63,040 nucleotides of DNA, from contig JAEEOJ010000039.1 of assembly GCA_016284175.1 (NCBI GenBank), positions 1-63,040 of the forward strand. The letters run 5' to 3'. Positions within the stretch are counted from its first letter, which is position 1. Each line of letters opens with the position of its first letter. The stretch is from Lachnospiraceae bacterium. GTDB lineage: Bacteria > Bacillota > Clostridia > Lachnospirales > Lachnospiraceae. Under the pieces are notes generated by a model. The model saw nothing but the letters and a program-made list of their open reading frames with translations, had not been told where the DNA came from and made no database searches. Below, piece by piece: positions 1-63,040 of the stretch. The position numbers and the translations under genes were made by a program.

Positions 1-758
1 CTTTATATGCACAAGCAAAAGGCTCATATGTCATTTTTTTAGATGGGGATGATTATTTTACTGACTGTAATAAAATTGAAAAACAAAAGAATATTCTTGA
101 CAAGAATCCTAGTTGTATTTGTGCGGCGCATCCAATCAATTTTGTGTGGGAGAACGAATCTCAAAAATCTGTAGTTGCATGCAATCCTTGCGAGTTCACA
201 AGAATAATAAATAAAAAAATATACTGGAGTTATTCTTGGATTCACGCCGATACATTTATGTTTAGAAATATCTATCATAAAAATGTGGAGCATATAAATT
301 CAAGTTTTTTTGATGATAATACCATTACGGTCAATTTTATAAAGTATGGGGATATTCTGTTTACTCCAGATTGTATGGTAGCATATAGACAAATCGAAGG
401 AAGCTCTTGGAATATGCGAAATCCTCTTCAAAAAGCATATGTAAATCTATATGTTTATTCTGAAGCATCAAAAATATTGAAGGGATGGGGAATAGTTAAT
501 TGGATTAGAAGTTTTGCGGATTTTAGAGAGTTCTATGTTAACAGAAATTCCGATTTTGCTTGTTTAAAGCAAAATGAAATAGACTATAGGTTATCCTTTA
601 TAGAAAGAACTATGAAATATAGGGATGCGAATAGTTTTTTTAAGATTTGGTATCAAGTTCGGTACGGTTTAGCAATGCATATGGGATTCTTAATTAATAT
701 ATACCGAAAAATGATAAAAAATATTATTAATTCGAGAACAAAAAGGATTGGCGAATGA
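1..758 (+). CDS. Family 2 glycosyltransferase, 3' part (5' end outside window)
   Basis: The frame is open from base 3, upstream of the first in-window ATG (144), so the gene starts before the window. The first visible residues include LDGDDYF, the nucleotide-sugar/metal-binding acidic motif of GT-A family 2 enzymes. That part of the catalytic domain is present and the N-terminal UDP-binding strand is missing. The C-terminal ~200 residues are basic and aromatic and carry no predicted membrane helix. The stop overlaps the next start as ATGA, so the genes are translationally coupled. It probably transfers a sugar to the growing glycan in the cytoplasm; donor and acceptor cannot be told from sequence. 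Very AT-rich, like the next 6 kb. Confidence 0.85.
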   Translation, partial: LYAQAKGSYVIFLDGDDYFTDCNKIEKQKNILDKNPSCICAAHPINFVWENESQKSVVACNPCEFTRIINKKIYWSYSWIHADTFMFRNIYHKNVEHINSSFFDDNTITVNFIKYGDILFTPDCMVAYRQIEGSSWNMRNPLQKAYVNLYVYSEASKILKGWGIVNWIRSFADFREFYVNRNSDFACLKQNEIDYRLSFIERTMKYRDANSFFKIWYQVRYGLAMHMGFLINIYRKMIKNIINSRTKRIGE

Positions 759-1810
759 AAGTACGCATATTAACATTTTGGGGTGTACCAAATCATGGCT
801 GTTTTCTTCAAGCTTATGCTCTTCAAATGGTTTTACAACATATATGTAAAGATGATGATGTTAAGCAAATTGCTTATTTAGGGAAGAAACATTATGATTT
901 TTATTATAATAGTCGTTTCGATAAAAGAAAAATATTGCGCCTAAAAAAAGAATTTGAATTGAGAAAATACATTAAACATTATAATATTATTCCTCATACA
1001 TATAATAAGTGTATAATTAAATTTCCAAGCGAGAAAATGGATATTTTAGTTTTAGGTAGTGATATTATCTGGGATTATAATAGCGAATTATTATATGGAG
1101 AAGAGTACCTTTTTGGAGGGGGAGTATTAGCGGAGAAAAAAATATCTTATGCGCCTAGTTTTGGCAATAGCAATTCTATAGATGATATTCCAGAATATGT
1201 AAATGAACTAATTTCATCGTTAGACGCAATTTCTGTCAGGGATGAGAATTCTCAGAAAATTGTTGAGATAATTACAGGAAATAAGCCTGAATTGGTTTTG
1301 GATCCAACGCTTTTATATGATTTTTCAAACGATGAAAACATTATACTACCTCACGAAAAAGAACCATATGCTATTGTGTATGGAAGCGATTTTACGGATT
1401 TGCAGATACAGAATTTAACAGAATTTGCTAAAAAGAGAGGTCTAAAGATAATTAATCTTGAGTTTATGGGAAAGTGCTATTCTTGGTGCGATAAAACAAT
1501 TAGAAGAGATCAATTATCTCCCTTTGAATGGTTAGGATACTTTAAATATTCAAGTTGTATTTTAACGAGTACATTTCATGGATTAATGTTTGGAATGGTT
1601 TTTCAAAAAAATATGGTTTTTAATCCTACAGAATTCATAATGAAGAAGGTGTCCAAACTATTAATAGATTTGCAAGTTGAACAGTTGCTTTTGAATAATA
1701 ATGATTTTACTATTGCTGAAAAAAGTTTTAATTATTCGGTTATTTCATTAACATTGAATCAGTTGAGAGAAAAATCCTTGGAATATCTTGAAAAAAATAT
1801 TATGCAATAA
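755..1810 (+). CDS. Polysaccharide pyruvyl transferase family protein
   Basis: The 351-residue length fits the family. The N-terminus (ILTFWGVPNHGCFLQAYALQ) is the family's opening strand and helix with the G-C/A-x-LQAYAL signature. Further family motifs follow: VLGSDIIWD near residue 99, SYAPSFGNS near 130, SVRDENS near 161, LDPTLL near 181 and TSTFHGLMFGM near 270. Characterised members add ketal pyruvate from PEP to hexoses of surface polysaccharides. It overlaps the upstream glycosyltransferase by 4 bp and precedes the flippase, so it is part of one operon. The acceptor sugar is unknown, and some family members are not proven pyruvyl transferases. Confidence 0.85.
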   Translation: MKVRILTFWGVPNHGCFLQAYALQMVLQHICKDDDVKQIAYLGKKHYDFYYNSRFDKRKILRLKKEFELRKYIKHYNIIPHTYNKCIIKFPSEKMDILVLGSDIIWDYNSELLYGEEYLFGGGVLAEKKISYAPSFGNSNSIDDIPEYVNELISSLDAISVRDENSQKIVEIITGNKPELVLDPTLLYDFSNDENIILPHEKEPYAIVYGSDFTDLQIQNLTEFAKKRGLKIINLEFMGKCYSWCDKTIRRDQLSPFEWLGYFKYSSCILTSTFHGLMFGMVFQKNMVFNPTEFIMKKVSKLLIDLQVEQLLLNNNDFTIAEKSFNYSVISLTLNQLREKSLEYLEKNIMQ

Positions 1811-1838
1811 TACAATTTAAAATTTCTGGAGTACATTT

Positions 1839-3320
1839 TTGAAGAACAAATTTACAAAAAACATAATATGGGGATTTGGAGGGCAATTTATAATAATTGC
1901 TTTAGGAATAATTATTCCCCGTATAATGATAACTAAATATGGATCTGATACAAACGGACTTATAAGTACGATAGGACAAATATTTACATATATGGCATTA
2001 TTGGAAGCCGGTATAGGACAAGCAACGAAAATAGCGCTTTATAAACCTATTTCGGAAAATAATAATAAAGATTTCTCCTATATAGTTTCGATAGCAAATA
2101 GATATTATAAGCGGATTTCTGTTTACTATGGGATTTGCGTCTTGGCTTTGTCGTTCGCTCTTCCGTTCGTAATAAAAACCACACTTAGTTACTGGACAGT
2201 ATTTTTTGTTGTTCTTTTTGAAGGAATGTCAGGCGTTGTATCCTTTTTGTTTTTACAAACCAAAAGAAGTATTTTGTTTGCAAGTGGGAAAGGATACATT
2301 AATAATGGTACTGATGTTACCAATAAAACAATTAGTTATATTGTAAAAATTTTGATGGCTTTGCTAAAGGCAAACATTGTTTTTTTGCAGTTTGCATATT
2401 TTATTTTGACATTATTAAAAATATGTTTTTATATTTATTATTTTCGTAAGAATTACAGTTGGATTGATTATAAATCAGCTCCGAAAGATGCAAAGTTACA
2501 GAATCGAAACTCATTTATTATTACTGAAATTGCCTGGACTATTTTTTCTTCGACTGATATGATTGTTCTTTCTATTTTTTTGAGCACGAAATTGTCCAGT
2601 GTTTATGCAATCTATAATTTAGTTTTTGTAAACATCAACTCTCTTTTAAGTGCAATGTATAACAGTCTAAATTATTTGCTTGGTCAAACATATTTTGAGA
2701 ATAAAGAAAAGTATATTAAAATTCATGATACATATAATAGTGTTTTTTTTGGTGGCATGACGACACTTATGTGTATCTCTTATATGCTCACAATTCCTTT
2801 TGTTAAACTATATACCAAGAATGTAACTGATGTCGAATATGTTATTTCATCCTTGCCTTTTCTATTCTGTATGGTGCAGATTCTATCTTGGAGTAGATAT
2901 ATTTCGGGTAATTTGTCGGGAATTGCAGGATACGCAAAACCCACCAGTATAGTTTCTTTTGTTGAAGCGCTTCTTAATATTTCCCTATCAATTATATTAG
3001 TTAGAAAATTTGGCATTGTGGGAGTTTTGGCGGCTACTGTCTTGGCTTTGCCATTAAAGATTGTCTATTTAACTATTCTTTCGGATAGAGTGGTCTTAAA
3101 GCGTTCTTGTTGGTATACCTTGAAAATAATGTTTGCAAATTTTGGATTGTTTGCGGCTACAGTGGTGCTTAATAATTTTGTTGTTCTAAATATCGAAACA
3201 TATGGTCAATTCATTATTCATGGAATTGCCCTTACCTTTATTTATGGAATAATAGGATTTTTAGTAAATTTTGCGGCTAATCATGAGTTTATAAAGGTTT
3301 TGAAAACAATAAAAAAATAA
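1839..3320 (+). CDS. Wzx-type polysaccharide flippase (MATE/MVF superfamily)
   Basis: A 493-residue, highly hydrophobic protein with about 12-14 predicted membrane segments. It starts with the amphipathic KNIIWGFGGQFIIIALGIIIPRIM and a loop (YGSDTNGLISTIGQIFTYMALLEAGIGQA) typical of lipopolysaccharide/teichoic flippases. The start is TTG at 1839, with CTGGAG upstream at normal spacing; no in-frame ATG with a better site exists close by. It would flip undecaprenyl-diphosphate-linked repeat units across the membrane for the polymerase encoded next. The pairing with a Wzy-like gene supports a Wzx/Wzy-dependent pathway. Confidence 0.88.
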   Translation: MKNKFTKNIIWGFGGQFIIIALGIIIPRIMITKYGSDTNGLISTIGQIFTYMALLEAGIGQATKIALYKPISENNNKDFSYIVSIANRYYKRISVYYGICVLALSFALPFVIKTTLSYWTVFFVVLFEGMSGVVSFLFLQTKRSILFASGKGYINNGTDVTNKTISYIVKILMALLKANIVFLQFAYFILTLLKICFYIYYFRKNYSWIDYKSAPKDAKLQNRNSFIITEIAWTIFSSTDMIVLSIFLSTKLSSVYAIYNLVFVNINSLLSAMYNSLNYLLGQTYFENKEKYIKIHDTYNSVFFGGMTTLMCISYMLTIPFVKLYTKNVTDVEYVISSLPFLFCMVQILSWSRYISGNLSGIAGYAKPTSIVSFVEALLNISLSIILVRKFGIVGVLAATVLALPLKIVYLTILSDRVVLKRSCWYTLKIMFANFGLFAATVVLNNFVVLNIETYGQFIIHGIALTFIYGIIGFLVNFAANHEFIKVLKTIKK

Positions 3321-3384
3321 TTAATGGACTAAATTTTAATGAAAAATTTTTTATGAAGACATCATTCCGATTTTGGAGGAAGAA

Positions 3385-4686
3385 ATGAAAATAGATTTAG
3401 ATAGAAAGTGGATAGTGAAAATTTCTAATATTATTTATCCAGTTGCATTGTTTTTGATGTTTACTGAATCATATATCTGTTCTCTTTATGATGTTTTTTT
3501 TAATAATATGATGGTTAATGATATGTTGATTCTAATAGGTATAATACTTCTAGCATATCATAACAAAACACATCACTTAAAAAAAAGAATAAGCAAAGAG
3601 TTTTTGAAAATAGCGCTAGTTATAGTATTGATTTGTATCTTCTTCTGGAATGGAAGAACAGGATCGTACAGTACGATGTTAAACATAAAATATATTTTAT
3701 TATATATTGCTTTCTTGTTTTGCATAAATGATGGGGAATGGATTAATTATAATATGAAATTGGTTTCTGCATTTTCATTAATCTTTATCTTTACAACAAT
3801 ATGGCTTTATTTTGATACTAATTCATATTATAGATTTTTTGCATATAAACTATATCCCTATGGTATGTTTGATTATTATCAATCACATCAAATTACTAGT
3901 GGCATAACTGATCATTATTCTCATAATGGAATAATGCTTGCGAACTCATTGATTTTATATACATCGAGTTTGATTTCTAAGACAAAGAATAGTAGTCCTT
4001 GGAAGTATTATATTATTATAGTATTAAATATTGTAGCAATGATTATGTGCGGAAAGAGAGCCCAAGTTATAGCTCCAATTATAGGAATTATTTGGGGATA
4101 CATAATATTTAATTGGACCCTGTCTTCGCCCAAAAAATCTTTTAAGTTTATCGTTGCGATTATTTCAGTTGTGGGTGTTTTCTATTTCGTTTCCGTTGTT
4201 AGTCCTGTATTTGATAACTATTTACATAGATTCTCGGCATTGCAATCAGATGGAAACTTATTAGCAAGATATGGATATTGGGAAACAGCAATTGAACAAT
4301 TTCGTGCTCACCCTATTTTTGGAATAGGATGGTTACACTTTAGAAGCGTAAACTTAGATGGAAATGATCCTCATAATATTTATATTCAGTTAATTTGTGA
4401 GACCGGTATTGTTGGAGCGTGTATTTTTGGTTTGTTCTATTTAGTGTCTTTATATACTGCTTATAGAAATTTGAGATTAGTTTCTGAAAACAGAACATTT
4501 TACTCGAATGATATACAAAGGAATTGTTTATTCTCATTTATTTATCAAGTCTTTTTTCTGATTTATGGTATTTCTGGGAATCCTCAAACATTGTTTTACA
4601 GCTTAATACCGTACTTGATTTCATGCGCTATAGCTTATACTTATAGATGGAAATTGAAAGAGAATCCTTTCGAGATAAAGAATTGA
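3385..4686 (+). CDS. Wzy-type O-antigen/capsule polymerase (O-antigen ligase superfamily)
   Basis: About 433 residues with around 11 membrane helices and a large C-terminal loop. That loop contains GRYGYWETAIEQF-like residues (LLARYGYWETAIEQFRAHP..GIGW) and DPHNIYIQL, matching the periplasmic-loop H-N signature of the O-antigen ligase/polymerase superfamily. An upstream TTG at 3373 is in frame, but it overlaps the ribosome site GGAGG (3375-3379), so ATG 3385 is the start. The protein would join flipped repeat units outside the membrane. It lies directly after the flippase, as expected for a Wzx/Wzy pair. Confidence 0.85.
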   Translation: MKIDLDRKWIVKISNIIYPVALFLMFTESYICSLYDVFFNNMMVNDMLILIGIILLAYHNKTHHLKKRISKEFLKIALVIVLICIFFWNGRTGSYSTMLNIKYILLYIAFLFCINDGEWINYNMKLVSAFSLIFIFTTIWLYFDTNSYYRFFAYKLYPYGMFDYYQSHQITSGITDHYSHNGIMLANSLILYTSSLISKTKNSSPWKYYIIIVLNIVAMIMCGKRAQVIAPIIGIIWGYIIFNWTLSSPKKSFKFIVAIISVVGVFYFVSVVSPVFDNYLHRFSALQSDGNLLARYGYWETAIEQFRAHPIFGIGWLHFRSVNLDGNDPHNIYIQLICETGIVGACIFGLFYLVSLYTAYRNLRLVSENRTFYSNDIQRNCLFSFIYQVFFLIYGISGNPQTLFYSLIPYLISCAIAYTYRWKLKENPFEIKN

Positions 4687-4738
4687 TAATTTCACAATTA
4701 AGATAGTTCTTCTAGAGGATAATAAAAAGGAGAAAACA

Positions 4739-5251
4739 ATGAAACTAAGAAATCTATGTATTAAAGATGCAAAATATATGTTGGAATGGATGCATGATGA
4801 GGATGTTGTAAAAGATTTAAAAACGGATTTTTCAAAAAAGGACATAAAAGATTGCGAACGATTTATTACAGAATCCAATAGAACAAACGACAATTGTCAT
4901 TTTGCCATAGTTAATGATTTTGACGAATATATGGGAACTGTAAGTCTTAAGAATATTACGGAATCAACAGCAGAATTTGGAATTGCTATACGGAAATGTG
5001 CAATGGGAAAAGGTTATTCCAAAAGCGCAATGGAGGAAACTATTCAATATGGTTTAGAAAAATTGGGTTTAAATTGTATTTACTGGTGCGTAGATCCGAT
5101 AAATTCACGTGCTGTAAAGTTTTATGATAAAAACTGTTATTCAAGACTATGCATTAGTAATAATGTCGATTTGTTAAAAAAAATAAGGGAAATAGGTGGA
5201 TATACAGAAGAAGAGATAAATCATTATATTTGGTATTCTGTTTCAAAATAG
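4739..5251 (+). CDS. GNAT-family N-acetyltransferase
   Basis: A 170-residue single-domain acetyltransferase. FGIAIRKCAMGKGYSKSAM (about residues 80-98) is the acetyl-CoA pyrophosphate-binding loop (Q/R-x-x-G-x-G/A type, here RKCAMGKGY). WCVDPINSRAVKFYDKNCY is the usual beta5/alpha4 segment with the N-x-x-A-x-x-x-Y pattern. The ribosome site AAAGGAG lies 7 nt upstream. Set among glycan genes, it may acetylate an amino sugar nucleotide, but RimJ/RimL-like protein acetylation is equally compatible. Confidence 0.8.
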   Translation: MKLRNLCIKDAKYMLEWMHDEDVVKDLKTDFSKKDIKDCERFITESNRTNDNCHFAIVNDFDEYMGTVSLKNITESTAEFGIAIRKCAMGKGYSKSAMEETIQYGLEKLGLNCIYWCVDPINSRAVKFYDKNCYSRLCISNNVDLLKKIREIGGYTEEEINHYIWYSVSK

Positions 5252-5324
5252 AAGTTCCCAAGATAAAAAATTCTATTATCACATTTGTAGCTATTCAATT
5301 TTGATTAATTAAGGAATATGAAAA

Positions 5325-5606
5325 ATGGTATTTCAAAATAATAGTTTAGGCGATGAAACAGAAAATAATAATTTGATAAAAGAAACTGAATTAAAGCCCT
5401 TACCAGAATTATATAAACAGAAAGAGAATTGTTGTGGCTGTACGGCGTGCTATGCAATTTGTCCAGTGCAAGCAATAGTTATGGAGTTAGATGAGGAAGG
5501 ATTTCTTTATCCGGTGATAAATTCTGAAAAATGTATTCGTTGTTACAAATGCCTTTCTGTTTGTGTGTTTAAAATTGACCAAGCGGCAAAGGGTTATTAT
5601 AAATAA
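5325..5606 (+). CDS. 2x[4Fe-4S] ferredoxin-domain protein (N-terminal half of an FrhB-like enzyme)
   Basis: 93 residues carrying two Fe4S4 cluster motifs: CCGCTACYAICP (C-x2-C-x2-C-x3-C-P) and CIRCYKCLSVCVF, where the usual final proline is V. Between them is DEEGFLYPVI, typical of the ferredoxin head of F420-hydrogenase beta-subunit-like proteins found in polysaccharide operons. In most relatives this head is fused to the FrhB domain, which here is a separate ORF 57 bp downstream in another frame. It would pass electrons to that partner. It is either a real two-subunit arrangement or an old frameshift/nonsense split. Confidence 0.8.
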   Translation: MVFQNNSLGDETENNNLIKETELKPLPELYKQKENCCGCTACYAICPVQAIVMELDEEGFLYPVINSEKCIRCYKCLSVCVFKIDQAAKGYYK

Positions 5607-5662
5607 AATCGAGCGGAAAAAATATTAATAATGGTCTTGCCTTTTGTTGATAGGTGTCTGAA

Positions 5663-6643
5663 ATGAATAATTATTTCAAAAATGAAAAGTGGGATAAGCC
5701 AATTACTTTTGCTGTTAAGCATAAAGATATAGATGTACGTATGGCGAGCAGATCGGGCGGGGTTTTTACTGCATTGACAGATTATGTTCTATTATCAGGT
5801 GGTATTGTTTATGGTTGCGTTTTAGATGATTCTTTTTCAGCAATTCATATTAGAGCGACTGAAACATTTACGCGAGATAGAATGAGAGGCTCGAAATATA
5901 TTCAAAGTGAAATGGGAGATGTTTATAAAAAAGTTAAAGAAGATTTAGATAGTGAAAAATATGTTCTTTTTTCAGGTACTTCATGCCAAGTGTCTGGATT
6001 AATCGGCTTTCTTGGGAAAAGTTATGAAAACCTATTGACGATAGATATTGTATGTCATGGTGTCCCCAGCCCCTTAGTTTGGAAAGATTATATTTATTGG
6101 CAAGAGGAGAAAAATCATAGTAAAGTCAAGTCGGTGGATTTTAGAAATAAGAAGGATTTTGGATGGAAGGACCATGTGGAAAGTATTGTTTTTGAAAACG
6201 GAAAAATAATTAACAGCCGCGTGTTCACCACACTGTTTTATGAACATTCTATTTTACGTCCTTCATGTTATGTTTGTCCATATAAAGATATTATCCATCC
6301 GGGAAATATTACATTGGCTGACTATTGGGGAATTGATAATGCTACACCAGGGTTTAATGATGATAAAGGTGTTAGTTTAGTTTTGATTAATGATGAAACG
6401 GGATATTCTGCATTTAAGAAGGTGAGTGAAATGTTGGATATCCGAAAAACGCGAATTGAAGATAGCATGCAGCCACCACTTGAAACACCGTGTCAGAAGC
6501 CGGAAAATCGTAGTGAATTTTGGAAAAATGACATAAATAAAACTTTTTTGCTAGTTGAAAAGAACAATAAACCAACCAAAGGTTTTTATGGCAAGGTAAA
6601 AAGGAAAATAAATAAATTGTTGAATCATATTTTAAATGATTGA
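5663..6643 (+). CDS. FrhB-like flavin/Fe-S oxidoreductase (coenzyme F420 hydrogenase/dehydrogenase beta-subunit family)
   Basis: About 326 residues. The N-domain has SRSGGVFTALTDYVL and GGIVYGCVLD. The middle holds YVLFSGTSCQVSGL and DIVCHGVPSP. CYVCPYKD and ADYWGID complete the FrhB N/C domain signature with extra cysteines for a cluster. An in-frame GTG at 5654 exists, but AGGTG lies just ahead of ATG 5663, which is the better start. Relatives recur in exopolysaccharide operons beside pyruvyl transferases; their reaction is not established. It probably acts with the ferredoxin protein encoded just upstream. Confidence 0.82.
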   Translation: MNNYFKNEKWDKPITFAVKHKDIDVRMASRSGGVFTALTDYVLLSGGIVYGCVLDDSFSAIHIRATETFTRDRMRGSKYIQSEMGDVYKKVKEDLDSEKYVLFSGTSCQVSGLIGFLGKSYENLLTIDIVCHGVPSPLVWKDYIYWQEEKNHSKVKSVDFRNKKDFGWKDHVESIVFENGKIINSRVFTTLFYEHSILRPSCYVCPYKDIIHPGNITLADYWGIDNATPGFNDDKGVSLVLINDETGYSAFKKVSEMLDIRKTRIEDSMQPPLETPCQKPENRSEFWKNDINKTFLLVEKNNKPTKGFYGKVKRKINKLLNHILND

Positions 6644-6681
6644 GTACTAACACATATAGTTTTTATGAGAGGACATGAAAA

Positions 6682-7626
6682 ATGATGGAGAAAGATGCGA
6701 AAATCTACGTTGCTGGACATAAGGGCATGGTGGGTTCAGCAATTGTAAGAGAATTAAACAGACAGGGTTATAACAATATCATAGTTCGCACACACAAAGA
6801 ACTTGATTTAATGCGCCAGGATGATGTTGAAGAATTTTTTGCGAAAGAAAAACCCGAATACGTATTTCTTGCAGCAGCCAAGGTTGGCGGTATTGTGGCT
6901 AATGAATCTGCGTTGGCTGATTTTATGTACGATAATATGATGCTTGAAATGAATGTTATTCATTCGGCTTGGAAGAATGGTTGTAAAAAACTCGAGTTTT
7001 TAGGCAGTTCATGTATTTATCCCCGTATGGCTCCTCAGCCTATGACGGAAGGATGTCTTTTAACCAGTGAACTCGAAAAGACCAACGAAGCATATGCTTT
7101 GGCAAAGATATCCGGTCTAAAATACTGCGAATTCTTAAATCGTCAGTACGGTACCGATTACATTTCCGTAATGCCCACCAATCTTTACGGACCCAACGAC
7201 AACTATCATCCCGAGCACAGCCACGTTCTTCCTGCATTAATTCGTCGTTTCCACGAAGCCAAAGTGGCAGGAGTTGAAAGCGTTACATGCTGGGGAGACG
7301 GTTCACCTCTTCGTGAGTTTTTATATGTAGATGATCTTGCTAATCTTTGCGTATTCCTGATGAACAATTACAGCGGTAATGAGACCGTCAATGCCGGCAC
7401 CGGCAAAGAACTCACCATCAAGGAACTTACCGAACTTGTAGCCAAGGTTATAGGCTACACCGGTAAAATAGAGTGGGATCCTTCACGTCCCAACGGCACT
7501 CCCAGAAAGCTTCTTGATGTTTCCAAGGCTAAGGAACTTGGCTGGACATACACCACAGAGCTGGAGGATGGTATCAAACTCGCTTATGAGGATTTCCTGA
7601 ACAATCCGATGAGAGCGGAGAGATAA
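6682..7626 (+). CDS. fcl: GDP-L-fucose synthase
   Basis: A 314-residue short-chain epimerase/reductase. The NADP-binding loop is AGHKGMVGSA (11-20). AAAKVGGIVANE near residue 66, GSSCIYPRMAPQPMTE near 109 (catalytic Ser) and YALAKISG (Tyr-x3-Lys) are diagnostic for GDP-4-keto-6-deoxymannose epimerase-reductase. It makes GDP-L-fucose from the product of GDP-mannose 4,6-dehydratase, which is not in this window. GAGAGG lies 9 nt ahead of the ATG; a second ATG follows at once. The first third is AT-rich like the upstream operon, while the rest has the richer composition of the later genes. Confidence 0.93.
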   Translation: MMEKDAKIYVAGHKGMVGSAIVRELNRQGYNNIIVRTHKELDLMRQDDVEEFFAKEKPEYVFLAAAKVGGIVANESALADFMYDNMMLEMNVIHSAWKNGCKKLEFLGSSCIYPRMAPQPMTEGCLLTSELEKTNEAYALAKISGLKYCEFLNRQYGTDYISVMPTNLYGPNDNYHPEHSHVLPALIRRFHEAKVAGVESVTCWGDGSPLREFLYVDDLANLCVFLMNNYSGNETVNAGTGKELTIKELTELVAKVIGYTGKIEWDPSRPNGTPRKLLDVSKAKELGWTYTTELEDGIKLAYEDFLNNPMRAER

Positions 7627-7629
7627 TGA

Positions 7630-7685
7630 GCCAACTAGGGACGGTTCTATTTTGGTCTTTTTTTACCACCGAGGGACACATCTCT
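7630..7685 (+). repeat. Dispersed REP-like repeat, copy 1
   Basis: Shares GCCAACTAGGGACGGTTCT and a following ATTTTGG-T-tract with copies at 10193-10285 and 15486-15540, and ends with a GGGACACATCTCT-type segment. It begins 4 bp after the fcl stop. The outer half can pair (CCAA with TTGG) and is followed by a run of T, so it may act as a terminator. It is probably a non-autonomous REP-type element; no transposase gene is visible. Confidence 0.75.
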
Positions 7686-7746
7686 AAACCAAGGGATGGA
7701 TATGATTGTTTTATAATTTATTTTTTTGAAAGAGTTTAGTTTTAAC

Positions 7747-7777
7747 CCATAGGCGCTAACGCGCCTATGGGTTTTTA
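7747..7777 (+). terminator. Intrinsic terminator after fcl
   Basis: A perfect 11-bp stem (CCCATAGGCGC / GCGCCTATGGG) with a TAAC loop and five T residues. It marks the 3' end of the first glycan operon. Confidence 0.9.
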
Positions 7778-7847
7778 TAATATATGTATTGCTAAATTAA
7801 AGAATTTTGTTATATTGTAAATTAATAGAAAAAAGCATTTATATAAA

Positions 7848-8732
7848 GTGTTTATAACAAATAAACTAAGTTTAGAGAAGATAATTAAAGGAAAAGAAAT
7901 TTGGATGAGAGATAGTATTTTTACAATAGAAAGAAGAATAGACTTAATAGAAGCATATAATAAATTCTTTAACGACATTAGTAATATAACTGTTACAATA
8001 AATAAAGGCTGTTATAATGCAAGAAGTGAAAGATTTTTCAAATATTTAGAATACTGCTTAAAAAATTGGCCTTTTAGAATGGGCGCAATTGGATTTGAAG
8101 ATTATTTTTATCAAATAAATATTGATTTCTTTCGTGCTCAAAAAGATGAAGATATATTGTATATATTGGAATTAATGGTTAATCTTCTATATTGGGCACC
8201 TAAACAAGAACGAAAAGATTCAGAAATGAGCTTAATGTTAAGTTCAAGCGAAGTAGAAACTGAATCTATTCGAATTATAGAAAATATAGAATATATTATT
8301 GAAAAATCCTGTAATATGAAAATAAGAGAAAAATATGATGATAGTAAAAATGAGTATTATTATGTTATATCAAAAAGGGATGTTGAGGTTGATTCGGTAC
8401 TAGAAACTGCTCCGGAATTATCAGAGATCCTTCTTGGGTATTATGACATCAGAAATATAAATGATAGCGAATATAAGAAAAGGGCGATAGAAGCTATTTA
8501 TCAGTATTTGGAACCGAATAGAAAGAAGTATAAGGGATTAAGTTGCAGTGCGATAAGTGAAGAGTTTTTTAATTCTGTAAACACTTTTGGGATTCGTCAT
8601 AATACGAAATCACAAAAAATGATACAAAATGAAAATATTTATGATGAGATATTTAAAATGGGTATATATGTATTACAAAGTGAAAAAATGTATCAGTATA
8701 AAGAAGAATTGACTAATTTGAGAAATATATAA
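7848..8732 (+). CDS. Hypothetical protein, AT-rich orphan gene
   Basis: I do not recognise the family. It is a soluble, charged protein of 294 residues if it starts at GTG 7848, or 275 if it starts at ATG 7905. Neither start has a convincing ribosome site (AAAGGA lies 12 nt before 7905). The C-terminus contains NTFGIRHNTKSQ followed by an amphipathic helix. An R-H doublet in such a place is seen in some HEPN/Abi-like proteins, so a defence role is possible but unproven. It has much lower GC than fcl and glmM on either side, follows a terminator directly and has no partner gene. This looks like a horizontally acquired cargo gene. Confidence 0.6.
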   Translation: MFITNKLSLEKIIKGKEIWMRDSIFTIERRIDLIEAYNKFFNDISNITVTINKGCYNARSERFFKYLEYCLKNWPFRMGAIGFEDYFYQINIDFFRAQKDEDILYILELMVNLLYWAPKQERKDSEMSLMLSSSEVETESIRIIENIEYIIEKSCNMKIREKYDDSKNEYYYVISKRDVEVDSVLETAPELSEILLGYYDIRNINDSEYKKRAIEAIYQYLEPNRKKYKGLSCSAISEEFFNSVNTFGIRHNTKSQKMIQNENIYDEIFKMGIYVLQSEKMYQYKEELTNLRNI

Positions 8733-8839
8733 TTATATTTGCATGGGAAAATAATAATTTTGAAATCTATTCGAAAAGAGAAATATTTCGAAAATACAGT
8801 ATCAATGAAATTTATTCAAAGAAAAGCGAGGACAAAACA

Positions 8840-10192
8840 ATGGGTAAATATTTTGGAACCGACGGTTTCCGCGGTGAAGCAAACAAAGAATTAACAGCGG
8901 CTAAGGCTTTTAAGGTTGGTCGCTATATCGGATGGTATTACGGCAAACAGCACGAAGACGGCAGAGCTCGTATCATCATAGGTAAGGACACTAGACGTTC
9001 TTCTTATACACTTGAGTATGCGCTTGCCTGCGGTATTACTTCTTCAGGTTCGGATGCGTATCTTTTACACGTTACTACTACACCTTCCGTTTCCTATTGC
9101 TGCAGAACAGATGGTTTTGACTGCGGTATTATGATTTCGGCTTCGCACAATCCGTTTTATGATAACGGCATCAAGATTATGCGTGCCAACGGACAAAAGA
9201 TTGAAGCTGAGATAGAAGAAAAGATTGAAGCATACATTGATTCCGACGAAGATCTGCCTTTGGCTGAGCGTGAAGCAATGGGTAATGTTGTTGACTACGC
9301 AGCAGGCCGTAACAGATATATCGGATATCTTATGACAATTCCCACACGTGCTTTCAATGGCTACAAGGTTGGTCTTGACTGTGCGAACGGCGCATCATGG
9401 AATATTGCGCGTGCGGTTTACGAGGCACTCGGCGCTAAAGTATATGTTATCAACAACACACCCAACGGTGTGAACATCAACAAAGACTGTGGTTCCACAC
9501 ACATCGAAGGCCTCCAAAAATACGTGCTCGACAATGGTTTGAACGCTGGCTTTGCATACGATGGCGATGCCGACAGATGTCTCGCTGTAGACGAGAAGGG
9601 CAACGTGGTAAACGGCGACCATATCATGTATATGTGTGGCAAGTACCTAAAAGAAATAGGCCAGCTTGACGGCAACACAGTAGTTACAACCGTAATGAGT
9701 AACATGGGCCTTTACAAGGCTCTTGAAGCCATCGACATTCGTACCGAAAAGACAGCAGTCGGCGATAAATATGTAGCCGAAAACATGATGGCAAACGGCT
9801 ATGTAATCGGCGGCGAGCAGTCCGGACACATCATCTTCGGCAAATACGCCACAACAGGCGACGGCATCCTCACATCCCTCATGGTTATGATGACCATGCT
9901 CGACAAAAAGATGCCTCTCTCAATGCTTGCAGAAGAAATGAAGATGTATCCTCAGTGCTTAAAGAACGTTCGCGTTAAGAGCAAACCCGACGCCCAGAAC
10001 GATCCCGACGTCCAGGCTGCGGTTAAAGCTGCTGCAGATGCCCTCGGCGATGAGGGCCGTATCCTCGTCCGCGAGTCCGGCACCGAGCCCAAGATTCGAG
10101 TTATGGTTGAAGCCCAATCCGATGAACTTTGCGAGAAGTACGTCGACTCCGTCATTGATGTCATCAAGGCCAAAGGGCACATCGCGGAATAG
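8840..10192 (+). CDS. glmM: Phosphoglucosamine mutase
   Basis: 450 residues, the normal length for GlmM. The active-site phosphoserine loop is MISASHNPFYDNGIK, with Ser near 102. The metal site is DGDADRC near residue 240, GGEQSGHI is the sugar-binding loop, and RESGTEPKIRVMVE is the C-terminal phosphate-binding loop. FYDNGIK is characteristic of GlmM rather than ManB/Pgm. It converts GlcN-6-P to GlcN-1-P for UDP-GlcNAc, feeding peptidoglycan and the surface glycans encoded nearby. GCGAGG lies 10 nt ahead of the ATG. The end of the gene is followed directly by a double copy of the dispersed repeat. Confidence 0.95.
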   Translation: MGKYFGTDGFRGEANKELTAAKAFKVGRYIGWYYGKQHEDGRARIIIGKDTRRSSYTLEYALACGITSSGSDAYLLHVTTTPSVSYCCRTDGFDCGIMISASHNPFYDNGIKIMRANGQKIEAEIEEKIEAYIDSDEDLPLAEREAMGNVVDYAAGRNRYIGYLMTIPTRAFNGYKVGLDCANGASWNIARAVYEALGAKVYVINNTPNGVNINKDCGSTHIEGLQKYVLDNGLNAGFAYDGDADRCLAVDEKGNVVNGDHIMYMCGKYLKEIGQLDGNTVVTTVMSNMGLYKALEAIDIRTEKTAVGDKYVAENMMANGYVIGGEQSGHIIFGKYATTGDGILTSLMVMMTMLDKKMPLSMLAEEMKMYPQCLKNVRVKSKPDAQNDPDVQAAVKAAADALGDEGRILVRESGTEPKIRVMVEAQSDELCEKYVDSVIDVIKAKGHIAE

Positions 10193-10285
10193 CCATTTGG
10201 GGACGGTTCTATTTTGGCCTTTTTTGCCAAGGCCAACTAGGGACGGTTCTATTTTGGCCTTTTTTGCCAGGTGGGGACACTTCTC
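10193..10285 (+). repeat. Dispersed REP-like repeat, tandem copies 2 and 3
   Basis: Two head-to-tail 39-bp units (10193-10231 and 10232-10270), each with GGGACGGTTCTATTTTGGCC, T6 and GCCA, followed by GTGGGGACACTTCTC. In the second unit GGCCAA (10231-10236) pairs with TTGGCC (10254-10259), which is followed by T6, a terminator-like structure. It begins directly after the glmM stop. Confidence 0.78.
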
Positions 10286-10315
10286 GCTTTAATGAAATGA
10301 AATGCCAAGTGAAAC

Positions 10316-10348
10316 AAAAGGTATCGGGCTGACGCCCGATACCTTTTT
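10316..10348. terminator. Bidirectional terminator between glmM and the Panacea module
   Basis: The 10-bp perfect stem GGTATCGGGC / GCCCGATACC has a TGAC loop. It is preceded by AAAA and followed by TTTTT, so it works on both strands. It separates convergent genes. Confidence 0.9.
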
Positions 10349-10378
10349 AACTTTTATTCATATCAATTATATAATTGT

Positions 10379-11422
10379 CTAGAAATCCCTTATTTCCTTC
10401 GCCAACGAAAACGGTATTATCTCACCAGCCTTTGTTTTGCTATAAGCTTTTTCTTTATGCATATAGTCTACAATCTCTTGGGCCTTATAATTCTTAAACT
10501 TCTTTATCACGGTATCCAGTATTTTTTTTTCTTTATCGTCCAGGATGCTATAATCCATACCTTCAGTAGGGTAAATATGGAACATGGAATCGTAATTAAT
10601 GCTTTCTTCTTCCTGAACATTCAGGTTTTCAAGGTTCAGAAGGCTATGATGTCCAATCGGAAGGGCACCCATTGCTTTATGTTGATATACCAGTCCGGTG
10701 ATGGCATGTCCATTTTCTTTAAAAGACAGTGCATCAGTATACCAGAGCATTTTAACTAACTTAACTTTAAAGAGATTAGATACTTTCTCGGCTATATAAG
10801 ATATAGCGGCTTCGAGTTTATCTATGTTCAGAATGGTATAACCGTTTGAATCGGACGGCTCGTCAAAACATGCATATTCGCCCTCAAGTGTTTGTCTCGT
10901 CAAATATTCTTTTCCGTATGAGTCGAGCTTTTCTACGATTTTAGATCTTATTTCATATCTTTTATGAGCCGAAAACTTATCAGCATTTCTCTTAAGGAAC
11001 TCTAATGTTTGAAGTGGATTGTCTTTGATTAAACGCAGCATTATATCATATGAGTCATCTTGAATGGCTTTGCTTTCGTATCTAGAAATTGTTGCTTCAC
11101 CCCATCCGAGCAATCTTGCAAGATCAACTTGAGATAAACCATAGTTCTCTCTTATAGCAACAATCTCGTCAGAAGTGAGCAGCCCTTGTTTAACTCTATA
11201 TGCATTACGGGCATTAAGAAGATTTTCGTTTGCCATAGAGCCGGTTTCAAATTCATTTTCCTCTTCATCCGCATTTGCGCAAAAATAAAACCTTTCTTCA
11301 TAGGTTACTTTTTCACCCTTTATGGTAATGGTTGCATTGCGTATTCTTTCTTCTACTTCGTGTGTCTTGTCGCATAGCGGACAATCCATGTGAACTTTTC
11401 TGATTAATTTGCTCTTTCCCAT
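10379..11422 (-). CDS. Panacea (SocA/DUF4065) antitoxin with Zn-finger and HTH, module 1
   Basis: 347 residues. An N-terminal YgiT-like zinc finger (CPLC at 14-17) has only one Cys in its second half (YFCAN), so the finger may be degenerate. An Xre-type HTH follows (LTSDEIVAIRENYGLSQVDLARLLGWGEATISRYES, about 81-117). The C-terminal Panacea domain has KLVKMLWYTDALSF and GLVYQHKAMGALP. Panacea domains neutralise diverse toxins by direct contact. It is encoded 22 bp after a small toxin-like gene on the same strand, with AAAGGAG before ATG. It probably also represses the module through the operator at 11874-11907. Confidence 0.85.
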   Translation of the reverse strand: MGKSKLIRKVHMDCPLCDKTHEVEERIRNATITIKGEKVTYEERFYFCANADEEENEFETGSMANENLLNARNAYRVKQGLLTSDEIVAIRENYGLSQVDLARLLGWGEATISRYESKAIQDDSYDIMLRLIKDNPLQTLEFLKRNADKFSAHKRYEIRSKIVEKLDSYGKEYLTRQTLEGEYACFDEPSDSNGYTILNIDKLEAAISYIAEKVSNLFKVKLVKMLWYTDALSFKENGHAITGLVYQHKAMGALPIGHHSLLNLENLNVQEEESINYDSMFHIYPTEGMDYSILDDKEKKILDTVIKKFKNYKAQEIVDYMHKEKAYSKTKAGEIIPFSLAKEIRDF

Positions 11423-11444
11423 GATTTACTCCTTTCGATTCCAT

Positions 11445-11855
11445 TTACGCATACGGGAAATACATTTGTTCCCTGGCATAATGGAATGACACGCATAATA
11501 CGCGTCGGTTTTGCTCTCCCTTGATTTTTAATTTAACATATACGAGTTTTCCTTTTATGTTTTTTCCAAAAACAAATAATAAAAGTGGATTCTGATCATC
11601 TTTATCTATTCTTGTTTCAGAATACTCTGAAACAGTTAATTCTTTTAGTCTTTTGACCACATCCCATACATCATAATTTAAATCCAACAGGGTATATGGT
11701 GTAGAGTGCTCCTCATCATTGGGCTTTTTCTTTCTTATTAACGTAAAATTAGTATCTATATCAAAAGTATCGTTTTCCAGAATTTCTTTTAATTCTTTAA
11801 GAAAAGCGATTACCTCACGTTTTTTCGATTGTATGCTAAGAACTATTTCAATCAT
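11445..11855 (-). CDS. Putative MqsR-like toxin of Panacea module 1
   Basis: 136 residues; first gene of the minus-strand pair. The C-terminal half (LFVFGKNIKGKLVYVKLKI, then VLCVSFHYAREQMYFPYA) follows the pattern FGK-x-Y-(I/V)K-SFH-x-YP(F/Y). That pattern is shared with the protein at 13885-14271 and resembles MqsR/RelE-fold ribosome-dependent nucleases. AGGAG abuts the ATG with almost no spacing, which may keep synthesis low. Toxin role and fold are inferred from the pairing and C-terminal motif; no catalytic residue can be assigned. Confidence 0.65.
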   Translation of the reverse strand: MIEIVLSIQSKKREVIAFLKELKEILENDTFDIDTNFTLIRKKKPNDEEHSTPYTLLDLNYDVWDVVKRLKELTVSEYSETRIDKDDQNPLLLFVFGKNIKGKLVYVKLKIKGEQNRRVLCVSFHYAREQMYFPYA

Positions 11856-11873
11856 CTCCTCACATGATATTCA

Positions 11874-11914
11874 CTATCAATTGATAGTATACAATTCAAT
11901 TGATAGAGTGTCAA
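11874..11914 (-). promoter_or_regulatory. Promoter with two operator palindromes, Panacea module 1
   Basis: On the minus strand TTGACA (11914-11909) and TATACT (11891-11886) are 17 nt apart. The perfect palindrome CTATCAATTGATAG (11874-11887) covers the -10/start region. A second, near-identical site (11894-11907) fills the spacer. The centres are about 20 bp apart, two helical turns, as expected for cooperative autorepression by the HTH antitoxin. Confidence 0.8.
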
Positions 11915-12073
11915 TAAACGTAAATGTACAAAATTACGGGCTATTTTTGTAAGTGGAAAAAATAAGTGTCACCGAATATAATATTAAAAAGGGAAAAAAT
12001 AAGAAAATAAGATGTGTGTATACTACACCATTTATAAAACATAGTCAATAACTAAAACAAGGAGTAAAAAACA

Positions 12074-12598
12074 ATGAATATCCAAACCCCTCGCCTCACA
12101 ATCCGCCCCATCCAATGTGGCGATGAAATAATACTTGAACAAATGTCCCGCGACGGAAGTTTTTCCGAATTGGGGCTTGATTCGGACTGCGCCGAATGGA
12201 TAGGAGAATGGATTGATGAAGCCATCTCTTTAGCCGAGCAGGACAATCCGAGAGTTGATTATATATGCTGGATTGTATGCTTAAAAGATGACGGAAAAGT
12301 CATCGGTACCGTGGGCAATACCTTTTATGAGGACACCGGTAAGATAGGTATCACATACGGAATCGGCGCCGAATATAGACAAAAAGGATACGCCGCAGAG
12401 GCCGTAAAAGCTTATCTTGATTTCTTCTTCGACCACTATGGTGAAGACGAAATTATTGCCACCGTTTTGGACGAAAATGTTTCTTCCTGCAAGACCGCCG
12501 AAAAGGCCGGATTTGATCTTTTGGATGTACGCATGTATCAGGATATTTATGATGACGAACCGCGCCTTTATCACTTCTATTCGGCCAAGAGAAAATAG
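12074..12598 (+). CDS. GNAT N-acetyltransferase, RimJ/RimL type
   Basis: 174 residues. MNIQTPRLTIRPI is the standard opening of the RimJ/RimL class. ITYGIGAEYRQKGYAAEAVKAYLDF holds the acetyl-CoA loop (RQKGYA), followed by ATVLDENVSSCKTAEKAGF. AAGGAG lies upstream of the ATG. The gene sits alone on the + strand between two minus-strand toxin-antitoxin modules, starting about 200 bp from the first module's promoter. Substrate unknown: a protein N-terminus, an antibiotic or a metabolite. Its composition is close to that of the chromosomal core, so it may be older than its flanks. Confidence 0.85.
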   Translation: MNIQTPRLTIRPIQCGDEIILEQMSRDGSFSELGLDSDCAEWIGEWIDEAISLAEQDNPRVDYICWIVCLKDDGKVIGTVGNTFYEDTGKIGITYGIGAEYRQKGYAAEAVKAYLDFFFDHYGEDEIIATVLDENVSSCKTAEKAGFDLLDVRMYQDIYDDEPRLYHFYSAKRK

Positions 12599-12639
12599 CC
12601 GTTAGAAACGCATTTCTTTTATGATTAACACAAAACCGG

Positions 12640-12665
12640 CCCGCAGACGCTTACACGCCTGCGGG
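12640..12665 (+). terminator. Hairpin after the GNAT gene (weak terminator)
   Basis: CCCGCAG (12640-12646) pairs with CTGCGGG (12659-12665). No T-tract follows, so intrinsic termination is uncertain. Confidence 0.45.
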
Positions 12666-12680
12666 TATAAATGCTAATCT

Positions 12681-12730
12681 AAAAGTGAGCCGCTTTTAAC
12701 ATAAACACTGACTTGAAAGTGAGCCACTCG
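12681..12730. repeat. Pair of AAAGTGAGCC repeats, possible insertion-sequence end remnant
   Basis: AAAAGTGAGCCGCTTTT (12681-12697) and GAAAGTGAGCCACTCG (12715-12730) are direct copies 34 bp apart. Multiple short terminal repeats of this kind occur at IS21-type ends, but no transposase gene or matching second end is present here. The rest of the 260-bp gap (12599-12858) holds only hairpins. Confidence 0.4.
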
Positions 12731-12793
12731 ATAAAACTAATAGCACTGGATATTGTTTTTTCCAGACGGATAACATATAATATTTTCAACAGA

Positions 12794-12840
12794 ACCCAAC
12801 ACGCCTCTCAACGATGCGGACCACGTTGGGTCTTTTAATT
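12794..12840 (+). terminator. Hairpin with T-rich tail between convergent genes
   Basis: ACCCAAC (12794-12800) pairs with GTTGGGT (12825-12831), followed by CTTTTAATTTT. It lies 19 bp from the end of the minus-strand antitoxin gene and would stop + strand transcription entering it. Confidence 0.55.
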
Positions 12841-12858
12841 TTCATGGGAAAAGATTTT

Positions 12859-13857
12859 TTACATATAACTCATAATATACGCATTAATACCTTTTTCGGT
12901 AGTCAGGTCATACTTCTTCGATACATTGGAGAAGTATTTTTTTATCTCATTTTTGCCGATTATTTCTTTGGACGGTTCAGTAGGAGCATATCCCACTCTG
13001 GCATTTTTCCAGGGAGCTTCTTCGTGAGTAATGTCTTCGAGTACTTTTCCGCTATATTTTCCAAAGGTGTTAATTACAAGATCAATTACTGTTTTTTCCG
13101 GTTCTTCCAATTCGGTGAAGCGCTGCTTAAAAATGGCAAATCGATCATCTTCAATCGGATTATATTTAAAATCTTTGAAAAGGTTATATACTTTTTCATA
13201 GACAGGGCCGTGAACCCACGCCATGCAGTCTTCGGTAAACATAGGGCTGCCAAACATAACCATATGGATTCCCTGGGTAAAATACAATATTTTTTGTAAA
13301 GCCAGAGGTGTAACTTCCTGCATTTGCTCAAATATATAAGAGATGGTTGATATCATTCTGTCTGACAGACAGAACATATCCGCGATTTCTTCTGCAGCAT
13401 TGATTGATTTCTTATAAGCGGCTTCCCCGATTTTCTCGGAATTCTTATTAAGCAGCTCCACCATATAATTAGGCGAAGATAAAGCCTTTCTAATAATATC
13501 CGAGTATTCTTTTGAAGGTATCTGACCGGCCAGATATCGGGTAACGGTAATTTCGCCGAATCCAAGTGCGATAGAAAGAGGAGCTTTCCCGATATTATAG
13601 ATTTGCATGATTGTTTTAATATCATCGATGCTGACTATTCCGTTCGCTTTTCTATATTGTTCATCGATTTCTTTGGCATTCAAATCCAACAGACCGGGAA
13701 TATTCATTTCCGCTCCGCAAGATTCGCAGATTGCCGTAGTAATTTCAAATTCGTATTCTTTGTCTCTGATTATTTTTTTATAGGTTTTCTTACGTAAAAA
13801 ATATGCCGCTTCTTTGCGACATTGCGTACAAAAATCAAAGTGTTTTTCTTTTGACAT
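12859..13857 (-). CDS. Panacea (SocA/DUF4065) antitoxin with Zn-finger and HTH, module 2
   Basis: 332 residues. The N-terminal finger is complete (CTQC and CESC), unlike module 1. The middle HTH region reads IMQIYNIGKAPLSIALGFGEITVTRYL (about 105-131). The Panacea domain holds LALQKILYFTQGIHMVMFGSPMF and CMAWVHGPVYEKVYNLFKDF; W-x-x-GPV is the family hallmark. A G-rich ribosome site (GGGGGC) precedes the ATG. It follows the toxin gene by about 27 bp in one operon. It differs strongly from the module 1 antitoxin, so the two are old paralogues or separate acquisitions rather than a recent duplication. Confidence 0.88.
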   Translation of the reverse strand: MSKEKHFDFCTQCRKEAAYFLRKKTYKKIIRDKEYEFEITTAICESCGAEMNIPGLLDLNAKEIDEQYRKANGIVSIDDIKTIMQIYNIGKAPLSIALGFGEITVTRYLAGQIPSKEYSDIIRKALSSPNYMVELLNKNSEKIGEAAYKKSINAAEEIADMFCLSDRMISTISYIFEQMQEVTPLALQKILYFTQGIHMVMFGSPMFTEDCMAWVHGPVYEKVYNLFKDFKYNPIEDDRFAIFKQRFTELEEPEKTVIDLVINTFGKYSGKVLEDITHEEAPWKNARVGYAPTEPSKEIIGKNEIKKYFSNVSKKYDLTTEKGINAYIMSYM

Positions 13858-13884
13858 AAAATTGCCCCCTATTGTTTAGAACCC

Positions 13885-14271
13885 TTATTTGAAAGGATAA
13901 TGTAATGGATATTTTTGTTCGTGAAAAGAGATAACTATTACATACTGGGATTCTGTTTTATTAAACTTGATATATAATGACACCGGTTTTTCCCCGGAGC
14001 TAAACCTACGAAGCAATTTAATACTTTTGCCAAAGACATATAACATTTCATGTTCATAACCTTTATGCTCGTTTGGGACTATTTTGGAAAAATCTTTGGC
14101 AGTAAGACTTAATAATATTTCCTTTTGCTTTTTTTCGCTAATAACATATTCTGCAAACAGGTCACGATTATCTTGCCTTTTTTCGTTGAGTTCGATTCTA
14201 TATCTATCGGCATTAACTGCCGTTTTTACATCAATAAGATATTCTTCGATATCATTAACAGTAACTTTCAA
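13885..14271 (-). CDS. MqsR-like toxin of Panacea module 2
   Basis: About 128 residues from TTG 14271, which has GGAGG (14282-14278) at 6-nt spacing. An upstream in-frame TTG at 14316 lies almost at the predicted transcription start and lacks a ribosome site, so I prefer 14271. NEHKGYEHEMLYVFGKSIKLL, VSLYIKFNK and VIVISFHEQKYPLHYPFK follow the C-terminal pattern of MqsR-family toxins (FGK, YIK, SFH, YPF) and match the module 1 toxin. Known MqsR proteins are ribosome-dependent mRNA endonucleases; activity here is inferred. Confidence 0.72.
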   Translation of the reverse strand: MKVTVNDIEEYLIDVKTAVNADRYRIELNEKRQDNRDLFAEYVISEKKQKEILLSLTAKDFSKIVPNEHKGYEHEMLYVFGKSIKLLRRFSSGEKPVSLYIKFNKTESQYVIVISFHEQKYPLHYPFK

Positions 14272-14325
14272 GGTATTCCTCCAATACATGATAGCATTTT
14301 TGAGAAATTCTATCAATACAAGAAC

Positions 14326-14365
14326 ACAATATTACAATGATAGGATTTTGTCAATATCCTATCAT
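14326..14365 (-). promoter_or_regulatory. Promoter and operator of Panacea module 2
   Basis: Minus-strand TTGACA (14354-14349) and TATTGT (14331-14326) are 17 nt apart. The perfect inverted repeat ATGATAGGAT (14337-14346) / ATCCTATCAT (14356-14365) brackets the -35. Further ATGATAG half-sites occur at 14288-14294 and 14398-14404. The TGATAG core is shared with the module 1 operator. Confidence 0.75.
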
Positions 14366-14461
14366 ATAAAACCGACTAATATTATGGCCCTGAAAGAATG
14401 ATAGAGGAAATCAAGAATATGAAAGTATAAAGTGAAAAAGAAGAAAATCTTTAATTCCCAC

Positions 14462-14490
14462 TTGCACTTTATCCACAAATTCACTATAAT
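14462..14490 (+). promoter_or_regulatory. Sigma-A promoter of the thiamine transporter gene
   Basis: TTGCAC (14462-14467), a 17-nt spacer and TATAAT (14485-14490). Transcription would start near 14497, about 30 nt ahead of the TPP aptamer. Confidence 0.8.
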
Positions 14491-14523
14491 AACCGCTGTA
14501 TATAAATACAAATTATTGTTTTT

Positions 14524-14638
14524 GCTAGGGGAGCTTTAGCTGAGATAGATATTTTATATCTAACCCTCATTACTTGAACCGGGTAATTCCGGCGTAAGGA
14601 AGCAGTTTTATTGTCTCCTCCTGCATTATTTTAGGAGG
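14524..14638 (+). ncRNA. TPP riboswitch with ribosome-site sequestering expression platform
   Basis: The aptamer (14524-14605) shows the conserved THI-box blocks in order: GGGGAGC, GCTGAGAT, a variable hairpin, ACCCT, TTGAACC, GGGTAATTCCGGCGTAAGGAAGC. Downstream CCTCC (14617-14621) can pair with the ribosome site GGAGG (14634-14638). A T7 run follows, so thiamine pyrophosphate could block translation, transcription or both. It controls thiT, fitting vitamin uptake. Confidence 0.95.
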
Positions 14639-14645
14639 TTTTTTT

Positions 14646-15494
14646 ATGTCAAAAACAAAAGAAGTAACAAAAGATCCAAACTCAATTTCTAACACGAGAA
14701 TACTTGCTGAATGTGCATTAATGCTTGCCGTAGGTATCGTACTCTCGCTCGTAAAACTCATCGACCTGCCTTACGGCGGTTCAGTCACAGTAGCTTCAAT
14801 GTTACCCGTTATCATCATTTCCTACAGACACGGCTTAAAATACGGCCTTATCACAGGACTTTGCTACGGTATCATTCAGCAGCTTTTGGGACTTAACACA
14901 CTCTCATATGTTACAACATGGGTTTCAATCATTGCAGTAATCCTTTTGGATTATGTAATTGCATTCGCAGTTATCGGCCTGGGCGGTATCTTCAGAAAGA
15001 TCATCAAGAATCAGCCTGCAGCTTTGGTAGCAGGTACAATCGTTGCATGTCTTTTAAGATATGCATGTCACGTTATCTCAGGCGCTACAGTCTGGGCAGG
15101 TTTATCAATTCCCACCAACGCTGCATTAATCTATTCATTCGGTTACAACGCAACATACATGATTCCTGAAACAATCGTAACAGTTGCACTTGCTTATTAC
15201 ATCGGTTCACTGATTGATTTCAGAAATCCTACCATCAAGCACATGATTCAGACAGAGAAGACCAAACTTCCTCTTCTTTTATGGACAGGCGGACTTGCAC
15301 TTGCAGCAGGCCTTATCATTGATATCGCATGCATCTTCCCCTTCCTTCAGAACCCTGAATCAGGTGAGTTCGATTTCGCAGGCCTTGCAAGCGTTAACTG
15401 GATGGTAGTTGCCATCGCAACAGCCGCAGCAATAGTTATCGCAGCAATCACATTCGGCATCGCCTTCCTTAAAAAGAAAAAAGCGGCCAACTAG
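14646..15494 (+). CDS. thiT: Thiamine ECF transporter S component, C-terminally extended
   Basis: 282 residues against about 190-200 for typical ThiT. TRILAECALMLAVGIVLSLVKLIDLPYGGSVTVASMLPV is the family's first helix and substrate loop, and YGIIQQLLGL and RYACHVISGATVWAGL are typical of thiamine-binding helices. About six helices form the core. The extra C-terminus (about 200-282) adds two more hydrophobic segments and a KKKK tail. It needs an EcfA/A'/T module encoded elsewhere. The TPP riboswitch upstream confirms the substrate. The stop codon TAG lies inside a dispersed repeat, so the present end was probably set by repeat insertion. Confidence 0.92.
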   Translation: MSKTKEVTKDPNSISNTRILAECALMLAVGIVLSLVKLIDLPYGGSVTVASMLPVIIISYRHGLKYGLITGLCYGIIQQLLGLNTLSYVTTWVSIIAVILLDYVIAFAVIGLGGIFRKIIKNQPAALVAGTIVACLLRYACHVISGATVWAGLSIPTNAALIYSFGYNATYMIPETIVTVALAYYIGSLIDFRNPTIKHMIQTEKTKLPLLLWTGGLALAAGLIIDIACIFPFLQNPESGEFDFAGLASVNWMVVAIATAAAIVIAAITFGIAFLKKKKAAN

Positions 15495-15540
15495 GGACGG
15501 TTCTATTTTGGCTTTTTTGAACAGTTGGGGACACATCTCT
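15486..15540 (+). repeat. Dispersed REP-like repeat, copy 4, overlapping the thiT stop codon
   Basis: GCCAACTAGGGACGGTTCTATTTTGGC, T6, then GTTGGGGACACATCTCT. The TAG at 15492-15494 within GCCAACTAG ends thiT, so its last three residues (Ala-Asn and preceding Ala) come partly from the repeat. Confidence 0.8.
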
Positions 15541-15611
15541 GTACAAATTCTTTTTCAAATTTGATATAATAAACTCGTAGGCGGCATCGCCTTTTACAAA
15601 AGGAGTTTATT

Positions 15612-15803
15612 ATGGGAGATATCAAAAAGGAAGCTGAAAAAATCATCAAGAATGTTGACAAACAGGACGTTAAAAAAGTAGTAGATAAAGCACTCGACAC
15701 CAAGGTTGCCGATGATGTTATCAAGAAAGTAAATGACAAGACCAAGGCGGTTGATATAAAGAAAGATGATGTTAAGAAAGTAGTTAATACAGTTTTGAAA
15801 TAA
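15612..15803 (+). CDS. Small lysine-rich helical protein of unknown function
   Basis: 63 residues with 20 or so Lys and Asp-rich turns. Three rough copies of a D-V-I/V-K-K-V-V/N-D/N motif run through it (DVKKVVDKAL, DVIKKVND, DVKKVVNTVL), giving an amphipathic helical repeat. AAAAGGAG stands 6 nt before ATG, and a strong terminator follows, so it is a genuine single-gene unit. I do not recognise a family. Phasin-like or nucleic-acid-coating roles would fit the composition but are guesses. Confidence 0.7.
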   Translation: MGDIKKEAEKIIKNVDKQDVKKVVDKALDTKVADDVIKKVNDKTKAVDIKKDDVKKVVNTVLK

Positions 15804-15818
15804 TCAATTAAGAGAACT

Positions 15819-15848
15819 AAGCCTCGCACATTTTTGTGCGGGGCTTTT
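15819..15848 (+). terminator. Intrinsic terminator after the small lysine-rich gene
   Basis: AAGCCTCGCACA pairs with TGTGCGGGGCTT (one G-T wobble), followed by TTTT. Confidence 0.85.
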
Positions 15849-15917
15849 GTAATTTTTTCCCTTCTGAATTGTTTATAAAACATAAAAGCCTAAACAGATA
15901 AAAACAAGGTCGCAAAA

Positions 15918-16901
15918 ATGAATAGAAATAATACAAATGCCAATTTAAAAAACATAGCCATAATCCTAGCCATCCTTCTCTTCACCCAAGCCATCCTCAT
16001 CCTCTTCCTCCTCAACCTCTTCTTCGGCCGTCCCACGCCCGAGTATGCGGGAGAGCAGATTCCGGAGATGATGAGAATCGCAAGAATGCCTGCCGACTGG
16101 TACGATATTGATGTCATCAGATACGACGGCACGGCCATGACCTGGGTTGTTCACAGAATATGGTACGACAATGATGTAAGAATATATAACAAATATGCGC
16201 ACGATATCCTTGAAACTAAGGGAAAATTAGCAGAGGACTGGACACCCGACGATCTGGTATATCCGATGTATGCGTTCGAAATCGAGCCGCGAACAGGTCT
16301 AACGGATTCTTACGAAACCGGCGAAATGTGGGTCTACAGCAACGGATTCTTAATTACTCAGACGGGCAACGTCTACGAATGCGACATCGATTTCTCGGAC
16401 CTGATGGTTGTTAACGAAAACGATTTCCTCAGGGAAGTCGAAGTTGACGATATAATGCAGATGAGCTGTTTCCGTCCGCTCGCATACGCGAATCATAAGT
16501 GGAACCCAGACTACCTAAAAACCACTGAAGCCATGGATAAAAGAAATCCCGACATCGAAGCCACAGTCGTACGGGAATACGAAATAGACGGTGTTCCTAT
16601 GATTGATATAAACCTTAAAAACAACGGCGAAAAAGACTGGCATTATGAGGAAAGAACGCTTTTCTTTGGAATGATTGTTTTCGCGGACGGAGAGTGGTAC
16701 TTTCTTGATGATGATCCTGCAGTAGATGCTTATTACGGCACATTTCCCGCATATAGTAAAGTCTTAAAAGCCGGCGACGAAGTAAAAGTAACCTTTTTCT
16801 CCAGGCGATACGGCGAACCGCCGCAGGGTAGTTACTGCATAGTAATCTGCGGAAGAGACGGAAATGATTACAACTACGCCTGCGCACCCTACCGCCTTTA
16901 A
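15918..16901 (+). CDS. Membrane-anchored extracytoplasmic protein with Ig-like C-terminus
   Basis: 327 residues. One N-terminal membrane helix (about 9-36: NIAIILAILLFTQAILILFLLNLFF) is followed by a long soluble part rich in W, Y and D. The last ~110 residues (IDINLKNNGEKDWHYEERTLFFG, VLKAGDEVKVTFF, PPQGSYCIVI) resemble bacterial Ig-like domains that Lachnospiraceae attach to envelope proteins. Function unknown. There is no clear AGGAGG; AAGGTCG lies 9 nt before ATG. It is followed by a lipoprotein gene, and the two may form an envelope pair. Confidence 0.7.
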   Translation: MNRNNTNANLKNIAIILAILLFTQAILILFLLNLFFGRPTPEYAGEQIPEMMRIARMPADWYDIDVIRYDGTAMTWVVHRIWYDNDVRIYNKYAHDILETKGKLAEDWTPDDLVYPMYAFEIEPRTGLTDSYETGEMWVYSNGFLITQTGNVYECDIDFSDLMVVNENDFLREVEVDDIMQMSCFRPLAYANHKWNPDYLKTTEAMDKRNPDIEATVVREYEIDGVPMIDINLKNNGEKDWHYEERTLFFGMIVFADGEWYFLDDDPAVDAYYGTFPAYSKVLKAGDEVKVTFFSRRYGEPPQGSYCIVICGRDGNDYNYACAPYRL

Positions 16902-16973
16902 AAAATCCGACACATGAAACCTAAAATGTGCTATCATATTTCCTGTAAAGATAAATTTACAAAGAGGGAATAT

Positions 16974-17423
16974 ATGAAAAAGAAATTGATTTTGTTTGTA
17001 TTGGAGGTATTGGCGGTTATGAGTTTGCTTGGATGTGGGGCAGAGAAGTACAAGGTTAACGCCGACAGCGGTTTTGAATTGGACAAGAAATCTTATGCCG
17101 CAGGCGAGGAAGTTACGGCTTATTTTAAGTATGTTGCGACAGACACCGACTATAACTTCTATTGTGAAAACGATGATGTGAAGATTAAGACCGATTATGA
17201 CAACGCACACGGATATGTGATTACATTCACAATGCCCGACCACGACGTAACAATCGGTGTTAAATCAAGAAACACAATGACGATGGATTATAACGCCCAT
17301 CCTGAAATAAACACTGATGTGCCGTCCAGTGCATATGAAATCTGGAAATGCCCTGATTGCGGAACACTTAACGCAATGCCATTCTGCACGGAATGTGGCA
17401 GAAAAAAACCCGGCGTAAATTAA
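16974..17423 (+). CDS. Lipoprotein with a C-terminal zinc ribbon
   Basis: 149 residues from ATG 16974, which has AGAGGGA upstream. A longer in-frame start at 16914 would bury the signal peptide. The signal MKKKLILFVLEVLAVMSLLGC ends in the lipobox LLGC. A small beta domain follows (YKVNADSGFELDKKSYAAGEEVTAYFKY...YVITFTMPDHDVTIGVK). The tail WKCPDCGTLNAMPFCTECG is a CxxC-CxxC zinc ribbon, which is unusual for an exported lipoprotein because such ribbons are normally cytoplasmic. Function unknown; it may be expressed with the gene upstream. Confidence 0.75.
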   Translation: MKKKLILFVLEVLAVMSLLGCGAEKYKVNADSGFELDKKSYAAGEEVTAYFKYVATDTDYNFYCENDDVKIKTDYDNAHGYVITFTMPDHDVTIGVKSRNTMTMDYNAHPEINTDVPSSAYEIWKCPDCGTLNAMPFCTECGRKKPGVN

Positions 17424-17441
17424 AAATCATAAAAGAAAAAT

Positions 17442-17476
17442 CCCGCAGACCTTCACGATCTGCGGGTTCTTTTTAT
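17442..17476. terminator. Bidirectional terminator between convergent genes
   Basis: CCCGCAGA (17442-17449) pairs with TCTGCGGG (17459-17466). AAAAAT precedes it and TTCTTTTTA follows it, serving both the + strand lipoprotein gene and the minus-strand TIR gene. Confidence 0.85.
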
Positions 17477-20463
17477 TTAGCCAGGTTGTAAGTATCTCTC
17501 GCAAATTCCGACGGATAATAATCTCCGAGGAATACGTTTGATTCTTTTATGAGGTCGTCGTAGTGATAATGCTTGACCGAACGAAGGGCCGAAGCACTGT
17601 AAAATGCGAAATAATCTTTCGAAGGAATGTAGCTAGCCCGGTAGGGTATAAAGGCCAGCATTTCGAAGTCATTGTTGAAGAGGATGGTCCTGTTGTTCAC
17701 GGCTAAAACATACATTCCCTGACCGGCGTAGTAATTGAATTCTTCAATTCCTGCCGAGGTCAACTCTGAATGCTTCGTAGTCTTTAAGAGCTTGAATTCT
17801 TCTCCGAAACTGTAAATTTCAATTGTACTGTCAAAGTATGTCACGGTAAAACAATCAGCCTTGTAGCACACTCTGACATCGTCCTGAGAACTTAAAACCC
17901 TCTTGGTCGTAAACACCGGTTCTTTCTCACTGCTCTTATATATTTCAAGGACACCGGACTCTCTTCTTACTGCGTAATAATCCCTGCTTAATCCGTATAC
18001 CGTAACGTTTTCACCTTCGGGAATATCAGGTCTTAAAACTTCTTCAACTTCGCCCGTGCTTAACGAATAAAGGAATATATCGCCCTGAAACGACATATCG
18101 CTTATTATATAATTTCTGTCGTTAGTTACCGCGCCGTTGCCAAAAGAAGGAGTATCCATCATACCGAGTTCTTTTGCGATTGAGCCGTCCGATAGCTTTT
18201 GGATGCAAAGGCCCGAGCCGAAGGAAGCAAAGTATTCGCTGCCATCGCCCACGAAAGTATAATTCGAATTCTTCTTTTCGGTGCTCATCGAAGGCTCACC
18301 GGATTTAAGCGTGAAGTATTCGATCAGTTTCGCATCGTTGTTTAATCTTAAGAATCCCTCAGCTTCATTCACGGTCATTATTGCAGATGAATATGCCTTA
18401 ATTAATTCCTCGCCTTTATCGGGTTTGTTCTTATAATGAGTGAAATATGTTTCACCCGCAAACTGCAGGAAAACGCCGTCTGTTGCGCCGTAGTATTTCT
18501 CGATTCTTATGGTTGGAGTATTGTTAAAATACTGATAATTGTAAAGGCCCATCGTGCCTTCCGTGTATGAATACATGATTCCGTTGGCTGTGAAAACAGC
18601 AGCTCTGCCGTCGTCATATGCCGACAGTCCGCTGATCTGCGCCTGCGCATTGTAGCTGTCCAAACATTTTCCGTTTTCCGTATCAAACACGTACAGCGTA
18701 CTGTATCCGTAGCCGAAGAGTTTATTTGATGCGGGGTTCTGCTTTATCTCGTTTAAATATGCGGGAGCCACGGCGTTCCATATAACTTTGCCCGTCTCGG
18801 CGTCCATGCAGATTAAATGATCTTCGCTGTTTGACAGACTGTTGCCTATATATTTGGCTGCGGAAATATATATTTTATGGTCGGAGAAAATAAGTGATGA
18901 TGCGATATCAATCGGCAGTTCATACTTCTTCATTTCGTCCGTTTCGGTATCAAAGATAATGAGATCGTACACGCCCGAAGCTGCCGGCGAAAATGTTAAG
19001 GCAACATACTTTTCATCCGCAGAAACAGCCACATTGTTGTATGAATAGATGAATACATCATCGTACAATTCGCTGTAAAAAACGCTTTCATTAATCGCGT
19101 CGGTTTTGATATCAAACATCGTAAAACCGTCTGCGCTGAAAATCATATAATTCGCTTTGTTCTTAAAATAATAAATATCTCCGATATAACCTTCCGACAT
19201 ATCGGGATTTGTGATTGTTTTCTCTGAATTGTCGGAATAATTTACTCTTTTGATTTCTTTGTCATTTCTGAAAACAATACTGTCTTCGTCGGGCAAAAAG
19301 AATGCATTATCATCATGTCCTATAGGAATTGAAAGTGTATTTGCATACAGTTCTTCGCCGGTTTCAAGGTTCCATACATGAAGATTACCGCACGCATCAA
19401 CCGATGCAACCCTTGTGCCGTTAGGAGATGATTTTACCGATTTTATGATTGACTCTGATTCGAAGGTTCGACCGCCCACAAGGTGGCCAGGATTTGCGTA
19501 TACATCCAAAGCCTTTGACAAAGCATATTCGGTCTCTGCTGTGTACGGATAAGATTTATCGTTTGATGACGTAGGCATGACCTTACGAAGTGCGTAAACT
19601 GCGTCAAGTTTTCTGCCGTCGCTTATAAGTGTCTCGGCACTTACCGTCGTAGCCTGTGCGAGATTTATCTGCGATTCCGTGTACTGTGCTTCAATCTGTT
19701 CTTTCTGCTGCATAATCTGGTCGGACTGCGTTTTGATTTCCGCGTTCTGACTCATGATTTCCGCATTCTGATCGAGTATCATTTCGGACTGATTGATGAT
19801 CTTAAACATAAAACCGATGCAGACCGCGGTAAATAGCATAAAACCGGCAGCCACGCCGCTTATAATAGCAATTGTTCGTCTCATCGCACGTTCTTTGTGA
19901 CGCTGCTTTAAGGCATCATAATTAAGCCCGAATATAGCCGCGCAGATTCGAAGCACAGCATCATTCATGGCCTTCTTCATGGCACGCTTGCTCTTGCCTC
20001 GTACGTCTGCCGCAAGGGGCTCGTTTAAGCGTACTTTTATCTCTTTCGTGCCGTCGGGATTTGTTTCCTCGTATTCTTCTTTTATGAGCGCTTCGGGGAA
20101 GGATTCGTCAGGTTCACCCTCGGCTAAAACTGCCAGGACATTTTCCTTGCCGTGAAGTTTCTTAAAGGTCTCAATTTCCTTCTTGCACCATTCGGACTGA
20201 GGGAGTCTTGGTGTACATATAACAAGCAGATAATCCGAGTTTTCGAGCGCGATATTGATAGGGTCGCTTAAGTTACTTGAAAGCGGCAGTTCGTCCTGAT
20301 CTCGGAAAACACGCTCGATTTTGGTTTTGCCCGTAGGGGATTTAACGCCTTTGGGAAGTTTGAAGGCTTCGAGTTTTTTATGAAGAGTCGTTGCGACAAA
20401 TTTATCCAGTTCTGAATGTCTGTAACTTATAAAAGCATCGTATTTTACATTGTTTTCAGCCAT
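17473..20463 (-). CDS. TIR-domain / transmembrane / coiled-coil / beta-propeller protein
   Basis: 996 residues. The N-terminal TIR domain (about 6-125) has YDAFISYRHSE, VFRDQDELP and SEWCKKEIETF; Glu96 in W-C-x-x-E is at the position of the NADase catalytic Glu. Next come a basic helix region, a membrane helix (about 197-221) and a regular coiled coil (about 222-270, six heptads such as IMSQNAE/IKTQSDQ). The remaining ~700 residues form a WD40/PQQ-like beta-propeller (VASVDACGNLHVWNLETGEEL and similar blades), likely extracytoplasmic. Such a layout suggests an outside sensor driving an inside TIR effector or scaffold. Signal and output are unknown. Single gene with its own promoter. Confidence 0.85.
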   Translation of the reverse strand: MAENNVKYDAFISYRHSELDKFVATTLHKKLEAFKLPKGVKSPTGKTKIERVFRDQDELPLSSNLSDPINIALENSDYLLVICTPRLPQSEWCKKEIETFKKLHGKENVLAVLAEGEPDESFPEALIKEEYEETNPDGTKEIKVRLNEPLAADVRGKSKRAMKKAMNDAVLRICAAIFGLNYDALKQRHKERAMRRTIAIISGVAAGFMLFTAVCIGFMFKIINQSEMILDQNAEIMSQNAEIKTQSDQIMQQKEQIEAQYTESQINLAQATTVSAETLISDGRKLDAVYALRKVMPTSSNDKSYPYTAETEYALSKALDVYANPGHLVGGRTFESESIIKSVKSSPNGTRVASVDACGNLHVWNLETGEELYANTLSIPIGHDDNAFFLPDEDSIVFRNDKEIKRVNYSDNSEKTITNPDMSEGYIGDIYYFKNKANYMIFSADGFTMFDIKTDAINESVFYSELYDDVFIYSYNNVAVSADEKYVALTFSPAASGVYDLIIFDTETDEMKKYELPIDIASSLIFSDHKIYISAAKYIGNSLSNSEDHLICMDAETGKVIWNAVAPAYLNEIKQNPASNKLFGYGYSTLYVFDTENGKCLDSYNAQAQISGLSAYDDGRAAVFTANGIMYSYTEGTMGLYNYQYFNNTPTIRIEKYYGATDGVFLQFAGETYFTHYKNKPDKGEELIKAYSSAIMTVNEAEGFLRLNNDAKLIEYFTLKSGEPSMSTEKKNSNYTFVGDGSEYFASFGSGLCIQKLSDGSIAKELGMMDTPSFGNGAVTNDRNYIISDMSFQGDIFLYSLSTGEVEEVLRPDIPEGENVTVYGLSRDYYAVRRESGVLEIYKSSEKEPVFTTKRVLSSQDDVRVCYKADCFTVTYFDSTIEIYSFGEEFKLLKTTKHSELTSAGIEEFNYYAGQGMYVLAVNNRTILFNNDFEMLAFIPYRASYIPSKDYFAFYSASALRSVKHYHYDDLIKESNVFLGDYYPSEFARDTYNLAK

Positions 20464-20500
20464 GTTTGATACCTCAAAATTTTATATAACTGTAAGTATA

Positions 20501-20528
20501 ATTGTATAAAAGATAGTGTAAATTTCAA
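20501..20528 (-). promoter_or_regulatory. Promoter of the TIR/propeller gene
   Basis: Minus-strand TTGAAA (20528-20523), a 16-nt spacer and TACAAT (20506-20501), about 40 bp ahead of the ATG. Confidence 0.55.
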
Positions 20529-20584
20529 GTAATATGGTATACTGATGTCATTAAATACACGAATTCTTAAAGTTGTTTTGTGGA

Positions 20585-21514
20585 TTAGATAAGAAATGCC
20601 AAGAGAGGTATTGTAAGGATACAGAGAAGCGTACTTAAAAGAATGCAGTTCGCACTCATTTCGGTTTCCTTGCCGTGGATCTCCGCGAGATTAAGAATTA
20701 TCGATGCGCAGGGTGTGGCAGCGAGAATTAGCATGCTTGCCTTAAAAGACTGAGGCAGCGGGATAAAGAAAAGCAGTGCATACGCAAAGAGAGGGAATAC
20801 GATAAGTTTTCCCACGCATGCAAAATACACGAACGAATTCGTAAAAAGCTTTTTAAAATCCATTGTTGCAAGACGGATTCCGAGGATAAACATACACATC
20901 GGAGTCGTCATTTTGCCAAGCAGATTTATGCTGTCCTTAAGTACTGCAGGCATCCAGTTAGATGCGCATGTAAGATACAGAGGGAATGCAACCAAGAACG
21001 AAAACGTGGTCGGATTGACGAGCGCTGCTTTTACGGAAATATATTTTTTATCCTGAGTAAGACAGTAGATACCTGCGGTAAATACCAGCAGGTTCATTGT
21101 TATGACATATATCGACGAATAGCAGGCTACCTCGGGATTTTCGGGCATTAATGCTTTTATGAGCGGAAGACCGAAGAAACCGCAGTTTCCAAGCACCGAA
21201 CCAATCGTGAGCATGCGATATTTTGAAATATTGAATTTCTTTCTGAAGATGAAATATACAAGCAGCAGAAACAAAAGCTGCACTACAAAAGAGACTACGA
21301 AAAACAGTCCCATATAGATAAGATTTATTTTGTTAAACTCAAGTGAAATAAAAGAAGACACAATCATGCACGGCGAGCAGGCGTAAATTAAAATAGCCGA
21401 AACCGTTGAAAGATGGTTCGCCGTCGCCTTCTTAGCCTTGCAGAGAATGTATCCCGGCAGCATGTACAAAAGGGCTATAAGAACATTTATAAAAGCAATC
21501 TTAAAAGAAATCAT
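20585..21514 (-). CDS. AEC-family (auxin efflux carrier-like) transporter
   Basis: 309 residues with about ten membrane helices in two inverted five-helix halves. The family's unwound helix motifs are visible: SVLGNCGFFGLPLIKAL in the first half and ATPCASIILNLAEIHGKE near the C-terminus. TTPMCMFILGIRLA is the conserved start of the second half. AEC carriers move organic acids such as malate, or related anions, by secondary transport; the substrate cannot be predicted. Divergently transcribed from the histidine kinase gene, 76 bp away, which may signal shared control. Confidence 0.9.
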   Translation of the reverse strand: MISFKIAFINVLIALLYMLPGYILCKAKKATANHLSTVSAILIYACSPCMIVSSFISLEFNKINLIYMGLFFVVSFVVQLLFLLLVYFIFRKKFNISKYRMLTIGSVLGNCGFFGLPLIKALMPENPEVACYSSIYVITMNLLVFTAGIYCLTQDKKYISVKAALVNPTTFSFLVAFPLYLTCASNWMPAVLKDSINLLGKMTTPMCMFILGIRLATMDFKKLFTNSFVYFACVGKLIVFPLFAYALLFFIPLPQSFKASMLILAATPCASIILNLAEIHGKETEMSANCILLSTLLCILTIPLLAFLI

Positions 21515-21590
21515 TATTTACCTCATTAACAAGGTTGATTATAAACCGATGAGAAATATTTGCCAATAAAATTATTAATCGGAGAGTACC

Positions 21591-22982
21591 ATGATCGCAG
21601 AGTACATATCGGCGCTTTTTCACGAATATTTAACCGCGATAGTCATAATGATAGGACTTACCACGGTTTTCATATCCAACAATACGATCAGTAAAAAGAA
21701 GAAAAACTATCTTTTTAAGATCATTGCGCTGGACCTTGTTTTGATGTTTTCGGAGACCTTAAACCACATCATCTTCACACCCGAAATGGAGATGATTCCT
21801 CTTCGAATCACTGTGGATATAGTTGGTTACATCATTCGTCCGACGCTGATTGTTTATTTTTATCTATTGGTAAGTGAACGTTTAAATCCGAAGTTTAATC
21901 TGCTTCTTGTTTTCCCGCTTATCATAGACACGATTGTCTGCTGCAGTGCTTATTTCACGGACCTTCCGTTCTATTACATCACGAAAGCTGACGGAACCCA
22001 CTGGCAGAGAGGACCTTTGGGATTTGTTCCGTTCGCGGTCAGCGCATTATATCTTTTAATCCTTATCATTGACTCGATTAAATACTTCGGTTCCGGTAAG
22101 GAAAAAACGTCATTCGCCGTAGTATATTCGGCCATAGTCGTTATCGCGGGTTCCATCATTGAAACAGTCGACCAGTCGAGAAGAATCATCGTTAATTTTA
22201 CGATGTTATCGACACTTATCTACTTCCTGATGCTGTACTTTAAGACGGTGCTCGAGCAGGAAGAGGAAATCATCAGGCAGACGCGAATAGAAGTGATGTA
22301 TTCGCAGATCGGCCCTCACTTTATTTTCAATACATTGTCCGCAATCTACGGACTCGTTGACAAAAACCCTAAAAAAGCCAAGGAAGCCATTGCGACATTC
22401 TCCGATTACCTTCGAGGAAACATCGATTCCATCGGTAAAAAGGGCTGGGTTCCCTTTGAAGAGGAATTAAAGCATATAGATTCGTATGTCTGGATTGAAA
22501 AAATGCGTTTCGGAGACGATCTGACCGTCGAATACAATATTGATACGATGGACTTTGAAGTTCCGCCGCTTTCCATACAGCCGCTCGTCGAAAATGCGAT
22601 AAAACACGGCATTCGTAAAAAAGCCGGCCCCGGAAAAGTTATTATCAAGACCAGAGAGGAAGATAACGACTTTGTCGTGGAAGTTATTGACGACGGTGTC
22701 GGATTTGATACAAAAGAATTCGAAAACGATGCAATATTTGACATAAGAAACGCTACCGACCGAGGCGTTTTACTCATAAGCCGCAGAAGAAAAGAGAAAG
22801 AAGAAAAGATTGACAAGGCCTCTAAAGACGGCCGCGGACACGTAGGTCTTGAAAACACCAGATTCAGACTTTCGAGCAGCGGAAAAGCCAATCTCGTTAT
22901 GAAGAGTGAAGTCGGGAAAGGCACAACCGCGATAGTTACAATCAAAAAGAAGCATGAAGAAGCGGAAAATCACAGAAAATAG
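21591..22982 (+). CDS. LytS/YesM-type sensor histidine kinase without adjacent response regulator
   Basis: 463 residues. About six N-terminal membrane helices (to residue ~216) are followed by a short coiled linker. The His_kinase domain has SQIGPHFIFNTLSAI with phospho-acceptor His243. The HATPase domain has PPLSIQPLVENAIKHGI (N box) and DDGVGFD (G1). An unusual charged insert of about 40 residues (DIRNATDRGVLLISRRRKEKEEKIDKASKDGRG) sits before HVGLENTRFRL (G2). The stop is followed by a terminator, so no LytTR regulator is co-transcribed. The divergent AEC transporter may be a target or part of the sensed pathway. Confidence 0.9.
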   Translation: MIAEYISALFHEYLTAIVIMIGLTTVFISNNTISKKKKNYLFKIIALDLVLMFSETLNHIIFTPEMEMIPLRITVDIVGYIIRPTLIVYFYLLVSERLNPKFNLLLVFPLIIDTIVCCSAYFTDLPFYYITKADGTHWQRGPLGFVPFAVSALYLLILIIDSIKYFGSGKEKTSFAVVYSAIVVIAGSIIETVDQSRRIIVNFTMLSTLIYFLMLYFKTVLEQEEEIIRQTRIEVMYSQIGPHFIFNTLSAIYGLVDKNPKKAKEAIATFSDYLRGNIDSIGKKGWVPFEEELKHIDSYVWIEKMRFGDDLTVEYNIDTMDFEVPPLSIQPLVENAIKHGIRKKAGPGKVIIKTREEDNDFVVEVIDDGVGFDTKEFENDAIFDIRNATDRGVLLISRRRKEKEEKIDKASKDGRGHVGLENTRFRLSSSGKANLVMKSEVGKGTTAIVTIKKKHEEAENHRK

Positions 22983-22988
22983 CATAAA

Positions 22989-23017
22989 AGAAGGCTTTAA
23001 AAAGGCCTTCTTTTTTT
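22989..23017 (+). terminator. Intrinsic terminator after the histidine kinase gene
   Basis: AGAAGGC (22989-22995) pairs with GCCTTCT (23005-23011), with AT-rich inner pairs and a T7 tail. Confidence 0.85.
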
Positions 23018-23029
23018 ATGCCGTCAAGG

Positions 23030-23058
23030 TTTACATTATACTCAAAAAATGGTAGAAT
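23030..23058 (+). promoter_or_regulatory. Promoter of glnS
   Basis: TTTACA (23030-23035), a 17-nt spacer and TAGAAT (23053-23058). It lies about 50 bp ahead of the glnS start. Confidence 0.7.
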
Positions 23059-23109
23059 TACTCTATCTATGATTAGATGGAAAAACTATGTAACTGAGGT
23101 TGATTTAAA

Positions 23110-24810
23110 ATGTCAGAAAATGTAAATATCACAGCGGAAAATGAAGAAATTGCTGAGGAGAAAACAAGCCGCAATTTTATAGAGCAGATGATTGATAAGG
23201 ATCTCGCGGAGGGAGTATACGATACGGTACATACAAGATTCCCGCCGGAGCCTAACGGATACCTTCATATCGGACACGCAAAAAGTATACTTCTTAACTA
23301 CGGACTTGCTAAAGAATATGGCGGCAAGTTTAATATGCGTTTCGACGATACAAACCCCACAAAGGAAAAAATCGAATTTGTAAATTCACAGCTTGAAGAC
23401 ATCAAGTGGCTCGGTGCAGACTGGGAAGACAGACTTTTCTTTGCATCGGACTATTTCGGACAGATGTACGAAGGCGCAGTTAAGCTTATCAAAAAAGGCA
23501 AAGCTTATGTTTCAGATTTGTCTGCTGATGAAATCAGAGAATACAGAGGCACGCTCACTGAGCCCGGCAAAGAAGATCCCGGCATTCACAGAAGCGTAGA
23601 AGAAAACTTACAGCTTTTCGAAGACATGAAGAACGGCAAGTTTGCCGACGGTGAGAAAGTTTTACGAGCAAGAATAGATATGGCTTCTCCTAACATGAAC
23701 ATGAGAGACCCGGTTATCTACAGAGTAGCTCACATGACTCACCACAGAACAGGTGATACATGGTGCATTTACCCGATGTACGATTTCGCTCATCCTATCG
23801 AAGATGCAGTGGAAGGCATCACACATTCCATCTGTACACTTGAATTTGAAGACCACAGACCTTTATACGACTGGGTTGTAAGGGAGCTTGAATACGAAAG
23901 ACCTCCCAGACAGATAGAGTTCGCCAAGCTTTATTTAAAGAATGTCGTTACAGGTAAAAGATACATTAAAAAACTCGTTGAAGACGGTATCGCAGACGGC
24001 TGGGACGATCCGAGACTTGTATCCATCTCAGCACTTAGAAGAAGAGGTTACACACCCGAATCGATTAAGATGTTCGTAGACCTCTGCGGTGTATCAAAGG
24101 CCCATTCAATCGCCGACATGGCAATGCTTGAGTACTGTATCAGAGAGGACCTTAAGTTAAAGAGACCTCGTATGATGGCAATCCTTGATCCCGTTAAACT
24201 CGTAATCGATAACTACGAAGGCGACGGCGAAATGTTAGAGGCAGCCAACAACTTGGAGAACGAGGAACTCGGAAGCCGAATGATTCCTTTCTCTAAAGAA
24301 CTCTACATTGAGAGAGAAGATTTTATGATCGAGCCTCCCAAGAAATACTTCAGACTCTTCCCGGGCAACGAAGTTCGTCTTATGAACGCATACTTCGTAA
24401 AATGCGTAAGCTACGAGACAGACGAAAACGGTAACGTAACGGTTGTTCACTGTACCTACGATCCCGAGACAAAGTCAGGCAGCGGCTTTACCGGCAGAAA
24501 GGTTAAAGGTACAATCCACTGGGTTGACGCAAAGAGCGCAGTTCCCGTTGAAGTTAGACTCTTCGAAAACATTGTTGACGAAGAAAAGGGCGTATACAAC
24601 GAGGAAGACGGCAGCATCAATGTAAATCCCGACTCGAGAAAGATTGTAACCGCTTACGTTGAACCGGATCTTGCAAAGGCCAAAGCATTCGAGAGTTTCC
24701 AGTTCGTAAGAAACGGATTCTACTGCGTGGACTACAAGGACTCCAAGGAAGGCGCACCGGTATTTAACCGTATCGTAAGCCTTAAGAGTTCATTCACTTT
24801 ACCTAAATAA
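23110..24810 (+). CDS. glnS: Glutaminyl-tRNA synthetase
   Basis: 566 residues, typical of bacterial Gln[19 protein letters not shown] holds the class I HIGH motif, [11 protein letters not shown] is the nucleotide-binding segment, and [23 protein letters not shown] is GlnRS-specific. The second signature, MSK-R in proteobacterial enzymes, reads [12 protein letters not shown] here, so the Ser is Gly; the lysine is kept. It charges tRNA-Gln directly, which matters because many Firmicutes lack GlnRS and use the amidotransferase route. A promoter lies upstream. The next gene, a kinase, starts 64 bp after the stop with no terminator seen. Confidence 0.95.
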
Positions 24811-24874
24811 TCAGACTACACAACGCAGGCTATGGAAGAAGCCTGTTACGTGACATAAATCAAGGGGATAATGT

Positions 24875-26758
24875 ATGGAAATATCAGAGATTAAAAAAAT
24901 GTGTTTAAGCTGCATGCATATGACAAAAGAGGAAGACTTTTGTCCTGTGTGCGGCAAGCCGAAAAAAGGGGTAAAAACATTCGGAAGAGCACTTGAACCG
25001 GGTACGATTTTAAACGGCAAATTCCTTATCGGTAATATTCTCGGTATGGGAAGTTTCGGTATAACGTATATCGGTTTTGATATGCTGCTCGAATACAGAG
25101 TCGCTATCAAAGAGTTCTTTCCCGATGAAATGGTAGAAAGAAAAGAAGACGGATCTTTAATCGTAGCCGGAGATACCACGGAAGAAGAATTCCAGGCAGA
25201 ACTTAAGGCATTCCTTCGTGAGTCGAGAATGCTCGCACAGTTTGCGAAATATCCCGGTATCGTTTCGATTAAAGAGCTTTTCTATGCCAACAATACCGGA
25301 TACATGGTAATGGAGTATCTCGAAGGCGGCACACTGAGACGATTCATCGACAATAACGGCGGACATCTGTCGGTAGAGCAGACACTTTCACTGATGAAGC
25401 CCGTTATCGTTTCCATGGAAGAAATTCATAAAGCGGGATTGATACACCGTGATATTTCGCCCGAAAATATCATGCTTGATTCGGACGGAAGCATCAAGGT
25501 GATTGATTTCGGTGCGACGAAGAAATTAAACAATCGTACCGCACAGGTTTACTTCGGCAAATTCGGATATGCGCCTCTTGAGCAGATGGTTGGCGAAGGA
25601 CAGGGACCGTGGACCGACGTTTACGGTATCTGCGCGACCATGTACTGCATGATTACGGGCGATATTCCGACCGATGCTTTTAGGAGAAGTATGAACGAAC
25701 CGCTGACACCGATTACGGATTACAATATCCAGATCGATCAGCGTGTAGCGGATGCCATCATGAAGGGCATGAACATGCAGTGCGCCGACAGACAGCAGGA
25801 TATGGGACAGCTTCGCCGCTCACTCTACGGCTTCTCACAGGAAGAGATGAACAAAAAGAACGAGCCCGTTTACTTCCCGACCATCAATACACAGATGCTC
25901 TACGACAAGAAGAACAGAAGAGTATGGTTCGGTCATTATCCGATGAACGAAGTTTCAGGTTCGAGACTTACGACAGATATTATTTACGCAACCTACGATC
26001 TCGTGGATTCCACAATGATTAAGGGTGCGAAATTCAAGAGATTCAACGTTGCAAGCGCTCTTATGAGCACCGCATACAGAAACGTTAACAGAGCCAAGAT
26101 TAAGGAAGATTCCAGAAAATACAGATACTTCGAATACACCGAGATTCCCTGGGTTATCAGACAGCAGAAAGGCAACACAATGATTCTGCAGTCCGAGTAC
26201 GTGCTTGATTATCAGCTCTTTGATGACAAGGACTACATGGATATGACCGAGCGTGAAATCGGCAAGATTCGTACAGGTATCGTATGGGAATCCAGTGGCA
26301 TCAGAGAGTGGCTTAACAGAGACTTCTTCCAGGAAGCATTTTCCAAGGAGGAGCAGGAGCGAATCATCGTAAAAGAAATAAGAACTCCGATTTCTACTTT
26401 TACGGACAAGACCACATACGACCGTGTATTCCTGCCGAGCGTTGAAGAAATGATCAACGGCTTCGACGAGCGTACGGGCGCAGTGAGAGCGAATAATTCT
26501 CTCAAACTTTTCGAAGAGCAGGCACCGTGCTACTTCTCGCAGTTTGCGGATGCCAAGAAAATCAATGAAAGCCTTCCGATGGGATATGGTTTAAGAACCC
26601 GAGGAACGGTTAACGAATATAACGGAACTTTCACTTACGGTGAAAGCTGCGACGGTCAGTCAATCCAGGCCGGAATGCTTAGGAACTGGAAACTTGACGT
26701 GCCAATGGGAATAAGGCCCGTCATCCTGGTTGATGTGACAGATATTTGTGAAGTTTAA
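24875..26758 (+). CDS. Zinc-ribbon Ser/Thr protein kinase with DUF6273-like C-terminal domain
   Basis: 627 residues. An N-terminal zinc ribbon has C10, C13, C23 and C26. The Hanks-type kinase domain (about 45-315) has GMGSFG, VAIKEFFP (Lys79), HRDISPENIM (Asp193) and DFGATKKL, so all catalytic residues are present. The C-terminal part (about 350-627: VWFGHYP, SGIREWLNRDFFQEAFSKEEQERI, RVFLPSVEEM, GIRPVILVD) matches the DUF6273 type found on Lachnospiraceae surface and signalling proteins. There is no membrane helix, unlike PknB, so it is cytoplasmic. AAGGGG lies 8 nt before the ATG. It precedes the phosphatase gene by 16 bp, a likely kinase-phosphatase pair. Confidence 0.9.
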   Translation: MEISEIKKMCLSCMHMTKEEDFCPVCGKPKKGVKTFGRALEPGTILNGKFLIGNILGMGSFGITYIGFDMLLEYRVAIKEFFPDEMVERKEDGSLIVAGDTTEEEFQAELKAFLRESRMLAQFAKYPGIVSIKELFYANNTGYMVMEYLEGGTLRRFIDNNGGHLSVEQTLSLMKPVIVSMEEIHKAGLIHRDISPENIMLDSDGSIKVIDFGATKKLNNRTAQVYFGKFGYAPLEQMVGEGQGPWTDVYGICATMYCMITGDIPTDAFRRSMNEPLTPITDYNIQIDQRVADAIMKGMNMQCADRQQDMGQLRRSLYGFSQEEMNKKNEPVYFPTINTQMLYDKKNRRVWFGHYPMNEVSGSRLTTDIIYATYDLVDSTMIKGAKFKRFNVASALMSTAYRNVNRAKIKEDSRKYRYFEYTEIPWVIRQQKGNTMILQSEYVLDYQLFDDKDYMDMTEREIGKIRTGIVWESSGIREWLNRDFFQEAFSKEEQERIIVKEIRTPISTFTDKTTYDRVFLPSVEEMINGFDERTGAVRANNSLKLFEEQAPCYFSQFADAKKINESLPMGYGLRTRGTVNEYNGTFTYGESCDGQSIQAGMLRNWKLDVPMGIRPVILVDVTDICEV

Positions 26759-26774
26759 GGGGATTAGAAAAGAA

Positions 26775-27557
26775 ATGAGTACTTACGTTTTAAGTGATAT
26801 TCACGGTCAATATGATGCTTTTATGAACATGTTAAAGCAGATCAATTTTTCCGACAATGATACGCTTTTCGTACTCGGGGACGCTATAGACAGAGGCCCG
26901 GACGGTATAAAAATTTTAAAGACCATCATGAAGATGGATAATGTAAAAATGTTTCTCGGCAATCATGAGCTTTTGATGATGGAAGCCTTAAGAAACGTCG
27001 AGGAATGCGAAAAAGAAGGCAGACAGGACACCGAAGAACTTGACCTCTGGTTAGATGAATGCAACGGCGGCCGTCAGACCTTCGAGGATTTTAAGAAATG
27101 CTCCGCCAAGAAAAAAGCGGAAATTCTTATATATCTTGACAACGCAATCGTGGCTAAAAAAGTCAAAATGGGCAAAAAGACATACTATCTTTGTCACGCA
27201 TACGCCGTGAGCAAGAGATTTGACAACGAAGTCAAATACAACGAGCTTATCTACAGAGATGTATTCCAGGCCGTTTGGCAGAATATCTACGATGCGGGCT
27301 TTGCCAAGAAACTCAATGAAAAAATATTCCCGAACAAAAAATACATTTACGTTTTGGGACATATCTTTACTCAGCGTCTCGACAGTGTCGATGAACAGGG
27401 CAGGGGCATAGTTCTCGATGACAAGAACTTCCTTGACGGATACCATATCATGAACATCGACTGCGGTATGGCGCTTCGAAACAAATCGAGTCAGCTCGCC
27501 TGCCTGAGGCTTGATGACGAGAAAATCTTTTATGAGGCTTTAGATGTCGAAGATTAA
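26775..27557 (+). CDS. PPP-family metallophosphatase (Ser/Thr phosphatase-like)
   Basis: 260 residues from ATG 26775. A longer in-frame GTG at 26748 overlaps the kinase stop and puts nine extra residues before the proper MSTYVLSDIHG start. The metal motifs are DIHG, GDAIDRGPDG and GNHE, with later His residues in YLCHAYA and LGHIFTQ, as in PrpE/PP1-like bacterial enzymes. It most likely reverses phosphorylation by the kinase upstream, though diadenosine tetraphosphatase activity cannot be excluded. Its last 14 bp overlap the next gene, tying signalling to the glycan operon. Confidence 0.88.
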   Translation: MSTYVLSDIHGQYDAFMNMLKQINFSDNDTLFVLGDAIDRGPDGIKILKTIMKMDNVKMFLGNHELLMMEALRNVEECEKEGRQDTEELDLWLDECNGGRQTFEDFKKCSAKKKAEILIYLDNAIVAKKVKMGKKTYYLCHAYAVSKRFDNEVKYNELIYRDVFQAVWQNIYDAGFAKKLNEKIFPNKKYIYVLGHIFTQRLDSVDEQGRGIVLDDKNFLDGYHIMNIDCGMALRNKSSQLACLRLDDEKIFYEALDVED

Positions 27558-29424
27558 ACTGCACATAAGCAGGCAAATGATCTTAAGAATAATTTTGCTG
27601 GCCGTAATGGACATGATTTCGATTCTTGTCGTTACGGTTTTTGCTATTTATGTTCGCTATGATTTTTCCTTCAAGGATTTGCCTGAACACTTTTTAAAAT
27701 CTACTATTTGGTTCATTCCGATTAACCTGGTTGTGACGATGATCAGCTTCGTGGCGTGGAACCTTTACACCTCCGTCTGGAGATACGCTTCCGCCACAGA
27801 ACTCATCAACATTATCGGAGCTGTTACCACCGCCACCATCGGACAGGTTATTTGCAAATTCATTTTTAAATTACCGATTCCGAGATCATATCCTTTGATT
27901 TACCTGGTTGCGCTTTTGGCGATTACATCGATGATCAGGTTTTCTTATCGTGCACTTCGAATTCTTCGTGCGAAAAGAAGAATTCGCGAGAGCGGCAAAG
28001 AGCCCACAAGATGCATGGTTATCGGCGCAGGTTCGGCCGGTAACGAGATCATAAAAGAGATATCCACCACTCAGTACCTGACAATGAAGGTTTGCTGTAT
28101 CGTCGATGACGGTCCTGGCTGCTGGGGCAAAAAGCTTCGTGGCGTTCCCATTGTAGGCGGCAGAGACGTAATCGTTCAGGCTGCGGCAGAATACAATATC
28201 GCAGAGATTATTATCGCAATTCCTTCGGCTAAGCCTAATGAGATAAAGGAAATTGTTAATATCTGCAAGGAAACAGGCTGTAAGCTTCGTATCCTTCCCG
28301 GTATGTATCAGCTTATTAACGGCGAAGTTCAGGCAGACATGTCAAAACTTCGTGACGTACAGATTGAAGACCTTTTAGGACGTGAGCCTGTATCAACCAA
28401 CTTAGATGAAATCATGGGCTACGTTTCAGGCAGAGTCATTATGGTTACGGGCGGCGGCGGATCAATCGGTTCCGAGCTCTGCAGACAGATTGCAGGTCAC
28501 AATCCCAAGCAGCTTGTTATCGTGGATATCTATGAAAACAATGCTTACGACATTCAGCAGGAACTTAAGAGAAAGTATCCTGAGCTTGACTTGGTTGTTC
28601 TTATCGCGTCCGTTCGTAATACTCTTAGAATGGATAAGATTTTCGAAGAATATAAGCCTGAAATCGTTTATCATGCGGCAGCTCACAAGCATGTTCCGCT
28701 CATGGAAGAAAGCCCCAATGAGGCTGTTAAGAACAACGTTTTAGGCACACTTAAAGTCGTTAAGGCGGCTGATAAATGGAAGGTTAAAAAGTTCGTACTT
28801 ATTTCGACAGACAAGGCTGTTAACCCCACAAACGTAATGGGCGCAACCAAGCGTATCTGCGAAATGATAGTTCAGACATACAACGAGCGTTCCGAGACCG
28901 AGTTTGTTGCGGTAAGATTCGGAAATGTTTTAGGATCAAACGGTTCCGTTATTCCGCTCTTTAAAAAGCAGATTGAAGACGGCGGTCCCGTAACCGTTAC
29001 ACATCCTGAAATCATCAGATATTTTATGACAATTCCCGAAGCTGTTGCTCTGGTTTTACAGGCCGGCGCATATGCAAAGGGCGGCGAAATCTTCGTGCTC
29101 GATATGGGCGAACCGGTTAAGATTCTTGATCTGGCTGAAAACTTAATTAAGCTCTCCGGCCTTCGTGTCGGCGACGATATCGAGATAGTTTTCACCGGTC
29201 TTAGACCCGGCGAAAAGCTCTTCGAAGAGATGCTTATGGACGAGGAAGGCCTGACTGAAACCCGTAACAAGCGAATCCACATCGGTCATCCGATTAACTT
29301 CGATGAGAAGGTCTTTATGGAGCAGATTGAGGCTCTTAAGACATTCGTGGAAGGCGAGCCCGACATAGAAGAAATCAAAAAGAAAATCGCAGAGATAGTC
29401 CCGACATATAAGGCAGGTCAATGA
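27544..29424 (+). CDS. Membrane UDP-N-acetylhexosamine 4,6-dehydratase (CapD/PglF family)
   Basis: 626 residues. Four N-terminal membrane helices (about 13-125) are followed by a first Rossmann unit (GAGSAGNEIIKEI). The catalytic SDR domain has VTGGGGSIGSELCRQI for NAD and STDKAVNPTNVMGATKR, where the usual SDR Tyr is Met, as in PglF-type dehydratases. It forms UDP-4-keto-6-deoxy-GlcNAc, precursor of bacillosamine, QuiNAc or FucNAc. It is the first glycan gene after the phosphatase, overlapping it by 14 bp. Its stop overlaps an ATG at 29421 (ATGA) that starts only a remnant frame. Confidence 0.9.
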   Translation: MSKIKLHISRQMILRIILLAVMDMISILVVTVFAIYVRYDFSFKDLPEHFLKSTIWFIPINLVVTMISFVAWNLYTSVWRYASATELINIIGAVTTATIGQVICKFIFKLPIPRSYPLIYLVALLAITSMIRFSYRALRILRAKRRIRESGKEPTRCMVIGAGSAGNEIIKEISTTQYLTMKVCCIVDDGPGCWGKKLRGVPIVGGRDVIVQAAAEYNIAEIIIAIPSAKPNEIKEIVNICKETGCKLRILPGMYQLINGEVQADMSKLRDVQIEDLLGREPVSTNLDEIMGYVSGRVIMVTGGGGSIGSELCRQIAGHNPKQLVIVDIYENNAYDIQQELKRKYPELDLVVLIASVRNTLRMDKIFEEYKPEIVYHAAAHKHVPLMEESPNEAVKNNVLGTLKVVKAADKWKVKKFVLISTDKAVNPTNVMGATKRICEMIVQTYNERSETEFVAVRFGNVLGSNGSVIPLFKKQIEDGGPVTVTHPEIIRYFMTIPEAVALVLQAGAYAKGGEIFVLDMGEPVKILDLAENLIKLSGLRVGDDIEIVFTGLRPGEKLFEEMLMDEEGLTETRNKRIHIGHPINFDEKVFMEQIEALKTFVEGEPDIEEIKKKIAEIVPTYKAGQ

Positions 29425-29461
29425 TAAAATTTTGATCACAGGCGACGCAAAGGGAAAGTAG
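29421..29461 (+). pseudogene. Remnant start of an SDR gene
   Basis: ATG 29421 overlaps the upstream stop and has AAGGCAGG as ribosome site. With a 1-base gap it reads MIK-LITGDAKGK then TAG, like the Rossmann start of the SDR at 29903. It shares AAAATTTTGATCAC (29426-29439) exactly with 29909-29922. It appears to be the original translational start, now cut off by the repeat array. Confidence 0.5.
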
Positions 29462-29531
29462 TGTTGCACTTACCGTGCCGTGAAGCGAAGTAGCCTTGCA
29501 GACCCGTCGCATCCGCTAAGCTAAGCACTTA

Positions 29532-29892
29532 TGCCGGAAACTACGGGCTAAATCGCTAAAAAGCCTAAAAAGCCCGTAAAAACAAGTTCCTTGCACCGGC
29601 AAACTACGGGCTAAACGCATAAAAACTCTAAAAAGCCCGTAAAATCAAGCTTCATGCACCGGCGAACTACGGGCTAAACGCATAAAAACTCTAAAAAGCC
29701 CGTAAAATCAAGCCTCATGCACCGGCAAACTACGGGCTAAATGCATAAAAACTCTAAAAAGCCCGTAAAAACAAGCTCCTTGCACCGGCAAACTACGGGC
29801 TAAAAGCATAAAAACCTAAAAAGCCCGTAAAATAAGTTCCTGTTACAGGAAAATTACGGGTGAAATCAAAGTAAACCGCATTACACCCGTAA
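29532..29892. repeat. Tandem array of six 63-bp hairpin repeats
   Basis: TACGGGC starts at 29542, 29605, 29668, 29731 and 29794, a spacing of exactly 63 bp. A sixth, diverged unit starts at 29855 (61 bp). Each unit has TACGGGCT and AGCCCGTA arms around a loop of about 21 nt, then a short linker with GCACCGGC. The sixth unit changes both arms together (TTACGGGTG / CACCCGTAA), so pairing is kept. The 29425-29902 gap holds only this array, the SDR remnant and about 70 bp with no recognised content. Confidence 0.9.
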
Positions 29893-29902
29893 AAAGTTGA
29901 AT

Positions 29903-30835
29903 ATGAGAAAAATTTTGATCACGGGTGCCGGAAGTTTTATTGGTACCTCCTTCGAAAACTACATAAAGAATCACGCAAATCATGATGCATATGAGATTAG
30001 TGTGATGGATACGCTGACTGGTAAGATTGTCAGTGATGATACTAACATTTCCGAAAGCAATGCAAACGCAGAAGAAACTGAAAATATCTGGAATTTCGCA
30101 GGATTTGATGTTGTTTTTCATGTGGCAGGCATAGCGCATGCTGATGTTGGAAAAGTCAGTGAAGAAGGCAAAGAGCTTTACAGAAAAGTAAATACCGAGC
30201 TTGCGATTGAAACGGCAAAAAAAGCAAAGGCAGCAGGCGTTGGGCAGTTTATTTTTATGAGCTCTGCGATTGTATACGGCGCCAGCTCTCCGATAGGAAA
30301 AGAAAAAATCATTAATAAAGACACAAAGCCCGAACCCGAGAACTTTTACGGCGAGAGCAAGCTGAATGCGGAAACAGGACTTCTTGAACTGGCGACTGAT
30401 GATTTTAGGGTCGTTATTTTAAGACCTCCGATGATTTACGGACCGGGCTGCAAGGGCAATTATAATTCACTGAGGAAATTTGCTCTGAAATTTCCGGTAT
30501 TTCCCAAAGTTGCCAATGAGCGTTCAATGCTTTACATAGATAACCTGTGCGAGTTCATCCGCCTAATGATCGACAATGATGAAAGAGGCATTTTCCATCC
30601 TGCGAACAAGGAACTTTCCAACACGTCAGAGATGGTAAAAATGATAGCTGAAGCCCACGGCAAAAAGAAAGCACTCATGGGCGGCCTGACATGGCTCTTA
30701 AAACTTTTAAGCCACTTCACAGGCCTTGTTAACAAAGCATTTGGTAATTTGACCTATGCAGAAGAATTGACGGAATATAAAGACGATTATCGCGTTTATT
30801 CGCTTGAGGAAAGTATCAGAATTACAGAGAAATAA
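29903..30835 (+). CDS. NAD-dependent epimerase/dehydratase (extended SDR)
   Basis: 310 residues from ATG 29903; a TTG at 29897 is also in frame. MRKILITGAGSFIGTSF is the NAD-binding start, FHVAGIAHAD follows, SSAIVYG gives the catalytic Ser, and YGESKLNAE the Tyr-x3-Lys. RPPMIYGPGCKGNY is the substrate loop of UDP-sugar epimerases/4-ketoreductases. It probably reduces or epimerises the 4-keto product of the dehydratase upstream. No ribosome site precedes the start, unusual in this operon; the sequence there is the end of the hairpin array. It overlaps the next gene by 1 bp (TAATG). Confidence 0.85.
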   Translation: MRKILITGAGSFIGTSFENYIKNHANHDAYEISVMDTLTGKIVSDDTNISESNANAEETENIWNFAGFDVVFHVAGIAHADVGKVSEEGKELYRKVNTELAIETAKKAKAAGVGQFIFMSSAIVYGASSPIGKEKIINKDTKPEPENFYGESKLNAETGLLELATDDFRVVILRPPMIYGPGCKGNYNSLRKFALKFPVFPKVANERSMLYIDNLCEFIRLMIDNDERGIFHPANKELSNTSEMVKMIAEAHGKKKALMGGLTWLLKLLSHFTGLVNKAFGNLTYAEELTEYKDDYRVYSLEESIRITEK

Positions 30836-31575
30836 TGTCAAGAGTCAGCATAATTACGATATGCTTCAACAGTGAGGCAGTCATAAAAAAGACAATTGAA
30901 TCGGTTTTGAATCAGACTTTCACGGATATTGAGTATCTGATTATAGATGGCGCAAGCAAGGATAAGACAGTCGAGATAGCGGAGTCTTACAAAGATGCAT
31001 TTGCTGAAAAAGGTATCGACTACAAGATCTTTTCCGAGCCTGACAAAGGCATTTACGATGCCATGAACAAAGGTATCGCAAAAGCCACAGGAGAACTTGT
31101 CGGATTAATTAACTCGGGTGACTTTTATGAGCCCCAAATGGTGGAAACGGCCGTTAAAGCGTACGAAGAAAAGCCGTACGATATCTTTTATGCCGACATC
31201 AATTTAATCAAGGATAACGGCCAAATAATCGTTAAGAAAAGCAAGTACGACAAGCTTCCCACATCGCGTCACTGGAACCATCCGACGATGGTTGTAAGAA
31301 AAGCTTATTACGACGAGATCGGTACATATAAGTGCGTGGGAATTCATGATGATTTTGAGTTCTTTTTAAGAGCAAGAAAGAAGAACGCACGCATTACGAT
31401 AAAGAACGTCACACTGGCGAATTTCATGACCGGCGGTGCGAGCAATCAAAAGAGTTTCAAGCAGTGCAAGAAGCGCTGTAAGGACCGTTACAAAGCCTAC
31501 AGAGACAACGGCTACGGCATATGGTCGTGGTTCGAGTGCGTGGGCATTGAAATTGCGAAGTTTATTTTAAGCTAA
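30835..31575 (+). CDS. Family 2 glycosyltransferase (WcaA-like)
   Basis: 246 residues. SIITICFNSEAVIKKTIESVLNQTF is the GT2 start, EYLIIDGASKDKT binds the nucleotide, and LINSGDFY stands where DxD normally lies (N-S-G-D, as in many WcaA-type enzymes). SRHWNHPTMVVRK is the acceptor region. Soluble, acting on the inner membrane face. Its start overlaps the SDR stop, so the two are translationally coupled. The sugar is unknown, but a 6-deoxy amino sugar from the preceding enzymes is plausible. Confidence 0.88.
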   Translation: MSRVSIITICFNSEAVIKKTIESVLNQTFTDIEYLIIDGASKDKTVEIAESYKDAFAEKGIDYKIFSEPDKGIYDAMNKGIAKATGELVGLINSGDFYEPQMVETAVKAYEEKPYDIFYADINLIKDNGQIIVKKSKYDKLPTSRHWNHPTMVVRKAYYDEIGTYKCVGIHDDFEFFLRARKKNARITIKNVTLANFMTGGASNQKSFKQCKKRCKDRYKAYRDNGYGIWSWFECVGIEIAKFILS

Positions 31576-31587
31576 TAGGTAAAAAGT

Positions 31588-32718
31588 ATGTTAATCGGCA
31601 TCGACCTCCTCTGGGTGCGCCCCAGAATCTGCGGAGGAACCGAGTCCGCGACCAGAAATCTGATTAACGGATTCGGAATGTATGATGATAAAAATGAATA
31701 TATGCTTTTCGTCGGCAAAGACACGGCCGAGACCTTCGAGGAATACAAAAAATATCCGAACATGAAGATCGAAATATGCGATACGGAGAGCCTTAAAAGA
31801 GTCAAGAGAATCGCGTGGGAAAACTCGAAACTCGACAAGCTTGCAAGAAGCTTAGGAGTGGACCTCATGTTTGTTCCCGTGTACTCAAAACCCAACAGCT
31901 TAAGCGTGGAAAAGGGCGGCATTCCTTACATCACGGTTATCCATGATTTGCAGGCGCTTCATTTTCCCGAATACTTCTCCAAATCGAAGATTATTTTTGC
32001 AAAAAGATCGTGGAAAAAAGCCTGCGCTGAGAGCAGAAAAGTCATCACGATATCGGAGTTTTGCAAAGAAGATATTATAAAAAATTATCCTTTTGCGAAG
32101 GATAAAACAACCGTTATTTACGATGCGGTAACCCTTGAAGAAAGAAAAGAAAGTTCTTTAGATGTTTTTGAGAAACTTAAGGAAAAATACGGCATCGAAA
32201 AGGACGGATATTTTTACACATTAAGTTCAATGCTTCCGCATAAAAACCTTGAAACTTTAATTAAAGCCATGAAGCTCTTAAAAGAAAAAGGTGATACAAA
32301 ACTCGTTGTCAGCGGCGTAGGCGGAAACAAGGATAAGTTCAGTCAGTGCGTCAAAGAAGAGGGCGTGGAAGACCTTGTAATCGACACCGGATTTGTGTCC
32401 GACGAAGAGAGAGATTCACTCTATGAAAACTGCAGTCTCTTCCTTTTCCCGAGCATATTCGAGGGATTCGGAATGCCTCCCGTCGAAGCTATGATGAAGG
32501 GTGCGAGAGTACTTACCACCAGATGCGCCTGTCTCGAAGAAGTTACGCAGAAAAAAGCACTCTACGTCGATGACCCGAAGGATGCTTCAAATTGGGTTGA
32601 AAAGATTAATGAAGCACTTCTGCTTGAAAAGAAAAAATATACTTTCGAGCAGTACGATATAAAAAATATTACTTGCGAGTATTTAAAGGTTTTTAATCAG
32701 TATGAAAAAAACTCTTAA
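31588..32718 (+). CDS. Family 4 glycosyltransferase
   Basis: 376 residues with a GT-B fold. The N-domain starts MLIGIDLLWVRPRICGGTESATRNL (glycine-rich loop). The C-domain has YTLSSMLPHKNLETLIKAM and PSIFEGFGMPPVEAMMKGARVL (E-x7-E motif). TEXTbook-length for GT4 retaining enzymes of surface glycans. It starts 12 bp after the GT2 stop and overlaps the following membrane protein gene by 17 bp. Donor unknown; many relatives use GDP-mannose, which manC in this locus would supply. Confidence 0.88.
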   Translation: MLIGIDLLWVRPRICGGTESATRNLINGFGMYDDKNEYMLFVGKDTAETFEEYKKYPNMKIEICDTESLKRVKRIAWENSKLDKLARSLGVDLMFVPVYSKPNSLSVEKGGIPYITVIHDLQALHFPEYFSKSKIIFAKRSWKKACAESRKVITISEFCKEDIIKNYPFAKDKTTVIYDAVTLEERKESSLDVFEKLKEKYGIEKDGYFYTLSSMLPHKNLETLIKAMKLLKEKGDTKLVVSGVGGNKDKFSQCVKEEGVEDLVIDTGFVSDEERDSLYENCSLFLFPSIFEGFGMPPVEAMMKGARVLTTRCACLEEVTQKKALYVDDPKDASNWVEKINEALLLEKKKYTFEQYDIKNITCEYLKVFNQYEKNS

Positions 32719-34450
32719 AGAGCTTTCGTGGAAAATTGCATTACTGGCGGGTGTAGTTGCTTTTACGGTATGGACCCTGCCTTTCTTAGGCTGTTACCAG
32801 CCTGTTTTTATCGTAGTATTTTCAGCACTGGTTTACTATCTTTACAGACAGATGATAATCGAGAAATCATTTAAAGAAAGCTGGGTTTTCCTGATATACT
32901 CGCTTCTTTTTTCCGTTGCATTTGTAATGGGCAAACAGGTTCATTTCGACTATATAAGAGGCAATATGTCCGAAAACTACATAGTTATCGGCAAGAAAGC
33001 CATTCTGACGGTCATTACGCTTTCGGCACTTCTTTTCCCTGTTTTTTCCAAACTTTCTGTTCTGATTTCCAAAGTGAAATTAAATAATCTTTCCGAAAAA
33101 AGAGTTCTTAAAAACCCTTTATTTTTCTTTATATCGTGGCTGATAATCCTTATCTGCTGGCTGCCTTATACCCTGTCATTTTACCCCGGTGGCGTAGTCG
33201 GAGACGGAGCAATGACCTTAAGATATTCGTTATCTCCCGGTGCCGTAATGCACAACCATTGGGTACTGCTTTATATAATGGTTTTACGATTCTTCCTCTG
33301 GCTCGGCAAACTGATAAGTGATGATATAAACGTCGGAGTATTCTTATATGCCGTCACACAGACCGTGCTTTTCTCAGGTGTCTGCGCATATGTTGCGTAT
33401 AAATTAAGAGTAAAAGGGGCACATGCTTTGATTCAGTGGGGAACTGTAATTATGTATGCAATCTCCGGATTTTTCGCATCGTACGGCCTCGCGCTCTGGA
33501 AAGATACACTATTCTCGGCAGCGGTAGTTTTACTGACTTTGCTGCTTTGGGATCTTACAAAAAAAGAAAAAGTGACCGTCGGATTCTGCATTAAGTTCGG
33601 ACTTTTAGGACTTTTTATGTGCTTTTGGAAAAACAACGGTCTTCATATCTTTCTGGCTGTTCTCATTATTGTGCTTATCGCCTTCAGAAAACAGGTATTG
33701 CGCCTGCTGATTCCGGGTGCGGCTGTTCTCGCCGTTACACTTATAATTCAGGGACCTGTTTATGATGCTTTCGGAGTGCAAAAGGACTCACTGAATGAAT
33801 CTATGTCAGTTCCGATTCAGCAGATTGCTGCGGTAATAGGCGAGGGGAAAGAACTGACTGACTCTCAGAAGGAAGTACTGTATAGCGTTATTTCCGAGGA
33901 AGACTGGAAGAATAAATATGTGCCGTCATTAAGTGACGATCTTAAAAGAGTCGTAGACCAGGAATATTTAAATGACCACGTAAAAGATTTTCTCGTTGTA
34001 TGGGTACAGCTTTTATTCCCGAATTTCAAAACCTACGTTAAGGCTTATATGATGCTTACATTAGGGTTCTGGCAGCCCGGAGTTTATATAGGCTACTATT
34101 ATGATTATTTCGTTGGAATACAGGATATTCTTAACGATGGATATGTAAACAGAGATTTATTCTGTGAGCTGACCGGAAAATCGATTAACAACGAACTGTT
34201 ATCTATGATAAAATTTATTCCGTCGGGAACCATTGTATGGATTATGTGGTATTCCTTCACATCGGTTCTTGCTCAGAAAGAAAAAAGAAGACAACTGATT
34301 GTTTTTGTACCTATGGCAGTCTGCTGGGCGGTTGTTATGCTTGCCTGTCCGATTGCTTATTCATACAGATATATTTTGATGATTGCGATTGCTTTACCGG
34401 TGGTTTTATACCTTCCGTTTCATAAAGACGCCGGTTTAAAGGAGATATAA
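32702..34450 (+). CDS. DUF6020-type polytopic membrane protein (GT-C-like)
   Basis: 582 residues with about 12-14 membrane helices. After the second helix pair lies FYPGGVVGDGAMTLRYSLSPGAVMHNHWV, where an acidic loop and an H-N/H-P pair resemble the catalytic loop of lipid-linked GT-C glycosyltransferases. The last loop before the C-terminal helices (AVIGEGKELTDSQKEVLYSVI...) is extracellular. DUF6020 proteins are frequent in Clostridia surface-glycan loci, and their reaction is unproven. It may add side-chain sugars outside the membrane from a polyprenyl-phosphate donor. Confidence 0.78.
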   Translation: MKKTLKELSWKIALLAGVVAFTVWTLPFLGCYQPVFIVVFSALVYYLYRQMIIEKSFKESWVFLIYSLLFSVAFVMGKQVHFDYIRGNMSENYIVIGKKAILTVITLSALLFPVFSKLSVLISKVKLNNLSEKRVLKNPLFFFISWLIILICWLPYTLSFYPGGVVGDGAMTLRYSLSPGAVMHNHWVLLYIMVLRFFLWLGKLISDDINVGVFLYAVTQTVLFSGVCAYVAYKLRVKGAHALIQWGTVIMYAISGFFASYGLALWKDTLFSAAVVLLTLLLWDLTKKEKVTVGFCIKFGLLGLFMCFWKNNGLHIFLAVLIIVLIAFRKQVLRLLIPGAAVLAVTLIIQGPVYDAFGVQKDSLNESMSVPIQQIAAVIGEGKELTDSQKEVLYSVISEEDWKNKYVPSLSDDLKRVVDQEYLNDHVKDFLVVWVQLLFPNFKTYVKAYMMLTLGFWQPGVYIGYYYDYFVGIQDILNDGYVNRDLFCELTGKSINNELLSMIKFIPSGTIVWIMWYSFTSVLAQKEKRRQLIVFVPMAVCWAVVMLACPIAYSYRYILMIAIALPVVLYLPFHKDAGLKEI

Positions 34451-34915
34451 ATGCTGGTCGAAGAACAGGATGTAAAAGTATATGCGGATCTCTTTGATCA
34501 TGTGAAGAAAACGCTTGAAGAAAACAGGCAGACTCTGAACTGTAACAAAACGGGATTTCTGTATTCTACAGGAACACCTCCGAAAGAAATTAATTACGAT
34601 GAGCTAAAAGATCTGGATTCGGAGGCTTTTTTGTCATGTATTTTTTTAAAATGCTTTCAGAGACTTCCCTCCAAAGAAGAAAATGAAAAATGCTCAAAGA
34701 TGAACAGAATTCAGCTTCTTAAATATGTTGCAAACAAGGCATCATATTCTATAAGAGGCGTACATATAACACATTGCGTATACAATCCTAGACCGGGCAT
34801 AAGAGGAAGAGTTTTCAGCCTTGCGGCTAAGATAGTTTCTTCAGCAAAATTAAGAAAAATGGCCAAGAAAATGCCTAAAGGAATACAAAGTAAGATAAGG
34901 GGGACTTTCAGATGA
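34451..34915 (+). CDS. Small DUF4214-like protein paired with a glycosyltransferase
   Basis: 154 residues, basic at the C-terminus. FLSCIFLKCFQRLPSKEENEKCSKMNRIQLLKYVANKASYSI resembles one DUF4214 helical repeat (F-x-R-x-P-x-x-x-E). A second small protein (42336-42824) has the same plan and also lies directly before a GT4 gene, so the pairing is recurrent. AAAGGAG precedes the ATG. The stop overlaps the GT4 start by 4 bp. It may anchor or activate its glycosyltransferase; this is inference. Confidence 0.65.
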   Translation: MLVEEQDVKVYADLFDHVKKTLEENRQTLNCNKTGFLYSTGTPPKEINYDELKDLDSEAFLSCIFLKCFQRLPSKEENEKCSKMNRIQLLKYVANKASYSIRGVHITHCVYNPRPGIRGRVFSLAAKIVSSAKLRKMAKKMPKGIQSKIRGTFR

Positions 34916-36075
34916 GAAAAGTGTATCTGGATGTCTCAATGGTAATGATTGGTACCAGTTTTACAGGCATTCCGAGAGTATTGATGGAAATCGTAAAAAG
35001 ACTTGCAGCGGATGATGAATTCGAACTTGTTTTCCTTGAATACGATCAGTTTTACGATTCTTTTAGGATTTTAAAAACAAAAGAGTTTATCGATTTCTGC
35101 AATACTAAAACCGACAACAGAAAATCCATCAGAAGCAGTGAGCACATTACTTTTTACAAAATAGAAAAAAACAGCATTTTCTTCGACTGCGATACAGCAT
35201 GGAAGACCCGTGCCAGAAGAAGCTTTTTATATCCGATTTTAAAGCGCAGAGGCGTAAAAATTGTTCCGCTTATTTATGATATTATCAGCATCGATTATCC
35301 GCAGTTCTGTGATCATAGCGACGTATTGAGCTTCACGGATTACTTTGGCGCATCGTTATTATATGCAGATAAAATCGTCGTAACCAGTCAGGATACAAAG
35401 GATGCGATTCTTTTACACTGTGTGAACATGGATGTAAATATTCCCGAGATTGATATCATTCCTTTGGGCGGTGATTTTAAGAAAAAAGAAAACGCCGAGG
35501 AAAATGTCCAGAGCAGCATAAAAGATATAGTCTCAAAGGGTAAATATCTGCTCATGGTGGGAACAATAGAACCCAGAAAAAATCACGAGCTTTTGCTTAA
35601 TGCATACCAGAGATATTTAAGATTTAAAATCAACTTTGTTTTCGCCGGATTTTCGGGACAGGGAATGGATGGTTTCTTTGAAAGACTGACTTCCGACCCT
35701 GACTATCAGAACGGTATATGGCATGTGGATAATGCGACGGATGACGATATCGATTATCTTTACAAAAATGCCTTTGCAATGGTTTTCCCGAGCTTCATCG
35801 AAGGCTATGGTCTGCCGATAATCGAAGCCTTTGTAAGAGAGGTTCCGGTAATTGCTTCGGATACAAATATCAACCGTGAAATTGCGGGCGACAGAGCATT
35901 GTTTTTCGATCAGAATAAGAGTGTGGAAATGGCAGATATTGTCAGTGACCTGCTGGATAATGAAGAGAAATACAAAGCCCTTTGCGAACGCGTAAAAGGA
36001 TATGTTCCCAAGACCTGGGACGATACGGTCGCAGAACTTAAAAAGAGCCTTAAAGGTGTCGAAATTAATGAGTAA
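34912..36075 (+). CDS. Family 4 glycosyltransferase (paired with the small DUF4214-like protein)
   Basis: 387 residues. The start VYLDVSMVMIGTSFTGIPRVLMEI is the same as in the N-domain of the protein at 42827 (VDVTNLTKVDFLTGIQRVVGNI). The C-domain has MVGTIEPRKNHELLLNAY and PSFIEGYGLPIIEAFVREVPVIASD (E-x7-E). The donor is probably a GDP- or UDP-hexose. It overlaps the small upstream gene by 4 bp and the next GT4 by 8 bp, showing a tightly coupled operon. Confidence 0.87.
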   Translation: MRKVYLDVSMVMIGTSFTGIPRVLMEIVKRLAADDEFELVFLEYDQFYDSFRILKTKEFIDFCNTKTDNRKSIRSSEHITFYKIEKNSIFFDCDTAWKTRARRSFLYPILKRRGVKIVPLIYDIISIDYPQFCDHSDVLSFTDYFGASLLYADKIVVTSQDTKDAILLHCVNMDVNIPEIDIIPLGGDFKKKENAEENVQSSIKDIVSKGKYLLMVGTIEPRKNHELLLNAYQRYLRFKINFVFAGFSGQGMDGFFERLTSDPDYQNGIWHVDNATDDDIDYLYKNAFAMVFPSFIEGYGLPIIEAFVREVPVIASDTNINREIAGDRALFFDQNKSVEMADIVSDLLDNEEKYKALCERVKGYVPKTWDDTVAELKKSLKGVEINE

Positions 36076-37243
36076 AAAAATAGCTTTCATCAATCAAAGA
36101 TACGGAGTCGAAGTGCTTGGCGGTTCGGAAACATATACGAGGAAGACCGCAGAAGCACTTGCTTTGCGTGATGGATTTGATGTGGAAGTTTTAACCAGCA
36201 AGGCGCTTGATTTTAAGACCTGGGCGAATTACTACGAAAAGGATGTTGAAGTAATAAACGGTGTAACGGTTCGTCGTTTTAAAACAGCCAAAAACCGCGA
36301 CAGATTCACTCAGCGCTCTCTTCAGATCCTAAAAAATGTATTCAGCATAAGCTCAATAGGACTTGAAGAAAAACGCCTGAAAGCCCGCGGACCGTACACT
36401 CCGGATTTAGTTGAATTCATAAAAGAACACAAAGACGAGTACGATGCTTTTATCTTCGTGACTTATATGTTTTATCCGACGTATTTCGGCGCCAGGGAAG
36501 TGTATGAAAAAGCCTTCTTTGTGCCGACGGCACATAACGAAGAGCCGATTTACATGGAGATTTACAAAGAACTCTTCAACAGTGTAAAAGGTATCATATA
36601 TCTGACCGAAGAGGAAAAGAAATTTGTCAACAAACAGTTTAAAAACAGCAATGTCCCTTCCATCGTCAACGGAATGGGCATAGATATCCCTGACGAAGAT
36701 AACTCAAAAGAGTTTTGCGAAAAGAACGGAATCGACGGCAAATACATTGTTTACTGCGGACGAATCGAGGAAAACAAGGGCGTTAAGATGCTTGTTGAAT
36801 ATGTGCAGAGATTCAATGCGGAACTTGGTGGAGAACCTGTGAAACTCGTTCTCACCGGCAAAGGCGGCATGAGCGTTCCCGATGATAAAAACATAAAATA
36901 TCTCGGCTTTGTTTCTGACGAAGACAAGTTCTCCGCCATGAAGGGCTCAATGGCAATCTGCCTTCCTTCGCGATTTGAGAGTTTTTCAATTACGCTTCTC
37001 GAAGGGATGGCCTGTAAGAAGCCTGCGCTGGTTAACGCGAAAAGCGAGGTTCTCGACGGCCATATAAAGAAAAGCGGCGGCGGATTTTCATTTGGAAATT
37101 ATGAGGAATTCAAGGAGTCGCTCACGAAACTTTTAGATGCTAAAACCAATGCTGAACTTGGTATAAAAGCAGCGGAGTACGTAAGAGAAAATTACTCTAA
37201 AGAAGCGGTTATCTCAAGACTGGCGGAGTTCGTTGTCAAATAA
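36068..37243 (+). CDS. Family 4 glycosyltransferase
   Basis: 391 residues from ATG 36068 (overlap ATGAGTAA with the previous gene). A longer reading from 36002 would run 74 bp into that gene and puts 22 atypical residues before MSKKIAFINQRYGVEVLGGSETYTRK. The C-domain has YIVYCGRIEENKGVKMLVEYV and LPSRFESFSITLLEGMACKKPALV. SETYTR after a GG loop is common in GT4 enzymes of heteropolysaccharide loci. It is the last gene before a 530-bp break that carries the type I toxin locus. Confidence 0.87.
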   Translation: MSKKIAFINQRYGVEVLGGSETYTRKTAEALALRDGFDVEVLTSKALDFKTWANYYEKDVEVINGVTVRRFKTAKNRDRFTQRSLQILKNVFSISSIGLEEKRLKARGPYTPDLVEFIKEHKDEYDAFIFVTYMFYPTYFGAREVYEKAFFVPTAHNEEPIYMEIYKELFNSVKGIIYLTEEEKKFVNKQFKNSNVPSIVNGMGIDIPDEDNSKEFCEKNGIDGKYIVYCGRIEENKGVKMLVEYVQRFNAELGGEPVKLVLTGKGGMSVPDDKNIKYLGFVSDEDKFSAMKGSMAICLPSRFESFSITLLEGMACKKPALVNAKSEVLDGHIKKSGGGFSFGNYEEFKESLTKLLDAKTNAELGIKAAEYVRENYSKEAVISRLAEFVVK

Positions 37244-37286
37244 TGACACCAGGACGCGTGTGTAAGTATATAAAAAAATACATAAA

Positions 37287-37310
37287 ATTATTGTGCAATA
37301 TCACAATAAT
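37287..37310 (+). terminator. Hairpin after the glycosyltransferase operon
   Basis: A perfect 9-bp inverted repeat, ATTATTGTG / CACAATAAT, with a 6-nt loop. An A-rich stretch follows, not T, so as a + strand terminator it is weak. Confidence 0.4.
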
Positions 37311-37332
37311 AATAAAAACACATTGTTAAATA

Positions 37333-37361
37333 TTTACAAAGTGTAGCCGAAATGGTAATAT
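37333..37361 (+). promoter_or_regulatory. Promoter of the type I toxin mRNA
   Basis: TTTACA (37333-37338), a 17-nt spacer and TAATAT (37356-37361). The predicted RNA starts near GGTGTTACC (37369). Confidence 0.7.
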
Positions 37362-37456
37362 CATTTCAGGTGTTACCAAAACGGTAGGCGGTTGCCCTCC
37401 ATATTTTTGCGGAGGGTTCTCACTCTCCAGCCCGAAAGGAAAGGAGGGGGATGCTA

Positions 37457-37555
37457 ATGTTTGTAACTCTAGAGGATTTAATACAATTGTTAATAATGCT
37501 CATTGCATTTGCTACATTGTTGATTATAATTTTCAAAGAGATAAACAAAAAATAA
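37457..37555 (+). CDS. Small membrane toxin, holin-like type I family
   Basis: 32 residues: MFVTLEDLIQ, then a single hydrophobic helix (LLIMLIAFATLLIIIF) and the charged tail KEINKK. This is the plan of Firmicutes putative holin-like/TxpA-type toxins. AAGGAGG (37441-37447) is a strong ribosome site. An in-frame ATG at 37451 is an alternative start (34 residues), but family analogy favours 37457. It is transcribed from its own promoter between glycosyltransferase operons, with a convergent antisense RNA sharing a bidirectional terminator. It probably depolarises the membrane if the RNA antitoxin is lost. Confidence 0.78.
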   Translation: MFVTLEDLIQLLIMLIAFATLLIIIFKEINKK

Positions 37556-37579
37556 ACCCGTCCCAGCCCGACGGGTTTA
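37553..37579. terminator. Shared bidirectional terminator of the toxin mRNA and antisense RNA
   Basis: A 10-bp stem TAAACCCGTC / GACGGGTTTA with a 7-nt loop. AAAAAATA on its left gives a T-tract for the minus-strand RNA. A second short hairpin (TTAAGG / CCTTAA, 37580-37596) follows on the right. Confidence 0.85.
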
Positions 37580-37630
37580 TTAAGGTTTATCCTTAAAACT
37601 CAGGGCAACCGTCTCCGGTAGCACCTCTTT
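37553..37630 (-). ncRNA. Antisense RNA antitoxin (par RNA II-like)
   Basis: Predicted from the consensus promoter at 37637-37664 to the shared terminator, about 75-80 nt. Its 5' end (GGTGCTACC ... CGGTTGCCCT) nearly repeats the 5' end of the toxin mRNA (GGTGTTACC at 37369-37377 and CGGTTGCCCT at 37389-37398), in opposite orientation. The two RNAs can therefore pair both at these repeats and through the overlapping terminator. Confidence 0.72.
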
Positions 37631-37636
37631 AATTTG

Positions 37637-37664
37637 ATTATAATAAATAACAACATAATGTCAA
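37637..37664 (-). promoter_or_regulatory. Consensus promoter of the antisense RNA
   Basis: Minus-strand TTGACA (37664-37659), a 16-nt spacer and TATAAT (37642-37637). Both hexamers are exact sigma-A consensus, stronger than the toxin promoter, as expected for a labile RNA antitoxin. Confidence 0.85.
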
Positions 37665-37713
37665 GGCGTCCGGATGTAGAAAACAGGGGCCGAAATTTGA
37701 CACAATAGATACG

Positions 37714-37742
37714 GAGCCGGGCACGCTTCGCGAGCCGGGCAC
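37714..37742. repeat. Short direct repeat GAGCCGGGCAC x2
   Basis: Two exact 11-bp copies 18 bp apart (37714-37724, 37732-37742). The reverse complement GTGCCCGGCTC resembles GTGTCCGGCTC at 40084-40094, so this may be another REP-like family. The remainder of 37580-37772 holds the antisense promoter only. Confidence 0.5.
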
Positions 37743-37772
37743 CTTACACTGAATACACAGGAGGATGAAATC

Positions 37773-38849
37773 ATGAATATTTACGGAGTAATTATGGCAG
37801 GCGGCGGCGGAACAAGATTCTGGCCCCTTTCAAGAAAAGAGACACCCAAGCAGCTTCTTAACCTTACGGGAAAAGAACTGATGGTTAACGAGGCAGTCGA
37901 CAGACTTGCTTTCGTGGCAGATAAGAGCAATATCTTTATCGTAACCAATGTTACACAGGTTCCTTCAATGCTTGAAGCCACAAAGGAAAGACTTAAAAGC
38001 GACCATATTTTATCTGAGCCTTCAGCCAGAAATACAGCAGCATGCATCGGTTATGCGGCTATGGAAATTTTAAGAAAATACGGCGACGGCGTAATGATTA
38101 TCACTCCTGCAGACCATTACATTAAGGACGAAGCAGGCTTTGTAAGAATCTTAAACGAAGCAGTAAGAACTGCAGAGAATACCGGCAAACTGATCACCAT
38201 CGGTATCAATCCCACATTCCCTTCTTCAGGCTTCGGTTATATAAGATATGACAAGAACGAAACCGGTGATGCAAAGTCCGTAATCGAGTTTAAGGAAAAA
38301 CCCGATGAAGAGACTGCAAAAGAATATGTTGCTTCAGGCGAATATGCTTGGAACAGCGGTATGTTTGCATGGAAAGCAAGCGTTATTCTTGATAAGTTTA
38401 AAGAATACATTCCCGACATTTACGCGGACCTTGAAAAGATTGGCGATGCAATGAATACAGACAACGAAAAGGCTGTAATCGAGGAAGTTTATCCTAACAT
38501 CAGAAAGATTTCCGTAGACTATGCAGTAATGGAAAAAGCCGCTGCAACAGGCGATGTGTTGGTAGTTCCTGGCGAGATGGGCTGGAACGATGTCGGAAGC
38601 TTCGACATGATGGAAGTTTTACGAGATAAGGATGAAAACGGCAATATTCTCGAAGGCGATGTAGTTGCTGTAGACTGCAAGGATTCCATCATTCTTTCTT
38701 CAGGCAAGACATTAACCGCAGTTGATGTGGAAGGCCTCGTAATCGTTGAAACAAAGGACGCCATCATGGTTTGTCCTAAGGAAAAAGCACAGAGTGTTAA
38801 AAAGATTGTAGAAACACTTAAAGCACAGGGAAGAAACGAGTTATTATAA
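37773..38849 (+). CDS. manC: Mannose-1-phosphate guanylyltransferase
   Basis: 358 residues; it contains only the pyrophosphorylase domain, without the C-terminal phosphomannose isomerase domain of long ManC proteins. VIMAGGGGTRFWPLSRKETPKQLL (about 6-29) is the GDP-mannose pyrophosphorylase signature, and FKEKPD and WNDVGSFD are further family motifs. It makes GDP-mannose, donor for GT4 enzymes here and precursor of GDP-fucose (fcl at 6682). ACAGGAGG lies 6 nt before the ATG. The stop overlaps the next start (TAATG), so it is coupled to a glycosyltransferase. Confidence 0.94.
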   Translation: MNIYGVIMAGGGGTRFWPLSRKETPKQLLNLTGKELMVNEAVDRLAFVADKSNIFIVTNVTQVPSMLEATKERLKSDHILSEPSARNTAACIGYAAMEILRKYGDGVMIITPADHYIKDEAGFVRILNEAVRTAENTGKLITIGINPTFPSSGFGYIRYDKNETGDAKSVIEFKEKPDEETAKEYVASGEYAWNSGMFAWKASVILDKFKEYIPDIYADLEKIGDAMNTDNEKAVIEEVYPNIRKISVDYAVMEKAAATGDVLVVPGEMGWNDVGSFDMMEVLRDKDENGNILEGDVVAVDCKDSIILSSGKTLTAVDVEGLVIVETKDAIMVCPKEKAQSVKKIVETLKAQGRNELL

Positions 38850-40075
38850 TGGGTTTTAAGGAAACGACGAAAAAGTTAATACCTCAAAAACTCCTTTTAA
38901 AAAGGGCACTTATGCTCTATCGTCACAGGGTTAATACTGTGCTTAAAAACAGAGTCATAAAGCCCTATAATCCTTCTTTGTTTCCAAAGGGAGTAAACTT
39001 AATCGGACCTTTTAAGGCGCAGATAGGCTTAGGACAAAGCTGCAGGCTTTTAGCCAACGCCATAAAAGAATCGGATATCGATTACACCTTTGAAAACTTT
39101 GATCTTATCGGAACCGTTCAAAACGGCGATTCGACATTTGACGGAGAGTTCGTAAAAGAGACTCCTTACGGAATAAACATCATTCATATGGAGCCTACGG
39201 AGCTTATGCTTCGCTGTGTAGAATTCGACGAAAACTTATGGAACGAGAGATACAATATCGCATTCTGGCTCTGGGAACTCGAAGAATTTCCTAACGAATG
39301 GACTCCTGCGATAAATCTTGTGGATGAGATCTGGACCCCTTCGGAATTTGCGAGCGAAAGTATCAGAAAAGTGACCGACAAGCCGGTAGTCACGATTCCC
39401 TACAATGTTACCGCCGAGACCGATGCAAAATACGACAGAAAGTATTTCAATCTTCCCGATGACAAGTTCCTTTTCTTAGTCATGTTTGATGCAAACTCAA
39501 CGATGATGAGAAAGAATCCGCTTGGTGCGATAGAAGCCTTTAAAAAGGCATTTTTGCTTGAAGATGATTCAGTTGGAATAGTTATAAAAACCAACAATGC
39601 GGAAGAGAAAAAACTCGAACCGGTTAAGAAACTGCTCGAAGGTTACAAAAACGTTTATTTTATCACCGATATTTTAGAGAAAAAGGCAGTCAACAGCCTG
39701 ATAGCAGATGTGGATGTCTTCGTATCCTTACATCGTGCGGAAGGCTTCGGACTTGTAATGGCGGAAGCCATGCTAAACGGTACTGTCTGCATTGCGACAA
39801 ACTGGTCGTCCAATACCGAGTTTATGAACAAAGATATCGCATGCATGGTGAATTATTCGTTCATCACACTTGAAAAAGACATGTCTCCGTACAGAAAAGG
39901 CGCCAAGTGGGCAGATGCGAACACGGACGAGGCAGCAGAGTATATGAAGAGGCTTTGCACGGACAAAGAGTTTTATGATAATATGTCTGTGAAAGCCAAA
40001 GCATACATAGAAGATAAATTAAGCATGGAGAGCGTAAAAAATCTTCTTGAAAAAAGAATCAGTGAAATTAAGTAA
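38849..40075 (+). CDS. Family 4 glycosyltransferase
   Basis: 408 residues. After a basic N-terminus, GVNLIGPFKAQIGLGQSCRLLANAI is the glycine-rich start. WLWELEEFPNEWTPAINLVDEIWTPSEFASESI is typical of GT4 enzymes acting on mannan- or rhamnan-type glycans. The C-domain has FVSLHRAEGFGLVMAEAMLNGTVCIAT (E-x7-E). It follows manC with a 1-bp overlap, suggesting a mannosyltransferase. A 9-bp hairpin stands just after the stop. Confidence 0.88.
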   Translation: MGFKETTKKLIPQKLLLKRALMLYRHRVNTVLKNRVIKPYNPSLFPKGVNLIGPFKAQIGLGQSCRLLANAIKESDIDYTFENFDLIGTVQNGDSTFDGEFVKETPYGINIIHMEPTELMLRCVEFDENLWNERYNIAFWLWELEEFPNEWTPAINLVDEIWTPSEFASESIRKVTDKPVVTIPYNVTAETDAKYDRKYFNLPDDKFLFLVMFDANSTMMRKNPLGAIEAFKKAFLLEDDSVGIVIKTNNAEEKKLEPVKKLLEGYKNVYFITDILEKKAVNSLIADVDVFVSLHRAEGFGLVMAEAMLNGTVCIATNWSSNTEFMNKDIACMVNYSFITLEKDMSPYRKGAKWADANTDEAAEYMKRLCTDKEFYDNMSVKAKAYIEDKLSMESVKNLLEKRISEIK

Positions 40076-40080
40076 TAATC

Positions 40081-40124
40081 CGGTGTCCGGCTCACAAAAA
40101 AGTGTCGGACACCGTTGATTGTTT
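40081..40124 (+). terminator. Terminator after the manC operon, REP-like stem
   Basis: CGGTGTCCG (40081-40089) pairs with CGGACACCG (40106-40114), with a 16-nt loop, then TTGATTGTTTT. Confidence 0.7.
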
Positions 40125-40149
40125 TATGGTGAAAAATCAGGGCTAATTT

Positions 40150-40178
40150 TTGACAAAAGGCCCGATTTAAGATAAAAT
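40150..40178 (+). promoter_or_regulatory. Promoter of the ABC exporter operon
   Basis: TTGACA (40150-40155), a 17-nt spacer and TAAAAT (40173-40178). It leaves a leader of about 65 nt before the GTG start. Confidence 0.8.
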
Positions 40179-40250
40179 TATAATGTTATGGTCTGTGCAT
40201 TTTTACGGACAAAACAAACATTTTAGAGTATATTTCGGAGTGACGGACAA

Positions 40251-41033
40251 GTGATAAAACGTATTAAAGAAATATATGCATATCGGACTATGATATACAG
40301 TCTCGTTAAAAGGGATTTGAAAGGCCGTTATAAGGGCTCGGTACTGGGCTTTTTGTGGACTTTTATAAATCCCTTGTTTCAGTTATTGATATATACATTT
40401 GTATTTTCCATCGTTTTGCACAGCGACGTAAAAGACTATTATATGTTTCTTTTTGTTGCCCTCATACCATGGATTTTCTTTTCTACTTCACTGGCAGGCG
40501 GTTCAACCTGTATCACCGGTCAGAAAAATATGGTGCAGAAGATATACTTCCCGAGAGAAGTTTTGCCAATTTCTTTTGTGACAAGTCAGTTTGTAAACAT
40601 GCTGCTTAGTTTCATAGTAATCTTTGCGGTTATGCTTATTGCGCGTTACAAATTCAATCCTCTGGCGCTTCTTTGCTTAATTCCCGTTATGCTGACGGAA
40701 TATATACTGGCACTCGGATTTACGTTTATTTTATCTGCAGTAACGGTTTATTTCCAGGATATGCAGTTTATCATGGGAATCATTACGATGGCATGGCAGT
40801 TTCTTTCACCCATTATGTATTCGCAGGAACGTGTGCCCGCTGAGTTTCGTGCAATATACATGTATGTAAATCCCATGGCACCAATCATCATTGCATACAG
40901 GGACATTCTGTATTACGGAAAGGTTCCCGAACTTGCAACTCTTTTATCAGCTCTGCTAATGGGTATTTTGTTATTCGCAATAGGATGGTTCACGTTTGAC
41001 AAAATGCAGAGACACTTTGTGGAGGAGATGTAA
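40251..41033 (+). CDS. ABC-2 type polysaccharide export permease (Wzm)
   Basis: 260 residues with six membrane helices. YSLVKRDLKGRYKGSVLGFLWTFINPLFQLLIYTFVF is the hallmark cytoplasmic gate helix and first membrane segment of Wzm/TagG permeases. The end FDKMQRHFVEEM is also typical. The start is GTG 40251, with GGAG about 9 nt upstream. It overlaps the ATPase start by 1 bp (GTAATG region). With the ATPase it exports undecaprenyl-linked glycan made by the downstream glycosyltransferases. Confidence 0.92.
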   Translation: MIKRIKEIYAYRTMIYSLVKRDLKGRYKGSVLGFLWTFINPLFQLLIYTFVFSIVLHSDVKDYYMFLFVALIPWIFFSTSLAGGSTCITGQKNMVQKIYFPREVLPISFVTSQFVNMLLSFIVIFAVMLIARYKFNPLALLCLIPVMLTEYILALGFTFILSAVTVYFQDMQFIMGIITMAWQFLSPIMYSQERVPAEFRAIYMYVNPMAPIIIAYRDILYYGKVPELATLLSALLMGILLFAIGWFTFDKMQRHFVEEM

Positions 41034-42313
41034 TGAAACCTGAAAATGCAATCGAAGTCCACAATATAACAAAGAAATTCAAGGTTTATCTTGATAAAGG
41101 CCACACCCTTAAGGAAAGAACGCTGTTTTCAAAGAGACGTAAATTCGAAAACAGAGAAGTACTTAAAGGTGTCAGTTTTGAAGTTAAAAAAGGCGAGGCA
41201 ATCGGTCTTATCGGTCACAACGGATGCGGTAAAAGTACCACGTTAAAGATGCTCACCAAAATCATGTATCCCGACAGCGGTACCATCGAAATGAACGGCA
41301 GAGTATCGAGTCTTATCGAACTTGGTGCAGGCTTCCATCCCGACATGAGCGGTCGTGAGAACATTTACATCAATGCTTCAATTTTCGGCCTTACCAAAAA
41401 AGAGATCGAAGACAGAATAGATGATATTATCGAGTTTTCGGAACTCGAAGACTTCATCGACAACCCTGTCAGAACATATTCTTCAGGTATGTACATGCGT
41501 CTGGCATTTGCCGTGGCAATCAACGTGGATGCGGATATTCTTTTAATCGACGAAATCCTCGCGGTAGGCGACGTGGCTTTCCAGGCTAAATGCTTTAACA
41601 GACTTCGTCAGATTAAGTCCGAAGGCACAACAATTGTTATTGTTTCACATTCCTTAAGCCAGCTCGAACTTATCTGCGACAGAAGTATCTGGATTCACGA
41701 AGGCATCATAAAAGAAGAGGGCGCTCCTTTTGATGTTCATCCGAAGTACATGAGTTTTATGGCCAACAATACTCTTTCAAAGGCCAAGGACAAGCAGGAT
41801 AAGAAGAAAGAAGAAAGCAAGGCTGAAGAGGCAAATACCGAGGCAGCAGAAAATACAGAAGAAACAAAGAAACCCGAAGACAGCAACAGATGGGGCTCAA
41901 AGGAAATCATTATGAGCTCTGTAACAGTTACGGATGAAAAGGGTGAGGAAAGAGATACGTTCCTAAATACCGAGCAGATTCAGATTCATATCGGTTATGA
42001 AAACCCGGGTAAGATTGATAACTCAGTTGTCGGCGTGGCAATTTACCGAGACGATAAAGTACATATTTACGGCACCAATACCCTTATCGATATGTCAAAG
42101 ACACTTCCCTTAAAGGATAAAGGTACCATTACGCTTGTATTTGACAAAATTCCCGTCAATGCGGGCAATTACATTTTTGACCTGGCTTTCCACAAGCCTG
42201 ACGGATTTAATTATGATTTCTGGAGAGATGTTTTCAGACTGAAAATCAACAACGTCAAAGGCGAAGCCGGAACGGTAAGCATTGAGCACTCATGGAAGAG
42301 TGATACCGATTAA
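41033..42313 (+). CDS. Polysaccharide ABC transporter ATPase with glycan-binding C-domain (Wzt)
   Basis: 426 residues. The ATPase domain (1-245) has GHNGCGKST (Walker A), YSSGMYMRLAFAVA (signature) and LLIDEILAVGD (Walker B). A highly charged linker (about 246-285, rich in K, E, A, N) leads to a C-terminal beta-sandwich (about 286-426: WGSKEIIMSSVTVTDEKG, IHIGYENPG, GNYIFDLAFHKPDG). This is the Wzt_C type that reads the glycan's terminal modification before export. Such domains imply export of a finished, capped chain rather than Wzy polymerisation. Confidence 0.93.
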   Translation: MKPENAIEVHNITKKFKVYLDKGHTLKERTLFSKRRKFENREVLKGVSFEVKKGEAIGLIGHNGCGKSTTLKMLTKIMYPDSGTIEMNGRVSSLIELGAGFHPDMSGRENIYINASIFGLTKKEIEDRIDDIIEFSELEDFIDNPVRTYSSGMYMRLAFAVAINVDADILLIDEILAVGDVAFQAKCFNRLRQIKSEGTTIVIVSHSLSQLELICDRSIWIHEGIIKEEGAPFDVHPKYMSFMANNTLSKAKDKQDKKKEESKAEEANTEAAENTEETKKPEDSNRWGSKEIIMSSVTVTDEKGEERDTFLNTEQIQIHIGYENPGKIDNSVVGVAIYRDDKVHIYGTNTLIDMSKTLPLKDKGTITLVFDKIPVNAGNYIFDLAFHKPDGFNYDFWRDVFRLKINNVKGEAGTVSIEHSWKSDTD

Positions 42314-42335
42314 TAATATTATTACGGGAAAAAAG

Positions 42336-42824
42336 ATGACAGATAAAGAAAGAACAATTTATTCAAAACTGTATGATATAACATCGGAGAACCTTCAAAA
42401 AGCTGGCGGAAATATGAGCTGCACACCCAAAGAGATTCTGATGGCTTCGCTTGAATTAAAGCCTGATGCTGCAGACTTTTCGCTCGTGTACGATATTCCC
42501 AGAGATATGCTTGTCCATGCGTTATTCTATATAACATTCAGAAGATGGCCTGCAGACGATGAGATTGAAAAACTCGATGACAAATCTTTAAATGATTTGA
42601 AGTTCAAAAGAGAAACCTTTAAATCTGTTTATGAATCAACTGAAAGACGTATAAGAAAGGGTGTAGTAAATAATTACATTGATCATACCAACGAATACGT
42701 TTATTCGACAGGAAAATTCAAACGCAGAGTCAGAATTACAATGACAAAGATAAAAGCGAAGATTCCGCTTAAGTGGAAGATGGCCGTAAAAGGTTTTTTG
42801 AATAAATTACTCGGACGGGGATAA
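42336..42824 (+). CDS. Small DUF4214-like protein paired with a glycosyltransferase fusion
   Basis: 162 residues from ATG 42336. An upstream in-frame start at 42282 lies inside the Wzt gene. MLVHALFYITFRRWPADDEIEKLDDKSLNDLKFKRETFKSVY resembles a DUF4214 repeat (F-x-R-x-P-x-x-x-E). The basic tail resembles that of 34451-34915. It ends 2 bp before the GT4 fusion gene. Same order as the earlier pair, so this is a conserved two-gene unit. Function unknown; a membrane-edge adaptor is possible. Confidence 0.65.
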   Translation: MTDKERTIYSKLYDITSENLQKAGGNMSCTPKEILMASLELKPDAADFSLVYDIPRDMLVHALFYITFRRWPADDEIEKLDDKSLNDLKFKRETFKSVYESTERRIRKGVVNNYIDHTNEYVYSTGKFKRRVRITMTKIKAKIPLKWKMAVKGFLNKLLGRG

Positions 42825-42826
42825 CT

Positions 42827-45235
42827 ATGCAGACAATATTTGTCGATGTTACGAACCTCACCAAAGTGGATTTCCTTACAGGCATTCAGAGAGTGGTCGG
42901 AAATATATCGCTCGAGATGTATAAGAAAATTCCCGAAAAGCTGACATTCATTTCTTTTAACGAAAATATAAGCCGCTTTGAGGTTCTTGATTCGGACAAT
43001 TTCATAAAATACATAAAAGGCGGAGAAAAGGAAAGAAGTCGTATCTTCTCGGGCAAATCCATTATGCCCTGCGACATGAAACCCGGCGATATTTTCTTTG
43101 AACTTGATGCGGTTTGGAATATCTCTCTAAAGAGCAGTGTTCTTCTTCCCGCACTTAAGCATCAGGGCGTAAAAATCGTTGTATACGTATACGACATTCT
43201 GCCGATAAATTTCCCGCAGTTTACACACTTTAACACGCGATTCAGTTTTATCAACTATATAGGCTCATACCTTCTTTATGCGGATGCGGTTATCGCTTCG
43301 GCGCAGAGTACTCTGGATTCAATCAACGAACTTTCCGACAAGCTCGGACTTCCCAAAAGAGCCGGATTTGTATCGTGGCTCGGATCTGATTTCGGCGGTA
43401 AGAAAGAAACCGATACCGCAAATATTCCAAAGGAAGTTGTGGAAGCGGCAAAAGGCAAATATGTTCTTACTGTCGGCACAATAGAGCCGAGAAAAAATCA
43501 CGCATTCCTTTTAGACGCATTTGATGCGGGTCTTTTTGACAAGGATGTAAAACTCATTTTTGCCGGTAAAATCGGCTGGAACATCGATGAACTGCAAAAG
43601 AGAATGGAAGAACATCCCGAGAACGGAAAAAGATTTTTCCATTTCGTCGGACTCGATGATAATGCGATAGATTATCTTTACTCGAATGCATATCTGGTTG
43701 CGTTTGCCACATACGCAGAGGGCTTCGGTCTTCCGATAATTGAGAGCCTTCAGAGAGGCACTCCCGTACTTGCGACAGACATTCCTGTTTTAAGAGAAGT
43801 CGGCAAAGATTACTGCAAGTATTTTAAGTTAAACGACGTAAAAGATTTTACGGATAAGCTTACAAATCTGATGGAAAATCCCGCAGAGTACGACAGGCTT
43901 AAAGAAGAGATAAAATCTTTTAAACCTTTTACGTGGGAAGAGACTGCCGCGAAAGTTATAGATGCTTTATCGACATTAAAATTCACGGAGCGTAAATCCA
44001 AAAAAGATGTCAGACAGATGGTTATTCTTACTGCCAGGGTGGATGATATCAAACGAACGATTCCGTACATCGAAGCATACATGCCTTTCATCGAAAAAAT
44101 CCTTCTCTGCTGTCCCGACAAAGTGGCTGACGATATGAAAGCCATTGAGACTAAGAGAATTAAAATCGATACGCTTACGGACGGCGAAATTCTGAAAGGC
44201 AGACCTTTGCCTGAAGACCACGGCACAAGAAACTTCTTCCTTCGCTGCCTGGCAATGCAGAGCGATAAGCTCGATGAAGTTTTCATCATGAGCGATGACG
44301 ATTACAGACCTTTAAAAGAGATAGATAAAAAAGTATTCTTAGAAGACGATTCCTACGTGGCTTACTACTGCAACGATCTTAACGAATGGAAGGGCGTTGT
44401 GGGCGGTATGACATCGTACGATTATTACATTTTCAGAACCAGAGAATTCGTCAACGAAAACCGCTATCCCGGATATCAGTATTCAAGCCATATGCCTCAG
44501 ATTATCGAAAAGGATATTTACCTTGAAATGATCAATGAGCACAAAGGCATAGAGATGACGGGCCTTGACGAATGGAGCAGCTATTTTAACTATGCGCAGG
44601 CAAAATACCCTGATTTGATCAGATCCAAGCCTTACATAGTAATGTGCTGGCCCGGACTTCGAACGGACTGGAAAATGTTTGTAAAACCCACCGAATACCT
44701 GTTTGAAAATCATTACGATTTTCTTTACAGGGACGGAAGAATATTCGACGGAATGAGTGAGGAGTATTCCGAAAATACCGACGCAGAAAATGCTATTAAA
44801 ATCGAGAAAGTCACCAAAAGCATCGACGAATATTTTGAGTGGAAAAACAAAGTACAGAAATATTACGACAAAGTAAAAAAAGACAAACTTGAAATTCCTT
44901 CTTTTATCATTTACATCGAAGAAGGCGAAATAGTGCTCGGAGCGCCCGAAACGCTTGAACTTCCCGTATGCTCGACAGTACATCTTCCTATAACCTTTAA
45001 GGGAAACAAAGAAGGGCTTAAGATGCAGTTATGCATTATATCCGATAAGGGGACCGTGGTTTCCATGCCTGAAATCAAACTTGAGTTAAAAGACCTTGAA
45101 ATTGTTAACAACAGATTTGATGCCACGCTTGTATGCGGACAGCCCGGAACGAAAAAGGGCGGATACGCACTTATATTCAGAGTGGATGACGGCAAAAACA
45201 CGATAGAAAGACAGACTTCACTGAAACTGGTTTAA
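42827..45235 (+). CDS. Three-domain fusion: GT4 glycosyltransferase, DDD-motif transferase-like domain, beta domain
   Basis: 802 residues. Residues 1-385 form a GT4 enzyme (FVDVTNLTKVDFLTGIQRVVGNI; VGTIEPRKNHAFLL; YAEGFGLPIIESLQ). Residues ~394-640 carry HGTRNFFLRCLAMQSDKLDEVFIMSDDDYRP, with acidic triad D490-D492. This recalls Stealth-type sugar-phosphate transferases or GT-A enzymes; the exact family is uncertain. A charged helical stretch leads to a beta-rich end (~715-802) like a Wzt_C or carbohydrate-binding sandwich. Two catalytic parts in one chain suggest alternating sugar and sugar-phosphate addition. Follows Wzt and the small protein in one operon. Confidence 0.8.
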   Translation: MQTIFVDVTNLTKVDFLTGIQRVVGNISLEMYKKIPEKLTFISFNENISRFEVLDSDNFIKYIKGGEKERSRIFSGKSIMPCDMKPGDIFFELDAVWNISLKSSVLLPALKHQGVKIVVYVYDILPINFPQFTHFNTRFSFINYIGSYLLYADAVIASAQSTLDSINELSDKLGLPKRAGFVSWLGSDFGGKKETDTANIPKEVVEAAKGKYVLTVGTIEPRKNHAFLLDAFDAGLFDKDVKLIFAGKIGWNIDELQKRMEEHPENGKRFFHFVGLDDNAIDYLYSNAYLVAFATYAEGFGLPIIESLQRGTPVLATDIPVLREVGKDYCKYFKLNDVKDFTDKLTNLMENPAEYDRLKEEIKSFKPFTWEETAAKVIDALSTLKFTERKSKKDVRQMVILTARVDDIKRTIPYIEAYMPFIEKILLCCPDKVADDMKAIETKRIKIDTLTDGEILKGRPLPEDHGTRNFFLRCLAMQSDKLDEVFIMSDDDYRPLKEIDKKVFLEDDSYVAYYCNDLNEWKGVVGGMTSYDYYIFRTREFVNENRYPGYQYSSHMPQIIEKDIYLEMINEHKGIEMTGLDEWSSYFNYAQAKYPDLIRSKPYIVMCWPGLRTDWKMFVKPTEYLFENHYDFLYRDGRIFDGMSEEYSENTDAENAIKIEKVTKSIDEYFEWKNKVQKYYDKVKKDKLEIPSFIIYIEEGEIVLGAPETLELPVCSTVHLPITFKGNKEGLKMQLCIISDKGTVVSMPEIKLELKDLEIVNNRFDATLVCGQPGTKKGGYALIFRVDDGKNTIERQTSLKLV

Positions 45236-45267
45236 TCAGATCCTGCAGGGGGAAAAGGAGAAAAAGT

Positions 45268-47022
45268 ATGGAGGCGAATCTTGACGCCCAAATCAAATTA
45301 TCCGGACTTAAATCTTTAAGCGAAAAAGATGTCGAAGTAAGAGGGGATTACGACGACAAATTTTTGACGTTGTACGGGGACATCCTGAAAGAAGCGGAAG
45401 ACATTAAAACAAAATCCGCCGGTGCACCCGTTGTCGGAATGGTAAGGAAAAAAGAGAATAACAAAAAGAGAATTGTTCTCGTTGAAAGTATTCTTTCGGA
45501 CAATGACGAAACGTTCTTAAGAAATGTGTATGTCAAAGTTCTCGGAAGAGAGCCCGACAGAGCGGGTTACGACAATTTCATTGCGAAACTTAAGGAAGAC
45601 AAGAATTTCGACAGGGAACAGCTTATTTACAATTTCTGGAATTCCGATGAAGGTCAGCGAAGAAATATCGAAGTCATAGGCTTCCATAAAGTGTATATGG
45701 ACGAACTGCTTTCCCACGACGGAATGGATTTTGTAGAGCATGCTTTTTTGGGACTGCTGGCAAGAAAACCGGATAAAACCGATGCACAGAATTATTATAA
45801 TGCGATTTACAAGCAGGGCAAATCCAAAGAAGAGATAATCAGAATCATCAAAGATTCTCCCGAATGCAAGAACAGAAAAGTCGAAGTAGTCGGTTTTGAA
45901 AAGGCTTACAAGAGCCGTAAGAGAAAAGAAAAAATTATCTCCACTCCCGTACTTGGAAATGCGGTAGTTGCCTGCTGGAATATCTTCCACATAAACAGAA
46001 GATTAACCGACATCAATTCAAGTATTTCGGATCTTAACAGAAGAACGAACAGTAATTATTCCGAAATTAAAGAAGAACTGGATGAAGCCAGAAACACCAT
46101 AAAAGATTTAAGAAAAGAACTTGTGATATCCGAGTCCAGAATTCGTGAACGTGAAGAAGAAATTCTCAAGCTTGCCGATACGATAAAGCGTCTTAATAAC
46201 CTTGAAGTAGACGTGGATTATCTTGAAAGACTAAACAACCTTTTAAGCGGCCGAATGACTGTCTGGGGTTCGAAGGACAGACTTGATATTTCTCCCAAGG
46301 CTTCGGTTTATACATGCTTCTTTAATACCAATTCGGGCTGTATAACCGTCGGAGATTATACATTTGCAGGTTCCAATGTCAGCATCCTTGCAGGAAGCCA
46401 TGACAAGAATCTTAAAGGACTTGCAAGAAGAGACGCCGATGAAAAAGAAGGCTGCGATATAGTTATCGGAAAAGGCGTATGGCTCGGTTCGAATTCTACG
46501 ATATTAGGCCCTGCGGAAATCGGAGACAATGCGGTAATAGCAGCGGGAGCGGTAGTTGTTCCCGGAACAAAAGTTCCTGCGAATACAGTATACGGCGGAG
46601 TACCTGCAAAACAGATCGGACAGGAGCTTTCGTTTGATGATGAATATTCGGAGAGCATCATAAAAGCCCTCGGAAGAAAAGGCGGAATCCTTTTCACCGA
46701 AGGATGGTCGGAAAATACTGTCTTTTCTTTTAGGAGCGATAAAGAATTAGGACATTACCTGCTTGAGCCTGTCGGAAAGGTATTGCTTAAAGCGGGCGAT
46801 TATACTTTGAAATACGCATATAACAATGACGAACTGACAACCCTTTATATCGATGACGGCGAAGAAAAAAGCGAATTCATTCTTCGTGAAAAAGAGGGCG
46901 AAATCAAGTTTGCCGTAAAGCCTGCAGGTGACAATGATTTTGACTGCAGATATATAAGCTTTTCGGTTAAAACGGATGATGAACATTTTAACAACAACGG
47001 ACTGGTTATTTGCATAGAATAA
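45268..47022 (+). CDS. DUF4214 x2 / coiled-coil / hexapeptide acyltransferase fusion
   Basis: 584 residues. Two DUF4214 repeats lie at about 82-135 (FLRNVYVKVLGREPDRAGYDNFIAKL) and 153-202 (FVEHAFLGLLARKPDKTDAQNYYNAI). A coiled coil follows (~245-325). A left-handed beta-helix O-acetyltransferase (~335-455) has the hexapeptides IVIGKGVWLGSNSTILGP and IGDNAVIAAGAVVVPG and the catalytic loop GSHD (His378). A beta-rich C-terminal domain ends the chain. It most likely O-acetylates the glycan, the coiled coil aiding trimerisation. AAGGAG precedes the ATG. Confidence 0.85.
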   Translation: MEANLDAQIKLSGLKSLSEKDVEVRGDYDDKFLTLYGDILKEAEDIKTKSAGAPVVGMVRKKENNKKRIVLVESILSDNDETFLRNVYVKVLGREPDRAGYDNFIAKLKEDKNFDREQLIYNFWNSDEGQRRNIEVIGFHKVYMDELLSHDGMDFVEHAFLGLLARKPDKTDAQNYYNAIYKQGKSKEEIIRIIKDSPECKNRKVEVVGFEKAYKSRKRKEKIISTPVLGNAVVACWNIFHINRRLTDINSSISDLNRRTNSNYSEIKEELDEARNTIKDLRKELVISESRIREREEEILKLADTIKRLNNLEVDVDYLERLNNLLSGRMTVWGSKDRLDISPKASVYTCFFNTNSGCITVGDYTFAGSNVSILAGSHDKNLKGLARRDADEKEGCDIVIGKGVWLGSNSTILGPAEIGDNAVIAAGAVVVPGTKVPANTVYGGVPAKQIGQELSFDDEYSESIIKALGRKGGILFTEGWSENTVFSFRSDKELGHYLLEPVGKVLLKAGDYTLKYAYNNDELTTLYIDDGEEKSEFILREKEGEIKFAVKPAGDNDFDCRYISFSVKTDDEHFNNNGLVICIE

Positions 47023-47049
47023 CGGATTTAAGTTTAGCGGAGAACACAA

Positions 47050-48141
47050 ATGGTTTTTATTCAGATGCATCAGACTGTAACAAATCATGATGCCATAGGA
47101 AACGATATTGAACTGATAGGCAGAATTCTTGGTGAAAACCACGAAAGTTATGTCTATTCTCAAAACAAATTGAATAAAAGCGTGGAATACATTGATGAAG
47201 ACAAATTCAATGAATACGCGCAGGATGAAAACAATGTAATCATCTATCATCACAGTGTGTTCTGGGAAGAAGGTTTTGAAAAGGTTAAGGCTGCGAAAGC
47301 CAGGGTAGTATTCCGCTATCATAACATAACACCGGAGAAATTCTTTGAACCCTACAGCAATCCTTATTATCTTCAGTGTGCCAACGGCAGAAAACAGACA
47401 CTTGAGTTCATAAAAGAAAAGCCCGATTCATACTGGTTCTGCGATTCGACCTTCAATTCGTATGATTTGGTCGGACTGCCCAAAGAAAAAATCAGTATCT
47501 GCGCTCCTTTTAACAAGCTTGAGGAGTGGGGCAAGGTTATACCCAACGAGGAACTTTTAAAAGAACTCGTGGAAGATAAAGTAAGAAATATTCTTTTTGT
47601 CGGAAGAGTGGTTCCGAACAAGGGTCATTTAATGCTCCTTGATATTCTTAACTGCTACCGTAATCACTACGGCGACAATATCAAACTCAGAATTATAGGC
47701 AAGTTTTTCGATGAAATCGAAGAATACAATGAGTTAGTAAGAAACAAAATCGAAGAGTACGAACTGGGTGACAATATTGAGTTTATCGGAGAGGTAAACG
47801 ACAGTACTCTTATGACTTATTATCTCGGCAGTGATGTAATGCTTGTTTGCAGCGAACATGAAGGCTTCTGTGTGCCTGTTGTTGAGGCACAGTACTTCGG
47901 ACTCCCCATCGTGGCCTTGAGCGAATGTGCGGTTCCCGAAACCATCGGAAGCAATCAGGTTCTGCTTTCAAGAAATATATATGAATACGCAGCCGCTATT
48001 AAAGTAATCTGCGAAAATGCAGATTACAAAAAATATCTCGAGCAGGCCGGAAGAAACAATTACGAGAATCGATTCAGCTTCGAAAAAATCAAAGGCATTT
48101 TTACGAGCGAATTGGAAAAAATGATTGAGGTAAAATTATGA
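47050..48141 (+). CDS. Family 4 glycosyltransferase
   Basis: 363 residues. MVFIQMHQTVTNHDAIGNDIELIGRIL is an atypical GT4 start. VVFRYHNITPEKFF, NILFVGRVVPNKGHLMLLDIL and VCSEHEGFCVPVVEAQYFGLPIVAL (E-x7-E) are typical of the C-domain. FFEPYSNPYYLQCANGRKQ occurs in enzymes acting on mannose- or rhamnose-rich chains. It starts 27 bp after the acyltransferase stop and overlaps the next GT by 4 bp. Confidence 0.87.
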   Translation: MVFIQMHQTVTNHDAIGNDIELIGRILGENHESYVYSQNKLNKSVEYIDEDKFNEYAQDENNVIIYHHSVFWEEGFEKVKAAKARVVFRYHNITPEKFFEPYSNPYYLQCANGRKQTLEFIKEKPDSYWFCDSTFNSYDLVGLPKEKISICAPFNKLEEWGKVIPNEELLKELVEDKVRNILFVGRVVPNKGHLMLLDILNCYRNHYGDNIKLRIIGKFFDEIEEYNELVRNKIEEYELGDNIEFIGEVNDSTLMTYYLGSDVMLVCSEHEGFCVPVVEAQYFGLPIVALSECAVPETIGSNQVLLSRNIYEYAAAIKVICENADYKKYLEQAGRNNYENRFSFEKIKGIFTSELEKMIEVKL

Positions 48142-49181
48142 GAATAGCTATTGCAACAGTGCAGGTTCCTTTTATCACGGGCGGAGCGGAAATACTCTGC
48201 GACATGTTAAAAGATGAACTCAAAAAACGCGGCCATAAGGTCGAACTGGTTACCATTCCTTTTAAGTGGTATCCCACAGAACAGCTCATCAATTCAATGA
48301 TGATGGGCAGAATGATTGATTTAAGCGAAACCAACGGCGAGAAAATTGACAAGGTTATCGCCGTAAAATTCCCTGCATATTATTTAAAGCATGACAATAA
48401 GGTCATGTGGCTTATGCATCAGCACAGACAGGCTTACGATCTCTGGGGAACTCCCTACGGTGATTTGCAGCACAAGCCTAACGGCGAAGAAATCAGGGAC
48501 TACATAAGAAGCTGCGACAACAAGTATATCAGAGAATACGAAAAGATTTTCACGATAGCGCAGACAACGTCCAACAGATTAAAAGAATACAACGGAATTG
48601 ATTCGGTTACTTTGTATCATCCTCCTTTGAATTACGAGAAACTTCACTGTGAGAGCTACGGTGATTATTTCTTTTATGCGAGCAGAATTGATCAGATTAA
48701 ACGTCAGAGACTGCTGGTTGAAGCGGCCAAGTATATTAAAACCGATGCAAAGGTTATTATTGCGGGTTCCGGCAGCAAGTCGGAGCTTGATTACATTGAC
48801 GGATTAATCAGGGAAAACCATCTTGAAAACAAAGTAACGATGGCAGGATTTATCTCGGAAGAAGACAAGATAAATTATTACGCAAACTGCCTCGGCGTTT
48901 ATTTTGGCGCATATAACGAAGATTACGGATATATTACGCTTGAAGGCTTCTTCTCCGAAAAGCCTGTTATTGTTCACAAAGATGCAGGAGGACCTCTGGA
49001 GTTCGTTGAAGACGGCGTAAACGGATATGTAATTGACAGCGACGCAAAACTTATCGCAGAAAAAATAGATTATCTTTACAATCACAAAGAGGAAGCAAAG
49101 AAGCTCGGACAAAACGGAAAGAAATCTCTGATTGAAAAGAATATCAACTGGGATTACGTAATAGAGCAGCTTTTGTCATAA
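48138..49181 (+). CDS. Family 4 glycosyltransferase
   Basis: 347 residues. MRIAIATVQVPFITGGAEILCDML carries the GGAE acceptor loop. VIAVKFPAYYLKHDNKVMWLMHQHRQAYDLWGTPYG is the N-domain region also found in GT4 enzymes of O-antigen ABC loci. The C-domain has YFFYASRIDQIKRQRLLVEAAKY and FGAYNEDYGYITLEGFFSEKPVIVHKDAGGP. It is coupled to the gene before (ATGA-type 4-bp overlap) and is 12 bp from the next GT. Confidence 0.88.
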   Translation: MRIAIATVQVPFITGGAEILCDMLKDELKKRGHKVELVTIPFKWYPTEQLINSMMMGRMIDLSETNGEKIDKVIAVKFPAYYLKHDNKVMWLMHQHRQAYDLWGTPYGDLQHKPNGEEIRDYIRSCDNKYIREYEKIFTIAQTTSNRLKEYNGIDSVTLYHPPLNYEKLHCESYGDYFFYASRIDQIKRQRLLVEAAKYIKTDAKVIIAGSGSKSELDYIDGLIRENHLENKVTMAGFISEEDKINYYANCLGVYFGAYNEDYGYITLEGFFSEKPVIVHKDAGGPLEFVEDGVNGYVIDSDAKLIAEKIDYLYNHKEEAKKLGQNGKKSLIEKNINWDYVIEQLLS

Positions 49182-49193
49182 GAGGAAATTTTA

Positions 49194-50366
49194 ATGGGAA
49201 ACAAACCTAAACTTTTATATGCCAGCCCTTTTCCTCCCTTGAAGAGCGGTATCTCGGATTATTCGGTAGCTCTGGTAAAAGCGCTGGAAAAAGAATTTGA
49301 TATAACACTTTACACGGATAATTACGAAGTGACCGATGAGGCCTTAAAAAATTATCCGAAATTAAAATACTGGGTGGATGATATTGATTTTGATTCGTTT
49401 GATTACAGAATCTACAATATCGGCAATCATCCCGGTTTTCATTCGTATATTTACGATGCGGCAATAACACATCCCGGACTGATTATAATGCATGATTTCA
49501 TGCTTTATTTTCTGTTTGTCGGTTATTATTTAAAAAAAGACGATCTTTATTCCCAGACATATCACAAAGAGGGCCTGAATGGATTTCTTGAAATCAAACG
49601 TGCGGTGAAAAGCCACGGAGCGGATCTTCTTGAGCAGAAGGAAATGGCTCCGACACTGGCTTTTAACAGGGAACTGATTTCGTCCGGCAACAAAATAATG
49701 GTTCATTCCGAATACTCCAAGAACAGAATTCTTGAGACGGGTCTCATAAAAGAAGAGAATATCAGGAAAATCAACCATTTGTCGCTGATGAGCGAAAACG
49801 AAACATTCCTTGAAAAAGAAAGACTTTTTGCAAAATACAATATTCCGACGGATGCTTTTATAGTGGCTTCATTCGGATATATCGCGGAGACAAAACTTAA
49901 CCGTGAAGTCTGCGAAGCGGTGAAAAAACTTGCGGCTTCGGGCGTAGGTAAAATCTGCTATGTAATGGCGGGCGACGGAGAATATGTTGACGATGAACTT
50001 CAGAGAGGTCTTGTAATCAAAACAGGTTATACAAATCTTGATGAGTTTAACAGTTTTATCAAACATTCGGACATTATAGTTAATTTGAGAAACCCTTCCA
50101 TGGGCGAGACTTCCGGTGCAATGATAAGAATTCTTCAGACCGGAAAAGTCTGCATTACCAACAGCGGCGGATGGTTTTCCGAACTGCCTAATGACTGCGT
50201 GGTAAAGATTGGGCTTGATAATGTGGTGGATAATCTTTCGGAAACGATTAAAGACTTCATCGAGCATCCCGAGAAGAAGACTGAAATGGAAAAGAACGCC
50301 ACGGATTATATTAAAAGGGAATACAGTCCCGAGGTTATAGTCGAAAAGATAAAAGAATTCATTTAG
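49194..50366 (+). CDS. Family 4 glycosyltransferase
   Basis: 390 residues. LLYASPFPPLKSGISDYSVALVKAL (P-P-x-x-S-G-I-S/A-D-Y) is the classic start of mannosyltransferases of O-antigen/exopolysaccharide loci. The C-domain has FIVASFGYIAETKLNREVCEAV and LRNPSMGETSGAMIRILQTGKVCITNSGG, where a Gly-rich E-x-S-G-A replaces the usual E-x7-E spacing. AAGAGGAA precedes the ATG. It ends the run of soluble transferases before the GT-C-like membrane proteins. Confidence 0.87.
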   Translation: MGNKPKLLYASPFPPLKSGISDYSVALVKALEKEFDITLYTDNYEVTDEALKNYPKLKYWVDDIDFDSFDYRIYNIGNHPGFHSYIYDAAITHPGLIIMHDFMLYFLFVGYYLKKDDLYSQTYHKEGLNGFLEIKRAVKSHGADLLEQKEMAPTLAFNRELISSGNKIMVHSEYSKNRILETGLIKEENIRKINHLSLMSENETFLEKERLFAKYNIPTDAFIVASFGYIAETKLNREVCEAVKKLAASGVGKICYVMAGDGEYVDDELQRGLVIKTGYTNLDEFNSFIKHSDIIVNLRNPSMGETSGAMIRILQTGKVCITNSGGWFSELPNDCVVKIGLDNVVDNLSETIKDFIEHPEKKTEMEKNATDYIKREYSPEVIVEKIKEFI

Positions 50367-50383
50367 GTGTCAGTTAAGCATAT

Positions 50384-52117
50384 ATGGATAATAATTCTCC
50401 GAAAAAGGAAAACAAAAAAAGAATAAGCTTAAATAAGTCGGATATTATCGTATATGCGATAGTCGGAGCACTTTCCGCACTAGCCTTTATTTCGATATAC
50501 GGAGTAAAGGTAATCAATCCCGGATATGTCGACTGGCTTTTGTCAGGCGGAGACATTTCGCAGCATTACCTCGGATGGGTGGCATACAGATTCGGAGCAT
50601 GGAAGTTTCCCATAGGCTTTTTTGATACTTTGTCTTATCCGAATAATGCCAGCATTATTTTTACGGATTCGATTCCCATAGTTGCATTTTTCTTTAAGAT
50701 TTTATCGCCTATTCTCCCCAAAACCTTTCAGTATTTCGGTTTATGGGGCGTTTTGTGCTTTATACTGCAGGGAATTTTATCTGCCAGAATCATTAAGAAT
50801 TTTACGAAAAATAAAGTCGCAATAATCATCTTCGGTGTTATTTTTGCTTTTACACCGGTAATGATAAGAAGAATGTTCGCACATACGGCTCTGGCCGGAC
50901 AGTGGCTTCTTTTTATACCGCTTGAGATACTGTTTGCTCCCGAAAAATATAAAGACAATAAAAAGATTTATATTCTGATTGGATTAACAGGACTGCTTTC
51001 AGGCTCCGTTCACATGTATTACCTTCTAATGAACGGTATGATTCTGGCCGGTATATGCCTTTATGATCTTCTGGCAAACAAAAGAATAGTCAGAAGCATT
51101 ATTCTTTTAGGAGAGTTTCTTTTAACCGGAGCCGGAGCCACGGCTTTATTCGGAGGATTCGGTTCGAATATGAAGGCACAGATCTGGGGCCTCGGATATT
51201 TCAGTTTTAACCTGAATTCGTTCTTTAATCCCATGGGCTGGTCGAGAATTTTCAAGGACCTTAAGATGTATTCCCCGGGACAGGCCGAAGGCTTTGCATT
51301 TATAGGCGCAGGTTTTATATTACTGCTTGCCTTTGCGATAGTGATGTTTTTCGTTTCGGGCAAGCCTTTTGAAAAGGTTAAGAAATACAGATTTCATATT
51401 ATTGCGATTGCATTTGTATGCCTGTGCACTCTGATTGTTTCCCTGTCTCCGACGGTTACAATCGGCGAAAAAGTTCTCTTGGATCTGCATCTTCCCGCGA
51501 AGATATTTGATTTATGGTCGGTGTTCAGATCTTCGGGCAGACTCTGCTGGAATGTGGTTTATATCATCATGTTTTTAGCCGGAATAGTTGCCGTAAAATG
51601 CACGAAGAAACAGTATCTGCTTATCGCAGCGCTTGTGATTATGTCCGCTCTTCAGATTTTTGACATGAGCAAGGTGTACAAGGCAAAGTTCAAAGAGTTT
51701 AATAAAAAAAGAACCTATGTGTCCACACTGACGGAGGATATCTGGGATGCTGTCGGAAGCGACGATGAAATAAAATATGTCGTATACGGCTATGTGCTTC
51801 CGGACACTGATGACAGAACATTTCTCTTTGATTTAACCGACTGGGGCTTAAATAACGGAAAGACTTTAAACAATTATTATTTTGCCCGTTCGATTGAAGA
51901 AGAAGCGGCGGTTGTAAGAAACAGCACACTTGCTTCACCCGACAAAGAACACATGTTTATATTTGACAAACAGACTCTGCCAGAGAGCGGTGAATACAAC
52001 CTGCATTATTACGAAACCGACGGCTGCGTGATAGGGTATGTTAACGAAATACCCGGTTTTGAGGAAGCGGATATTTCGGAATTAAAAAGTATTTATGAGA
52101 TAGAAAATGCCGAATAG
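50384..52117 (+). CDS. DUF6311-type polytopic membrane protein (GT-C-like)
   Basis: 577 residues with about 11 membrane helices. The first outer loop, GDISQHYLGWVAYRFGAWKFPIG..DTLSYPNNASIIFTDSIPIVAF, has the acidic GD-x3-H-x-x-GW and FTDSIP motifs of DUF6311 proteins. These are thought to be lipid-dependent GT-C transferases. A C-terminal extracellular part (~425-577) follows. It would decorate the exported glycan outside the membrane. It starts 18 bp after the GT4 and overlaps the following membrane protein by 11 bp. Confidence 0.8.
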   Translation: MDNNSPKKENKKRISLNKSDIIVYAIVGALSALAFISIYGVKVINPGYVDWLLSGGDISQHYLGWVAYRFGAWKFPIGFFDTLSYPNNASIIFTDSIPIVAFFFKILSPILPKTFQYFGLWGVLCFILQGILSARIIKNFTKNKVAIIIFGVIFAFTPVMIRRMFAHTALAGQWLLFIPLEILFAPEKYKDNKKIYILIGLTGLLSGSVHMYYLLMNGMILAGICLYDLLANKRIVRSIILLGEFLLTGAGATALFGGFGSNMKAQIWGLGYFSFNLNSFFNPMGWSRIFKDLKMYSPGQAEGFAFIGAGFILLLAFAIVMFFVSGKPFEKVKKYRFHIIAIAFVCLCTLIVSLSPTVTIGEKVLLDLHLPAKIFDLWSVFRSSGRLCWNVVYIIMFLAGIVAVKCTKKQYLLIAALVIMSALQIFDMSKVYKAKFKEFNKKRTYVSTLTEDIWDAVGSDDEIKYVVYGYVLPDTDDRTFLFDLTDWGLNNGKTLNNYYFARSIEEEAAVVRNSTLASPDKEHMFIFDKQTLPESGEYNLHYYETDGCVIGYVNEIPGFEEADISELKSIYEIENAE

Positions 52118-54206
52118 TCTTTTGATTACAATTTTCATAATTTCGATATTGGGAAGTGCTTTTGCATTTGCTTTTATTTTTTCGAAATTTAATGAGAATA
52201 TATCTGTTATAAAATCTTTGGTATTTGGTGTTGTCGGATATTTTTTTATATATATTCTGACATCTGCGGCTCTTTTCACATTTGACTATTTTTCAATATC
52301 CAAAGCTGTTGTCTTTAGTCTGGCAACTGTTCTGGTTATACTTTCAATTTCCGTTATTGCTTCAAAAAAATTAAAGAAAATCAGGTTCGAAAAAAAAGAA
52401 TTAATAACAGTTCTTGTTATTGTTCTTTTTTCTTTTTTGATTACAGGAAGCAAGTTCGGATTTTTCGGGATGGGTCAGGATCAGGGAGTGTACCAGACCA
52501 AAGCCATAGAATTAATCTATGAAAACAATTCGAATGTACTTAATTTCGATTATGCACTAAAGGCTTTAAATGAACCGTCGGATTACAAATATTTCCGAGA
52601 TAAAGTGAAATTACTCCAGGGTTATTATCTTGTGGGGCAGACAGAACCGTTTTATGCGGATGACAATGCTGGCGGAGAAACGGGGCTTGAAGGAATATAT
52701 CACGGCTTGCCGACATGGCCTGCCATACTGGCACTTTTCGGAAGGATGTTCGGTGTATCCCATATGCAGGATTGTCAGACGGTATTTTTCATATGTTTCC
52801 TGATGCTGACATTCTATATACTGGAGAATTTCAGAATTAAAATACTCTATGAAGCCATAGCTTTGTCTATTCTTGGAACCACGCCATTGATGGTATGGGT
52901 ATCCAAATCGGCACTGACCGAAATGTTTCTTGCTGTAATTATGGCTTTCTTTGTGTATCTTTTGTGCAACGAAAAAAGAGATGCTGCATTATTCTTATGG
53001 GTTCCGGTGGCTGTATTCTCGTTTTATCATGTTTCAGCATATACTTTGATGCCTCTGTTTGTGATTTGCGGATTGCTGAATGAACTGCGGGATAAAAGAA
53101 AGAGAGCTGTATTTGCCACACTTTTGATGTTACCCGTATATCTTGCGGGATTTCTGTTCTCAATCAGAATGGCATCTTTATATACGATACACAATTATCT
53201 GCAGCCGTTAAGAAGGCTGTCAAAAAATGTTCTGGATAAACTGTCAGGAGATAACGAACTGACATTAGCTGTTATTATAGCAGTTTCTGCTTGTTTCCTA
53301 TCAGTGCTTATTATTTCGCTGCTGTTTAAAATCTCAGCAATTAAGAAACTCATTGAAAAAGCAAAGAGCAATAGAGGATTAATTATAAAGATCGTTTCGC
53401 TGATTGTTACTGTGCTTGCCATTTTCATATGTGGAAAGATACTTAATGGTAATTTTAGTGATCCAAGAACGAATTTAACCGCGGTATCCCTGGCAACGGG
53501 AATTATAAGCGTTCCCCTGATATTCGCAGGTTTGGTATTTATACGAAGAGATAGAATAATCGGCACTCCGATGATTTATATATATGTTACTTTTATGTAT
53601 ATGATGATATGGACCGTTTTCTTAAGACCGAAGATATCACACTTTTACTATTACGGAAGGTATGATGTTCCGTTTTTAATGATATTTGTTGTATTCCTGT
53701 TTGTTTTATACAGGGATTTCGAAAAAACTGAGTGGATTCCTGCGGTTTGTGTATCTTCGGTGATACTGTATCTTAATTATGATGTCGTAATGATTAAGAC
53801 TCCGGATGATACCAAATTGCCGTGGGATGTTGTTGAGGCGGAACTAAAACAGGAGAGACTGCCCAACAGTGCCGTTATTCTGGAAGCTGACACCGAAACG
53901 CTTCTGGAATGGATGCTTATTTTAAAGGCATCCGGTGAGGAGGTGTATCCGTATGATGGTGACCTGAATACCCAGAGCGACATACTGTCACAGTACTATG
54001 ATAATGTATATTTCTTTTACGAAGATAACGGGGATTTTGATATTACTGCTATTACCGAAAAAGATTATAAACCTTTATATTATTATTCGTTTGTCCATAG
54101 TGAGGATATGGTAAACGGTACCAAAACCTGGATTGGATACCCGGAATATTTTTATAATGAAACATATTATACATATATATATTTATATTCTGTGGATGAT
54201 ATATAA
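52107..54206 (+). CDS. Large polytopic membrane protein, GT-C-like
   Basis: 699 residues with about 13 membrane helices and an extracellular C-terminus of ~170 residues. FGMGQDQGVYQTKAIELIYENN (about 122-143) is a GT-C-like first loop with the D-Q-G-x-Y acidic motif. A second loop (TEPFYADDNAGGETGLEGIYHGLPTWPAILALFGRMFG) faces outside. I do not recognise a named family. By position and topology it probably uses a polyprenyl-phosphate sugar, perhaps made by the DPM1-like enzyme encoded next. It is AT-richer than the genes before it. Confidence 0.72.
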   Translation: MPNSLLITIFIISILGSAFAFAFIFSKFNENISVIKSLVFGVVGYFFIYILTSAALFTFDYFSISKAVVFSLATVLVILSISVIASKKLKKIRFEKKELITVLVIVLFSFLITGSKFGFFGMGQDQGVYQTKAIELIYENNSNVLNFDYALKALNEPSDYKYFRDKVKLLQGYYLVGQTEPFYADDNAGGETGLEGIYHGLPTWPAILALFGRMFGVSHMQDCQTVFFICFLMLTFYILENFRIKILYEAIALSILGTTPLMVWVSKSALTEMFLAVIMAFFVYLLCNEKRDAALFLWVPVAVFSFYHVSAYTLMPLFVICGLLNELRDKRKRAVFATLLMLPVYLAGFLFSIRMASLYTIHNYLQPLRRLSKNVLDKLSGDNELTLAVIIAVSACFLSVLIISLLFKISAIKKLIEKAKSNRGLIIKIVSLIVTVLAIFICGKILNGNFSDPRTNLTAVSLATGIISVPLIFAGLVFIRRDRIIGTPMIYIYVTFMYMMIWTVFLRPKISHFYYYGRYDVPFLMIFVVFLFVLYRDFEKTEWIPAVCVSSVILYLNYDVVMIKTPDDTKLPWDVVEAELKQERLPNSAVILEADTETLLEWMLILKASGEEVYPYDGDLNTQSDILSQYYDNVYFFYEDNGDFDITAITEKDYKPLYYYSFVHSEDMVNGTKTWIGYPEYFYNETYYTYIYLYSVDDI

Positions 54207-54250
54207 TTTATTATGTGTAATAATACGGGAGTTTTTCTAAAATTTGTAGA

Positions 54251-54280
54251 TTTACAAGAAATTTAAAATAATGTTAAAAT
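54251..54280 (+). promoter_or_regulatory. Promoter of the DPM1-like glycosyltransferase gene
   Basis: TTTACA (54251-54256), an 18-nt spacer and TAAAAT (54275-54280). It lies 33 bp before the ATG. Confidence 0.65.
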
Positions 54281-54312
54281 AAAATGTCAAAGCATGTGAA
54301 GAGGAAACAAAT

Positions 54313-55293
54313 ATGAAACTGATAATTCAAATCCCGTGCTACAATGAGGCTGAAACACTGGAGATTGCCTTAAATGATTTACCGAAGCATATAGATGGGA
54401 TAGATGAAATCGAATATCTGATTATTAACGACGGAAGTAAGGATAATACGGTTGAAGTTGCCAAAAATTGGGGAGTTCATTATGTTGTTAATTTCAAGAA
54501 GAACAAAGGCCTTGCCAAAGGCTTTATGGCCGGTATTGATGCCTGTCTTTTAAACGGTGCTGATATTATTGTTAATACAGATGCAGATAATCAGTATTGC
54601 GGAGATGACATTGAAACAATTGTGCGCCCTATTCTGGAAGGTAAAGCGGATATAGTTATAGGGGAACGACCTATAGATAAAACAGAACATTTTTCGTGGC
54701 TTAAGAAAAAACTTCAGCACTTTGGAAGCTGGGTTGTTAGAAGAGCGTCAGGAACAGATATACCCGATGCTCCTTCCGGATTCAGAGCTTACAGCAGGGA
54801 AGCTGCATTGCAACTCAATGTAATTAATGAATATACATACACTTTGGAACAGATAGTTCAGGCCGGAAGGACAAGTATTCCCATTATGTCCGTCCCCATC
54901 AGGACGAACGCTGAACTCAGGCCTTCAAGACTGTTTCACAGTATGTTTGGATATGTAAAAAAATCGATGGTCACGATTATCAGAGCATATCTTATGTACA
55001 GACCGATGAGATTTTTTATAAGCCTTGGAATTATCCCTTTCGTAATCGGGTTTGCATTGGGTGTTCGATATATAGTTTTCATTTTTATGGGCAGAGGAAA
55101 CGGTAATATTCAGTCTCTGATTTTATGCAGTCTGCTTATAATGATTGCGGTTATGATTTGGGTCCTTGGTATGATGGCAGATGTAATATCGGCAAACAGA
55201 AAAATATCACAGGATATTCAGAAGAGGACAAGAGACATAGATTACAGACTTGCTTGGATTGAAAAGAACATAAAAGAAAAAGACAAAGAATAA
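54313..55293 (+). CDS. Polyprenyl-phosphate glycosyltransferase (DPM1/ArnC-like GT2)
   Basis: 326 residues. IIQIPCYNEAETLEIAL, YLIINDGSKDNT and NTDADNQYCGDDI (DxD) form the GT2 core. SWLKKKLQHFGSWVVRRASGTDIPDAPSGFRAYSREAAL is the DPM1/GtrB lipid-acceptor region. Two C-terminal membrane helices (~236-262 and 270-295) follow. It should load a hexose onto polyprenyl phosphate on the inner face, providing the donor for the GT-C-like proteins at 50384, 52107 and 61821. It has its own promoter and GAGG upstream. Confidence 0.9.
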   Translation: MKLIIQIPCYNEAETLEIALNDLPKHIDGIDEIEYLIINDGSKDNTVEVAKNWGVHYVVNFKKNKGLAKGFMAGIDACLLNGADIIVNTDADNQYCGDDIETIVRPILEGKADIVIGERPIDKTEHFSWLKKKLQHFGSWVVRRASGTDIPDAPSGFRAYSREAALQLNVINEYTYTLEQIVQAGRTSIPIMSVPIRTNAELRPSRLFHSMFGYVKKSMVTIIRAYLMYRPMRFFISLGIIPFVIGFALGVRYIVFIFMGRGNGNIQSLILCSLLIMIAVMIWVLGMMADVISANRKISQDIQKRTRDIDYRLAWIEKNIKEKDKE

Positions 55294-55300
55294 ATGTATC

Positions 55301-55358
55301 GTACTGATACCTGCATAGGCGATGGACAATTCGCCTGCCTGCGATTGAAAAGCAGTAC
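55301..55358 (+). other. Nested inverted repeat in the leader of the exported-protein cluster
   Basis: The outer arms GTACTG (55301-55306) and CAGTAC (55353-55358) enclose AGGCGA (55317-55322) and TCGCCT (55331-55336). CTTTT follows, so it may terminate the glycosyltransferase mRNA or act as an RNA leader element. It does not match a riboswitch I know. Confidence 0.45.
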
Positions 55359-55446
55359 CTTTTAAATTGTGATTGATTGGATATTTTTGGATATCCAAAC
55401 GATAGAAACAAAAATTGGGATTAATGTCGTAAAAGGAGGAAACATT

Positions 55447-56187
55447 ATGAAACAAGGGAAAGTTATGTTTTTGGGAATATTCAGCTTATTGCTTATGGCA
55501 TTTATAGCATTTATTCCCATGCGTGCCAATGCCGCAACCATTGAAAACGGACAAACTGTAGTACTTCAGCAATATGGAAAGCAATTCTACAAATTCACAC
55601 TGGAAGATGATTCACTGGTTCAGATTTACTGGGCTAGGAATAATTCGAAAGCGTGTGACTTTAATATTTTTACTGATAAAGACAAGGTACCGGAGAATTA
55701 TTTAAGATGGGTGAACCTTAATAGTAATAAGACAGGCAGGGAATTTATTGCCATGCGAAAAGGAACCTATTATGTCGAAATGTATGAAGTGAGTGAAACT
55801 CCTACCACAACGGTCAGGATTAACTGGACATCGGCAGAAAAATATGATAAGGGAAATTATTCGCCGAAGACAGCTCTGCCGTTAGAGGCAGATACGACTG
55901 TACGTATTGCACAGGTAGGTCAATACAGTTATATGCGTTGGTACAAAATCAAGGTGACAAAAGCACATAAGATTGAGTTTACTGAGGATTATGATTATAT
56001 TTATGCTCTTAATGTTTATTCAAGTGACTTTAGGGATTTGGGGGAGCAGTATGGCTTTACTATGAGTTTGGACAGAAAGAGAAAAACCTTAGAAAAAAAA
56101 CTCGCAGTGGGAACATATTATATTTGTGTGTATATGTATGATCCTAATTCGAAAATAGGTGGCGCTTCAGCCTTTAAATGGAATTAA
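55447..56187 (+). CDS. Sec-exported two-unit PPC-like protein, paralogue 1
   Basis: 246 residues from ATG 55447, which has AAAGGAGG upstream. The signal peptide MKQGKVMFLGIFSLLLMAFI..RANA is cleaved near ANA-A. The mature protein has two similar beta units: unit 1 with FYKFTLEDDSLVQIYW and KGTYYVEMYE; unit 2 with YMRWYKIKVTKAHK and AVGTYYICVYM. This matches the pattern of bacterial pre-peptidase C-terminal (PPC) domains. No cell-wall anchor, SLH or transmembrane segment. Very similar to paralogue 2 up to about residue 170, then divergent. Role unknown; surface-glycan binding is the favoured guess. Confidence 0.8.
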   Translation: MKQGKVMFLGIFSLLLMAFIAFIPMRANAATIENGQTVVLQQYGKQFYKFTLEDDSLVQIYWARNNSKACDFNIFTDKDKVPENYLRWVNLNSNKTGREFIAMRKGTYYVEMYEVSETPTTTVRINWTSAEKYDKGNYSPKTALPLEADTTVRIAQVGQYSYMRWYKIKVTKAHKIEFTEDYDYIYALNVYSSDFRDLGEQYGFTMSLDRKRKTLEKKLAVGTYYICVYMYDPNSKIGGASAFKWN

Positions 56188-56265
56188 TTGTTTTAATCTT
56201 GGATAATTGACCTGTGTTAGAAGGAAATCATTGTATTTTTGATAGTTTATAAAATGGAGATTATT

Positions 56266-57009
56266 ATGAAACAAATAAAAATATTGTTTTTTGGGTTATT
56301 TAGCATGCTGCTTATGGCATTTATAGCATTTATTCCTATGCGTGCCAACGCGGCAACTATTGAAAACGGACAAACTGTTGTACTGCAGGAATATGGAAAG
56401 CAATTCTACAAATTCACATTGGAAGATGATTCACTGGTTCAGATTTACTGGGCTAGGAACAATTCGAAATCGTGTGACTTCAATATTTTTACTGATAAAG
56501 ATAAGTTAATGGAGCATTATTTAAGATGGGTGAACCTTAATAGTAATAAGACAGGCAGGGTATTTATGGCCTTAAAAAAAGGAACCTATTATGTCGAAAT
56601 GTATGAAGTGAGTGAGACTCCTACAACAACGGTCAGGATTAACTGGACATCGGCAGAAAAATACGATAAGAGAAATTATTCTGCGAAGACTGCTCAGCTG
56701 TTAGAGGCAGATACGACTGTACGTGTTGCACAGGTAGGCCAATACAGTTATATGCGTTGGTACAAAATCAAAGTGACCAAAGCGCATAAGGTTACGATAA
56801 CTGAGACGTATGGTGCTCCTCTTTATCTTTTTACTATTTATTCAAGTGACTTTAGAGATTTGGGAGATATGTATAATTGGACATTTAGTTCGGATGGAAC
56901 GGAAAGGACCTTAGATAAAAAACTCGCTGTAGGAACATATTATATTGTAATGCGGAATCAAGATTATACTTCGAAGATGGGAACCGCCGCATCCTTTAAA
57001 TGGAATTAA
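56266..57009 (+). CDS. Sec-exported two-unit PPC-like protein, paralogue 2
   Basis: 247 residues. ATG 56266 has ATGGAG upstream; a longer frame to 56239 lacks a ribosome site. Signal peptide as in paralogue 1. The mature part is nearly identical to paralogue 1 (ATIENGQTVVLQ, YGKQFYKFTLEDDSLVQIYWARNN) except in two segments: FTDKDKLMEHY with FMALK, and the second-unit strands after KAHK (VTITETYGAPLYLFTIYSS). The final FKWN is kept. The 79-bp gap before it shares ATTGACCTGTGTT with the gap before paralogue 3, so the unit duplicated with its leader. Confidence 0.8.
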   Translation: MKQIKILFFGLFSMLLMAFIAFIPMRANAATIENGQTVVLQEYGKQFYKFTLEDDSLVQIYWARNNSKSCDFNIFTDKDKLMEHYLRWVNLNSNKTGRVFMALKKGTYYVEMYEVSETPTTTVRINWTSAEKYDKRNYSAKTAQLLEADTTVRVAQVGQYSYMRWYKIKVTKAHKVTITETYGAPLYLFTIYSSDFRDLGDMYNWTFSSDGTERTLDKKLAVGTYYIVMRNQDYTSKMGTAASFKWN

Positions 57010-57086
57010 TTGTTACAATCCCGATAAATTGACCTGTGTTTAAGAACATCATTAAAATTTTTGAGTATATAAAATGGAGATATTAT

Positions 57087-57809
57087 ATGAAACAGATTAA
57101 AATCATGTTTTTGGGAATATTCAGTTTATTGCTTATGGCATTTATAGCTTTTATTCCCATGCATACCCAGGCGGCTACAATCACGAATGGGCAAACCGTG
57201 AAATTGTTAAATCAGGGAAAACAGTTTTATAAATTTACGCTTGAAGATGATGCTCTGGTTCAATTTCAATGGATTAACAATGCCGACAATGAAGCTTGTT
57301 GTTATATATATACTAATAAGACAAGATCTAATACATTGAAGGCTTTTTTTATAAAAAATAAATCAGGAAGGCTATTTTTGGCCATGAAAAAAGGTACGTA
57401 TTATCTTGATTTATATGACGATTACAATCCGACCACTAAGGTAACTGTTAACTGGACTCCGGCATCAAAATATGATAAGGGCAATTTTAATGCCAGAACC
57501 GCTCAGAACCTTGAACCTGATGTTTTAGTACGTGTACCTCAGGTGGGATTTTATAGTTATTACCGTTGGTACAAAATTAAAGTTACTAGGGCTCATAAAA
57601 TAACCATAACTTTGCCGTACGGCCCTCAGAGCAAGGTTTTTCTTGTTACATCAAAATATGATAGCTCTATAAGCAGCTTTCTCATTGGAACGGATGAACA
57701 AAGTAAGACTACAACGACGAAATTGGCTGTAGGAACATATTATATTCTGGTTATGCCGGCTTCACCTGATTCCCAAATAGGCGACGCTATTTCTTTTAAA
57801 TGGAAATGA
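57087..57809 (+). CDS. Sec-exported two-unit PPC-like protein, paralogue 3
   Basis: 240 residues from ATG 57087 (ATGGAG upstream). The signal peptide ends HTQA-A. The mature start ATITNGQTVKLLNQGKQFYKF is shared with paralogue 4 rather than 1 and 2. Unit 1 closes with KKGTYYLDLYDD and unit 2 with AVGTYYILVM. The second unit has a distinct strand set (ITITLPYGPQSKVFLVTSKYD). A signal, two beta units and the final FKWK are the only features. No catalytic residues are conserved across the family. Confidence 0.8.
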   Translation: MKQIKIMFLGIFSLLLMAFIAFIPMHTQAATITNGQTVKLLNQGKQFYKFTLEDDALVQFQWINNADNEACCYIYTNKTRSNTLKAFFIKNKSGRLFLAMKKGTYYLDLYDDYNPTTKVTVNWTPASKYDKGNFNARTAQNLEPDVLVRVPQVGFYSYYRWYKIKVTRAHKITITLPYGPQSKVFLVTSKYDSSISSFLIGTDEQSKTTTTKLAVGTYYILVMPASPDSQIGDAISFKWK

Positions 57810-57877
57810 ATTATAGTCTGTTTTTAAATAAGAAAAAGCAGAATGAGTTAAATACCAAATTCGTAAGGAGATTATAG

Positions 57878-58618
57878 ATGATGAAAGTTTTAAAAACGGT
57901 TGTTTTAGCCTTTGTCGGTATTATTTTAGCAGCATTTATAGCCTTCATTCCTATGAAGACCCAGGCAGCGACAATCACGAATGGGCAAACCGTAAAATTG
58001 TTAAATCAGGGAAAACAGTTTTATAAATTTACGCTTGAAGATGATGCTTTGGTTCAAATTAAATGGATTAATAATGCTAACGATAAAGCTCAATGCATAA
58101 TATATGATAGTAAGACAAGAAATATAACATTGGTAAGTAATTTTGTGAAAGGAAAATCCGGAAGACAATTTTTGGCCTTGAAAAAAGGAACGTATTATCT
58201 TGATCTGTTTGATGATTCAACTGCTCCGAGCACAAAGATTACTATTAATTGGACACCGGCATCAAAATATGATACGAATAATTATACTGCAAAAAAAGCC
58301 CAGCTGGTGAGCCAGGATACTGTTGTGCGTATTCCGCAGGTTCACAATCATGATTATATGCGTTGGTATAAAATTAAGGTTACCAGAGCTCATATAGTCA
58401 CGTTAACGAAACTTTATGATTATAATGGTTATGGTTATTATTTAAATAACATAAGTATTTATTCATCTAACCTGGATAAAGTAGGTTATACTTATGATTA
58501 CAATGCTAATACTATTACAACAACAAAAAAACTTGCCGTGGGAACATATTATATTTCGGTTGGAATGATTGATCCATACGCTCCGGTAGGGGAAGCTCTG
58601 GCTTTTAAATGGAATTAA
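57878..58618 (+). CDS. Sec-exported two-unit PPC-like protein, paralogue 4
   Basis: 246 residues with the double start ATGATG and AAGGAG upstream. Its signal peptide (MMKVLKTVVLAFVGIILAAFIAFIPMKTQA) differs from those of paralogues 1-3 while the mature N-terminus matches paralogue 3, so signal and mature parts have evolved separately. It contains FYKFTLEDDALVQIKW, KKGTYYLDLFDD, YMRWYKIKVTRAH and AVGTYYISVGM, ending FKWN. A strong hairpin lies after it and ends the tandem run of four. Confidence 0.8.
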   Translation: MMKVLKTVVLAFVGIILAAFIAFIPMKTQAATITNGQTVKLLNQGKQFYKFTLEDDALVQIKWINNANDKAQCIIYDSKTRNITLVSNFVKGKSGRQFLALKKGTYYLDLFDDSTAPSTKITINWTPASKYDTNNYTAKKAQLVSQDTVVRIPQVHNHDYMRWYKIKVTRAHIVTLTKLYDYNGYGYYLNNISIYSSNLDKVGYTYDYNANTITTTKKLAVGTYYISVGMIDPYAPVGEALAFKWN

Positions 58619-58666
58619 TTGAACTTTTTAAAATAGTTAATGAGAAAATTTAATATTCGATAATGT

Positions 58667-58699
58667 CAACTTACCACACTTTCTGAGTGTGGTAAGTTG
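58667..58699 (+). terminator. Long hairpin after the tandem exported-protein genes
   Basis: A perfect 14-bp stem CAACTTACCACACT / AGTGTGGTAAGTTG with a 5-nt loop. No T-tract follows, so it may be an mRNA-stabilising or attenuating hairpin rather than a classical terminator. Confidence 0.6.
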
Positions 58700-58731
58700 A
58701 TGTTACGACAAAAATACGGTCGCATGAAATT

Positions 58732-59721
58732 ATGCAGAAAACAACAGATTTAGTTAAAGATAAAACAGTATTATTTATTACAACAAAAAATATTGATTAT
58801 ATAAGAAATACTCAGGAAATAAGATTGCTAAAAGAATACTCAGAGAGCGTGGATCTTATATATTCAGATAAAAAGAATAATCCTTTTCGCATTCTGGATG
58901 TATTTGGAAAAATTCTAATAAGGAAAATGAATAAATATGATATAGTATTCGTTGGCTTTGAACCTCAGTTCGTTGTTCCGTTCGTTGGAAAAAAATTTAA
59001 GAACAATACCCTGAGTATAGATTTTTTTATTTCTGTCTATGACACGCTGATTTGTGACAGAAAAAAATTCAAAGATGGCGGATTAGTATCGAAAATATGC
59101 CGTTGGATGGATATAAAGACTCTTGAGGCGGCAGAACATGTTATTACCGACACCAGGGCTCATGCAGATTTTTTCATAAAAGAATTTGGCGGAGAGGAAG
59201 AAAGATTTGAAACCATTTACCTGGAAGCCGATTCTTCTATATATTACCCTAGAGAACAGAAAAAAACTCCTGAAATGAAAGATAAATTTACGGTTCTTTA
59301 TTTTGGAAGTATCCTTCCGCTTCAGGGAGTGGATGTGGTTTTGGATGCTATCCGCGAATTAAATAACCGTCCGGAAATTTATTTTGATATTATAGGTCCG
59401 ATTCCGAAGCAATTAAACAAACCGATTCAGGATAATGTCAGCTATACTACATGGCTTTCGCAGGAAGAACTTGCAGAGCATATAGCTGCTTCAGACTTAT
59501 GTCTGGCCGGCCATTTTTGTAAAGATATAGAAAAAGCCGGACGGACAATACCCGGCAAAGCTTATATATACGAAATGATGGGCAAAAAAATGATACTTGG
59601 GGACGGAGAAGCCAATCACGAATTGTTTAAGGCTGATGAAAATCATTATTTTGTGGAAAGAGGAAATGCGAAGAATTTAGCAGGTCTGATACTTGAAATA
59701 ACTGAAAAGAATAAGAATTAA
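58732..59721 (+). CDS. Family 4-like glycosyltransferase
   Basis: 329 residues. KTVLFITTKNIDYIRNTQEIRLLKEY opens a GT-B N-domain without the usual glycine-rich loop. The C-domain has FTVLYFGSILPLQGVDVVLDAI and YEMMGKKMILGDGEANHELF (E-x7-E replaced by a shorter acidic stretch). The ribosome site is weak and the gene lies between paralogues 4 and 5 of the exported family. It may add a sugar needed for the display or target of that family, but only position supports this. Confidence 0.75.
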   Translation: MQKTTDLVKDKTVLFITTKNIDYIRNTQEIRLLKEYSESVDLIYSDKKNNPFRILDVFGKILIRKMNKYDIVFVGFEPQFVVPFVGKKFKNNTLSIDFFISVYDTLICDRKKFKDGGLVSKICRWMDIKTLEAAEHVITDTRAHADFFIKEFGGEEERFETIYLEADSSIYYPREQKKTPEMKDKFTVLYFGSILPLQGVDVVLDAIRELNNRPEIYFDIIGPIPKQLNKPIQDNVSYTTWLSQEELAEHIAASDLCLAGHFCKDIEKAGRTIPGKAYIYEMMGKKMILGDGEANHELFKADENHYFVERGNAKNLAGLILEITEKNKN

Positions 59722-59727
59722 ATTGTT

Positions 59728-59756
59728 TTGCAAAATAAAATAATATATGTTACTAT
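59728..59756 (+). promoter_or_regulatory. Promoter of exported paralogue 5
   Basis: TTGCAA (59728-59733), a 17-nt spacer and TACTAT (59751-59756), giving a leader of about 45 nt. Confidence 0.65.
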
Positions 59757-59805
59757 AAAAATACCCTTGAAACAGCAAATAGTAATTTATGAAAGGAATG
59801 AGAAA

Positions 59806-60552
59806 ATGAAAAAATTATTATTAAGTCTCGCTGGATTAATCTGCACATTCTTTTTAGCACTTGTTTTAGTTTCACCTATGCGTGCTGAAGCTGCTACTAC
59901 TTTCAAGACTTTAAAGAATGCAAACACTGTTTCCGTAACCAAGAGCGGAGATCAGGCTTACTACAAATTTGGAATTACTGAAGACTCACTTGTACACTTT
60001 TCTTGGACAAACGCAACATCAGAACGTCTTGAAATAGCTGTATACAAAGATAAAGCCATGAAACAGAGAGTAAAATGGTTTTATCCCGGAACAGCGAAGG
60101 GTGATGCATATTTAGCTCTTAAGAAGGGAACATATTATGTTGAGATGTACGAAGGAGTATACGGATCAACAGTTCCTACTGCAAAAGTAAAATATACTTT
60201 TGCCCCTGTTGTAAAAATTAATCAGGATAATTACTGTCGAGCAAAAGCTCAGACAATAAAGGCAGGAACCACAGTCAAATTGGCTCAGACTCCTCAGTAT
60301 GATTATGTTCGTTGGTACAAGTTCTCAATTCCAAAGGCTAAAAAAGTAGCAATTAAGACTCCACAGGGTAACAATACATATTTCGATATTTATTCTACTA
60401 GCCTTCAGAGATATAACGTTGAATATTCGGGAAATGTCAAAATGGTAACTAAAGATAAGTTGCCTGCAGGAATGTATTTTATCAGAGTAATGGCAGATAA
60501 CAGTTATATACAGGATGTTTTGGGAACATACATTGTTTTCAATTGGGAATAA
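59806..60552 (+). CDS. Sec-exported two-unit PPC-like protein, paralogue 5 (divergent)
   Basis: 248 residues from ATG 59806 (GAAAGGAATGAG upstream). The longer frame from 59728 starts in the promoter and can be dismissed. The signal peptide MKKLLLSLAGLICTFFLALVLV ends RAEA-A. Unit 1 has YYKFGITEDSLVHFSWTNA and KKGTYYVEMYEG; unit 2 has YVRWYKFSIPKAKKVAIK and AGMYFIRVM. It keeps the family plan but is clearly divergent from the other four and has its own promoter and terminator. Codon use is slightly closer to core genes, so it may be the ancestral member. Confidence 0.8.
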   Translation: MKKLLLSLAGLICTFFLALVLVSPMRAEAATTFKTLKNANTVSVTKSGDQAYYKFGITEDSLVHFSWTNATSERLEIAVYKDKAMKQRVKWFYPGTAKGDAYLALKKGTYYVEMYEGVYGSTVPTAKVKYTFAPVVKINQDNYCRAKAQTIKAGTTVKLAQTPQYDYVRWYKFSIPKAKKVAIKTPQGNNTYFDIYSTSLQRYNVEYSGNVKMVTKDKLPAGMYFIRVMADNSYIQDVLGTYIVFNWE

Positions 60553-60639
60553 TATGTTACTTGAATCAGAGACAAACCGGTATTATTACCGATAATCAAG
60601 AATATTTGTTTTTCTGAAAATTTAAAATTTTAAAATAAT

Positions 60640-60670
60640 AAAGAGAAGTATTGAAAAATGCTTCTCTTTA
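60640..60670 (+). terminator. Terminator-like hairpin after paralogue 5
   Basis: AAAGAGAAGTATT (60640-60652) pairs with AATGCTTCTCTTT (60657-60669) with one G-T wobble; the T-rich 3' arm end serves as the tail. Confidence 0.7.
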
Positions 60671-60751
60671 GTATTGTATAGACTTCCCTTTCATAAGAGA
60701 CGGTTGCTTTTGTAATATATGAGATTGGAAAAAAGTATATTAGGTGACAAA

Positions 60752-61786
60752 ATGAAACCGCTTATCACTTGTGTTGTTGCTATATATAATGTTGAAAAGT
60801 ACCTCGACGAATGCATCGACAGCCTGATTAAACAAGAATATGAGAATGTAGAAATTTTACTGATTGATGATGGATCAACGGATTCATCCGGCAGTATTTG
60901 TGATGAATTTCAAAAAAAAGATGAAAGAATAAAGGTTTATCATCAGGAAAACCAGGGGGCAAATGCAGCCAGAAACCTGGGTTTTGAAAAAGCTGCAGGA
61001 GAATGGATTTATTTCGTTGACGGAGACGATTTTGTAAATAAAAATGTTTTTTCGGCAATTGAAGAATACATAAATTCTGAAAATAATGTTGTTTTATTTA
61101 CGAATTATGTATTTTCAAACGGAAAAGTAATAAGAAAAGGTGAAAAAACAGAAGAACCGATTCTGTTTTCAAAAAAGGATTTTGACGAATTGTCTATTGC
61201 TACAATGAATAGATTGGGAGACAGTCGCTATAATTATAAAATCCTCGATTCCGTAAGCATCTGGAATAAAATATACAATACCTCATTTTTGAGAGAAAAT
61301 GAAATTGCTTTTGTACCCGGATTTCCTAAAACGCAGGATTTGTCTTTTAACCTGCTTGTTTATGAAAAAGCCTGTAAAGGTGTATTTGTTGACAATGAAG
61401 GATATTATTACAGAATTAATCCCGATTCGGTATCCAATCGTTTCCAAAAGGATTTTCCTCACAAGCTGCAGGTATTAAATGACTGGTATTATCAGTATTA
61501 TAAGAATCATGATAATGCGAGAATGAAAGAGGCATACGAAGGCAGGATTCTGACTTTTATGAGAACCATGATTGTTCTGTATTCCTGCAATCACAGTAAT
61601 GACAGGAAATATGCTGACAGAAAAAAGGAATTCTGCAGCCTGGTTGAGAAATATGGTATCGACAAACTTGATTTAAAGATTATAAAGAATCTCCCGATTA
61701 AAGAAAAAATACTGTCGTATCATATAATTAAGAAAAGGTTTTTTGTCTGCGAATTATTAGCCAAAGCATATGAATTATTGGCCTGA
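60752..61786 (+). CDS. Family 2 glycosyltransferase
   Basis: 344 residues from ATG 60752, preceded by TAGGTGA; the reading from 60719 adds 11 atypical residues. PLITCVVAIYNVEKYLDECIDSLIKQEY, EILLIDDGSTDSSG and FVDGDDFV (DxD) are the full GT2 core. The C-terminus is helical and basic (IKNLPIKEKILSYHIIKKRFF), as in capsular side-chain transferases. It stands alone after a terminator and precedes a GT-C-like membrane protein by 34 bp. Confidence 0.9.
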   Translation: MKPLITCVVAIYNVEKYLDECIDSLIKQEYENVEILLIDDGSTDSSGSICDEFQKKDERIKVYHQENQGANAARNLGFEKAAGEWIYFVDGDDFVNKNVFSAIEEYINSENNVVLFTNYVFSNGKVIRKGEKTEEPILFSKKDFDELSIATMNRLGDSRYNYKILDSVSIWNKIYNTSFLRENEIAFVPGFPKTQDLSFNLLVYEKACKGVFVDNEGYYYRINPDSVSNRFQKDFPHKLQVLNDWYYQYYKNHDNARMKEAYEGRILTFMRTMIVLYSCNHSNDRKYADRKKEFCSLVEKYGIDKLDLKIIKNLPIKEKILSYHIIKKRFFVCELLAKAYELLA

Positions 61787-61820
61787 AGTATTTGTAAACA
61801 TTTGTTAATTTTTTGAGTAC

Positions 61821-63040
61821 ATGTTTAAGAAATTAAAAATAAAAGAACCAATTTATTATTGTTTGTTGATATTAATAACTGTAGGGGTTTGTTTTCCGTT
61901 CCTTTACATGAAATCAATTTCAACTACCGATGAGTTCGTTTCGATCGCTATTCCATATCAGTTATCGGGTGCTGACTGGGGAGATATTATTTCCTCACGT
62001 AACTGGCATGGATACGGAGTTACGATTTTTTTGGTTCCCTTTTTAAAGTATTTCAGCAGCAATATGATTATGCCGATGTTCCTGATGCTTGGCGTAATTG
62101 TCAGAACTTTATGCGTTTTAATAACATATTTTATTGCAAATAAACTTTGTAAAGTTAACAGTTTTAATTCGTTTTTAATTTGTTTGATTTCTTCGTATGG
62201 CTTTCTCGGAAACTGCACATATGGCGAAACGAATATTCTCCAGGAATTACCGATGGTATTAATATGCTTATTGGTTATTCCTTTATTGTTTAATAATGAA
62301 CTTAAATGGTATAAAACTGCAATTGCTGCAGTTTTTTCTAGTTATTTGGTATTAATACACAGCCGATATCTTGTAGTTTATTTTGGTATTGTAGTAGTTC
62401 TTCTGGTTAAATGTTACCTGGAAAAGAAGGGGTATCTGAATATTCTTCTGTTTCTGGTGATACTGGGAGCATTATATTTCGGCTTTAATTACCTTAATAC
62501 CGAAATAACTAAAATATGCTTCTCAAGCAGCACAAAAACGGTAAGCAATACAGTAAGCAGTATAACCAAAACCCAATCAATAATTGCATATATAGAAAGA
62601 ATTATACGAAACGGAATCTGGGGAACATTTAAGATGGTTATGGGCCTTCTGGCGTCATTTACTTTCTGGTCGCTCGGATTGATTTGGTTTACGATTTTCG
62701 CTTGCATTAAATCCATTAAAAACAGTCTGAAGAATAAAGAAAAATTCAGTACAGAACAGTACATAGGATTATTCGGAATCGTTATGTTTTTTACGATGGT
62801 TATTCTTCTGACAATTATGGCTATGGACGGAAAGGGCGAAAAACTGTACAGAAATTACATGCTTGTCAGATATGCCATGCCGTTTACCTGGATGATTATT
62901 CTGGGCGGAACCGTTATTTTATCGCGAGATTTTAAAAATTTTAAAAAAGAAATTATTATTTCGGGAATAGTGAGTCTGGTACTGGAAATATGGTTTATAG
63001 ATGTTCTGGCAAAATGGTTTGACCTGGAAAACTATTCGCT
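61821..63040 (+). CDS. GT-C-like polytopic membrane protein, 3' end outside window
   Basis: The frame from ATG 61821 is open to the last base (about 406 codons), so it was cut only by the window edge. It starts MFKKLKIKEPIYYCLLILITVG, then ISTTDEFVSIAIPYQLSGADWGD in the first outer loop, where D-E is the position of the GT-C catalytic acid. At least ten membrane helices follow. It likely transfers sugars from polyprenyl-phosphate outside the membrane, as the DPM1-like enzyme at 54313 would provide the donor. No good ribosome site is visible; TTTTGAG is the nearest. Confidence 0.75.
   Translation, partial: MFKKLKIKEPIYYCLLILITVGVCFPFLYMKSISTTDEFVSIAIPYQLSGADWGDIISSRNWHGYGVTIFLVPFLKYFSSNMIMPMFLMLGVIVRTLCVLITYFIANKLCKVNSFNSFLICLISSYGFLGNCTYGETNILQELPMVLICLLVIPLLFNNELKWYKTAIAAVFSSYLVLIHSRYLVVYFGIVVVLLVKCYLEKKGYLNILLFLVILGALYFGFNYLNTEITKICFSSSTKTVSNTVSSITKTQSIIAYIERIIRNGIWGTFKMVMGLLASFTFWSLGLIWFTIFACIKSIKNSLKNKEKFSTEQYIGLFGIVMFFTMVILLTIMAMDGKGEKLYRNYMLVRYAMPFTWMIILGGTVILSRDFKNFKKEIIISGIVSLVLEIWFIDVLAKWFDLENYS

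Follow-up and report, generated by a model that had tools for sequence, protein, structure and literature searches.

Capsule and exopolysaccharide loci carry cassettes that are exchanged between conserved border genes. RbmA of Vibrio cholerae is encoded beside polysaccharide genes, as a single copy and in a Gram-negative host. It is a small secreted protein with two tandem beta domains, the second of which binds VPS, the organism's own polysaccharide, according to the RbmA report (PMC5605196). Another precedent is protein C of Myxococcus xanthus, a double PPC protein of ~31 kDa that corresponds to residues 515-744 of FibA and is placed in the extracellular matrix and the spore coat (PMC3236237); it is a proteolytic fragment of the metalloprotease FibA. 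The closest known structure is the s3a-s3b tandem of ColG (5iku), which, like the proteins described below, has two consecutive PPC/CBD-type beta units of similar length, and which belongs to an enzyme with a collagenase module.

We analyzed a window of 63,040 nucleotides from a Lachnospiraceae bacterium (contig JAEEOJ010000039.1). Five genes on the forward strand encode small exported proteins with two PPC-like units: copy 1 (55447..56187, 246 aa), copy 2 (56266..57009, 247 aa), copy 3 (57087..57809, 240 aa), copy 4 (57881..58618, 245 aa), and copy 5 (59806..60552, 248 aa). Each range begins at the likely Met start (for copy 4, 57881 or the preceding Met at 57878). All five proteins contain a Lys-containing hydrophobic leader with ANA, TQA or AEA at its end, followed by a mature part of 211-219 residues, and the C-terminus, as read in the sequence, is F(K/N)W followed by a single residue. 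Inspection of the sequences showed neither a lipobox Cys nor an LPXTG motif nor a second transmembrane segment, and Pfam and NCBIfam scans of the five copies found no SLH, choline-binding repeat or other anchor domain. PPC is the sole family over its cut-off in these scans, and no catalytic family, peptidases included, was over its cut-off. NCBIfam matches to Pgp3 and Por_Secre_tail fell below their cut-offs. The initial annotation, which described five Sec-exported two-unit proteins of about 240-250 residues with no anchor or catalytic signature, is therefore confirmed (240-248 aa).

The Pfam PPC model (PF04151, gathering cut-off 25.9 bits) matches copy 2 (29.0 bits) and copy 5 (27.7 bits) over the cut-off, with two stretches each. 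Copies 1 and 3 score below it (16.9 and 19.1 bits) and copy 4 is unlisted; we extend the assignment to all five copies because they are homologous within the family. Related proteins from the genome G025, a Solobacterium metagenome-assembled genome and the genome G224 are also over the cut-off, and the one from the congener G011 is below it (23.7 bits). When the organism's own genome was searched with PF04151, no match was found at E <= 0.001. A family-specific profile recovers all five copies, with no other member in the genome at E <= 1, and so we take the PF04151 result as a limit of sensitivity, not absence of the domain.

A single-sequence search of the PDB with copy 5 gave no match below E 0.2, and profile searches placed the ColG tandem first over both units (E 7.6e-4 and 2.1e-3). 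The AlphaFold model of copy 1 (pLDDT 79.6) has 5iku as its top Foldseek match (E 6.1e-12), as does the model of copy 5 (E 8.9e-13). Both models contain two mainly-beta, jelly-roll-like units, both of which are spanned by the 5iku match, and the matches that follow are CUB-type and other beta-sandwich proteins. These predictions agree with the PPC fold that the initial annotation had expected. The likeness has its limits: sequence identity to the ColG tandem is only 16-19%, and the five copies consist of a leader and two units with nothing else. The domains of RbmA are also of a different kind, being fibronectin type III, whereas the PPC copies match the PPC family and no other over the cut-off.

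The resemblance to ColG raises the possibility that the ligand lies outside the cell and is not the organism's own glycan, such as a host or food protein or fibre, with the glycan locus being no more than a variable stretch in which surface genes accumulate. Besides the nearest solved structure being a collagen-binding tandem, Vibrio collagenases use PPC domains to bind collagen (PMC8799719), and homologues are found outside glycan loci. We consider this explanation rather unlikely, as no enzyme module is linked to the PPC units, the PPC genes of this genus are tied to the glycan cassette, and a soluble adhesin that has no anchor would not tether a cell without binding to it as well.

Identities to copy 1 are 78% (copy 2), 56% (copy 3), 50% (copy 4), and 33% (copy 5). 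In a tree, copies 1-4 form one tandem clade (97/100 support), in which copy 4 groups with copy 3; copy 5 stands outside on a very short branch, at a fork that has no resolution in a tree whose root is not established. Copy 5 retains the NYC(R/V)A...AQTP..DY.RWYK signature common to the copies in G011, G025 and Solobacterium. The tree suggests that copy 5 is the older type and copies 1-4 a derived tandem; the layout of four tandem genes plus a fifth stands as first described, with the reservation that the fifth looks older rather than like a divergent copy. Between copies 1 and 2, there are 16 nonsynonymous and 17 synonymous changes in residues 30-173, and ~50 nonsynonymous and 13 synonymous changes in residues 174-246 (Fisher p 0.003 between the stretches, whose boundary was picked after the alignment was seen). 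The second unit is thus diverging in the youngest pair after tandem duplication, although the excess could also stem from a loosening of constraint or from import of the 3' end. The pair of copies 3 and 4 has no such contrast (dN/dS 0.39-0.48, vs 0.41 in unit 1). For dN/dS, the G011 and G025 proteins were used without their first Met; the tree and the pI calculation used the full form.

The PPC genes alternate with glycosyltransferases, as had been noted, and Pfam assigns these to GT2, GT4 and GT2. The first (54313..55293, +) is of the polyprenyl-phosphate sugar synthase (DPM-like) kind and is the left border of a variable cassette; it is 89-93% identical in six congeners, and in G020 it lies at G020:C251:4923-5891 (-). 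A GT4-type glycosyltransferase (Glycos_transf_1, 58732..59721, +) lies between copies 4 and 5 and has no counterpart in the compared stretches of G011, G025 and G020. The other GT2 (60752..61786, +) lies 3' of copy 5. Two membrane proteins look GT-C-like by eye: one at 52107..54206 (+), with no Pfam family at E 0.01 and 60%, 54% and 52% identity in G011, G025 and G020, and one at 61821..63040 (+), which extends to contig position 63581 and has no counterpart in the compared G011 stretches. A near-perfect inverted repeat with 20-nt arms, 90% complementary, follows copy 4 (58661..58705, +), and a terminator-like hairpin, by consensus match only, follows copy 5 (60639..60670, +). Terminator-like sites in the region number nine against 4.2 expected by shuffling, and a promoter scan gave no excess (35 sites, 34.2 expected). 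Beyond the window, the same locus encodes steps towards acidic sugars: a nucleotide-sugar dehydrogenase of the UDP-glucose 6-dehydrogenase kind, over the cut-off, and NeuB/PseI-like and PseF/PseG-like proteins below their cut-offs.

These neighbours invite the reading that the PPC proteins are glycosylation acceptors, backbones decorated by the transferases of the locus in the manner of an S-layer-like glycoprotein. The border GT2 resembles AglJ, PpgS and PgfS, NCBIfam models of lipid-linked sugar synthases and protein glycosylation enzymes, each below its cut-off, and GT-C-like membrane proteins lie on both sides of the PPC array. However, S+T content in eight family proteins is only 14-21% with no S/T-rich tract seen, the GT2 is retained in four congeners that lack any PPC gene, homologues occur away from the locus transferases, and the locus encodes other large exported proteins that could be acceptors just as well. 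We regard this reading as distinctly improbable.

The ~80-kb glycan locus is syntenic with that of G011: of its 42 genes outside the cassette, 27 share 85-100% identity between the two genomes. The cassette that holds the PPC genes (55.4-70.8 kb) has been replaced, and its PPC proteins are 35-40% identical to the one in G011. As in capsule and exopolysaccharide cassettes, conserved borders (GT2, 89-93%; dehydrogenase, 97%) surround replaced sugar genes; unlike in the usual cassettes, the exchangeable content includes a rapidly diverging exported protein family. Close full-length members are found in 3 of 31 genus genomes, the organism's own included, with copy numbers of 1, 1 and 5 and identities of 31-78%, and all lie within this locus. 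A match in a further congener, G010, covered model positions 1-52 only, in a short open reading frame among ATP-synthase-like genes (by eye), and was discarded as a signal-peptide resemblance. PPC proteins occur in three of the seven genomes with the border GT2 and in none of the 24 without it (Fisher p = 0.008); for our genome and G011, this linkage may be one single inherited event. The locus can do without a PPC protein, since four genus genomes have the border GT2 alone, and a general system with the DPM-like GT2, as first suggested, is not supported.

Outside the genus, a stand-alone two-unit relative in the Solobacterium genome and a more distant one of 255 aa in G224 lie outside glycan loci. 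Another relative (L073) matches the family profile over nearly its whole length. It lies at the end of a phage-like contig, with a lysin on one side and a serine recombinase on the other. Searches of INPHARED phages by tblastn with copy 5 and the L073 protein gave no match at E 0.01, and a viral scan with the L073 protein returned its own phage-like contig alone. Among weak family homologues, none in the 10 genomes inspected lies in a glycan locus. The proposed link to a glycan locus thus stands inside the genus (3/3 genomes with close full-length members), and the scattering of homologues away from glycan loci, named at the outset as evidence against it, is found only outside the genus.

The position of the L073 relative would also fit PPC genes that travel as passengers in a recombination hot spot. 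Their role would then have nothing to do with the glycan; shielding of the surface, carried by prophages too, would be one example. The slot is optional, being filled in three of the seven genomes with the border GT2, and nothing else in the cassette has a counterpart in that of G011. Against this, the PPC family is the sole cassette element retained relative to G011 (relative to G025, five further genes have weak counterparts of 26-43%), and one genome has expanded it to five copies, so we judge a passenger role unlikely. A bolder proposal, in our view quite unlikely, is that stand-alone double-PPC proteins form a mobile family of coat proteins tuned to the glycan, which would ride in glycan cassettes and, in one case, in a cargo position of a phage-like contig. 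The family would mask or cross-link the organism's own polysaccharide, e.g. as a defence from phages; once duplicated in tandem, its members would diversify through the distal part of unit 2.

The eight family members examined all have a basic pI (8.8-9.8), against pI 4.2-6.0 for 12 of 14 further contig proteins that look exported, collected by a crude leader search. PPC proteins flagged in other family genomes are also mostly basic (7/8 at pI 7.7-9.8; the script flagged them in 7 of 10 loci and missed L042, L043 and L045), and because these are unlinked to the locus, we rejected basic charge as a specific sign of fit to an acidic glycan.

In the open-licence literature searched, no paper joins the PPC domain to exopolysaccharide or capsule, or DUF4214 to a glycosyltransferase. 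A PPC domain does appear alongside biofilm matrix in the LapX/Lap paper. The initial annotation knew of no described system with this layout; we found no report of the layout in that literature, and functional precedents exist in RbmA and protein C. The arrangement is unusual and its parts are familiar.

We tentatively favor, with a rough probability of 0.45, that the PPC proteins are diffusible two-domain accessory proteins of the surface or matrix, held non-covalently on the organism's own acidic polysaccharide or wall. With RbmA they share an export leader (predicted secretion) and glycan-gene surroundings; with protein C, the double PPC, which here comes from stand-alone genes. Stand-alone two-domain PPC proteins, predicted beta-sandwiches, would be exported by Sec and would remain non-covalently on the acidic surface polysaccharide or wall. 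We infer binding to the organism's own glycan: one PPC unit may retain a conserved contact and the other may be adapted to the glycan of the strain, and the proteins would thereby coat or cross-link it. The PPC genes would be exchanged along with the glycan cassettes, and their products would act like RbmA or protein C. Given the relatives in the phage-like contig and outside glycan loci, a PPC protein should work without neighbouring glycosyltransferases.

If this is true, there are bacteria in which a surface-glycan cassette that can be exchanged comes with an exported, fast-diverging binding protein of its own, and this protein would be a counterpart of the Vibrio matrix proteins. It would also give a stand-alone role to the PPC domain, which is familiar mostly as a protease tail. 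The series of 1, 1 and 5 copies, at 31-78% identity, would then be a natural set for studying how PPC proteins track glycan structure.

The five plus-strand PPC genes (copies 1-5; 55447-56187, 56266-57009, 57087-57809, 57881-58618, and 59806-60552) encode products of 240-248 residues with an export leader, and their mature parts span 211-219 residues. Pfam and NCBIfam scans of the five proteins found no anchor or enzyme domain. The tandem copies 1-4 are separated by intergenic gaps of 71-78 bp, a GT4-type glycosyltransferase gene (58732-59721) is placed between copies 4 and 5, and GT2 genes flank the array (54313 before copy 1, 60752 after copy 5). Copies 2, 3, 4, and 5 are 78, 56, 50, and 33% identical to copy 1, and a family profile search of the genome found these five members and no others at E <= 1. 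The exported two-unit family, five copies among glycosyltransferase genes, described in the initial annotation is confirmed. A near-perfect inverted repeat (58661-58705; 20-nt arms, 5-nt loop) without a clear T-run lies downstream of copy 4, ahead of the GT4 gene.

Copies 2 and 5 score above the cut-off of the Pfam PPC domain, each with two stretches. The tandem collagen-binding domain of ColG (5iku) is matched over both units by a profile of the five copies (E 7.6e-4) and by an eight-sequence profile (E 2.1e-3). Structure prediction points to the proposed PPC fold as well: 5iku is the first PDB match of both AlphaFold models, copy 5 (mean pLDDT 73.1, pTM 0.62; E 8.9e-13) and copy 1 (mean pLDDT 79.6, pTM 0.69; E 6.1e-12). 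Whole-length TM-scores are low (0.35-0.39) and rmsd is high, so the models either arrange the two units differently or leave their arrangement uncertain; single domains have better matches (1nqj, TMt 0.67). Weaker matches, at about 1e-6, include CUB domain pairs, SIDT proteins, and botulinum hemagglutinin components, which share beta-sandwich pairs and do not discriminate. The modelling alignments contained six sequences only, and loop detail should therefore not be read from the models.

Proteins of the contig carrying the genes (C14) were compared with those in fetched stretches of three genomes of the genus, G011, G025, and G020. C14 29,897-111,702 is largely syntenic with G011; among 42 called C14 genes outside the cassette, 27 match at 85-100%, 13 at 52-80%, and 2 are without a match. 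The glycan locus encodes a Wzt-type exporter ATPase with a Wzt_C domain, a GDP-mannose 4,6-dehydratase, a nucleotide-sugar dehydrogenase of the UDP-glucose 6-dehydrogenase kind, and, below cut-offs, a Wzm-like permease and NeuB/PseI- and PseF/PseG-like proteins. Relative to G011, the contents are replaced between the GT2 gene at 54313 (93% identity) and the dehydrogenase gene at 73463 (97%), and the edge GT-C-like genes at 52107 and 70925 are 60-61% identical. Only the five PPC genes, among 14 called C14 genes (55369-70830), find a partner (35-40% identity) within the G011 cassette; the GT2 at 60719 has a weak match to another part of the G011 locus (38% identity, 131 residues). In G025, the PPC gene (31-40% identical) lies at the far end of the cassette on the opposite strand, after PseF-like and aldolase-like genes, and five further cassette genes (60719, 63571, 65002, 68741, 69376) have weak counterparts (26-43%). 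The PPC family is therefore part of a replaceable cassette and, compared with G011, its sole kept element. Past the window, repeated DUF4214 domains occur in four large exported-looking proteins of the locus (L029:14736-16553, L030:6267-8729, L030:8761-10650, and L031:5901-7862, in fetched C14 stretches), and within it a hexapeptide-repeat, acetyltransferase-like protein (45268-47022) has DUF4214 near its start; DUF4214 may be a module that these proteins share, related to glycans or to the surface.

The bordering GT2 (54313-55293) is present in 7/31 genus genomes and is 89-93% identical in the six others. PPC proteins accompany it in G000 (the genome studied here), G011, and G025; in G016, G020, G022, and G029, no PPC protein was found in the searched stretches (E <= 1) or the genome (E <= 0.001). 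PPC proteins thus occur in 3/7 genomes with this GT2 versus 0/24 without (Fisher p 0.008), and in 3/4 with an orthologue (>50% identity) of the GT-C-like protein versus 0/27 without (p 0.0009), although both p-values overstate independence because the genomes are related and the genes physically linked. The suggested glycan system therefore finds partial support: the proteins are a genus-level glycan-locus family, but no obligatory component of a glycan system, since four of the seven GT2 genomes lack them. The sequence 3' of the GT2 differs among the 6/30 other genus genomes that keep it, and this gene may be a recombination anchor for cassette exchange. In G020 (contig C251, L058), a YvcK-like gene (by eye) comes after the GT2, and the GT-C-like and dehydrogenase genes come next; a sugar cassette is missing between these border genes, so this slot may be nearly empty.

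The five-copy profile matched 4/31 genus genomes, including our own; the G010 match was to a signal peptide and was dropped, leaving G000 (five copies), G011 (one), and G025 (one). A putative short gene beside ATP-synthase-like genes (L036:9783-10160) has a leader closely resembling the family's signal peptide, followed by an apparent small membrane subunit. At the family level, 18/397 genomes match at 1e-5; one of them is G000, and the matches in the remaining 17 are weak, with E from 1e-11 to 8e-6. We fetched the surroundings of 10 of these 17 (20 kb each, 9 kb for G180) and judged genes by eye. The predicted link to glycan loci holds inside the genus, but not for these weak homologues (0/10 in a glycan assembly locus); G112 has a UDP-glucose-dehydrogenase-like gene about 4 kb away, and the homologue in G224 is a stand-alone protein of 255 residues in which PPC is matched in two stretches (33.1 bits).

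At 1e-12, the eight-sequence profile matched 1/398 genomes in the phylum (G000 itself) and 2/392 in the order (G000 and G331). A separate scan of genome contigs gave two loci: L006, a full-length member from a Solobacterium MAG, and L007, from a Dysgonamonadaceae MAG, which is matched in part. On each side of the Solobacterium member is a protein with an export-like leader and repeats of the choline-binding/cell-wall-binding type, and nusG and ribosomal-protein-like genes lie nearby (by eye); this setting is surface-related and is not a glycan locus. Another two-unit relative lies on a 50.7-kb phage-like IMG/VR contig (L073:7575-8318; 247 residues, export-like leader; positions 6-232 of the eight-sequence profile, 47.6 bits). 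Its neighbours are a glucosaminidase/amidase lysin on one side and a serine recombinase on the other, a position in which cargo genes are common in temperate phages. A Pfam scan of this protein did not call PPC, and its best match was a sub-threshold CUB-like domain.

In a tree of nine proteins, rooted for drawing only, copies 1-4 form one clade (support 97/100) containing pairs 1+2 (97/96) and 3+4 (99/98), and copy 5, with a short branch, joins the G011, G025, and Solobacterium proteins at an unresolved fork. Unit 1 is conserved between copies 1 and 2 (dN 0.047, dS 0.186), unlike residues 174-216 (dN 0.394, dS 0.360). For this pair, nonsynonymous/synonymous changes are 16/17 in residues 30-173 versus about 50/13 in residues 174-246 (p 0.003, with the 173/174 boundary chosen after inspecting the alignment). 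Pair 3+4 lacks this contrast in dN/dS, although conservation is again lowest at residues 174-216 (24% identity). These patterns suggest that the distal part of unit 2 changes fast, without proving selection.

All eight family members tested are basic, versus 12/14 other exported-looking C14 proteins that are acidic. Such a charge would fit binding to an acidic polymer, though it is also common among unlinked PPC proteins (7/8 flagged). Collagenase PPC domains bind collagen (PMC8799719), which supports the alternative of an external ligand in place of the cell's own glycan; we consider such a ligand unlikely. The second beta domain of RbmA binds the polysaccharide (PMC5605196), a functional precedent, and the double-PPC protein C occurs in the Myxococcus matrix and spore coat (PMC3236237), showing that a PPC pair can serve as a surface protein. 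The parts are already known, and their combination is a new variation. The PPC proteins are double binding domains that are exported without an anchor and that are maintained, and vary, alongside a surface-glycan cassette; they most likely bind the surface of their own cell and may coat or cross-link it.
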